DNA of 43,763 nucleotides from Gemmatimonadota bacterium. Lineage in GTDB: Bacteria > Gemmatimonadota > Gemmatimonadetes > Gemmatimonadales > GWC2-71-9. The position numbers were made by a program, and so were the translations under genes. Positions 1 through 43,763 of the stretch are shown one piece after another. Numbering within the stretch: position 1 is the stretch's first letter; each line of letters opens with the position of its first letter. Below the pieces are notes generated by a model that was not told the origin of the DNA, made no database searches, and worked only from the letters and a program-made list of their open reading frames with translations. The stretch is from assembly GCA_003223415.1 (NCBI GenBank), contig QHUY01000060.1, forward strand, positions 1-43,763. The letters are read 5' to 3'.

Positions 1-1903
1 CCACAACGGTATTCACCAGCTCGAACAGCGGCCCCGCGAGCGTATCGCTCGGGTTGCGGGCAACCACCGTCCCCGTGTAGGCGCCGGGGCGTGTGAACGC
101 CGCGGCGTGATAGGCGACGGTGATGTCCGTGCTCACCGGGTTGGGCGTGACCGCGGCGGGGACGGAGAGCCAGGGAACATCGCTCGCCAGCGTGAACCGC
201 GCGGCCCGCAGCCCGCCGGCGTGGGCGACGTGGAACACCTGCAGCGTGTCGCTCGGGTCGGCGAGACCGTCGCGCCGGAAGGCCGCTGGGGCGCTGTCCC
301 CGGCGCGCACCACGTACGTCGACCCCTGGTGGTCGGCGCGCAGCCAGCGGTAGGCTCGCTCGATCTGCGGCACGCCGGCACCCTCGTCCAGGACGCTCAT
401 GCCCCCGCCCCCCCCCGCCCCCCAGACCGGGGTCGTGGATGCGCGGAGCGCCTGCATCACGTCGGCAGCGGCGAGCGGGCGGTTCTCCTGCGCCAGAGCC
501 GAGATCAGGCGCGCGGCGAGTCCGGCGGCCTGGGGCGCCGCCATACTGGTGCCGTACTTCACTTCATCCCCGGTGTTCCAACGCGGCACCGTCGAGTAGG
601 CGAACCCCGGCACCACCAGATCCGGCTTCGCCGTCTCGGCGCCGCGCGAGCTGAACCACGCCAGGATGTCGGGCGCAAGCTGGAGCCGCGGGCCCGACTT
701 CCGGAGGAAGGGCCCCGGCAACAGCGCGCCCGCCGTGAGCGCCAGATCGGCCGAGGCTGGGAAGCCGATCGTCGAGAGGCCAGGTCCGTCGTTCCCTGCC
801 GGCAACGTGAACACCACGTCGGGATGAGCGCGCAGAAAGGTGTTCACGATCGAATCAATCGCCGCCCGGCCCTCGAATTCGTTCCCCACGCCGAAGCTCA
901 TGTTGAGCACCAGCTGCAGGTTGCGCTCGGCGGCAAAGCGGGCCGCGTACTCCATGGCGCGCTGCATGCTGCCGTGCACCGAGATCCCGCCCCGCGCGTT
1001 GTTGGCGATCTTGAGGCCGAGGAGCTGCGCCCCGGGAGCGACGCCGTCGAAGCCGGCGACGTTGTAAAGGTTGTGCCCCGCGGCGATGCCCGCCACATGC
1101 GTGCCATGCCCCAAGGTTTCGAAGTACAAGTCGAGCACGGGGACGCCGTGGTCTTCGGAGAAGTTGGCCGCCAGCGTGAGGGGCTTCGTGCCGAGCGCGA
1201 TCGTCTGGCGCCCTCCCCCCTCGCGGTAATCGTGCAGCGGCTGCTCGTCCTCGAACGACCCGTCGAGGTTCGAGTCGAGGAACACAACCCAGCCGTCCGT
1301 CGCCCGGACGACGACCACGGGGAAAACGTCGGTGTTGTTCCCGTTGCCGTTCAGGTCGGCGGCGGGCGGTTTGCCGAGGGAGAGCTCGCGGAGCACGCCG
1401 GCGTACCAGGTCGTCCCAGTGGCGAGCCTGGCGATGCGTCGCGCTCCGCCGAGCGGCTTGCCGGCCACTGTCACGGTATCGCCGCTCACTCCGGACGGCG
1501 TCACCGGCGAGAGGGCGATTTTGCCTTCCCCCGAGAAATCCCGGAGGTCGAGGATCTTCGGTGCCCCTGTACTCGTGACGATCAGTCCGGGCACCCCCGG
1601 GTCCACGCCGGAGTCGAGGATCCCGATCAGCACCCCACGCCCGTCGTACGTCGGGTGGTCGGTCTGGAATCGGTCCACGCCGGTCCCCGACAGCGGCATC
1701 AGTCCTTCGAGGAACGCTTCGGCCGGCGGTGTGCTCGGCTCGGGCGCCGCGGGGGGGGCGGGGGCGGGGGTTCCAGCGACACCCGCCGGGGCCGGCGCCG
1801 CCCGGACCTTGGGGGTCGGCCGCTGGGCGGACGGCGGGCCACCGGCGCAGGCGGCGAGGAGGAACGCGATGGCGACGGATGGGATGGGGCGGCGCTGATT
1901 CAT
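1..1903 (-). CDS. S8 (subtilisin-like) serine peptidase, tripeptidyl-peptidase II-like, C-terminus truncated by window edge
   Basis: Reverse complement from ATG at 1903 reads MNQRRPIPSVAIAFLLAACAGG (lipobox-like) ... YDGRGVLIGILDSGVDPGVPGL (Asp), GHGTHVAGIAAG (His), YGTSMAAPQAAG (Ser): full S8 triad. Not in the supplied ORF list because it runs off the window. Confidence 0.93.
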   Translation of the reverse strand, partial: MNQRRPIPSVAIAFLLAACAGGPPSAQRPTPKVRAAPAPAGVAGTPAPAPPAAPEPSTPPAEAFLEGLMPLSGTGVDRFQTDHPTYDGRGVLIGILDSGVDPGVPGLIVTSTGAPKILDLRDFSGEGKIALSPVTPSGVSGDTVTVAGKPLGGARRIARLATGTTWYAGVLRELSLGKPPAADLNGNGNNTDVFPVVVVRATDGWVVFLDSNLDGSFEDEQPLHDYREGGGRQTIALGTKPLTLAANFSEDHGVPVLDLYFETLGHGTHVAGIAAGHNLYNVAGFDGVAPGAQLLGLKIANNARGGISVHGSMQRAMEYAARFAAERNLQLVLNMSFGVGNEFEGRAAIDSIVNTFLRAHPDVVFTLPAGNDGPGLSTIGFPASADLALTAGALLPGPFLRKSGPRLQLAPDILAWFSSRGAETAKPDLVVPGFAYSTVPRWNTGDEVKYGTSMAAPQAAGLAARLISALAQENRPLAAADVMQALRASTTPVWGAGGGGGMSVLDEGAGVPQIERAYRWLRADHQGSTYVVRAGDSAPAAFRRDGLADPSDTLQVFHVAHAGGLRAARFTLASDVPWLSVPAAVTPNPVSTDITVAYHAAAFTRPGAYTGTVVARNPSDTLAGPLFELVNTVV

Positions 1904-3480
1904 GGATGACTCGGCAGGACGAAGGGCCCGAGGTGGGGACCCGCGAACTGCGTGCTGGCCTCGAGGAGGAAGGCAAGTGTGTCGCGCGTCTCCTCCGGGA
2001 GCACGATGGCGTCCACGAAACCACGCGCGCCGGCGACCCGGGCGTCGAGCTGGTGCTCGTAATCCGTCCGCATCGCGTCCACGGCAGCGGCGTTCTCCGG
2101 CTGGGAGACGCCGTTCCCGAAGACGGCCTGTACGGCGGACTCCCCCTCCATCACGCCCATGCGGCCGGTGGGCCAGCTGAGGAGGAAGTCGGGGTCGAAG
2201 CCTTGTCCCGCCATCGCGTAGTAGCCGGCGCCCGACGCGTGGTTCACGGTGAGTACCAGCTTCGGCGTCGTCGCCGTGGCCATCGCCTCCACGAAGCGCG
2301 CCCCGGCGCGGATGATGCCTGAGTGTTCGGCCTCGGTGCCCACCATGAACCCCGACACATCCTGGACGAACAGCAGCGGCAGTCGCTCGCGGTCGGCGTT
2401 CTCGATGAAGTAAGCCACCTTGTCGGCGCTCTCGGTATAAATGATCCCGCCGATCTTGGGCGGCTCGCCCTTCTTGCCCCTAATCAGCTGGCGGGAGTTG
2501 GCGATGAGCGCGACGGGGTAGCTCGCGATGGCGCCGTGGCCACAGATCATCTCCGGCGCGACCTCCGGCTGGAATTCATCGAGCCGGCCGCGGTCGAGCA
2601 GGCAGTCGAGCACTCCTCGCACGTCGTAGCTCATGCGGTGGTCGGCGGGCAGGAGGTCGTACAGGTCGGCGGGATCGCGCTTGGGCTTCGCCGCCTCCCT
2701 CTCCCCCCCCCGTCCGGTCGGCGCCGCGCGCGGGAGGCGGGCCACGTACTCACGGATGCGCGCGAGGCATGCGGCATCGTCCTGGGCGCGGTAGTGGGCC
2801 ACGGCGCTGACGGTCGTGTGCGTCTTGGCCCCGCCCAGCGTCTCGCCGTCTACCGTCTGGCCGGTTGCGCCCTTCACGAGGTTCGGGCCGCCGAGCCCCA
2901 TGAACGAGGTCCCCTCCACCATGAAGATCACGTCCGAGAGCGCCGGCAGGTACGCTCCGCCCGCGATGCACGGTCCCATCACCGCGCTGATCTGGGGCAC
3001 TTTGAGGTAGCGCCGCATGATCGAGTTGTAGTAGAAGATGCGCGCGGCCCCGTACTGGCCCGGAAAGACGCCGCCTTGGTAGGGCAGGTTCACGCCCGCC
3101 GAGTCGACGAGGTAGACAATCGGGACCCGCTGGCGCATCGCGACCTCCTGCGCCCGGAGGATCTTCTTGATCGTCTCCGGCCACCACGAGCCGGCCTTCA
3201 CGGTCGCATCGTTCGCGACCACGACCACCGGCCGCCCGGCGACGCGGCCCACCCCGGTCACCACACCCGCCGCCGGCGCCTGCCCTTCGTACTGATCGTA
3301 GGCCACCAGCAGTCCGATCTCGAACCACGCTCCATCCGGATCGAGTAGCTTGGCTACTCGCTCGCGCGCCGTCAGCTTCCCCTGCTCGTGCTGGCGACGG
3401 ATCTTGTCCGGCCCGCCGCCCTGTTGCAGGCGCGCGCGCAGCTCCTGGTACTCGGCGGAGAGGGTCTTGAGCCGGGTCAC
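1900..3480 (-). CDS. Acyl-CoA carboxylase carboxyltransferase (beta) subunit, methylcrotonyl-CoA carboxylase-like
   Basis: 526 aa; carboxyltransferase motifs IVYLVDSAGVNLPYQGGVFPG, MGPCIAGGAYLPALSD, LVKGATGQTVDGETLGGAKTH resemble MCC-beta more than PCC-beta. Confidence 0.9.
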   Translation of the reverse strand: MTRLKTLSAEYQELRARLQQGGGPDKIRRQHEQGKLTARERVAKLLDPDGAWFEIGLLVAYDQYEGQAPAAGVVTGVGRVAGRPVVVVANDATVKAGSWWPETIKKILRAQEVAMRQRVPIVYLVDSAGVNLPYQGGVFPGQYGAARIFYYNSIMRRYLKVPQISAVMGPCIAGGAYLPALSDVIFMVEGTSFMGLGGPNLVKGATGQTVDGETLGGAKTHTTVSAVAHYRAQDDAACLARIREYVARLPRAAPTGRGGEREAAKPKRDPADLYDLLPADHRMSYDVRGVLDCLLDRGRLDEFQPEVAPEMICGHGAIASYPVALIANSRQLIRGKKGEPPKIGGIIYTESADKVAYFIENADRERLPLLFVQDVSGFMVGTEAEHSGIIRAGARFVEAMATATTPKLVLTVNHASGAGYYAMAGQGFDPDFLLSWPTGRMGVMEGESAVQAVFGNGVSQPENAAAVDAMRTDYEHQLDARVAGARGFVDAIVLPEETRDTLAFLLEASTQFAGPHLGPFVLPSHP

Positions 3481-3516
3481 GGGAGGAAGGCGGAGAGGGA
3501 GGCGCGGGGAGCGGGG

Positions 3517-3935
<419 letters not shown>

Positions 3936-3936
<1 letters not shown>

Positions 3937-5048
3937 CAGCGGCGGAATCTCAGGAGGGCTGCCAGGCCCTCCACGGCACGCCGCGCCCGCTGGTCGTAGA
4001 GCACGTCTACCTGGGCGCGCTGCCGCAGCCCGTCCTCCACCGCGTCGTCGATGCGGGCGTCGTCGTGGTGTCCGTCGGCGAGCAAGGTGCGCACTTGGCC
4101 GCGGTGCAGTGCCGTGAGCGTCGCCTCGATGCCGTTCACCGCCCACCCCGAGCCCACCCCGTCCCGCACCGCCTCGGCGTGCGTGCGCTCCCACGCGCGT
4201 TCCCGCTCCTCGCGCAGGGCAAGCGCCGCTTCCCGCACCTCGGCGAGGCTCACCGCCTTCGGGTTCAGCCGCACGACGCCGAGCACCAGGTCGTGCAGGT
4301 AGGTGTGCAAGTGCGGCAGCAGGGCGGCGGCGTCCACGCCCACGCCGGCCACCACTAGACCCACGAGCGGCCGCTGAGTGTGAATCTGGAAAATGTGGTC
4401 GGCGACCCGGGCGTAGTGCCGGTGCTTCTCCTCCCGGATGCGCATGTGGTAGTTGTGCTCGCCTGAGCCGCCCGCCGGCAGCCCGCCGCGCACCACCTGG
4501 CGCTCGCCGTGGAAGCGGCCGCCTCGCGAGGCGAGGGACGCGGCCAGGCCCGGCAGCTCCACCGTATCGAACGCCGACACCTCGAAAAAGCGGGCCCCTG
4601 TGCGGTCGCACGCCGCGACGAGCATGGTGCCGAATTCCTGCTCCAGCGCCACCAGCTCGCGCACCAACGGCGTCGGCTCGACCGCGAGCCGGGAGCGATG
4701 CACGTGTGGCACGGGCAGCACCTCGAACAGCCCAACCGCTGAGCAGGCGAACACCGCGATCCCGCGGGCGCGCGGCAGCCGGCCGGGCTCTTCGAAGTAC
4801 CCCAGCACGCGCTGCAGGTCGCTCGCGATCCCCTCGCGAGCAGCGCGCTCCTGGGGCTGCCTGGCGAGGTTCGCCAGCGCCTCCCTCACCCGGTTCTTGA
4901 TCTTGATGAGATATTTGCCCCGCGTCTTGTCGCGTGGCTCGAGCTTGAGATAGCACGACACCACCCGGTAGGATCCGGACGGCACCTCCGCCAGGCGCTG
5001 GATGGCGTCGCGCACGGCGTCGACGGAGGGGGCGGTCCCAACGGTCAC
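3936..5048 (-). CDS. baeRF-like (bacterial archaeo-eukaryotic release factor family) protein
   Basis: 370 aa; [50 protein letters not shown] and [23 protein letters not shown] match the family pattern from memory; no canonical GGQ. Confidence 0.72.
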
Positions 5049-5050
5049 GG

Positions 5051-6613
5051 TCAGAAGAACACCGGTTCGCGGTACGCGCCGTACACGTGCTCGAGCGCGT
5101 GGCGGATCTCGTACAGGGTACAGTAGGCTCGGGCGCAGTCCAGCATCGGGCCGATGACGTTACGATCCTGCTCGGCCGCTTGCCGCAGCGCCTCGAGGCG
5201 GTCGGTCACCAGCGCGTTGTCGCGCTCGGCGCGTAGCCGGGCCAGCCGGTCCTTTTGATTCGCCTCGGCGTCGTTGGAGATCTTCAGGATCTCGACCGGG
5301 TGGTCGTCGTCGGAGACGAAGTCGTTGACGCCCACGATGATCTGGTCCTTCGCCTCCACCGCCCGCTGGAACTCCGCCGCCGATCGCGCGATCTGTCGCT
5401 GGAACCAGCCGCTCTCGATGCCCCGGACCACGCCGCCGATCGAATGGATCTCGGCGAACAGGGCTTCCGCCTCGCGCTCGAGCTGATCGGTCAGCGCTTC
5501 GACGTAATAGGATCCCCCCAGCGGGTCGATCACCTCCGCCACGCCCGTCTCGTGCGCGAGAATCTGCTGGGTCCGCAGCGCCAGCTGCACCGCCTGCTCG
5601 GTGGGCAGCGCGAGCGTCTCGTCCAGCGAGTTGGTGTGCAGCGATTGGGTGCCGCCCAGCACCGCGGCCAGCGCCTGGTAGGCCACCCGCACGATGTTGG
5701 TGAGCGGCTGCTGCGCCGTGAGGGTAACGCCCGCCGTCTGCGAGTGGAACCGCATCATCCCGGAGCGCGCGTGCTTCGCACCGTAGCGCTCCTTCATGTG
5801 GCGCGCCCAGATGCGCCGCGCCGCACGCAGCTTCGCGATCTCCTCGAAGAAGTCGTTGTGGATGTCCCAGAAGAAGGAGAGCCGCCGCGCGAAATCGTCC
5901 ACGTCGAGGCCCCGCGCGAGACCCCGTTCCACGTAGGTGAACCCGTTGGCCAGCGTGAAGGCCAGCTCCTGGGCCGCCGTGGCACCCGCCTCGCGGATGT
6001 GGTAGCCGGAGATCGAGATCGTGTTCCACTGCGGGGCGTGCCGCCCCGCCCATTCGAACACGTCCACGATGATCTTGAGCGCAGGCTCCACCGGATAGAC
6101 CCACGCGTGTTGGGCCATGTACTCCTTCAGGATGTCGTTCTGGATCGTGCCGCGCAGCTTCTCGCTCGGCACGCCCTGCCGCTCGGCGGCCGCGACGTAG
6201 AAGCAGAAGAGGATCGCCGCCGGACCGTTGATCGTCATCGAGGTGGAGACCTGATCGAGGGGGATGCCGCGGAACAGGTTCTCCATGTCGGCGAGGCTGG
6301 AAATGGCCACGCCGCACTTGCCCACCTCCCCTTCGGCACGCGGATGGTCCGAGTCGTACCCCATGAGCGTCGGGAAATCGAACGCCACCGACAGGCCCGT
6401 CTGCCCGTGCTCGAGCAGGAACTTGTAGCGCCGGTTCGTGTCCTCGGCCGTCCCGAATCCGGAAAACTGCCGCATGGTCCAGAGCCGGCCCTGGTACATC
6501 GTATGATGGATCCCGCGGGTGAAGGGAAACCTTCCCGGCTCGCCCAACTGCCGCGCCGGCTCGAAGCCGGCGAGCGTCTCCGGCCCGTACACTGGCTTCC
6601 GTTCGATGCTCAT
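5051..6613 (-). CDS. B12-dependent acyl-CoA mutase large subunit (methylmalonyl/isobutyryl-CoA mutase family)
   Basis: 520 aa; [75 protein letters not shown]. No B12 domain, which is encoded separately. Confidence 0.96.
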
Positions 6614-7683
6614 CGGGTCGCTCCGCTCTTCACGTAATCGAGGATCTCGGCGGCGACCTCGTAGGGGTTACGGCGCCCGGCCGCCATGCCATCGAGCGCC
6701 TGTCCCAGCAGCGCTTCCGCCGGTGTGTCCCCCCAAATCCAGTGCCGCAGCGTCCGGTTCACGACCGCGCGCGTCCGCGCGGCGAGCCGCTCCCGCCGCC
6801 GCGCCTCGAGCCGGCCGGTCGCCTCGAGCGAGGCACGATGCCGGTCGAGCGCGTCCGCCACCTCGGCGATTCCCTCCCCCTTCACCGCCACCGCCGCCAG
6901 GACGGGGGGCTCCCAGTCGGACGGTCGGACCGTCGGACGGTCTGACTGAGAGGGCTTATCGTCCGACTGTCCGACCGTCCGACGGTCCGACGGAGTGGGG
7001 CGGTGATGTGGGGTGATGTTGCGGAATGCGTTGCCCCGCCGGATGCCCAGCATCACTTCCACTTCCTGCCGCAGTTTGTCGGCGCCAGGGCGATCGGCCT
7101 TGTTGACGACGTAGACGTCGGCGATCTCCATCACGCCGGCCTTCAGGGTCTGGATCCCGTCGCCCGACTCGGGGACGAGCACCAGCACGGTCGACTCGGC
7201 CGTGCGCGCGATGTCGAGCTCGGTCTGCCCTACCCCCACGGTTTCAATCAGAATGCGGTCGAACCCGAAGGCGTCGAGGACGTCCGCCACTTCCTCGGTG
7301 GTGGTCGCGAGGCCTCCCTGCGACCCCCGGGTGGCCATCGAGCGGATGAACACTCCCCGGTCCAGGCTGACGGACTCCATCCGGATCCGGTCGCCTAGCA
7401 GGGCCCCGCCCGTGAAGGGACTGGTCGGGTCGATCGCGATCACCGCCACGGTGAGCCCCCGGCTCCGGAACAACTGGACCAGCCGCTCAGCGAGGGTGCT
7501 CTTGCCGGCGCCCGGGGGGCCGGTGAGGCCGATGCGCCGCGCGCCCCGGCGGCCCAGGCGGCCGTGCACGTGCGAGAGCACCCGCTCGTAGCCGTCGCGC
7601 TGGTTCTCGACTAGGCTGATCGCGCGAGCCAGAGCGGCGGTGTCGCCCCGCGCGAGGCCGTCCAGGATTTGCTCAGTGCCCAT
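6610..7683 (-). CDS. meaB: Methylmalonyl-CoA mutase-associated GTPase MeaB (with internal repeat-encoded insertion)
   Basis: 357 aa; Walker A GPPGAGKST, FDRILIETVGVGQTELD, NKADRPGADKL; ATGA overlap with the mutase. Confidence 0.95.
   Translation of the reverse strand: MGTEQILDGLARGDTAALARAISLVENQRDGYERVLSHVHGRLGRRGARRIGLTGPPGAGKSTLAERLVQLFRSRGLTVAVIAIDPTSPFTGGALLGDRIRMESVSLDRGVFIRSMATRGSQGGLATTTEEVADVLDAFGFDRILIETVGVGQTELDIARTAESTVLVLVPESGDGIQTLKAGVMEIADVYVVNKADRPGADKLRQEVEVMLGIRRGNAFRNITPHHRPTPSDRRTVGQSDDKPSQSDRPTVRPSDWEPPVLAAVAVKGEGIAEVADALDRHRASLEATGRLEARRRERLAARTRAVVNRTLRHWIWGDTPAEALLGQALDGMAAGRRNPYEVAAEILDYVKSGATR
6916..6993. repeat. Octamer-based inverted repeat (TCGGACGG/TCCGACCG units) lying in-frame inside meaB
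   Basis: Left arm TCGGACGGTCGGACCGTCGGACGGTC..., loop GAGAGGGCTTAT, right arm ...GTCCGACCGTCCGACGGTCCGACGG. Confidence 0.9.
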
Positions 7684-7725
7684 GCACTCTGAAAGATAAC
7701 CCGCGGCGGTGAGCCGGGGGCGGTC

Positions 7726-9048
7726 TCACAACAGCCGCCCCGCGAGCACTAGGCTGGCCACGGTGAAGTAGATCAGGATCCCGCTCACGTCCACGAGCGT
7801 CGCCACGAACGGCGCCGACGCGCTCGCGGGGTCGAACCCCAGGCGGCGCAAAATGAACGGCAGCATGGCCCCTGCCATCGTGCCCCACATCACGATACCG
7901 ACCAGGCTCGTGGCGACCGTGACGGCGATGGCGAAGTAGTGCGGCCCGTAGAGTCCGCCCGCGGCCTGCCAGACGAGGATGCGCAGGAACCCGATGACCG
8001 CGAGGACGCATCCCAGCGCGAAGCCCGCCCCGATCTCCCGGCGCAGCACGTGCCACCAGTCCCGCAGCCGCACCTCGCCCAGGGCCATGGCGCGGATCAC
8101 CAGCGTCGACGCCTGGGAACCGGAATTGCCGCCACTCGAGATCATGAGGGGCACGAACAGGGCGAGCACCACCGCGCGGGCGATTTCGTGCTCGAACCGC
8201 GCCATGGCTGTCGCCGTGAGCATCTCCCCCAGAAACAGCGACGCGAGCCACCCGGCGCGCTTGCGCACCATGCGCGCGAGGGCGGTCTTAAGATACGGGG
8301 CGTCGAGGGCCTCCGAGCCGCCGAGTTTCTGGATGTCTTCCGTGGCCTCCTCTTCGACGACCGCCACGACGTCGTCCGCGGTGACGACGCCCTTCATCCG
8401 GCCCGCGGCGTCCACGACCGGCGCGGCGACGAGGCTGTGCTCGGCGAACACGTGCGCGACCTCTTCCTGATCGGCCTCCGCCGGGATGGTGACGATGTCG
8501 GTGTGCATCAGCCGGGCCACGCTGGTGGTGGGGTCCTCCGCGATCAGGTCGGTCAACGTGACCTGGCCCACCAGCTTGCCCTCGGCGTCCAGGATGTAGG
8601 CGTACGTCGGCGTGTCGCGGCCGCTCCGCTCTTGCGCTTGTCGGCGGAAATAGCTCAGCGCCTCCGCGGCGGTCATCTCCGGGCGCACGCGGATGTAGCG
8701 CGGGTTCATGAGGCCGCCCGCTTCGTCCTCGGCGTAGGCGAGGAGCGCGGTGACCTCGGCGCGCGTCGGTTCGTCGAGGAGCGCGAGCAACCCCACCCGC
8801 TGCTCGGCCGGGGCGGCCTGAATCAGATCGGCGACGTCGTCGGGGGCGAGCAGGCGCACCCACGGGCGGCGCTCCGCCGGTTGGAGCGCGAGCACCACCT
8901 CGGCCTGGTCGGCGGCGCTGAGGTCGAGGAAGAACTCGTGCCCGACGTCGGGCGGGAGCTGCTTGAGGCGCCGGGCGCGATCACTCGCGGCGAGACGGGG
9001 CCACGCTTCAGCCACATCGAGATAGGTGAGCTCTTTTTTCTTGGGCAT
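7726..9048 (-). CDS. mgtE: Magnesium transporter MgtE
   Basis: MgtE_N, CBS pair and C-terminal membrane domain (LFVPLMISSGGNSGSQASTLVIRAMALGE). Start chosen at MPKKKELTYLDVAEAW (ATG at 9048); the longer ORF extends to 9204. Confidence 0.94.
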   Translation of the reverse strand: MPKKKELTYLDVAEAWPRLAASDRARRLKQLPPDVGHEFFLDLSAADQAEVVLALQPAERRPWVRLLAPDDVADLIQAAPAEQRVGLLALLDEPTRAEVTALLAYAEDEAGGLMNPRYIRVRPEMTAAEALSYFRRQAQERSGRDTPTYAYILDAEGKLVGQVTLTDLIAEDPTTSVARLMHTDIVTIPAEADQEEVAHVFAEHSLVAAPVVDAAGRMKGVVTADDVVAVVEEEATEDIQKLGGSEALDAPYLKTALARMVRKRAGWLASLFLGEMLTATAMARFEHEIARAVVLALFVPLMISSGGNSGSQASTLVIRAMALGEVRLRDWWHVLRREIGAGFALGCVLAVIGFLRILVWQAAGGLYGPHYFAIAVTVATSLVGIVMWGTMAGAMLPFILRRLGFDPASASAPFVATLVDVSGILIYFTVASLVLAGRLL

Positions 9049-9121
9049 AGGAAAGAAAAGAAAGGCCTCGCCCGGCCGCGGCGCCACCCTGGCGGTCGCA
9101 GCGGCGAAGCGCCGTTGGCGG

Positions 9122-10327
9122 TCAGCCGGACTCTTCGGGGCGGTCGAGGGAGATTGCCCGCACCCCACCGGGCCGCACCGCCACCCGCTCCACCCGCGTC
9201 GCACTCGCCGCCAGCACGTCGAACTCGAGGCCCTTGTAGAAGAAGCGCCCGCCGGGCCGCGGGATCCGGCCGAGGGCCTGAATCAGCAGGCCGCCCACCG
9301 TTTGCGCGCCGCGGCTGTCGACCTTGACGCCGAACGCCTCCTCGAGCTTCGTGGCGGGGGCGCTGCCTTCCAGCTCCACGAGCCGCGGCGGCGGAGCCAC
9401 GCCTCCCTCGGGGGCGGGCTCGTCTCCCTCGAACACCTCGCGGACCAGCGCCCGCAGCAGGTCCTCGAACGTGACGAGGCCCGCGGTCCCACCGTACTCG
9501 TCGAGCACTACTGCCAGGCGCCCCTGCCCTCGCTGCATGGCGAGCATCAGCTCCGCGGCGTGCTGCGTGCCGGGCACGCGCAGGACCGCCCGCACCGGCA
9601 CGGGATCCTCGGGCTGCAGCTGCAGCAAGTCGAACGCGTGCGCGACCCCGACGATCTCGTCGAGCGAGCCGTGGTACACCGGATAACGACTGTACCCGGC
9701 CTGGGAGAACACGTGCGCCGCCTCCGCAGCCGCCATCCCTTCGAGGATCGCCACGATCGCCGTGCGTGGGGTCATGAGCTCGCGCACCGGCCGATCGGCG
9801 AACGCCAGCACTCCGGAGACGACCTCGATCTCGTCCGCCGCGGCCAGCGCGTCGGTGCCGGCGCTCGATAACACGGCGGCGAGCGCCGTGCGGGTCGACG
9901 GCTCGCGGCGCGGGATGAACGGCGCCAGGAGCCAGCCCGCCCACTCCATCCCCGGCACCGCGCGGGACACGATCGCTTCCGCCCAGCGGCGGCCCACGAC
10001 CCGGGGCACGAGATAGGCCGCGCTGACGAACAGGGGCACGATGACGGCCACGGTGAAGACGCCGAGGAAGGTCGCCGTGGTGCGGGCGAGCAGGGGTGGC
10101 ACGGCCCCGGCCGCGAGAATGATCCCCAGGGTCGTGAGCCCGTTCGCGGTGGCGAGCACCATGCCCGGGTTCTCGAGCAGCCGCACCGCCGCCGCCGCGC
10201 CGCGCAGTTTGTAGGACACCCAGCGCGTCAGCTCGATCTGGCTCACCGCGGCCGCCGCGACGCCGATGGCGGCGGCCGTGCCGGCGACCCCCAGCCCGAG
10301 GAACAGCAGCAGCAGCGGCGGAATCAC
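9122..10327 (-). CDS. CNNM/CorC (hemolysin C-like) family membrane protein, copy 2
   Basis: N-terminal hydrophobic domain, CBS pair (VRELMTPRTAIVAILEG, GRLAVVLDEYGGTAGLVTFEDLLRALV), CorC_HlyC C-terminus (VGGLLIQALGRIPRPGG). GTG at 10327 overlaps upstream TGA. Confidence 0.88.
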   Translation of the reverse strand: MIPPLLLLFLGLGVAGTAAAIGVAAAAVSQIELTRWVSYKLRGAAAAVRLLENPGMVLATANGLTTLGIILAAGAVPPLLARTTATFLGVFTVAVIVPLFVSAAYLVPRVVGRRWAEAIVSRAVPGMEWAGWLLAPFIPRREPSTRTALAAVLSSAGTDALAAADEIEVVSGVLAFADRPVRELMTPRTAIVAILEGMAAAEAAHVFSQAGYSRYPVYHGSLDEIVGVAHAFDLLQLQPEDPVPVRAVLRVPGTQHAAELMLAMQRGQGRLAVVLDEYGGTAGLVTFEDLLRALVREVFEGDEPAPEGGVAPPPRLVELEGSAPATKLEEAFGVKVDSRGAQTVGGLLIQALGRIPRPGGRFFYKGLEFDVLAASATRVERVAVRPGGVRAISLDRPEESG

Positions 10328-11511
10328 GTCTGACGCTCGAACGAGACCCGGGTGACGCGGCGCCGATCCACGCGCTCGACCACCACCCGGAAGCCGTCGA
10401 GAGTGAGCTCTTCGCCCGCGCGCGGCACGCGCCCCAGCACCGTGTAGATGAGCCCGCCGACGGTGGAGACGTCCGGGTGTTCGAAGGAGCGGCCCAGGGC
10501 CGCCGAGAGTTCGGCCAGACCCGCGCGCCCGTCCACCCAGAAGCGCTCCCCCTCTTGCCGGATGGCCGGGGCGGCGTCGAGGTCGTGCTCGTCGCGGATC
10601 TCGCCCACGATCTCCTCGAGCACGTCCTGCAGCGTAATCAGGCCGGAGGTGCCGCCGAACTCGTCCACCACGATGGCCATGTGCGACGGGCCCCGCTGGA
10701 AGTCCCGGAGCTGAGCGTCCAGCGTCTTGGTTTCCGGCACGATCGCGGCCGGTCGCACCAGCTCCTGCCAGCGCCGCTCGCGCTCGCCGGCCGGAAGGCC
10801 CATCACGAGCGGGACCAGGTCCTTGACGTACAGGATGCCCACCAGGTTGTCTGGGGTGCCGTCGTACACCGGGAGGCGCGTGTGCTCCCGGCTGCGGAAC
10901 ACATCGAGCACCTCGTCGCGTGACGCGGAGACGTCCACCCCCACCATGTCGAGCCGCGGCGTCATCACCTCGTCCACGGTGGCGTCGGCGAGCGTAAAGA
11001 CCCCGAGCAGCATCTCGCGCTGCGACGGGCCGAGGTCCGGCCGTAGCGGTTGCGGCGTGGAGACGAGACCGTGGAGGCCGCGGTCCGCCCAGGCGAGCAG
11101 CACCAGCAGGGGGCCGAACGGCGCCAGGGTGCGTCGCGCGAGCGGCAGTGCGTCCTCGGCGAGCTCGGGCGCCACGCGCGCGACGCTGCGGGGCAGCGCG
11201 TCCCCGACGACGAAGAGGAGCAGCGAGGCGATCGCCAGCGTCCCCAGCCCCACGACGAGCGGCCGTTGCCACCAGCCCAGCGCGTGGGCGGCCGCCACCG
11301 CGCCGAGCACGAGCAGCGCGAGCCGCGCCACGTAGAGGGCGCGGTGCAGCGGCACCCGTCCCCGCGCGGCCGCCGGCGGCGCATCGCCGAGGGTGTGGAG
11401 GGCCTCGCCTACGGCGGCCTCCTCTCCCAGCGCCAGGAGGCCGGCCCACAGCACGGCGGCGACCGCGGCGACCACGCCGAACCAGGTGAGCAGGGCCTCG
11501 CCCAGCCTCAT
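10324..11511 (-). CDS. CNNM/CorC (hemolysin C-like) family membrane protein, copy 1
   Basis: MRLGEALLTWFGVVAAV...; VDEVMTPRLDMVGVDV, MAIVVDEFGGTSGLITLQDVLEEIVGEIRDEHD, TVGGLIYTVLGRVPRAGEEL. Confidence 0.92.
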   Translation of the reverse strand: MRLGEALLTWFGVVAAVAAVLWAGLLALGEEAAVGEALHTLGDAPPAAARGRVPLHRALYVARLALLVLGAVAAAHALGWWQRPLVVGLGTLAIASLLLFVVGDALPRSVARVAPELAEDALPLARRTLAPFGPLLVLLAWADRGLHGLVSTPQPLRPDLGPSQREMLLGVFTLADATVDEVMTPRLDMVGVDVSASRDEVLDVFRSREHTRLPVYDGTPDNLVGILYVKDLVPLVMGLPAGERERRWQELVRPAAIVPETKTLDAQLRDFQRGPSHMAIVVDEFGGTSGLITLQDVLEEIVGEIRDEHDLDAAPAIRQEGERFWVDGRAGLAELSAALGRSFEHPDVSTVGGLIYTVLGRVPRAGEELTLDGFRVVVERVDRRRVTRVSFERQT

Positions 11512-11945
11512 CGCTTCCCTCCCAGCAGCCGGCGCACGTACCGCTCCTGCCGACGCCACATCACCGAGCGCGTGCGGCCCGGTCCGTCGGGATGGTCGTA
11601 GCCCAGTACGTGGAGCGTGCCGTGCACCGTCAGGCGGATCAACTCCTCACGCACCCTTCCCCCGTTGGTCACGAGTCGCCGGGCCACGGCGGGACAGATA
11701 TACACGTCCCCCAAGAGCGAGCCGTCGGGCTGCGGCAGGGCGAAGGCGATGACGTCGGTGAGCCGCCGCCGGCCGAAGGCGCGGGCGTTCAAGCGGCGCA
11801 TCGCGGCACCGTCGAGCATCGTCAGCTCGACGCGCGCGCGGCGCGCCCCCTCCCAGGCCAGCACCCGCCGGGCCGCGCGGGCGAGCAGCTGCTCAGCGGC
11901 CGGAGGTCGACTGGGTCGGCTGCCAGGCTTTCGTGATCCCGCCAC
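11508..11945 (-). CDS. ybeY: Endoribonuclease YbeY (rRNA maturation)
   Basis: 145 aa; metal-binding signature HGTLHVLGYDH; LTDVIAFALPQPDGSLLGDVYI. Confidence 0.93.
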   Translation of the reverse strand: MAGSRKPGSRPSRPPAAEQLLARAARRVLAWEGARRARVELTMLDGAAMRRLNARAFGRRRLTDVIAFALPQPDGSLLGDVYICPAVARRLVTNGGRVREELIRLTVHGTLHVLGYDHPDGPGRTRSVMWRRQERYVRRLLGGKR

Positions 11946-14073
11946 TGGACTCCGGGTAGTCGATGCGGTTGTGGTACATCCCCGTGAGCACGCGAATGAA
12001 CTCGGCCTTCACCTGGTCGAGCTGCCGTAGCGTCATGGGGGCCTCGTCGAGCTGCCCCGCCGCGAGCTTGGCCTTCACGATCTGCTCGATCGCCCCTTCG
12101 ATCTTCTCCCTCGTGAGGTCGTCGATCACCCGCAAGGCCGCCTCCACCGAATCGGCCAGCATGGTGATAGCGGTCTCCACGGAGCGCGGTGGCGGTCCGG
12201 GGTAGCGGAAGTCCTCGCGCTTGGGTGCCTCCCCCCCCTTCTTGGCGCGCTCGAAGAAGTACGTGATCTCGGTCGTCCCGTGATGCTCCGGGATGAACGC
12301 CGCGACGACGGCGGGCAGCTTCGCCTCCGCGGCGAGCTCGAGGCCGTAGGTGACGTGGCGCCTGATGATCTCCGCCGACTGGACCGGAGGGATGCGATCG
12401 TGCGGGTTGGCCCCACGCGCCTGGTTTTCGACGAAGTAACCCGCGTTGCCGAGCTTGCCGATGTCGTGATAGTAGCACCCGACCCGGCCCAGCAGGCCGT
12501 TGGCGCCGATGCGATTGCACGCCGCCTCCACCAGGTTGGCCATCGCAATGCTGTGTGCGTAGGTCCCCGGCGCCTCGAGCGACAGCCGGCGCAGCAGCGG
12601 GCGGCTCGGGTCGGACAGCTCGAGTAGCGTGAGATCGGTGGTGATGTGTGTGAACGATTCGGCCAGCGGCAACAGCAGGATCGCCAGCGACGCCGAGACG
12701 AGCCCGTTCGCCATGCCGAACGCGGCGGTCCACCCGATCTCGGTGATGCGCCAGCCGCCGGCGAGGCCGAGGGCGAGCGCCCCCGCGAGATAGCCCGCGC
12801 AGGTGATGAGGACCGCGGTGTAGAGGTTGCTGCGCCGCCGCAGCGTCCTGACCGAGAGCGCCGCGGTGACGCCCCCGGTCAGGCTCAAGAACAGCGCCGG
12901 CGTGTCGTGGAAGACCGGCTGGGTGCCGATCACTGCGGAGACGATCATCGCGCCGATCATGGAGACGCGGCCGTTGAACAGCACGGTCAGCATCATCGCC
13001 AGGAACGGCAGGGGGATGAGCTCGGGGTGGGTGATCGCCCGGGTACGGGCCACCGCGGCCGCGCCGAGCAGCGCCATGGCGAACAACAGCCCCACCAACG
13101 CCACCTGCCGCTGGTCGCCGTAGGTCTCACGGCGGTAGAACAGCATCAACACCCAGAACACCCCGAGAATCAGCGCGTCCCGGAAGATCGGTCCCACCAC
13201 CCCGCCCACCGAGCGGCTAGTCGCGGCCCCGCGGCGCGCCAGCTCGTTGTGCAACGCCACCAGCTTCTCGTAGGCGGGGCCGGAGACGATCTCCCGGGCC
13301 GCCACGATCCGTTCTCCCTGGCGCACGACGTACTTGCTGGGCTCGACGCTGCCGATCAGCTCGGTGCGGCGCCGCGCCGTCTCGGCCTCGTTGCGCGTCA
13401 GCGTCGGCCGGAAGAAGCGCCGGACCAGCTTGAGGTAGACGACATCGCCCACGCTCGAGCCCGGGTCCGGGTGCAGCACCCGCGAGCGCTGCAGGTATTG
13501 GTTGTAGGTGAGCACCTGGTCGCGCCCCACCGACAATTCGACGTTGCCGCGGCGCACGATCAGCTGAGCGGCCACCTCGCCTTGCACCCCGCCCTGAGCG
13601 GTGACGCCCTGCGCCAGCGTCTGCGTGAATAGGTCGTCCAAGGCGCGCTCCAACGCCCGGCGCTTGCCGCCCTTGCCGAGATAGGCGGCCTCGGCGGCGG
13701 TGATGGTGACGCCGTTGTCGCGCGCGGCGCGAACGAGGCCGGCCGCGCCCCTCTCCGCCGCCGCGCCCAAGGCGTCGAAGAAGGCGTGCATCGCGGTGGT
13801 GGCGCTGTCGTAGGCACGCTGCTGAAACTGATAGATCGGCTTCGCCGAGTTGGCCAGCTCTTCGGCCTCGCCTCTGATCTCCTCGTCCGTCTTGTTGACG
13901 ACGAAGTCGAACGGGGCGATCACGTCCCGGTCGGCGAGGACGCCGATCTTGAGCAGCGGCGCCAAGTCGGTGGCGCTCGAGGGGAAAGCAAGGTAGGCCA
14001 GCACCGCCAGGCCCAGCACCCAGGCCCACCGCGTGCCGTGGAAGCGTAGCTCCGCCGCTGAAGGGCGCCGCAT
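11893..14073 (-). CDS. 7TM-HD domain protein, PgpH-type (predicted c-di-AMP phosphodiesterase)
   Basis: From ATG at 14073: extracytoplasmic 7TMR-HDED region (FDFVVNKTDEEIRGEAEEL), multi-TM segment, HD domain GTYAHSIAMANLVEAACNRIG...GCYYHDIGKLGNAGYFVENQ, FIPEHHGTT. Confidence 0.92.
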   Translation of the reverse strand: MRRPSAAELRFHGTRWAWVLGLAVLAYLAFPSSATDLAPLLKIGVLADRDVIAPFDFVVNKTDEEIRGEAEELANSAKPIYQFQQRAYDSATTAMHAFFDALGAAAERGAAGLVRAARDNGVTITAAEAAYLGKGGKRRALERALDDLFTQTLAQGVTAQGGVQGEVAAQLIVRRGNVELSVGRDQVLTYNQYLQRSRVLHPDPGSSVGDVVYLKLVRRFFRPTLTRNEAETARRRTELIGSVEPSKYVVRQGERIVAAREIVSGPAYEKLVALHNELARRGAATSRSVGGVVGPIFRDALILGVFWVLMLFYRRETYGDQRQVALVGLLFAMALLGAAAVARTRAITHPELIPLPFLAMMLTVLFNGRVSMIGAMIVSAVIGTQPVFHDTPALFLSLTGGVTAALSVRTLRRRSNLYTAVLITCAGYLAGALALGLAGGWRITEIGWTAAFGMANGLVSASLAILLLPLAESFTHITTDLTLLELSDPSRPLLRRLSLEAPGTYAHSIAMANLVEAACNRIGANGLLGRVGCYYHDIGKLGNAGYFVENQARGANPHDRIPPVQSAEIIRRHVTYGLELAAEAKLPAVVAAFIPEHHGTTEITYFFERAKKGGEAPKREDFRYPGPPPRSVETAITMLADSVEAALRVIDDLTREKIEGAIEQIVKAKLAAGQLDEAPMTLRQLDQVKAEFIRVLTGMYHNRIDYPESSGGITKAWQPTQSTSGR

Positions 14074-14074
14074 G

Positions 14075-15034
14075 TCAGCCCTGGGCGTCCTCGGCGTACG
14101 CACGGATGATGTCCCGCACCAGACGGTGCCGCACGACGTCGATGTCCGTGAGGTAACAGAACCCAATGCCCTCGATGCCCGGCAGGATCCGCTCGACCTG
14201 CAAGAGCCCCGAATCTTCGCGGTTGGCGAGGTCGATCTGGGTCTTGTCCCCGGTGATCACGGCGCGCGAGTTCACGCCCAGCCGGGTGAGAAACATCTTC
14301 ATCTGCATTCCGGTCGCGTTCTGCGCCTCGTCCAGGATCACGAACGCATCCGACAGGGTGCGACCCCGCATGTAGGCCAGCGGGGCGATCTCGATCGTGC
14401 GCGTCTCCAGGGCCTTCTGCACCCGGTCGCGCGGCATCATGTCCTCGAGTGCGTCGTATAGCGGGCGCAGGTAGGGATCCACCTTTTCCTGCAGGTCGCC
14501 AGGCAGGAAGCCCAGGCTCTCCCCCGCCTCGACCGCCGGGCGGGCGAGCATGATCCGCCGGACCCGTTTGCGCGCCAACGCGTCCACCGCCGCCGCCACC
14601 GCGAGATAGGTTTTCCCCGTGCCGGCCGGCCCGATCCCGATCACGATGTCGTTCTGCACGATGGACTGCAGGTACTCCCGTTGGCCCGTAGTCTTGGGCT
14701 GGATCACGCGCCGCAGGCCGGGCAGGATGATCTTCAGCTCCGTCCCCGCACCCTCCCCGACCAGGGCCCCCGCCTGCTCCTCCACCACCAGGCGTTCCAC
14801 GTCGTGGACGTCGAGCTGCTCACCCATGCGCGCCAGGTCCACCATCGCCTCGGCCACCGGCGTCGCGCGCTCCACGGCCGCCAGCGGCCCTTGCAGCGTC
14901 AGCGCGTCGCCCCGCAGCGACACGCGCACGCCCAGCCGCTTCGTGAGCTCGATCAAGTTGCCGTCGTTCACGCCCGCCAGGCAGAGGGGGTCGACGCCCT
15001 CGACCGTCAGGCGGTGGGTGATGTCGTCGCTCAT
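14075..15034 (-). CDS. phoH: PhoH family ATPase
   Basis: From ATG at 15034: IVIGIGPAGTGKTYLAVAAAVDAL, FVILDEAQNATGMQMKMFLTRLG, ITGDKTQIDL. Confidence 0.96.
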   Translation of the reverse strand: MSDDITHRLTVEGVDPLCLAGVNDGNLIELTKRLGVRVSLRGDALTLQGPLAAVERATPVAEAMVDLARMGEQLDVHDVERLVVEEQAGALVGEGAGTELKIILPGLRRVIQPKTTGQREYLQSIVQNDIVIGIGPAGTGKTYLAVAAAVDALARKRVRRIMLARPAVEAGESLGFLPGDLQEKVDPYLRPLYDALEDMMPRDRVQKALETRTIEIAPLAYMRGRTLSDAFVILDEAQNATGMQMKMFLTRLGVNSRAVITGDKTQIDLANREDSGLLQVERILPGIEGIGFCYLTDIDVVRHRLVRDIIRAYAEDAQG

Positions 15035-16821
15035 GCCGTTACCTGGATGTGGAGAGCCGCGAGGTCTTCCGGGCGCGCCGGCGCCGGCGCGCCTTCGAAG
15101 AGCGCCCGAGCGGCGGTCGTCTTGGGAAACGCGATCACGTCGCGCAGCGAGCCCGCTCCCGCAAGGAGCATCGCGACCCGGTCGAACCCCACGGCGAATC
15201 CGCCGTGCGGCGGCGCGCCCGCCGCCAGCGCCGTTAGCAGAAACCCGAACCGCGCCTCGGTCTCCTGCGGTGAGAGCCCGAGATGCCGGAAGACGGTGCG
15301 CTGGAGCGCCGGCTCGGTGATGCGGATCGAGCCCGAGCCAAGCTCGTGGCCGTTGTACACGGCGTCGTAATGCAGCGCGCGGCAGGCGAGCGGCTCGCGA
15401 TCGAGCTTGGCCACGTCCTCGGGGTGCGGCGCGGTAAATGGGTGATGCGCGAACACGGGCCGGCCCGTGCCCGGCTCGGACTCGAACAGCGGGAAGTCGA
15501 CGACCCAACAGAACGCGTGGGGTCGCGCCGGCGGCGGAGCGAGGCGGCGGATCAGTTCCTGGCGTACCTTGTCCAGCACCGGCGAGGTCACACGGTCGGG
15601 ACCCACGGTCATCAGCGCCGCGTCGCCGTCGCCCACGCCGAGCCGCCCCAGGGCCTCGAGGCTAAAGTGCTTGGCCACCGAGCCCGACAGCTGGTCGCCC
15701 TGGCGCTTCACCCAGGCGAGCCCGGCGCCGCCAAATTGCTTGGCCGTCTCGGCCAACTGATCCACATCCTTCCGCGACAGCGCGCCCCCGCCCTTGACGG
15801 CGAGCCCCCGTACCCGCGCGCCGTCTTTGTGCGCGGCGAAGAACGGCACCCCCAGCGACTCCACTTGCGCGGTCCAGTCGACGATCGCGAGCCCCTCGTA
15901 CCGCAAGTCCGGCTTATCGGTGCCGTAGCGCTCCATCGACTCCTGCCAGGTGATCCGGCGGAATGGCCGCTCGACGGCGTGCCCGGCTTCGTCCCATAAC
16001 GCCGTCAGGACCGCCTCCACGAAGCCCTGGACGTCCTCCGCTCCCACGAACGACGCTTCGAGGTCGATCTGCGTAAACTCGGGTTGCCGGTCGTAGCGCA
16101 GGTCTTCGTCGCGGAAGCAGCGCGCGAGCTGGAAATAACGGTCGAACCCCGACACCATCAGCAGCTGCTTGTAGATCTGCGGCGACTGCGGGAGCGCGTA
16201 GCACTCGCCCGGGTGCACCCGCGACGGCACCAGGTAGTCCCGCGCGCCCTCGGGGGTCGGTTTGGTGAGGATCGGGGTCTCGATCTCAAGGAACTCGAGG
16301 TCGGACAGGGTCTTCCGCGCCCGCTGCAACAGCCGGTGGCGGAGGATCAGATTCGCCTGCATCTCGGGACGGCGCAAGTCGAGGTGGCGGTACTTGAGCC
16401 GCAGTTCCTCGGCCGGGAGCTCTTCACTCTTGGCTCGCGCCACCGGGATTTCGGGAGTGACGGCCGAACCCACCTTCACGAGCTTGGTCGCGTGCACCTC
16501 GATGTCGCCCGTCGCGAGCTCCGGATTCTTCATGTCGGCTGGGCGTGCCACGACCTTGCCGAAGACCTCGACGACAGACTCCCCGGTCAGACCACTCGCA
16601 CTCCGCCGCACCTCCTCGGGAGCGTCCGGCCCGACGGCGACTTGCACGATCCCGGCGCGGTCCCGCAGGTCGATGAACACAATCCCGCCGAGGTCGCGGC
16701 GCCGGTGCACCCAACCCCCCAACTTCACCAGCTGCCCCACGTGCTCCGCCCGCAGCTCGCCGCAGCGATGGGTGCGCCTGGTCGTCCCACTCACCGTGTT
16801 TACGCTCCCTCCGCCGCGCAC
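15031..16821 (-). CDS. aspS: Aspartate--tRNA ligase (bacterial type with GAD insertion)
   Basis: THRCGELRAEHVGQLVKLGGWVHRRRDLGGIVFIDLRDR, LPQSPQIYKQLLMVSGFDRYFQLARCFRDEDLRYDRQPEFTQID, GGFAVGFDRVAMLLAG. True start may be a GTG slightly downstream of 16821. Confidence 0.96.
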   Translation of the reverse strand: MRGGGSVNTVSGTTRRTHRCGELRAEHVGQLVKLGGWVHRRRDLGGIVFIDLRDRAGIVQVAVGPDAPEEVRRSASGLTGESVVEVFGKVVARPADMKNPELATGDIEVHATKLVKVGSAVTPEIPVARAKSEELPAEELRLKYRHLDLRRPEMQANLILRHRLLQRARKTLSDLEFLEIETPILTKPTPEGARDYLVPSRVHPGECYALPQSPQIYKQLLMVSGFDRYFQLARCFRDEDLRYDRQPEFTQIDLEASFVGAEDVQGFVEAVLTALWDEAGHAVERPFRRITWQESMERYGTDKPDLRYEGLAIVDWTAQVESLGVPFFAAHKDGARVRGLAVKGGGALSRKDVDQLAETAKQFGGAGLAWVKRQGDQLSGSVAKHFSLEALGRLGVGDGDAALMTVGPDRVTSPVLDKVRQELIRRLAPPPARPHAFCWVVDFPLFESEPGTGRPVFAHHPFTAPHPEDVAKLDREPLACRALHYDAVYNGHELGSGSIRITEPALQRTVFRHLGLSPQETEARFGFLLTALAAGAPPHGGFAVGFDRVAMLLAGAGSLRDVIAFPKTTAARALFEGAPAPARPEDLAALHIQVTA

Positions 16822-17255
16822 AGCGTGCGATAGAACTCTTCCGGTGTCCTGGCCGCGAGCAGCCGGGCGCGCAGCGGCTGCTGGCGCACCAGCCGCGAGA
16901 TCCTGCTCAGCGCCTTCACGTGCGCCCCGGCCAGTGACTCTGGCCCAGCCAGCAGGAAAAACAGCCGCACCGGCTCGCCATCGATTGTCTCATAGGGTAC
17001 CGGCCGCTCGGTCGTGCCTGCCACCACGGCCAGCGAGCTCAACCCGGGGGTCCTGCCGTGCGGCACCGCCACTCCGTAGCCGATGCCCGTCGGGAACTGC
17101 CGCTCCCGCTCGAGAATGGCTCCCAGGACCTCAGCGGCCGCGCTGCCGTTGTTGGCCACCGCCAAGTCCACGAGCTCGCGCAGCACCCCCTCCTTGTCGG
17201 ACGCCTTGAGGGGGACGCGGATACGTTCCGGTGTCAGCAGCTCGGACAGACGCAC
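16800..17255 (-). CDS. PTS sugar transporter subunit IIA (PtsN/fructose-type)
   Basis: 151 aa; phospho-His context GIGYGVAVPHGRTPGLSSLAVV. Confidence 0.88.
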   Translation of the reverse strand: MRLSELLTPERIRVPLKASDKEGVLRELVDLAVANNGSAAAEVLGAILERERQFPTGIGYGVAVPHGRTPGLSSLAVVAGTTERPVPYETIDGEPVRLFFLLAGPESLAGAHVKALSRISRLVRQQPLRARLLAARTPEEFYRTLCAAEGA

Positions 17256-17305
17256 GCTTGGCCCAAGTGGTGTAAGCGATTGAATCTAGTTAAGTTGAGC
17301 CAGCA

Positions 17306-18229
17306 ATGCTACATCGCTACCTGAGCTTCGCTGCCTGCGCCTGGCCCGGCCTCTGGCCGCTCCGCCTGCCCGCCCAGCAAACGGCCGGCGCCGAGTTGTG
17401 GCGACTCGCGGCAGCCACCGTGCCTGTGCCCCTCGCCCTGGCGACGGGGGGGGCGGCGGCGTTCTGGAACCCCGCCCAGCGTGACGACGGCGCTCGTGCG
17501 CTCCTCGGGATCGACGCGATCCAGACGCCCGAAGCCGTCGGTGCCTCGGGCTTCCTAGGCGCGCTGCGGATGCGGTTCGGCGGTGCGGGGGGTGGGGGGG
17601 GTCGAGTGGGGCTGGTGTACGGACGCATGCAGCTCGGCGGGCTGGTCCGAACCTACGTCAGTCCCGATCCCGACCAGGGCACCATTCCCTTCTTCACGCA
17701 CAGCATCGGCGCTACCGGCGCGCTCGAGCGCGGGGGCACCACGCTGGGCGCAACCGCAGGCTACCACGAGACCCGGCTGGATCGGACGGACGTAGGGCAA
17801 TGGACGCTCGACGCCGGGCTCGATCACCGCATCAACGACGTGCTGCGGGTCGCCGCCGCCACGCACTTTCTCTCACACGCTTCCAGCAGCGACGCGACGC
17901 AGGACATCTACGCTGGCCTCGAGTACCGCGTGTTCCGCGGGCCGCTGTGGAGCGGCGGATCGACAGCCACTATCCGGGCGCGCTACGGCGTTGCGGTCGC
18001 GCACGGCTTCGGTGCGGACCACCAGTTCGGTGGCGGGATCGACTTCGGCGACCCATTCGCCTTTGACCTGCTCGTGGCGCGGGACGGGGGGTACGCGGGG
18101 GCGACATGGCGGGCCGTCGCAGGCCTGCGGGTCGGCATCGGCCGCTACCGCGTGAGCTTCGCGCGCGACGGTGGCGTGAGCGACCTTGGCTCGGCATTCC
18201 GCGTTGGCCTGGAGACCCGGCTACGGTGA
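17306..18229 (+). CDS. Predicted outer-membrane beta-barrel protein (PorV/PorQ-like)
   Basis: 307 aa; N-terminal hydrophobic signal, GGAAAFWNPA motif, alternating Gly/aromatic strands and a C-terminal strand (RVGLETRLR). Confidence 0.62.
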   Translation: MLHRYLSFAACAWPGLWPLRLPAQQTAGAELWRLAAATVPVPLALATGGAAAFWNPAQRDDGARALLGIDAIQTPEAVGASGFLGALRMRFGGAGGGGGRVGLVYGRMQLGGLVRTYVSPDPDQGTIPFFTHSIGATGALERGGTTLGATAGYHETRLDRTDVGQWTLDAGLDHRINDVLRVAAATHFLSHASSSDATQDIYAGLEYRVFRGPLWSGGSTATIRARYGVAVAHGFGADHQFGGGIDFGDPFAFDLLVARDGGYAGATWRAVAGLRVGIGRYRVSFARDGGVSDLGSAFRVGLETRLR

Positions 18230-19293
18230 GCGCTGATCTGCTCACCCTCACGCCGGACGCCGCGCGGGGCGCCATCGCCGATTGGCTGGCCGCTCGGGGA
18301 GAGCCCGCCTACCGAGTGCGCCAGATCGTTCCGCGCCTGTGGGAGCGCCCCGCTGCGTCCTGGGCGGACGCTACCGACTTGCCCGCTGCGCTACGCGGCG
18401 CTTTGGAACAAGCGTTCCCGATCGCGCGGCTCGAGCTCGCGGCGCATCAGGTCTCCCGAGACGGTACCGAGAAGTTCCTTTGGAAGCTCGCCGATGGTGA
18501 AGCGATCGAGTCGGTTCTCATTCCCGAAGGCAAGCGCCGCACGCTGTGTATCTCCTCCCAGGTCGGCTGCGCGCTCGGCTGCGTGTTCTGCGCAACGGGC
18601 CAGATGGGTTGGAGGCGCAACCTCTCCCCTGCGGAGATCGCAGGCCAGGTGCGCGAAACCGTGATCCGCGAGCCGGCGTTGAAGCCGACCAACGTCGTGT
18701 TCATGGGCATGGGCGAGCCGCTGCTCAACTGGGAGCATGTCGACGCCGCGCTCACGATTCTGAACCACCCTCTTGGCCTGGGGATCGGCGCGCGCCACAT
18801 CACGGTTTCCACCGTCGGCATCCTGCCGAATCTCGCCAAGCTCGCCAGGCGGCCTGAGCAGTTCCGGCTCGCGTTGTCGTTACACGCCCCGACACCGGCA
18901 CAACGGCTCGCCTTGATGCCGATCGAGAAGAAGTACACGCTGGCGGACGTCCTGGCCGCGTTGCGGCGGTTCCGGCGCCGCGTGACCCTCGAGTACGTGC
19001 TGATCGGCGGGCAAAACGATTCCCTCGAGACGGCGGACGCCCTGGCGGCGATCGCCCGCCCCCTGGGGGCGCTGGTGAACCTGTTGCCGTTGCACCCGGG
19101 CGGGGCGCCCGGGCTCACGCCCAGCACGCACGCGCAGATGCTGGCGTTCGAGCGGCGGTTGAAGCATCACGGGGTGGAAGCGGTCCTGCGGCGCAGCCGT
19201 GGGCTCGACATCAGCGCCGCCTGTGGCCAGCTACGGGTGGAGCTCAGCCCGCGGCCGAAAGTCCGACCCCAGGAGCACGCTCGCATCCAGTAG
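18226..19293 (+). CDS. rlmN: 23S rRNA (adenine(2503)-C2)-methyltransferase RlmN
   Basis: GTG at 18226 (GTGA overlap); CISSQVGCALGCVFCATGQMGWRRNL radical-SAM CxxxCxxC; NVVFMGMGEPLLNWE; DISAACGQL. Confidence 0.95.
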   Translation: MSADLLTLTPDAARGAIADWLAARGEPAYRVRQIVPRLWERPAASWADATDLPAALRGALEQAFPIARLELAAHQVSRDGTEKFLWKLADGEAIESVLIPEGKRRTLCISSQVGCALGCVFCATGQMGWRRNLSPAEIAGQVRETVIREPALKPTNVVFMGMGEPLLNWEHVDAALTILNHPLGLGIGARHITVSTVGILPNLAKLARRPEQFRLALSLHAPTPAQRLALMPIEKKYTLADVLAALRRFRRRVTLEYVLIGGQNDSLETADALAAIARPLGALVNLLPLHPGGAPGLTPSTHAQMLAFERRLKHHGVEAVLRRSRGLDISAACGQLRVELSPRPKVRPQEHARIQ

Positions 19294-19650
19294 CCGGGTG
19301 CTGTCGGGCCGGACGATCACGGTGCCGACATCCAGCGCCTTGCGAATGCGCGCGCCTACCGACGCCGGCCCGCGCCGGATGAGGATCCGCGTGGAATCGA
19401 GCGGCAGTCCCATCCCCGGCGCGTTCCCGAAGCTCACCACATCGATGCCCGCCTGCCGCAGTAGCCGCGTGCCCACGCGAGCGAGGCCGGGCTTGCCGCT
19501 GGCATTCAGCACCTCCACGATGATGCGGTCGCCCGCGTCTCCCGGGATCGGAAACGCCTGCGGCTCTCGATCCCCGTGACAGGCGACTGCCGCGAACGCG
19601 AGGAGCAGGCGTAGTCCGACGGTCCGACGGTCCGACCGTCCGACGCTCAT
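19231..19650 (-). CDS. LytR_C-domain putative lipoprotein
   Basis: From ATG at 19650: MSVGRSDRRTVGLRLLLAFAAVACHG (lipobox-like), then IIVEVLNASGKPGLARVGTRLLRQAGIDVVSFGNA (LytR_C). Confidence 0.78.
   Translation of the reverse strand: MSVGRSDRRTVGLRLLLAFAAVACHGDREPQAFPIPGDAGDRIIVEVLNASGKPGLARVGTRLLRQAGIDVVSFGNAPGMGLPLDSTRILIRRGPASVGARIRKALDVGTVIVRPDSTRLLDASVLLGSDFRPRAELHP
19615..19646. repeat. Octamer array TCCGACGG-TCCGACGG-TCCGACCG-TCCGACGC next to the LytR_C start codon
   Basis: Four contiguous 8-bp units read directly; same unit as the meaB insert. Confidence 0.92.
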
Positions 19651-20141
19651 AGCACCAGCGCGTTCCAGAAGGCCACCGTTTCGGGCGGGAGCGACCACCC
19701 CGAGCGCAGGACCCATTCGATCCGCCGCCGCGCCACCTCCCGCAGTACGGCGTCCCGCTCGAGCGGCACGCGCGCGGCCAGGGCGCGGCGCTCCTCCCGG
19801 TCATAGTCCCGGCCCGGCTCCAAGAAGTCCGCGAGGTATAACATGCGCCCCACACCGTCCCAGCCGGCGTGGCCGAGGGAATGGTAGCGGATCGCGTCGA
19901 GCACACCGCGATCGGTCTCGCCGTCCTGCGCCGCCCGGTCGGCGGCCATGGGGCCGTGCGCCAGCTCGTTCGCCGCCGGGGCGTCGCGCAGCGCGTCGTG
20001 CAGCCAGGCGGCGCGGATCCAGCGGCCGCGCTCGGCCTGGGGCACGCCCATGGCCGTCGCCCACTGGGTGACGAGACCGACGACGCGCTCGATATGGGCT
20101 CGCCGCTCCGGCGTCGCCTGGGCCCAGGGCGGAAGCGCCAT
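19647..20141 (-). CDS. HD domain nucleotidase, YqeK-like
   Basis: 164 aa; RVVGLVTQWATAMGV...AAWLHDALRD, HGPMAADRA, AIRYHSLGHAGWDGVGRMLYLADFLEPGRDY. Confidence 0.85.
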   Translation of the reverse strand: MALPPWAQATPERRAHIERVVGLVTQWATAMGVPQAERGRWIRAAWLHDALRDAPAANELAHGPMAADRAAQDGETDRGVLDAIRYHSLGHAGWDGVGRMLYLADFLEPGRDYDREERRALAARVPLERDAVLREVARRRIEWVLRSGWSLPPETVAFWNALVL

Positions 20142-21010
20142 CAGGCCCGCACCGCCGGGTCGGCAGCGATCCCCTCCCCCAGCACCACGTTGTCGATGAG
20201 CCGGGTCGGCCCGACCCGCGCCGCGACCACCACGATCGTCTTCGCGGTCGCGCGCGCCACCGGCTGGAGCGACTCGTCTACCAGCGCGAGATACTCCGGC
20301 GTCACCCCCGGCACGCCGAGGATCTCCATGCCGCGACGCTGCAGGTGCTCTGGATTCGCTTCCCCGCCGCGCCAGGCTTGCTCGACGGCCCGCAGGGCGC
20401 GCGACAGGGCGAGCGCGGAGCGGCGCTCATCGGCGGTGAGGTAGGTGTTGCGCGAGGAGAGCGCCAGGCCATCCAGCTCCCGGGTCGTGGGCGCGACCTC
20501 GATCTCCACCGGGACGTCGAGATCGGCCACCATCCGTCGGATCAACGTCGCTTGCTGGTAGTCCTTACGGCCGAAGATCGCCACATCCGGCTCTACCACA
20601 TGAAACAGCTTCGCCACGACGGTCAGCACCCCGGCGAAGTGGCCGGGGCGGATCGCGCCCTCGAGAATCCCGGCCATCGCCTCGGGTATGACGCGCGTCA
20701 CCGGGTCCGCGGGATACATCACCTTCGTCTCGGGTGTGAAGAGGCAATCCACGCCGCGCTCCTGGGCGAGCGCGCGGTCGCGCGCGCGGTCGCGCGGGTA
20801 TGTGGTGAAGTCTTCGTTCTGGCCGAACTGCAGCGGGTTCACGAAGATGCTCACTACCACACGGTCGGCGCGCGCCTTGGCCCGATCGACCAGCCGCAGG
20901 TGCCCTTCGTGGAGATAGCCCATCGTCGGCACGAAGCCGATGCGGCCGCCGCGCGCCTTCTGGGCGCGGCTCCAGGCGCGCATCTCGGACAGGCCGGAGA
21001 GCTCGAGCAT
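20141..21010 (-). CDS. panC: Pantothenate synthetase
   Basis: 289 aa; GFVPTMGYLHEGHLRLVDRAK, VVSIFVNPLQFGQNEDFTTYPR, IFGRKDYQQATLIRRM, LSSRNTYL. Confidence 0.97.
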   Translation of the reverse strand: MLELSGLSEMRAWSRAQKARGGRIGFVPTMGYLHEGHLRLVDRAKARADRVVVSIFVNPLQFGQNEDFTTYPRDRARDRALAQERGVDCLFTPETKVMYPADPVTRVIPEAMAGILEGAIRPGHFAGVLTVVAKLFHVVEPDVAIFGRKDYQQATLIRRMVADLDVPVEIEVAPTTRELDGLALSSRNTYLTADERRSALALSRALRAVEQAWRGGEANPEHLQRRGMEILGVPGVTPEYLALVDESLQPVARATAKTIVVVAARVGPTRLIDNVVLGEGIAADPAVRA

Positions 21011-21042
21011 TGACGGAGGGGGGAGTGGGGGGGGGGCGGGAG

Positions 21043-21858
21043 CTACTTCCCGAACGAATGCTCCGGTCCCGGATACCGCCCCTCGCGCACCTCGGCGGCG
21101 TACAGGCTCACCGCTTCGCGCACGTCGTCCGCGAGCGAGGCGTACTTCTTCACGAACTTGGCGCTGAAGCGCTCGTTGAGTCCCAGCATGTCGTGCAGCA
21201 CCAACACCTGGCCGTCACACGCCGGCCCGGCCCCGATCCCGATGGTCGGGATGGTGAGCGACTTGGTGATCTCCGACGCCCGCGGGGCGGGCACAAGCTC
21301 CAGCACGATCGCGAAGGCCCCGGCGTCTTCCAACGCCTGCGCGTCATTTTTCAGGCGCAGCGCCGTCGCGTCGTCTCTCCCCTGGACGCGGTAGCCGCCC
21401 AGCGCATGCACCGACTGTGGCGTCAGCCCGATGTGGCCCATCACCGGGATTCCCACGTCTACCAGCGCCCGGACCGTCGGCGCGATCGGCGCCCCTCCCT
21501 CCACTTTCACGGCGTGGCACCCGGTTTCAGCCAGCACGCGCCCGCAGTTCCGGATCGCCTCTGCCGGGGTGACCTGATAGGTCAGATACGGCATGTCGCA
21601 CACCACCATCGCGCGCTGCGCGCCCCGCCGCACGATCTTCGTGTGGTAGATCATCTGCTCCAGTGTCGCCGACAGCGTCGTCTCCGCACCCGCCAGCACC
21701 TGGTTCACGGAGTCCCCGACCAGTAGGGCGTCTACGCCGCTCGCATCGAGCAGGCGGGCGAACAGCGCGTCGTAGCAGGTCAGCATCACGATGCGCTCCG
21801 CCTTTTCCTTCATCTTGAGGAACGTGTGCGTCGTCACCGGCCTAAGCTCGTCAGCCAT
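21043..21858 (-). CDS. panB: 3-methyl-2-oxobutanoate hydroxymethyltransferase
   Basis: 271 aa; IVMLTCYDALFARLLDASGVDALLVGDSVNQVLAG, AVKVEGG, MGHIGLTPQSVHALGGYRVQG. Confidence 0.97.
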   Translation of the reverse strand: MADELRPVTTHTFLKMKEKAERIVMLTCYDALFARLLDASGVDALLVGDSVNQVLAGAETTLSATLEQMIYHTKIVRRGAQRAMVVCDMPYLTYQVTPAEAIRNCGRVLAETGCHAVKVEGGAPIAPTVRALVDVGIPVMGHIGLTPQSVHALGGYRVQGRDDATALRLKNDAQALEDAGAFAIVLELVPAPRASEITKSLTIPTIGIGAGPACDGQVLVLHDMLGLNERFSAKFVKKYASLADDVREAVSLYAAEVREGRYPGPEHSFGK

Positions 21859-22279
21859 GGGTCACCGGCAGCGCCTCGAGCTCGGCGATCTCCCGGAGCC
21901 AGAAGTCGCGATGCGCCAGCTCGGGGTGCGGGATGGCGAGCTCGGGCGTGCGCACGGTGCGGTCGCCGAACCGCACGATGTCGAGGTCCAACGTGCGGGG
22001 CCCCCACCGCACACGCCGCTGCCGCCCCCGCTCGGTCTCGATCGCCCGGCACTCCCGCAGTAACTCGGCGGGTGCGAGCCCGGTCTCCAAGAGCACCATC
22101 TGGTTCAGGTAGGGTCTCTGCGGAATCGGGCCGAGCGGCGCCGTCTCCTCGATCTGCGAGACGGCCACCACCCGGGTCTCGGCCAGCCGGGCCAGCCGAC
22201 CGACGGCGTACGCCAGATGCGCGGCGCGCTCGCCGACGTTCGACCCGAGGGCCACATACACCCGCTCGCGCGCGATCAC
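21851..22279 (-). CDS. folK: 2-amino-4-hydroxy-6-hydroxymethyldihydropteridine diphosphokinase
   Basis: 142 aa; VYVALGSNVGERAAHL, YLNQMVLLET, RWGPRTLDLDIVRFGD. Confidence 0.96.
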   Translation of the reverse strand: MIARERVYVALGSNVGERAAHLAYAVGRLARLAETRVVAVSQIEETAPLGPIPQRPYLNQMVLLETGLAPAELLRECRAIETERGRQRRVRWGPRTLDLDIVRFGDRTVRTPELAIPHPELAHRDFWLREIAELEALPVTHG

Positions 22280-22287
22280 GCCCGAAA

Positions 22288-22360
22288 CCTAGTGCCGTTC
22301 CAACGTGTTTGCCCCCAACCGGGGCTTTCTCTTGGCCTGAACGGCTGGAACGGCACTAGG
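22288..22360. repeat. Inverted-repeat element A: 15-bp perfect arms CCTAGTGCCGTTCCA / TGGAACGGCACTAGG with 43-nt loop
   Basis: Arms at 22288-22302 and 22346-22360; inner hairpin GCCCC-CAACC-GGGGC in the loop. Confidence 0.9.
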
Positions 22361-22363
22361 CGC

Positions 22364-24445
22364 TCAGGCGACGCTGGCGAAGCCGCGCGTCAGTTCCCGC
22401 AGCATCGTGGCCACGGCCTCGAGCTCGCGCGTCGCCAGCTCGAGCTCTGTGAGCCCGCGCGCGGCCTCGCCGGCGCGCGTGGCCACGTCGTCCGCCTCCG
22501 TGCGGTTCTTCCCCGCGATCGCGGCGACGGCGTGGATGCGCTGTCGCAGCTTGGTGAATGCGGTGTCCTGCTCTCCCGCTGCGGTCGCGATGCGTCGTGC
22601 GTGTGTGGTGGCGTCGGCCGTTGCCGCCACGATCGCGTCCAGCGCTTCGAGCGCGCCGGCCGACACCTCCTCCACACCGCCCACATTCACCTGCCCGCGG
22701 CGCATCTGCTCCACCACCTCGCCCACCTGCCGGTGGATGTCCTCCACCAGCTGCGCCGCCTCGGCCGCCGCCGAGGCGCTCTGCTCGGCCAGGTGCCGGA
22801 CCTCCTCGGCAACCACGGCGAACCCCCTGCCGTGCTTGCCCGCCCGCGCCGCCTCGATGGCCGCGTTCAGCGCCAACAAGTTGGTCATGTCGGCCAGCTC
22901 CCGGATGGACGCGATGAACCCGGTGATCCGCCGGCTCACCTGCCCCAGGCGTTGCACCTTGATCGAGCTCTCCCCCACGAACGTCTTCAGCGCCACCAGC
23001 AGCTCGATCGCGTCCCGGATCTGCTGGCGGTTCTTGGCCGCGACTTCGCTCGCCGAGCTGGACGCGCGCGCCGCCTCCGCCCCGTCGTCGGACACCCGGC
23101 GGGACATCTGCGACAGCGTCTCCGTGGCCTCCAGCCCGCCCGAGACCTCGCCCTCCTCGCTGGCGACGCCGGAGCGGATCGCCTGCGTCGAGACGGCCAC
23201 GGCCGCGGCGGCTTCGCGCAGCCCCACCGCGGCATGCGTCAGCGTGCCGAGCTGCTGGGTCATTCGTTCCACCGTCTCGACCAGCGGCCGGCGCAGCTCG
23301 GTGATGTGGATGGCGGTGGCGAGCTGGGTAGCGAAGGTGGAGATCGTCAGGATGTCCTTGCGGCGGTAGACGCGCTTCTTGTGGTGCTCGAGCTCGAGCG
23401 TCCCGATCACCTGGTCCCCGAACTTGAGGGGGACGATCACCAGGCTCTGCACCTCCTCGCGCGCGTCGGCGATGCGCTTGTCGCGAGTGACGTCGTCGAT
23501 CACTTCCGTCTTGCCTGCTGCCACGATCGCCGCGCGCAGCGTCGCGGTGTCCGCCGAGGGCTCGCCGCGCATGGCCCAGCCGATGCCGCTGCGGTAGGCG
23601 AGGGTGAGCCGGCCGTCCGCCACGCGGTACACGCGGAAGTCGCCCCAATCGACCAGGCGGTGCGCCAGGCGCTCGATCCGGCGGAAGGAATCGTCGAGGC
23701 TCAAATTGCTCGTGATCACGGCTTCCATCGCGTGGATCTTGTTCAGCTCCTCGGCCGAGATCGCCTCTTCGAGCATCCGCTTGAGCAGCAGCCCCAGCGC
23801 GCCGAGCGCCGCGGCCACGAACACCCATGCGAGCGGCGGCCACTCGACCACCGTCGCGACCACGGTGGCGGTCGCGATGACCGTGGCGAAGTACGCGATG
23901 CATTCGTAGCGCACGATCAGCAGCTGCTCGTCTTGCTCCAGCTTGGCCCGCACGATCAACGTGAGGTAGAAGAGCAGCCGGCCGATGACGAAGTACGCGA
24001 GGAGATAGAAAAAGAGCGCCGGGATCGTCGCCACCGAGATCCCTGGAGCGGCGATGTCGGACATCCGCAGGATCGCGGCGTACACCCCGTACGCAGCCAC
24101 GAGCGCGATGACTTCGCGCCCCAGGTTGATCCAGGCCACGCGCACGGGCTTGCGCTGCCACACCCAGTCCGCCCCCAGGACGGCGCCCGTCACGGCCAGC
24201 GCCGCCGCCGGCATGCCCACCAGCAGGCTGCCGGAGAGCGCGATGAGCCCGGTCTGATTGAGGTAGGAGTACTTGCTGAGGGGCACCGCCAGCCCGCGGA
24301 GCACGACGCCCGCCGCGAGCATTACCAGGATCTCGGGAATCTGCCCGAGCCACCGCGGATCGGCGGCGAGCACACCCGCGAGCAACGCGAGCCCGCCGTA
24401 CGCCAGCGCCTCGCCGTACAGGTTGACGAACCGCTGAACGCTCAC
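22364..24445 (-). CDS. Multi-TM membrane protein with GAF domain and methyl-accepting chemotaxis-type signalling domain
   Basis: 693 aa; about 8 hydrophobic segments, GAF region, then MCP signature [40 protein letters not shown]. Confidence 0.87.
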
Positions 24446-25281
24446 GCCGGCACCTCATTCCCCCGGGCCCTGACCGCCGCCGCCAGGTCGCGCAGCAGCC
24501 GCTCCGCCACGTTCAACCCTGCCCCCGGCTCCCCTGCGCCGCCACGCAACGCGTCCACCAGTGCGCTGCCCACAACAACGCCGTCCGCCACCCGCGCGGC
24601 GGCCGCAGCCTGGGCCGGCGTGCTGATGCCGAACCCGACCGCCACCGGCAGTGACGTCACCGCCCGGATGCGCCGCACCTGGACCCCGAGGTCGGGCGGC
24701 ACGTCAGGGCGTGCCCCCGTCACACCGAGGCGCGAAATGAAGTAAATGAACCCCCTGGCCCCCGCGACCGCCTGCGCCAGCCGCGCGTCCGAGGTGGTCG
24801 GTGCGATCAGGCGGATCAGCGCCAACGGGCTCGCCGCCACCGCTTCCTCGACCGCCGAGTCGCTCCCAGCCGGAAAGTCGGTGAGCAGCAGGCCGGACGC
24901 GCCGGCGGCATGGGCGTCGGCCAGGAAGCGCCCGACGCCGTAAGCGAGCACGGGATTCAGGTACGTCATGATCACGATCGGGATGCCGAGCTGCGCCTCG
25001 CCTACCAGCTCCAGGACGCGCGCCACGGTGATCCCCTGCGCCAGCGCGGCTTGGGTGGAGCGCTGGATGGTCGGCCCGTCGGCGAGCGGGTCGCTGAAGG
25101 GCACGCCGACTTCCACGAAATCGGCTCCGGCGGCCTCCGCGAGGCGCAGGGCGGCGATGCAGGTCGCCGGTGTGGGATAGCCCGCGGTGAGGTACGGGAT
25201 CAACGCGGCGCGGCGCCGCTCCCTGCCCCCCCCTTCGGCGCGGATCGCGCGCCACCGCCGCGCGATCGGGTGCTCAGACAA
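24442..25281 (-). CDS. trpA: Tryptophan synthase alpha subunit
   Basis: [78 protein letters not shown]. Likely TTG start at 25281 overlapping the upstream stop (inferred). Confidence 0.95.
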
Positions 25282-26752
25282 AGTAGTCGCTGATCTTGAG
25301 GCCGTATTTCTGCGGGTCGGTGACTTTGACGATGGTCCGCGGGAAGTTGCCACCCGCATCACGCTGCGCAAGGTCGACGACGGTGCCCGGGTGGAGGAGA
25401 GCGCCGTCCGGGGCCGCCACGATCCGCACGATGGGGCGGTGCACGTGGCTGACGTCCGCGTTGGCGGCATGCACGAGCGCCACCTCGTGGGTGTCGAGAA
25501 TGACGCACGTGCCCACCGGGTAGATGCCGACGAGATTGATGAACGCCTTCACAACCACCGAATCGTAGCCGCGCCGGGGGTTCTCCCACATCTCTTTCAG
25601 CACCTGGTCGGGCTGGATCGGCACCGTCTGGTACACGCGCCGGCTCGTGGCCGCATCGAACCCGTCGGCCACGGCGACGATCTTCGAGAAGATCGACAGC
25701 TCGCGCGCGCGCACCGACTTGGGATAGCCGGTGAGGTCGTTCTTCATGTGGTGCTCGTAGGCGACGATCATGCCGCGGTAGGGGATCTCGCCGTAGCCAC
25801 GCAGCCCGAACAGCGTCAGCACGCCCAGCCAGGGGTGCGCCTGGATGATGCGCCACTCCTCGTCGGTGAGGCCGCCTTCTTTGTTCAGCACCTCCAGCGG
25901 CACGCGGGACTTGCCGACGTCGTGGAACAGGGCCGCCATCCCCAGATCGTAGAGCTGCAGCTTCGAGAAGCCGAGCTTGCGGCCCAGGGCGACCGAGAAG
26001 ATGCACACGTTGACCGAGTGCGTGAACGTGTACTCGTCGTAATCGCGCAGCGTGGTGAGCCCCATCAGGGACTCCTCGTTGTTCAGCACCTGGTCCACGA
26101 TGGCCTGCACGGCGCGCTTGACCTTCTTCACGTTCGCCGAGCGGCCCATGCGGATGCTGCTGACGACCTCCTTGGTGACCGCGACCGAGCGAGCGTAGGT
26201 CCGCTTGGCGGCCTCCTTCTGGCGCTCGGCGTCCTCGACCTCCTCGTCGGTGTCGAGGGGCGGCTCGACGGAAACGTGGGTGACCCCTCCATCGGAGAGC
26301 TTCTGGCCCAGCTCGAAGACTTTGTTGGGGCTGGCCTCCTTCGCGGCGAACGAGAGCAGCAGCGACACGAAGATCTGCAGCTGGCGGCGGTCCACGCCCT
26401 CGTCGATGCGGACGGCGCCGACACCGCACTGCCGGAACTGGCCGAGGATGTGCGAGAAGGACGCGTAGTTGTCGAGGTCGAGCCGCAGGCGCGTCGAGTT
26501 CACGAAGAGGAACTCGCCCTGCAGCCGCACCTCGAGCTCGCGCTCGACTTCGAGCAGGTGCGTGGTCGCGGCGGTGAGGTCGTCGAGCGCCTTCTGCACC
26601 TGCGCGTTTTCGACCGGATAGAGCTTGAGCGACCGGAAGGCCGTGTACAGCATCACCAGGAACTCCCTGCCCGCCAGGCGGAGGAAGCCGTCCGTGGTCT
26701 GGACGGTTTCCATCATGGACGCGCGGCGCGCCGGAGCGGTCGGCTCGGTCAT
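25274..26752 (-). CDS. HD-GYP domain protein (predicted cyclic-dinucleotide phosphodiesterase) with uncharacterised N-terminal domain
   Basis: 492 aa; HSVNVCIFSVALGRKLGF, AALFHDVGKSRVP, YEHHMKNDLTGYPK, KIVAVADGFDAATSRRVYQ. Confidence 0.93.
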   Translation of the reverse strand: MTEPTAPARRASMMETVQTTDGFLRLAGREFLVMLYTAFRSLKLYPVENAQVQKALDDLTAATTHLLEVERELEVRLQGEFLFVNSTRLRLDLDNYASFSHILGQFRQCGVGAVRIDEGVDRRQLQIFVSLLLSFAAKEASPNKVFELGQKLSDGGVTHVSVEPPLDTDEEVEDAERQKEAAKRTYARSVAVTKEVVSSIRMGRSANVKKVKRAVQAIVDQVLNNEESLMGLTTLRDYDEYTFTHSVNVCIFSVALGRKLGFSKLQLYDLGMAALFHDVGKSRVPLEVLNKEGGLTDEEWRIIQAHPWLGVLTLFGLRGYGEIPYRGMIVAYEHHMKNDLTGYPKSVRARELSIFSKIVAVADGFDAATSRRVYQTVPIQPDQVLKEMWENPRRGYDSVVVKAFINLVGIYPVGTCVILDTHEVALVHAANADVSHVHRPIVRIVAAPDGALLHPGTVVDLAQRDAGGNFPRTIVKVTDPQKYGLKISDYFV

Positions 26753-28368
26753 GCGGCAGACTCCCGCAACGCCCGATTCACCGCGTTGCGCACGAGCGCC
26801 TCTTTGTCCTGAGCGGCGCGCTCGAGCACCGCGCGCGCCTGCGGGGAGCGGATCTTCCCTAGGGCCATGGCGGCGCAGGCGCGCGTCTCCGGGTCTTCCC
26901 GCTTGGCCAGCAGCCCCTTGGGGGTCAGCATCTTCTCCAGCAGCGGGATCCCATTCGCCCCGGCGAGCGAACCGTACGCCTCGAAGAAGACCATTTTCTC
27001 CGTGAGGTCGGCGTTCTTGAGCTTGCCGCCCGTCACCGCACCTTCGACGCTCGGGAACGCGTTGCGGTGCCCGCGCGCGGCGAGGTACTTGACGGCCGCG
27101 ATGCGCACGTCCCGCTCACTGTCTGCCACCGCGTTCTCCAGCAGGCGCATCGCGCTGGGGGTGCCGATCGCCGTGAGCGCCTCGACCACGGCCATCTTCA
27201 GCGCGCGGTCGCCGGTCTCGAGCAGCTTGCCCATCCCGTCGGGCGCGCCCGGAAGCTTGAGTCGTCCCGCGACCCGCACCATCTCGAACTGGGTCGCCGG
27301 ATCGGCGCTGGCGAGCGCTTTCAGCACTTCGGCCGTGTTCGCCTGCGCCAGGCGCTCGCCCGCCCGTTGCACCAGCTCCTGCACCCGCTCGTTGGTCAGC
27401 CGGGGGATCCACGACAGCAGCGTGCCGAGCGCATCGGGCCCGGTCTCCTGGAACAGCTCGCTCAGCTCCTCCTCGGTGGGGTGCACCGTCGCTTCGTCCA
27501 GCGACTGCAGCAGCTGCGAGAGCGTCTCCGGCTGCGACAGCCGGTGCGGGAGCGCCTCGAGGGCCTGCCGGTGCTCGGGGATCAGCTCGCGGGCGCGCTG
27601 CAGGATGGTCCGCGATTCCCGCAGGATGTAGGCGACGGAGCGGAAGTCCCCCGCCCCCAGGAGGTAGGGGATGAAATTCTCGACGATCGAGATCAGTTCG
27701 GCCCGGACCGTGCCATACGTTTGCAGCTCGAGCAGGTCGAACAGCATCGCCAAGACGTTGCCCCGCAGGTCCTGCGCGTACTCGCGCTCTACGGACTTGT
27801 GGAGGAAGTCGATCTCCTTGTCGTCGAGGAAGTAGAGCGTGGTGTCGAAATCGTCGATCGACACCAGCCCCTCGCGCGGGGGAGGCGCTTCCTCCACCAC
27901 AACCCGCCGCACGTCGCTGGGAGAAGAGCTGGGGATCGTCTCCCCGGCCTCGATCGGCACCGCATTCTCGGTGGCGAGCTCGCGGAACGTATAGGCGATG
28001 AACTGGAAGTCTTCCTGCCACAACAGGGTCAGCAGGTCGTCGGCCGCGTCCGCCTGCAGGGTTTTCGCCAGGTGGAGCACCCGCAGGAATCCGACGATCT
28101 CCTGGTCCTCCACGCCCGGCTTGAACAGGAGCGAGCGGACGCCGTCCTTGTACAGCGTCCAGGCGATGCTCTCGTTCTTCTGCTCCTGGTGGTAGACGAC
28201 GGCGCCTTCCCAGCGCAGGTCCGTCTCACCCACGTCGAAGTGCAGATCGTCGGTGGCTTGCCAGATGTGGCGGAACGCGCCGCGGATGTTCTCGACCGCG
28301 CGCTGGTAGACCGGATTGTTGGGGAGGTAGAGCTGCGTCGCCCGCATGCCCTTGCTGAGGAGCGTCAT
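26749..28368 (-). CDS. HEAT-repeat protein whose N-terminal domain resembles that of the adjacent HD-GYP protein
   Basis: 539 aa; C-terminal helical repeats (MGKLLETGDRALKMAVVEALTAIGTPSAMRLLENAVADSERDVRIAAVKYLAARG). Start uncertain; the frame is open upstream towards trpB. Confidence 0.85.
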   Translation of the reverse strand: MTLLSKGMRATQLYLPNNPVYQRAVENIRGAFRHIWQATDDLHFDVGETDLRWEGAVVYHQEQKNESIAWTLYKDGVRSLLFKPGVEDQEIVGFLRVLHLAKTLQADAADDLLTLLWQEDFQFIAYTFRELATENAVPIEAGETIPSSSPSDVRRVVVEEAPPPREGLVSIDDFDTTLYFLDDKEIDFLHKSVEREYAQDLRGNVLAMLFDLLELQTYGTVRAELISIVENFIPYLLGAGDFRSVAYILRESRTILQRARELIPEHRQALEALPHRLSQPETLSQLLQSLDEATVHPTEEELSELFQETGPDALGTLLSWIPRLTNERVQELVQRAGERLAQANTAEVLKALASADPATQFEMVRVAGRLKLPGAPDGMGKLLETGDRALKMAVVEALTAIGTPSAMRLLENAVADSERDVRIAAVKYLAARGHRNAFPSVEGAVTGGKLKNADLTEKMVFFEAYGSLAGANGIPLLEKMLTPKGLLAKREDPETRACAAMALGKIRSPQARAVLERAAQDKEALVRNAVNRALRESAA

Positions 28369-28427
28369 CAGCTCCTCGACCTGCGACGGCGGCAGGGCCA
28401 GCTCGGGAATCGGCGCGGGTGCGTTGC

Positions 28428-29624
28428 TCAGATCGCGGCTCCGGTGAGTTCGGCGACCAGGGCGACGTCCTTGTCCCCACGGCCGCTCAGGTTGACGACG
28501 ACGACCTCCCCCTCCTGCCAGCGGCCCGGCTGCCCGAGCACCCAGGCCACGGCGTGGGCGCTCTCCAGCGCCGGCAGGATTCCCTCCAACCGGCTGAGCC
28601 CGGCGAAGGCCTCGAGCGCCTGCCGGTCCGTTACCGCCTCATACAATACGCGGCCCGCGTCTTTCAGGTAAGCGTGTTCTGGCCCGACGCCGGGGTAGTC
28701 CAGCCCCGCCGACACGGAGTGGGCCGGCTGCACCTGCCCGTCGGCGTCCTGCAACAGGTAGGACAGGCTCCCGTGGAACACTCCGGGCCGCCCGCGCACC
28801 AGGGACGCCGCGTGTCGTTCCGTGGCGAGACCCTCGCCGGCCGCCTCCACCCCGACCAACTCGACGTCGCGGTCGGCGAGAAAGCCCGCGAAGACACCCA
28901 TGGCGTTCGAGCCGCCGCCGACGCAGGCGACCACCGTCCGCGGCAACCTCCCGCAGCGCTCCAGCACCTGCCGTCGGCACTCGCGCCCGATCACGGCCTG
29001 AAAGTCCCGCACGATGCGCGGGAACGGGTCGGGTCCCACGACCGAGCCGATGATGTAGTGCGTGGTCGTCACGTTGGTCACCCAGTCGCGCAACGCTTCG
29101 TTGGTCGCATCCTTGAGCGTGCGCGTGCCCGAGGTCACCGGCACGACGCGGGCGCCCATCAGCTCCATGCGGTAGACGTTGAGCCGCTGGCGCCGCATGT
29201 CCTCCTCACCCATGTACACCACGCACTCCAGCCCGAAGCGCGCGCACACCGTCGCCGTGGCGACACCGTGCTGACCCGCGCCCGTCTCGGCGATGATGCG
29301 GCGCTTCCCCATGCGCCCCGCCAACAGCGCCTGCCCCAGCGTGTTGTTGATCTTGTGGGCGCCGGTGTGGTTCAAATCCTCGCGTTTCAGCAGCACGCGC
29401 ACGCCCGCGCCGACCTGCGCCGAGAGTCGCGGCACGTCCGTCAGCGGCGTGGGACGCCCCACGTAATCGCGGAGGAGGGCCTCCAACTCCGCCGAGAACC
29501 GCGGATCGCGCTGCGCCTCGGCGTACACACGCGTCAGGTCCTCGAGCGCCGCCATCAGCGTCTCGGGGACGTAGCGGCCGCCGTACGGTCCGAAACGGCC
29601 GGACTCTACCGGAGGCGAGGTCAC
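28428..29624 (-). CDS. trpB: Tryptophan synthase beta subunit
   Basis: [67 protein letters not shown] start at 29624 inferred. Confidence 0.97.
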
Positions 29625-29643
29625 GGGTCCCCCCGCATTTGTC

Positions 29644-30438
29644 TCAGAGCCTCCCCACTCTCGGGACTCCGCAAAGCTCCCGCACCGCCGCCGCCGGATC
29701 AGCGGCGCGCGCCACGGACGTTCCCACCAGCACGAGATCCGCGCCCGCCGCCGCCATTCGCGTGACGTCGGCCCGCGTCTCGATCCCGCTCTCGGCCACG
29801 GCCGGCACGTCCCGCGGCACCAGGGGGAGCAGCGACTCGAGGAGGCCAAGATTCACCGCGAACGTGTCCAGGTCGCGGCTGTTCACGCCGACTGCGGTCG
29901 GCTCGGCGGCGAGCGCCCCGTTGAGCTCCGGCGGCGAGTGCACCTCCACCAGCACGCCGAGCTCCATGTTGCGCGCCGCCCGGCTGAGGGCGGCCAGCTG
30001 CGCCGGCTCGAGGATGCGCGCGATCAGCAGCACCGCACTGGCTCCTACGGCGCGAGCTTGCAGGAGCTGCACCTCGTCGAGCACGAAATCCTTCAGCAAC
30101 GCCGGTACCGGAACGGCCTGGACGACTCGCTCAAGATCCTCCAGCGAGCCTCCGAAGTGGCGCTCGTCGGTGAGCACCGAGAGCGCCACGGCGCCACCCG
30201 CCACGTACGCCTGGGCATGCGTGACCGGGTCCAGGTCCCCCCTGATGTCGCCGGCGGAGGGAGACCGCCGTTTGACCTCCGCGATCACCCCGATGCTGGT
30301 GCCATGAAGAGCCGCGTGGAATGGCACCGGTGACCGCGCCGCCGCAGCGGCGCGCTCGAGCTCGCGGGCCCGCGGGCGCAGCGCCGCCACTCGCTCCCGG
30401 GTAAAGCTTAGGATGGAAGACAGCGAGGCGCGGGTCAT
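29644..30438 (-). CDS. trpC: Indole-3-glycerol phosphate synthase
   Basis: [76 protein letters not shown]. Start ATG at 30438. Confidence 0.96.
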
Positions 30439-30445
30439 CCTTGCG

Positions 30446-30489
30446 TTCGGGTGATTTTCGGGTACATTATCCTTCGGGCAATTTTCGGG
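30446..30489. promoter_or_regulatory. Candidate LexA operator pair: TTCGGGTGATTTTCGGG and TTCGGGCAATTTTCGGG around a promoter-like region
   Basis: Two TTCGGG-N5-TTCGGG direct repeats at 30446-30462 and 30473-30489; TTGCGT (30441) and CATTAT (30465) as candidate -35/-10. Confidence 0.62.
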
Positions 30490-30496
30490 AGACTGT

Positions 30497-31105
30497 ATGC
30501 CGCTGACGCGCCGCCAGCACGAGATCCTCACCTATCTGCAGGGCTATATCACCGACACCGGCTACGCTCCCAGCTTCGAGGAGATCGCCCGGCGCTTCGG
30601 TTTCAGCTCGCTGGCGACAGTGCACGAGCACCTCACCAACCTCGAGGGCAAGGGTTATATCCGCCGCGCCCACAACGAGAGCCGGGCGATCGAGATCGTG
30701 CCACCCAAGGGCCAGACCGGGGCCACCGAGCTGCCCCTGCTGGGACTGGTCGCCGCCGGCGAGCCGATCGAAGCGATCAGCGGCGCCGACACGATCGCCG
30801 TGCCCGACGAGCTCCTGCCCCGGCGCGGTCGCAGCTACGTGCTCAAGGTCCGCGGCAGCTCGATGATCGACGAGCACATCAAGGACGGCGACTACGTCGT
30901 CGTACACGAGCGCGCGCAGGCCGAGAACGGTGAGACGGTGGTCGCCTTGGTGGACGGCCACAACGCCACCGTCAAGAAGTACTATCGCGAGCCGGGCGGC
31001 TGGATCCGCCTGCAGCCGGCGAACCCGTCCATGTCCCCGATCCGCGTGAACGAGCGGGACGTGGTGCTGCAGGGGGTGGTCGTGGGCGTCATCCGGAAGT
31101 ACTAG
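30497..31105 (+). CDS. lexA: LexA repressor
   Basis: 202 aa; wHTH LTRRQHEILTYLQGYITDTGYAPSFEEIARRFGFSSLATVHEHL; Ala-Gly cleavage site VAAGEP; Ser GSSMIDEHI; Lys NATVKKYY. Confidence 0.96.
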   Translation: MPLTRRQHEILTYLQGYITDTGYAPSFEEIARRFGFSSLATVHEHLTNLEGKGYIRRAHNESRAIEIVPPKGQTGATELPLLGLVAAGEPIEAISGADTIAVPDELLPRRGRSYVLKVRGSSMIDEHIKDGDYVVVHERAQAENGETVVALVDGHNATVKKYYREPGGWIRLQPANPSMSPIRVNERDVVLQGVVVGVIRKY

Positions 31106-31167
31106 CACCGTTCCGACTCTCCTCCCGCGGTCTCGGAGAGCCACTCACGATGTCGGAACGGTACTAG
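31102..31167. repeat. Inverted-repeat element B: CTAGCACCGTTCCGAC / GTCGGAACGGTACTAG (16-bp arms, 1 mismatch), 34-nt loop
   Basis: Arms 31102-31117 and 31152-31167; core CTAGTRCCGTTCC shared with element A. Confidence 0.88.
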
Positions 31168-32200
31168 GACTAGCGCGGCGCAGGCGCTCGAGCGCCCCGC
31201 GCGCCGCGCCCGAGGTCACCGCCTCGTCCGCCCGCCGCACGCCCTCCGCATAGCTCGCGGCCAGCCCGGCCACGTAGATCGCCGCTCCGGCGTTGAGGAC
31301 GACGGCCGCGCGACCGGCGGAGTCGGCCCCATCCCCCGCGAGGATGCGCTCGAGACGCGCGGCGTTGGCCGCCGCGTCCCCGCCCTGCAGCCTCCCGCCG
31401 TCGGAAATCGCGAGGCCGTGGGCCGCCGGGTCGAGCTCCCACGTGCTCGTGCGGCCTTCCCGAATCTCCCACACGTCGGTGATGCCCTGCGGCGAAATCT
31501 CGTCCATCCCCACGCGACCGTGCACCACCATCGCGTGCTCGGTGCCCAGTCTGGCTAGGGCCTGCGCCAGCAGCGGCGCCCGGTCCCGGTCGGCGACGCC
31601 GACCAACTGTCGCTGCACGCCGGCCGGGTTGGCGAGCGGTCCGAGCAGGTTCATGACCGAGGTGATGCCGAGCTCGCGTCGCACTGGCCCGACGTGCCGC
31701 ATCGCGGGGTGAAAGTTCGGCGCGAACAGGAACGCCACCCGCGCTTCCCGCAGCAGACGCGCCGCCGCCGCGGCGTCGATTCCGATGGCGATTCCCAGGG
31801 CTTCGAGCACGTCCGCCGACCCGCACTTGGACGTGAAGGACCGGTTGCCGTGCTTTGCCACCGTCGCTCCGGCACCCGCCGCCACGAAGGCGGCGGCCGT
31901 CGAGATGTTGAAGGTGGTGACGGCGCCCCCCCCGGTCCCGCAGGTATCCACGAGATAGGGTGCGTTGGTCTCGACCCGCACCATCGCCGCGCGCAGCGCG
32001 CGCGCGGCGCCCGCCACCTCCTCCGGGGTCTCGCCCTTCACGCGCAGCCCGACGAGCAGGGCGGCGGTCTGGGCGGGCGTGGCCTCGCCCCGCATGACGG
32101 CGCCGAAAACGTCGGCCGCCAAGCGCTCGCTCAGGGACTGGCGGTCGGCTAGCGCGGTGATCGCCTGCTGGAGGGGGGGGGAGGAAAAGGCGTCGGCCAT
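31145..32200 (-). CDS. trpD: Anthranilate phosphoribosyltransferase
   Basis: YLVDTCGTGGGAVTTFNISTAAAFVAAGAGATVAKHGNRSFTSKCGSADVLEALG. Start assumed at MADAFSS (32200); the ORF extends to 32254. Confidence 0.95.
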   Translation of the reverse strand: MADAFSSPPLQQAITALADRQSLSERLAADVFGAVMRGEATPAQTAALLVGLRVKGETPEEVAGAARALRAAMVRVETNAPYLVDTCGTGGGAVTTFNISTAAAFVAAGAGATVAKHGNRSFTSKCGSADVLEALGIAIGIDAAAAARLLREARVAFLFAPNFHPAMRHVGPVRRELGITSVMNLLGPLANPAGVQRQLVGVADRDRAPLLAQALARLGTEHAMVVHGRVGMDEISPQGITDVWEIREGRTSTWELDPAAHGLAISDGGRLQGGDAAANAARLERILAGDGADSAGRAAVVLNAGAAIYVAGLAASYAEGVRRADEAVTSGAARGALERLRRASPSTVPTS

Positions 32201-32221
32201 GGAGGCTTTCGGGGTCGCGAA

Positions 32222-32250
32222 ACCTACGGCGGAAAATCGTCTTTTGTCAA
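32222..32250 (-). promoter_or_regulatory. Candidate promoter for trpD (TTGACA -35 on minus strand)
   Basis: Minus-strand TTGACA at 32250-32245, with TAGGTT-like -10 about 17-18 bp downstream. Confidence 0.4.
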
Positions 32251-32272
32251 ACACGACAACGGGTTGCGCCGC

Positions 32273-32301
32273 TTGATTGGCCCTCTCCCCGTCCCTATTT
32301 T
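32273..32301 (+). promoter_or_regulatory. Candidate sigma70-type promoter for truA (TTGATT-N17-TATTTT)
   Basis: TTGATT at 32273-32278 and TATTTT at 32296-32301, 6 nt before the GTG at 32308. Confidence 0.5.
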
Positions 32302-32307
32302 ACGCAT

Positions 32308-33120
32308 GTGACGAGCCGGCCCTTCCTCGCGGTAGTGCACTACGACGGGGCCCGGTTCGTGGGGTGGCAGCGTCAACCGCAAGGGCGCACCGTCCAGGCC
32401 GAAGTCGAGGCGGTGCTCGAGCGATTGGCCGGGTGCAAGACGACGGCCACCGGAGCGGGCCGCACCGATACCGGCGTACACGCGCTTGGTCAGGGTGTCG
32501 GCTTCACGCTTCCGGAGCGCTGGGCCGGCAATGTCCCGGGATCGCGGCGTGCGCTGAACGCGTTGCTACCCCGGGACATCTGGGTGGAGCGGGTGCACGC
32601 GATGCAGCCGGGCTTTCACGCGCGGCGGAGCGCGACGGCGCGTCGCTATCGCTATGTGATCGGGACCGACGAGTCCTGCCGCTCGCCGTTCCGCCGCCCC
32701 TACGAGTGGGCGTTGGGGAGCGGCCGCCCTCTCGATCTCGGGGTGCTCAGCCGAGCGGCCGAGGCGCTGCAGGGCGACCACGAGTTTCGTGGCCTCGCCG
32801 CGGCGGCGGGGGGCGACGGCGCGGCTGGGGCCGCCAAGCCTGACTACCGATGCCGCGTGGCGCTCGCCGAGTGGGCGCCGCGAGCGGACGGGACGGGCGT
32901 GACGTTTACAATCGAGGCAGATCGGTTCCTGCACCGGATGGTGCGCTTCCTGGTGGGCGCGATGGTCGACATCGCCCTGGGCCGACGACCGCCGTCGGAT
33001 TTCCCCCGTTTGCTCACCGCCGGCGACAACCAGGCGGCCAGTCCGCCCGCTCCACCCCAGGGCCTGTACCTGGTTGCGGTGCGCTATCCTCCTCACCTCT
33101 ACGCCGGGGCTGACTCATGA
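32308..33120 (+). CDS. truA: tRNA pseudouridine(38-40) synthase TruA
   Basis: 270 aa; [62 protein letters not shown]. Confidence 0.96.
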
Positions 33121-33785
33121 AGTTCTTCCTCGACACCGCCAGCCTCAAGGACATCAACTGGGCCACCCAGGCAGGGCTCATCGACGGTATCACCACGAAC
33201 CCATCGCTGCTCGCCAAGCAGGCGGGCGACCTGGACCCGCGCGACGTGCTGAAGGAGATCTGCTCGCTCGTCGAGGGCCCGGTCTCGGCGGAAGTCGTCG
33301 CTGTGGACACCGAGGGCATGGTCACGGAGGGGACCTCGCTCGCCAAGATCGCCGACAACATCGTGGTGAAGATCCCAATGCTGGAGGACGGAATGGTGGC
33401 GGTGCGACGGCTCACGGCGGCGGGGATCAGGACCAACGTCACCCTGTGCTTCTCCAGCCCGCAGTGCCTGATCGCGGCGAAAGCGGGGGCGACCTATGTG
33501 AGCCCGTTCATCGGGCGGCTCGACGACGTCGGGCAGGAGGGGATGGACGTGATCCGCGAGGCGCGGGTCATCTTCGACAACTACAGCATCGAGACGCAGA
33601 TTCTCGCGGCCTCGCTGCGTCACCCCCGCCACGTAGTGGAGGCGGCGATGATCGGCGCCGACGTGGCGACGCTGCCCCCGGACGTGCTGCGGAAGCTGCT
33701 GCTGCACCCCCTGACCGATCGGGGGCTGGACCAGTTCCTGAACGACTGGAGCAAACTGGTCGCGCGCGCGAAGGCCTCCGTTTGA
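33117..33785 (+). CDS. Transaldolase/fructose-6-phosphate aldolase (TalC/FSA type)
   Basis: 222 aa; [77 protein letters not shown]. Confidence 0.95.
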
Positions 33786-35215
33786 CCTGGACGTCGCCGC
33801 TCTCGACGCGTTACGCCTCCCCGGCGATGCAGGCGTTGTGGAGCGAGCGCCGCCGCATCGGTCTGTGGCGCCGGCTGTGGCTCGCCCTCATGGAAGCCGA
33901 GCAGGAGCTCGGGCTCCCCATCCCCGCCGATGCTCTGGTGCAGGCGCGCGCTCACCTCGACGACGTCGACCTCGACCGGGCGGCGGAGCACGAGAAGCGG
34001 CTGCGGCACGACGTCATGGCCCACATCCTCGCCCTGGGCGACCAAGCGCCGGCCGCGCGGCCCTACCTGCACCTCGGTGCCACCAGCGCCTACGTCACCG
34101 ACAACGCCGACCTGTTGCTGATGCGCGAGGCGCTGCAGCTGCTGCTGGGCCGCCTCGCGGCGGTGCTCGTCGCGTTGGGCAAGCTAGCTCGCAAGCACCG
34201 CGCCCTCCCGTGCCTCGCGTACACGCATTTCCAGGCCGCGCAGCTCACGACGGTCGGGAAACGGATCACGCTGTGGATGCAGGACTTCGCGCTGGATGCC
34301 GAGGAGCTGATCCACCGTCTCGAGTCCTTGCGGTTCCGGGGCGTGAAGGGCGCGACCGGCACCCAGGCGAGCTTCCTCGAGCTGTTCGCGGGGGACGAGG
34401 CCAAGGTCCGCGACCTCGACGCGCGGGTGGCCAAGAAGATGGGGTTCGCCCGGGTCTTCCCGGTCACCGGCCAAACCTACCCACGCAAGCTCGATGCGCA
34501 GGTGCTGGCGGCGCTGTCGGGCATTGCCGCCTCCGCCGCGAAGTTCGCGACCGACCTGCGGCTGCTGCAGCACGAAGGCGAGATCCTCGAGCCGTTCGAG
34601 AGCGATCAGGTGGGCTCGAGCGCGATGGCGTACAAGCGCAACCCGATGCGCGCCGAGCGCATGACCAGCCTGGCGCGCTTCGTGATCGAGCTCGAAGGCA
34701 ATGCCTGGCACACGGCCGCGACCCAGTGGCTCGAGCGCACCCTCGACGATAGCGCCAACCGGCGATTGGCGATCCCGGAGGCGTTCCTCGCGACGGACGC
34801 GATCCTCGTGCTCGCGACCAACGTCGCCGCCGGGCTCGAAGTCCACGACCGCGTGATCGCGCGACACGTGGCGGACACCATGCCCTTCCTCGCCACCGAG
34901 CGGCTGCTGATGCGCGGCGTGCAGGCGGGCGGCGACCGCCAGGCGCTGCACGACGTGATCCGCACGCACAGCCTCGCCGTGGCGGAGAACCTCGCCGAGC
35001 GCGGCGGCCCCAACGACCTACTCGAGCGGCTCGCCGCCGACCCGGCCTTCGCGCGGCTCAAGGTGGCGGCGCGTCGCGACGAGCTCGACCCTACGGCCTA
35101 TGTGGGGCGCGCTCCCAAGCAAGTGGATGAGTTCCTGGGCGAGGCGATCCCTGCCGTGCTCGAACAGATCGACGCGGTGGGCCCGACGCCCGCCGTCGCC
35201 GCGGTAAACGTATGA
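33782..35215 (+). CDS. purB: Adenylosuccinate lyase
   Basis: TTG start at 33782 inferred (TTGA overlap); [40 protein letters not shown]; signature [19 protein letters not shown]. Confidence 0.95.
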
Positions 35216-36135
35216 AGACAGCGATCGTCGAAAGTCGGCTGCCCCTCCCCCTGCTGCGGCGCGGCAAGGTCCGGGAGCTGTACGCGGTCGACGGCGACAC
35301 CCTGCTCGTGGTGGCGAGCGACCGCGTGAGCGCGTTCGACGTGGTGATGCGCGAGGCCGTGCCGCACAAGGGGAGCGTGCTCACGCAGCTGTCCGCCTTC
35401 TGGTTCCGCCGCCTGGCGGAGGTTATTCCCAACCACCTGATCACGGCCGACGCGGACGCCATCCTCGAGCGGGTTCCCCTGCTGGAGGGCGAGCGCGAGC
35501 TCCTGGTCGGCCGCGCGATGCTGGTGCGGCGTGCCACGCCGATCCCGTTCGAGTGCGTCGTGCGGGGCTATCTCGCGGGCTCGGCCTGGGCCGAGTACCG
35601 GCAGTCGGGCACGCTGGCTGGCGAGCCGCTCCCGCCGGACCTCCGGGAGAGCGCGCGGCTCGAGTCGCCGATCTTCTCCCCCGCGACCAAGGCGGAGACT
35701 GGGCACGACGAGAACGTGACTTTCGGTCACGTCGCGGCGGCGCTCGGGCACCTGCTCGCCGAGCGCCTGAAGCGCGCCAGTCTCGCCGTCTACTCGGCCG
35801 GGCGGGCGTACGCGGCGGAGCGCGGCATCATCATCGCGGATACCAAGTTCGAGTTCGGCACCGCGCCCGACGGCACGCTGCTCCTCATTGACGAGGTCCT
35901 GACCCCCGACTCCTCGCGCTTCTGGCCCGCCGACGGCTACACGCCGGGCAAGGGCCAGCCGAGCTACGACAAACAGCCGCTGCGCGACTATCTCGCCGGC
36001 CTGAAGCAGGCGGGTCGGTGGAACGGGAATCCGCCGCCGCCCCCCCTCCCCGCGGACGTCGTGGCGGCGACGAGCGCACGCTACCTCGGGGCCTACCGCC
36101 TGCTCACCGGAGCGCCGCTGGAGACGGCGCGATGA
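35212..36135 (+). CDS. purC: Phosphoribosylaminoimidazole-succinocarboxamide synthase
   Basis: 307 aa; LLRRGKVRELYAVDGDTLLVVASDRVSAFDVVM, FECVVRGYLAGSAWAEY, IADTKFEFGT, LIDEVLTPDSSRFWP. Confidence 0.97.
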   Translation: MKTAIVESRLPLPLLRRGKVRELYAVDGDTLLVVASDRVSAFDVVMREAVPHKGSVLTQLSAFWFRRLAEVIPNHLITADADAILERVPLLEGERELLVGRAMLVRRATPIPFECVVRGYLAGSAWAEYRQSGTLAGEPLPPDLRESARLESPIFSPATKAETGHDENVTFGHVAAALGHLLAERLKRASLAVYSAGRAYAAERGIIIADTKFEFGTAPDGTLLLIDEVLTPDSSRFWPADGYTPGKGQPSYDKQPLRDYLAGLKQAGRWNGNPPPPPLPADVVAATSARYLGAYRLLTGAPLETAR

Positions 36136-36785
36136 GGATGGCGCCCGAGGGCTGGCCGTTCATCGCGATCGGCTGGGGGCTCGCCGCCGTCGGCGTCTGG
36201 GCCGCGCTGCGGACCAGCCCATGGTGGTGGCTCGTCGGGGGGCCACTGCTCGTGATCGCGGTATGGCTGCTCGTCTTCTTCCGCGACCCCCTGCGCACCG
36301 GCCCGCGGGGGGACGGGGTGGTGATCGCGCCGGCGGACGGGAAGGTCGTGAGTGTGGTCGAGGCCGACGAGCCGATGTACCTGAAAGCACGCGCGCAGCG
36401 GGTCTCGATCTTCATGAGCGTGTTCGACGTGCACGTCAATCGCTATCCGGTGGCCGGGCGCGTCGAGCTGGTGCGTTACAACCCTGGCCAGTTTCTCCAC
36501 GCCGCCGCAGACAAGGCGAGCCTGGACAACGAGCAGGCTTCGATCGGCATCCGCGGGCCGCGCGGCCCCGTGCTGGTGCGCCAGATCGCCGGGCTGATCG
36601 CCCGCCGGATCGTCACCGACGGCAAGGTCGGCGACAGCGTCGGCCAGGCGGCCCGGCTGGGGATGATCCGGTTCGGCTCGCGGGTGGACGTCTTTGTCCC
36701 GCTCACTAGCCGGCCGCTCGTCCGGGTGAAGGTGGGCGACCGCGTGGCCGCCGGAGCGACCGTGCTCGCGGAGTTCGGCACGTGA
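36132..36785 (+). CDS. psd: Phosphatidylserine decarboxylase (short proenzyme type)
   Basis: From ATG at 36132; FFRDPLRTGPRGDGVVIAPADGKVVSV, RVSIFMSVFDVHVNRYPVAGRV, RFGSRVDVFVP self-cleavage GS. Confidence 0.93.
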   Translation: MRMAPEGWPFIAIGWGLAAVGVWAALRTSPWWWLVGGPLLVIAVWLLVFFRDPLRTGPRGDGVVIAPADGKVVSVVEADEPMYLKARAQRVSIFMSVFDVHVNRYPVAGRVELVRYNPGQFLHAAADKASLDNEQASIGIRGPRGPVLVRQIAGLIARRIVTDGKVGDSVGQAARLGMIRFGSRVDVFVPLTSRPLVRVKVGDRVAAGATVLAEFGT

Positions 36786-37663
36786 GGCCGCCGCCGTTCC
36801 GGACCAACGTGCGGCGGGTGGTGATCATCGTGCCGAGCCTGTTCACGCTCTTCAACCTCTTCTTCGGGATCTGGTCGATGGTGCTGGCGTCCAAGGGGAC
36901 GCCCGCCGACTTCTACCGGGCGAGCTGGTTCATCGTCTTCGCCGGGGTCCTCGATTCGCTCGATGGCCGCCTGGCCCGACTTTCCAACACGGGCACCCGC
37001 TTTGGGGCGGAGCTCGACAGCCTCGTGGACGTGGTGAGCTTCGGGGTGGCCCCGGCCTTCCTCATGTACGAGCTCGCGTTCGCGTCGATGGGTGCCGGCG
37101 CGTGGGTGTTCTGCTACTTCTACGTGATGGGGGCGGCGATCCGGTTGGCGCGCTTCAACCTCACCCAGGCCGGGCGCGCCAAGACCGCGTTCGTGGGCCT
37201 GCCCTCGCCGGCCGCCGGCATGACCCTGGCGACCTACTTCCCCTTTACGACCACCGCGCTCTACCAAGCACGGCTGGCGCATCTCCCCTGGCCGCTGCTG
37301 CTGTCGCTCCTGATGATCCTGCTCACCATCCTCATGGTCAGCAACGTCCGCTACGCCGCGGTCCCACGGGCGGGGTTCCGTACCGTGCGGGGCGTCTTGG
37401 GGCTGCTGTTCATCTTGAGTATTCTCTTTTTCGGCATCTGGCAGCATGACGAATTCTTCTTCCCCTTGGGCGTCGCGTACATGGCGTACGGGGTGCTGCG
37501 CGCGGCACTGCTGGGGCTGTTCGCGACGCCGGACGAGGACGAAGAGGCGGAGATCGCGGGCCCCATCGTCCTTGGGGACAGCGATCGGCGAGCGGACGCC
37601 TATGGCGAGCCGCGTCGCGGGCACTTCTCGCAGGGAGGCGGGGAGGGGGGAGGCAGCCGCTGA
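36782..37663 (+). CDS. pssA: CDP-diacylglycerol--serine O-phosphatidyltransferase
   Basis: GTG start; CDP-alcohol phosphatidyltransferase signature LDGRLARLSNTGTRFGAELDSLVDVVSFGVAPA. Confidence 0.95.
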   Translation: MRPPPFRTNVRRVVIIVPSLFTLFNLFFGIWSMVLASKGTPADFYRASWFIVFAGVLDSLDGRLARLSNTGTRFGAELDSLVDVVSFGVAPAFLMYELAFASMGAGAWVFCYFYVMGAAIRLARFNLTQAGRAKTAFVGLPSPAAGMTLATYFPFTTTALYQARLAHLPWPLLLSLLMILLTILMVSNVRYAAVPRAGFRTVRGVLGLLFILSILFFGIWQHDEFFFPLGVAYMAYGVLRAALLGLFATPDEDEEAEIAGPIVLGDSDRRADAYGEPRRGHFSQGGGEGGGSR

Positions 37664-37917
37664 TGGCCGCGTTTCGGGTGGAGGTCCGCGTGATGCCGCG
37701 TGCGTCGCTGCTCGACCCGCAGGGGCAGGCCGTGGAGCACGCACTCCACGCCCTGGGGTTCGCCGAGGTCGGCACGGTGCGGGTGGGCAAGCACCTCGTG
37801 CTGCAGCTCATCGCGGCGAGCCGGGACGAGGCCACCGCGCGCGCCCGCAGCATGTGTGACCGCCTGTTGGCCAATCCGGTGACGGAGGACTTCGAGGTCG
37901 CCGTGGAGAGCGCCTGA
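37663..37917 (+). CDS. purS: Phosphoribosylformylglycinamidine synthase subunit PurS
   Basis: 84 aa; VRVMPRASLLDPQGQAVEHALHALGFAEVGTVRVGKHLVLQL. Confidence 0.95.
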   Translation: MAAFRVEVRVMPRASLLDPQGQAVEHALHALGFAEVGTVRVGKHLVLQLIAASRDEATARARSMCDRLLANPVTEDFEVAVESA

Positions 37918-38633
37918 TGGAACGCGTCGCGGTGGTCGTGTTCCCGGGCTCCAACTGCGACGCCGACACGCTGGCGGCCGCGCGCGAGGCCGGCACGGAC
38001 GCCTACTTCGTCTGGCACCGCGACACCGACCTGCAGCGGGCCGACATCGCTATCCTCCCCGGTGGCTTCAGCTACGGTGACTACCTGCGGTCCGGAGCGA
38101 TCGCCCGCTTCTCGCCGATCATGCGCGCCGTCGCGGCCCACGCGCAGGCGGGCGGGCCGGTGCTGGGCATCTGCAACGGGTTCCAGATCTTGTGCGAGGC
38201 GGGGCTGCTGCCGGGGGGATTGATGCGCAATGCGCGACTCAAGTTCCTCTCGCGGCCGGTGCGGGTGCGCGTCGAAGCGACCGACACGCCCTTCACCCGC
38301 CTGTACGGCCCCGGCGAGGAGCTGACGGTCCCGATCGCCCACGGGGACGGCCGCTACGTGGTCGATCCGCGCGCGGCGGCCGAGCTCGAAGCCGGCGGGC
38401 GGGTGGTCTGGCGTTACCTCGGCGACAACCCGAACGGCTCGACCAACGACATCGCCGGCGTGTGCAACGCCGGCCGCAACGTGGTGGGGATCATGCCGCA
38501 CCCGGAGCGCCGCACCACTCCGGTTCTGGGCGGCCAGGACGGAGCCCGTGTCTTTCATTCCATGGAGGCTCGTCATGCGACGCAGCACGCTGGCGCTGTG
38601 CGCGCTCTTGGCAGTCAGCACTCTCGGGTGTGA
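37917..38633 (+). CDS. purQ: Phosphoribosylformylglycinamidine synthase subunit PurQ
   Basis: VVVFPGSNCDADTLAAA, ILPGGFSYGDYLRSGAIARFSP, VLGICNGFQILCEAGLLPG, GIMPHPER. Confidence 0.97.
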   Translation: MERVAVVVFPGSNCDADTLAAAREAGTDAYFVWHRDTDLQRADIAILPGGFSYGDYLRSGAIARFSPIMRAVAAHAQAGGPVLGICNGFQILCEAGLLPGGLMRNARLKFLSRPVRVRVEATDTPFTRLYGPGEELTVPIAHGDGRYVVDPRAAAELEAGGRVVWRYLGDNPNGSTNDIAGVCNAGRNVVGIMPHPERRTTPVLGGQDGARVFHSMEARHATQHAGAVRALGSQHSRV

Positions 38634-39216
38634 CCAGATCAACAAGATCAAGGCCAACGTCCAGGCCGCGATCGACAAGCGGCGGGGCCGCACGCGTGCG
38701 ACGCCCACGCAGACCGCGACAGTGTCGGGCGACACGGCCAAACATCCCGCCCCCGGGGCGTCCCCGGCGGCGGCACCGCAGGCACCGGGCACCAGGGCGC
38801 CCCAGCCCGTGAGCGGCGCACCGGCACCACCCCCCTCCCGCCCGTCTGCCCCCCCCCCGGGGGGTGGTGGCCGAATCGAGCAGTTCCCCGGCGCGCCGCA
38901 CGCAGTGCGGGACGTGCCCTACAACTCGTCCGACACGGGGACCGTCGCGCCAGGCATGAGCGAGCGCCAGGTGTACGAGTTGTGGGGCAGGCCGGCGGCG
39001 ATCCGTCGCGAGGGCGAGTACACGTATCTGTTCTTCCCCAACAGCTGCGAGCGCACCTGCGGCACGTTGGACCTGGTCACGCTGCAGAACGACCAGGTGG
39101 TGGACGCCATCGTTCGCTGGCCCGGTCACGGGTACAGCGGGCAGTCCTCCTCGCCACCGGGCAAGAAGCACGGGCCGACCCGCGGCGGCGACACCCTGAA
39201 GATCCACAGTTCGTGA
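38575..39216 (+). CDS. Hypothetical lipoprotein with Pro/Ala-rich linker and possible SmpA/BamE-like C-terminal domain
   Basis: MRRSTLALCALLAVSTLGC lipobox; TVAPGMSERQVYELWGRPAAIRREGEYTYLFFP. Overlaps the purQ 3' end in another frame. Confidence 0.75.
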   Translation: MRRSTLALCALLAVSTLGCDQINKIKANVQAAIDKRRGRTRATPTQTATVSGDTAKHPAPGASPAAAPQAPGTRAPQPVSGAPAPPPSRPSAPPPGGGGRIEQFPGAPHAVRDVPYNSSDTGTVAPGMSERQVYELWGRPAAIRREGEYTYLFFPNSCERTCGTLDLVTLQNDQVVDAIVRWPGHGYSGQSSSPPGKKHGPTRGGDTLKIHSS

Positions 39217-39545
39217 CGACGCACAAGAAGCCGAGCCAGAACGAAGACGAGTACTTCGCCAAGCGCGACGCGGAGCTGCTACGCCAGCATCGGCAGGCGG
39301 CGCAGCGCGCCGCGACCGAGGCCGAGCGCAAGTCCCACTACATGAAGTGCCCCAAGTGCGGCTACGACCTCCTCACGGGCGACTGGCACGGCATCCAGAT
39401 CGACCAGTGCACCCACTGCCACGGGCTGTGGCTCGACGCCGCCGAGGCCGAGGCTCTGGTGAAGCATCCTGAGCCGACCATCTTCGGGCGGGTGTTTCGC
39501 GCGGTGATGCGGGGCGTCTCAGGGGCGCGGGCCTCCGACTCGTGA
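39213..39545 (+). CDS. TFIIB-type zinc-ribbon protein
   Basis: GTG at 39213; [39 protein letters not shown] (zf-TFIIB CxxC...CxxC). Confidence 0.87.
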
Positions 39546-41806
39546 CCCGGGCGACGCCCTGCCGGGGCGACCCGCCCATCACGCCGGAGCTCGTGCGCGA
39601 GCACAATCTCACCCCAGCAGAATACCGCCGCATCGAGGCGATGCTGGGCCGCGCACCCACCTTCGCCGAGTTGGGCATCTTCTCGGCGCTGTGGAGTGAG
39701 CACTGCTCCTACAAGCATTCCCGGCCGGTCCTGAAGACCCTTCCCACGACCGGTCCGCAGGTCGTCCAGGGGCCGGGCGAGAACGCCGGCGTGCTCCGAC
39801 TCCCTGACGGCTGGGCGGTGGCGTTCAAGATCGAGTCGCATAACCACCCCTCCGCCGTGGAGCCCTACCAGGGCGCCGCGACTGGCGCCGGCGGTATCCT
39901 GCGTGACGTGTTCACGATGGGCGCGCGCCCGGTGGCGCTGCTCAACAGCCTGCGCTTCGGCCCGCTCGACGACGCCCGCAACCGCTACCTGCTTGCCGGC
40001 GTCGTCCGCGGCATCGGCGACTATGGGAACTGCGTGGGCGTCCCGACCGTGGGGGGCGAAGTGGACTTCGCGCCCCGGTATGACGGCAACCCGCTCGTCA
40101 ACGCGATGTGCATCGGGGTGCTCAAGGAGAAGGACCTAATCCGCGCCGCCGCGCGCGGCGTGGGGAATGTGCTGCTCGCCGTCGGCTCGCGCACCGGGCG
40201 CGACGGTATTCACGGCGCCTCGTTCGCCTCCGCAGAGCTGACCCACGAAAGCGAGCGGCGCCGGCCCCAGGTGCAGGTGGGGGACCCGTTTACCGAGAAG
40301 CTCCTGCTCGAGGCGAGCCTGGAGCTCATCGCCTCGGGGCACATCGTGGCGATTCAGGACATGGGGGCCGCTGGCCTCACCTCGTCCTCGGCCGAGATGG
40401 CGGCGCGCGGCGGGGTGGGCGTGGAGATCGACCTGTCCCTGGTTCCTACGCGTGAGCCGGGAATGACGCCGTACGAGATTCTGCTCTCGGAGTCTCAGGA
40501 GCGGATGCTGGTCGTCGCCAAGGCGGACCGGGTGAAGGAGGTCCAGGCCATCGCGGCGAAGTGGGAGCTCGGTGCGACAGCCATCGGGCGCATCACCGAC
40601 GACGGCTTGTACAGGGCGACGTGGGGTGAGCAGGTCGTCGTCGAGATTCCCGGCCAGCGCTTGATCGACGATTGTCCCGTGTACGAGCCGGAGGCGAAGG
40701 AAGATCCGGCGGTGGCAAGGTTGCGAGCGATGTGCCCGAGCCCCGAGCCCCGAGCCCCGAGCCCCGAAGCAGCATTCCTCAAGCTCCTCGACCACCCCTC
40801 CATCGCGTCCAAGCGCTGGGTCTTCGAGCAGTACGACTCGACCGTCCAGGCAGGCACCGTGATCGCCCCCGGCGGCGACGCCGGGGTGATTCGCGTACGG
40901 GATGCCGCGTTCGGCGTCGCCGTCACGACCGATGGCAACTCGCGCTACGTCCTCCTCGACCCGTACGAAGGGGGGAAGGCGGCCGTCGCGGAGGCGGCGC
41001 GCAACGTTGCCTGCACCGGCGCCCGCCCGCTCGGCATCACCGACTGCCTCAACTTCGGCAGCCCGGAGCGACCGGCCGTCTTCTGGCAGTTCCGGGAGGC
41101 CTGCCGCGGTATCGCCGACGCGTGTCGCACCCTCGGCACGCCGGTCACGGGCGGCAACGTGTCCTTTTACAATGAGAGCCCAACCGGCGCGGTCGATCCC
41201 ACGCCCGTCGTCGGGATGGTCGGTCTGCTCAAGCGCGTCGAGCAGGCGGTACCGAGCCATGCCCGGCAGGCGGGCGACGTGGTGTTCGTGTTGGGCGAGA
41301 CGCGGCCCGAGCTGGGTGGATCGGCGTATTGGGAAGCGATCCACGGATTCGTGGGTGGCGAGCCGCCGCGGGTGGATCTCGAGGCCGAGCGACGGCTGAT
41401 CGATCTGCTCGTCGCCGGTGCCGAGCGCGGGCTGTGCCGGTCGGCGCACGACTGCTCGCAAGGCGGACTCGGCGTAGCCTTGGCTGAGGTCGCGATGGGT
41501 GGCCCCTACCAGGACGCGGGATTCGGAATGGACGTGGATCTGACTGCGTACTCCGCACCACGCACCTGGGAAGAGCTGTTGTTCAGCGAGTCGCACGGTC
41601 GCGCCGTGATCACGTGCGCGCCGGAGCGCGCGGCGGCCGTCGCGGCATTGGCGCAGGAGCTCGGCGTCCCGGCGTATCGCGCCGGCACGGTCGGCGAGTA
41701 CGATGGCTCCGTACGCCTTCAGCTCCGTGACGCTGTCGTCCATTGCGTCGTTCGCCGTCTCCGTGAGGTATATTTCACGGCGATCCCTCGACGCATGGGA
41801 GATTGA
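39542..41806 (+). CDS. purL: Phosphoribosylformylglycinamidine synthase subunit PurL (with internal heptamer-repeat insertion)
   Basis: 754 aa; [83 protein letters not shown]. Confidence 0.97.
40735..40767. repeat. Heptamer tandem array (CCCCGAG, about 4.7 copies) inside purL
   Basis: CCCGAG CCCCGAG CCCCGAG CCCCGAG CCCCGA read directly. Confidence 0.93.
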
Positions 41807-41815
41807 GAGCACGCC

Positions 41816-43222
41816 ATGTGCGGCATCATCGGTGTCTCGGGCGTCCCTGACGCGGCGCGACTCGCCTACCTCGGCCTCTACAGCCTGCAGCACCGGGGCC
41901 AGGAGTCGGCGGGGATCGTGGCCGTGGATGGTGCAGGCGTGGCCCGCTCGCACCGCGGCATGGGGCTGGTCGGCGAGGTCTTCACCGAGCAGGTCCTGGC
42001 CGGACTGCCGGGCGACGTGGCGATCGGCCATACCCGCTACTCGACGGCCGGCACCTCCGTCCTCGCCAACGCGCAGCCGGTGCTCGCCCGCTACCGCGAA
42101 GGCCCCCTCGCCCTCGGCCACAACGGCAACCTCACCAACGCCGCGCAGCTGCGCACCGATCTGGTCGCGAAAGGCTCGATCTTCCAGACGTCGTCCGACA
42201 GCGAGGTGCTGGTGCACCTCATCGCACGCTCCGAGGCGCGCGAGCCCGAGGATCAGTTGATGGACGCGTTTGAGCGGGTCGAAGGCGCGTACTCCCTGGT
42301 GATCACCGTCGGGCGCACGCTGTACGCGATCGTGGACTCCCGCGGCTTCCGGCCCCTCTGGCTGGGCCGCCTGGGGGGGGGGCAGGGTCACGTCGTGGTC
42401 TCGGAGACGTGCGCGCTCGACCTGATCGGAGCCACGCCGGTGCGGGAGCTCCAGCCCGGCGAGTTCCTGCGGATCCACGACGGCGCAGTGGACCAGCTGC
42501 CAGCGCTGCCGGCGAAGCCCCATCGGCGCTGCATCTTTGAGCTCGTCTATTTCTCCCGCCCCGACAGCACCATCTTCGGCCGCTCGGTAGACAAGGTGCG
42601 CCGGGCCTTGGGCCGCGAGCTCGCCCGCGAGCACCCCGCCCCGGGGGCCGACTGCGTCTTCAGCGTTCCCGACAGCTCCAACGCGATGGCCCTCGGCTTC
42701 GCCGAAGAAGCCGGGATCAAGCTCGAGCACGCCCTCATCCGCAACCATTACGTGGGGCGCACGTTCATCCATCCCGCCCAGGCCGTGCGCAACTCGAAGG
42801 TCAAGATCAAATTCAATCCGGTGCGCGAGGTGTTGCTCGGCCGGAACGTCGTCGTCGTGGACGACTCCCTGGTGCGCGGCACCACGAGCCAGGGCCTGGT
42901 GCAGATGATCCGCCAGGCGGGCGCGGCCCAAGTGCACTTCCGGGTCGCCTCGCCGCCGATCACGGGGCCCTGCTACTACGGGATCGACACGCCCAGCAGA
43001 GACGAACTGATTGCGTCGAGCAACAGCGTCGAACAGATACGTCAACACCTCGGCGTGGAGACGCTCGGGTATCTGTCGCTCGAGGGCATGCTGCGGGCGG
43101 CCGGCGGCGACCCGGCACAGTTCTGCCACGCCTGCTTCTCCGGGCAGTATCCCACCGCAATCCCCGACGACCTGACCGCGTCCCGGCACGCCGCGCCGCT
43201 CGTCACCGCCGTCTCGGTCTAG
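41816..43222 (+). CDS. purF: Amidophosphoribosyltransferase
   Basis: MCGIIGVSGVPDAARLAYLGLYSLQHRGQESAGI; VVVVDDSLVRGTTSQGLVQMIRQAGA (PRPP site). Confidence 0.98.
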   Translation: MCGIIGVSGVPDAARLAYLGLYSLQHRGQESAGIVAVDGAGVARSHRGMGLVGEVFTEQVLAGLPGDVAIGHTRYSTAGTSVLANAQPVLARYREGPLALGHNGNLTNAAQLRTDLVAKGSIFQTSSDSEVLVHLIARSEAREPEDQLMDAFERVEGAYSLVITVGRTLYAIVDSRGFRPLWLGRLGGGQGHVVVSETCALDLIGATPVRELQPGEFLRIHDGAVDQLPALPAKPHRRCIFELVYFSRPDSTIFGRSVDKVRRALGRELAREHPAPGADCVFSVPDSSNAMALGFAEEAGIKLEHALIRNHYVGRTFIHPAQAVRNSKVKIKFNPVREVLLGRNVVVVDDSLVRGTTSQGLVQMIRQAGAAQVHFRVASPPITGPCYYGIDTPSRDELIASSNSVEQIRQHLGVETLGYLSLEGMLRAAGGDPAQFCHACFSGQYPTAIPDDLTASRHAAPLVTAVSV

Positions 43223-43235
43223 GGCGGGGGCTGCC

Positions 43236-43763
43236 GTGCCGTCGCTCGAGCGGTTCGTCTACTTCTTCGGGCCGGGCCGGGCCGACGGCTCGGCCGCCAT
43301 GCGGGACGTGTTGTGCGGCAAGGGCGCGGGGCTCGCGGAAATGGCGAACCTCGGCCTCCCGGTCCCGCCCGGCTTCACGATCTCCGCGAAAGTCTGCATC
43401 GCCTACATCGAGACCGGCGCGTTCCCCCCGGCTTTGAAGGAGGAGGTCGCGCGCCACCTGAAGGCCCTCGAGCGGGCGGCCGGCAAGAAGTTCGGCAGTC
43501 CGACCAACGCGCTGCTCGTCTCGGTCCGCTCGGGGGCGGCGGTCTCGATGCCGGGGATGATGGAGACGATCCTGAACCTGGGCTTGAACGACGTGACCGT
43601 GCAGGGGCTGATCGCGGGCTCCAAGAACCCGCGCTTCGCCTACGACTCCTACCGCCGTTTCGTACAGATGTACGGCGACGTGGTCTTCGACCTCGGCAAG
43701 CAGCCGTTCGAGGAGGTGCTCGAGCAGTACAAGCGTCGCCGCAACGCCGAGCGCGACATCGAC
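43236..43763 (+). CDS. ppdK: Pyruvate, phosphate dikinase, N-terminal part (truncated at window end)
   Basis: From GTG at 43236: VYFFGPGRADGSAAMRDVLCGKGAGLAEMANLGLPVPPGFTISAKVC...LLVSVRSGAAVSMPGMMETILNLGLND. Confidence 0.94.
   Translation, partial: MPSLERFVYFFGPGRADGSAAMRDVLCGKGAGLAEMANLGLPVPPGFTISAKVCIAYIETGAFPPALKEEVARHLKALERAAGKKFGSPTNALLVSVRSGAAVSMPGMMETILNLGLNDVTVQGLIAGSKNPRFAYDSYRRFVQMYGDVVFDLGKQPFEEVLEQYKRRRNAERDID

Follow-up and report, generated by a model that had tools for sequence, protein, structure and literature searches.

The lexA gene of Gemmatimonadota is very probably autoregulated by means of two direct-repeat LexA operators (SOS boxes) of the form TTCGG-N4-Y-N-TTCGG. In the window (i.e., the whole stretch of DNA analysed here, 43,763 nucleotides from a Gemmatimonadota bacterium, contig QHUY01000060.1), both boxes are located between the divergent genes trpC and lexA, where an earlier note on this DNA had taken them for the LexA operator. 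This predicted function is strongly supported by (i) the conservation of the boxes at lexA; (ii) the spacing of their half-sites; (iii) their position in the promoter; (iv) the members of the putative regulon, with boxes before recA and imuB-dnaE2; and (v) the covariation between the recognition helix of LexA and the operator.

Organization of the lexA promoter

The trpC-lexA gap comprises 58 bp (30439-30496), the trpC ATG being the complement of 30436-30438 and the lexA ATG lying at 30497. The following features can be distinguished in this region:

29644-30438, minus strand: trpC, divergent neighbour of lexA (246.7 bits with the best NCBIfam TrpC model, no model's own cut-off being reached)
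30441-30446, plus strand: lexA promoter -35 element TTGCGT, conserved as TTG[CTA] before box 1 in relatives
30446-30462, plus strand: SOS box 1, predicted LexA operator, TTCGGGTGATTTTCGGG; TTCGGG-N5-TTCGGG with core TTCGG-N6-TTCGG, filling the -35/-10 spacer
30463-30468, plus strand: lexA promoter -10 element TACATT; relatives have TANNNT immediately behind box 1
30473-30489, plus strand: SOS box 2, predicted LexA operator, TTCGGGCAATTTTCGGG; covers the presumed start of transcription and the 5' leader
30497-31105, plus strand: lexA, 202 aa (TIGR00498; invariant alignment columns; PDB LexA relatives)
31103-31166, no strand assigned: inverted repeat where lexA and trpD converge at their 3' ends (z -4.5 on the minus strand, -1.8 on the plus strand)
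31145-32254, minus strand: trpD (TIGR01245), convergent with lexA

The two copies of TTCGGG-N5-TTCGGG in the gap have the sequence and the positions (30446-30462 and 30473-30489) described in the earlier note, whose gene names lexA and trpC are also correct (TIGR00498, 210.4 bits, and TrpC models, respectively). Its -10 element (CATTAT, with an 18-bp spacer), instead, has to be replaced: relatives conserve TANNNT, which corresponds here to TACATT at 30463-30468, 16 bp from TTGCGT. The exact core TTCGG-N6-TTCGG is found in the window exclusively as the two 16-mers of these boxes, when 0.10 are expected from shuffles, and the double box appears once in the window and never in 100 shuffles. Furthermore, when the box is searched for together with its -10 element, this site is the sole match in the own genome.

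The product of lexA matches the LexA equivalog model TIGR00498 over its full length (residues 2-201) with 210.4 bits, the cut-off being 110.95. Its recognition helix reads S38-L-A-T-V-H-E44-H-L46, while the cleavage site A87-G88 and the catalytic residues S122 and K160 are invariant in the alignment of relatives and match the positions of LexA proteins in the PDB. The closest proteins come from Gemmatimonadetes metagenome-assembled genomes (84-79% identity). The genomes of family f2 (L106-L120) carry, in addition, a second, divergent LexA with 24-37% identity and a promoter of its own that lacks the TTCGG box; this second LexA fits the duplication-and-divergence model for LexA motifs.

Regarding the mechanism, the two half-sites of a box would be placed one helical turn apart for a LexA dimer, which would bind with one of its DNA-binding domains flipped and so read both half-sites in the same direction. 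Since box 1 lies in the spacer between the -35 and -10 elements, a LexA dimer bound to it should exclude RNA polymerase; box 2 would cover the start site, whose position under this box is deduced from that of the -10 element. RecA-stimulated self-cleavage of LexA at Ala87-Gly88 would then release the predicted operators, and lexA, recA, imuB-dnaE2 and a radical-SAM gene, presumably for lesion repair, would be induced.

Conservation of the boxes upstream of lexA

The upstream regions of lexA were collected from named and unnamed relatives belonging to nine families of the same class and, once identical sequences had been removed, 143 distinct regions were available. The alignment of lexA upstream regions proposed in the earlier note reveals an exact TTCGG-N6-TTCGG in all of them (143/143), compared with 0.00017 boxes per 250 bp in shuffled upstream regions. 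Two exact boxes are present in 129 of the 143; among the 14 regions with one box, 13 have a further site nearby with 1-2 mismatches, the exception being L260. In the genome G019, a longer view of the upstream regions reveals boxes at both lexA and recA. A typical Gemmatimonadota lexA, with trpC and trpD as neighbours, is also present on the contig L225, which is labelled as Candidatus Kuenenia stuttgartiensis and probably reflects a mislabelled or mixed bin.

The spacing of the half-sites is equally constrained. N6 alone is enriched among pairs of TTCGG in the 143 regions (272 pairs, versus 0-3 at N0-N5 and N7), which confirms the half-site period of 11 bp that had been read from the window; a second peak, at N9-N12, corresponds to the distance between the two boxes. 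Inverted, palindromic arrangements of TTCGG are essentially absent from these 143 regions (0-1 per spacing), and a palindromic reading of the box was accordingly discarded. Within the spacer there is one constrained position, the second base before the second half-site, which is T or C. This constraint has no counterpart before the first half-site, either at 30446-30489 or in any of the relatives, and for this reason the LexA dimer may read the two halves unequally. The base preceding TTC is C (0.61), T (0.20) or G (0.15) in the first half-site, with G reaching 0.42 in the second.

The boxes also keep a fixed register with the promoter. In the two-box regions, TTG[CTA] is found at most 9 bp before box 1 in 127/128 cases and NTANNNT directly after it in 124/128 (the chance of TANNNT at a fixed position is 0.005), from which it follows that box 1 fills the -35/-10 spacer. 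Of the 119 genomes of the class, 112 contain the composite of box and -10 element, while a reversed control pattern yields 2 matches in total. Chance repeats, or a local duplication devoid of function, could be suspected from the shortness of the half-sites and from the existence of comparable arrays, outside any promoter, in certain viral contigs; such an origin is already refuted by the comparative data and deserves practically no credence, given the conservation across nine families with variable spacers, the fixed N6, the promoter register and the coherence of the regulon.

The predicted SOS regulon

The SOS core set described in the literature consists of lexA, recA and translesion polymerases (PMC8565304). 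The genome scan suggested in the earlier note turned out positive in the own genome, where an exact box precedes recA and the imuB-dnaE2 operon. More specifically, exact boxes with an A/T-rich spacer are found in this genome before (i) recA (TTCGGTATATATTCGG); (ii) a gene for a Y-family polymerase (PF00817, PF11799), with a DnaE that has PHP and DNA_pol3_alpha domains encoded next; and (iii) a radical-SAM gene. The latter (L152:1736-2973) has a short cysteine-rich ORF ahead of it, as it does in the relative G034 (L292), and both genes are possibly a lesion-repair pair. In the own genome and its relatives taken together, an exact box lies before recA at 29 of the 30 loci, and at the remaining one the box shows a single mismatch.

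The regulon, which was sampled throughout by pattern search rather than by full-matrix scoring, was also followed in the more contiguous relatives G018, G034 and G043. In these genomes, boxes precede lexA, recA, an imuB-type polymerase gene or an imuA-like ORF, and radical-SAM genes, though not all of them in every genome; the imuA-like ORF reads like imuA without a Pfam match. In G018, there are 19 exact matches versus 12 for the control, and matches in coding sequence occur near the background rate, so the core of the box is insufficient by itself to define the regulon. Matches with G/C-rich spacers, apparently within coding sequence (L274, L276, L282, L286, L289, L291 and similar loci), were counted as background. 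Likewise, boxes before genes for an acyl-CoA dehydrogenase and a PAS-domain protein (G018) and before a glyoxalase-family gene (G034) were not accepted as members of the regulon, as they lack conservation; the box-like sites L303 (acyl-CoA dehydrogenase, G018) and L277 (glyoxalase family, G034) might mark lineage-specific SOS genes. In the own genome, two paralogous genes for secreted proteins (L001:699-715 and L016:1501-1517) have in common the sequence CCGAAGGAACNCCGAA just before the start codon; it is the reverse complement of the box, lies over the ribosome-binding site and is probably a coincidence of paralogy.

Use of the box by phages was also considered and rejected: in the 46 viral contigs with a double TTCGG box, the boxes seem to belong to tandem arrays or to repeats in coding sequence, and no convincing lexA-type promoter was found among them. 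Some of these contigs (L382, L396, L401, L405 and L421) contain tandem arrays of TTCGG-N6-TTCGG with a period of approximately 23-28 bp and no lexA-type promoter; these may have another origin, as arrays for a repressor or a replication protein.

Recognition helix and operator in the sister class

The recognition helix of LexA is SLATVHEHL or SVATVHEH[LI] in the class of the window, and Glu44 is accompanied by TTCGG boxes in 138/138 cases. In the sister class, for which a query for more genomes yielded six in all, the helix is S[TP]ATVHKHL, and Lys44 is accompanied by TTCGC-N6-TTCGC boxes at lexA in 5/5. Base 5 of the box thus changes from TTCGG to TTCGC, and the layout of the lexA promoter is otherwise the same (TTGACT, box, TATAAT, box). 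One sister-class genome has a TTCGC box before a umuD-umuC operon as well; no box was found at recA in the sister class.

Glu44 aligns with Glu45 of Escherichia coli LexA, which is among the residues reported to contact DNA (PMC13416735). The base change would be explained by a presumed contact with the opposite strand, in which Glu44 prefers C and Lys44 prefers G. This covariation favours LexA as the protein that reads the box, and supports rather than proves it; as the Glu/Lys and G/C changes are a single evolutionary event, the cases do not constitute statistically independent evidence. Alternatively, the repeats might be read by another transcription factor that co-regulates lexA, recA and the translesion polymerases. 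The second LexA-like paralogs of one family would leave room for such a factor; but the targets are those of the classical SOS core (PMC8565304), the helix of LexA changes in step with the box, and the LexA2 paralogs have no box at their own promoters and are missing from most of the one-LexA genomes that retain it. A reader other than LexA is, in consequence, highly improbable.

Recognition by LexA itself, if true, would make of Glu44/Lys and TTCGG/TTCGC a switch of specificity that arose in nature, is open to testing and concerns a LexA for direct repeats. As the two classes share their promoter layout and differ in one residue and one base, they make it testable how LexA can change its specificity and still keep its regulon. 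On balance, it seems rather likely that the direct-repeat SOS box of Gemmatimonadota had not been described before and that its operators were rewired between both classes by a single swap in the recognition helix, Glu44 to Lys, with the matching change of TTCGG into TTCGC.

Relation to known LexA boxes

In Alphaproteobacteria, the LexA box is GTTC-N7-GTTC, which acts as operator of lexA and recA. Both this box and that of Gemmatimonadota are direct repeats with an 11-bp period and the common core TTC-N8-TTC, but in Gemmatimonadota no conserved G precedes TTC, and GG follows it; the alphaproteobacterial recognition helix also differs from SLATVHEHL. In Gram-positive bacteria, the LexA/DinR box is the palindrome CGAAC-N4-GTTCG. 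Its half-site has TTCG in common with the box of Gemmatimonadota, where, in contrast, the repeat is direct and inverted TTCGG is found 0-1 times per spacing. The helix motif TVHxHL of Gemmatimonadota resembles that of Bacillus subtilis LexA.

Balneolaeota, a poorly studied phylum, have a direct-repeat LexA box (TTACACATATTTTWTACATA) validated by EMSA, and their LexA regulon includes lexA, recA, translesion polymerases and a radical-SAM protein (PMC7739468). Both phyla thus have direct repeats and similar regulon members, the radical-SAM gene among them, but they differ in half-site and period, and the Balneolaeota box is EMSA-validated whereas that of Gemmatimonadota is known from genome comparison. 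In Bacteroidetes, non-canonical LexA-like repressors that are not true LexA recognize palindromic motifs (PMC8565304); in both phyla the SOS motifs are phylum-specific and come from comparative genomics, although the Gemmatimonadota protein passes the LexA equivalog model.

In general terms, LexA motifs shift drastically between phyla, and direct repeats arose more than once (PMC7739468; PMC8565304). The papers on LexA motifs that were consulted, these two among them, do not include Gemmatimonadota, and no LexA motif or SOS box for this phylum was found in the open literature, to which the search was largely confined, so that a report elsewhere is possible. With this box, a large soil phylum that is mostly uncultured would gain the SOS motif it has lacked, and its DNA-damage regulons could then be annotated.

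The tryptophan genes around lexA

The lexA gene lies antisense between trpD and trpC (29644-32254), an order that is kept in most of the class; an antisense interplay between the trp and lexA transcripts is possible. The trpC ATG is 7 bp from box 1, as had been noted earlier. This proximity, together with the adjacency of lexA and trpC in most of the class, could suggest that the boxes mainly control trpC, i.e., tryptophan synthesis, lexA being a bystander. As main target, trpC was rejected and is extremely improbable: the boxes remain at lexA in the absence of a trpC neighbour (e.g., L062, L069, L070, L080 and, in the sister class, L262-L266), are also found upstream of recA and polymerase genes, and are in register with the -35 and -10 elements in the direction of lexA. 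Because they persist where the trpC/trpD neighbours are absent, the boxes belong to lexA.

A different question is whether they serve both divergent genes, LexA repressing lexA and also repressing, or blocking transcription into, trpC-trpB. Given the distance of 7 bp, a trpC promoter located within the 58-bp gap would necessarily coincide in part with the boxes, and the hairpin where lexA and trpD converge could cut trpC off from trp transcription arriving from upstream; but no promoter in the direction of trpC was found that is conserved among the relatives, and transcription from the trpD side, running antisense through lexA, could also reach trpC. Such dual control is possible, though less likely than not.

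The hairpin just mentioned (31103-31166) consists of a perfect 11-bp inverted repeat, ACCGTTCCGAC ... GTCGGAACGGT, with a strong fold on the minus strand and no T-run. It is a possible bidirectional terminator and may separate the transcripts of lexA and trpD. A similar inverted repeat is found at the same place between lexA and trpD in L055.
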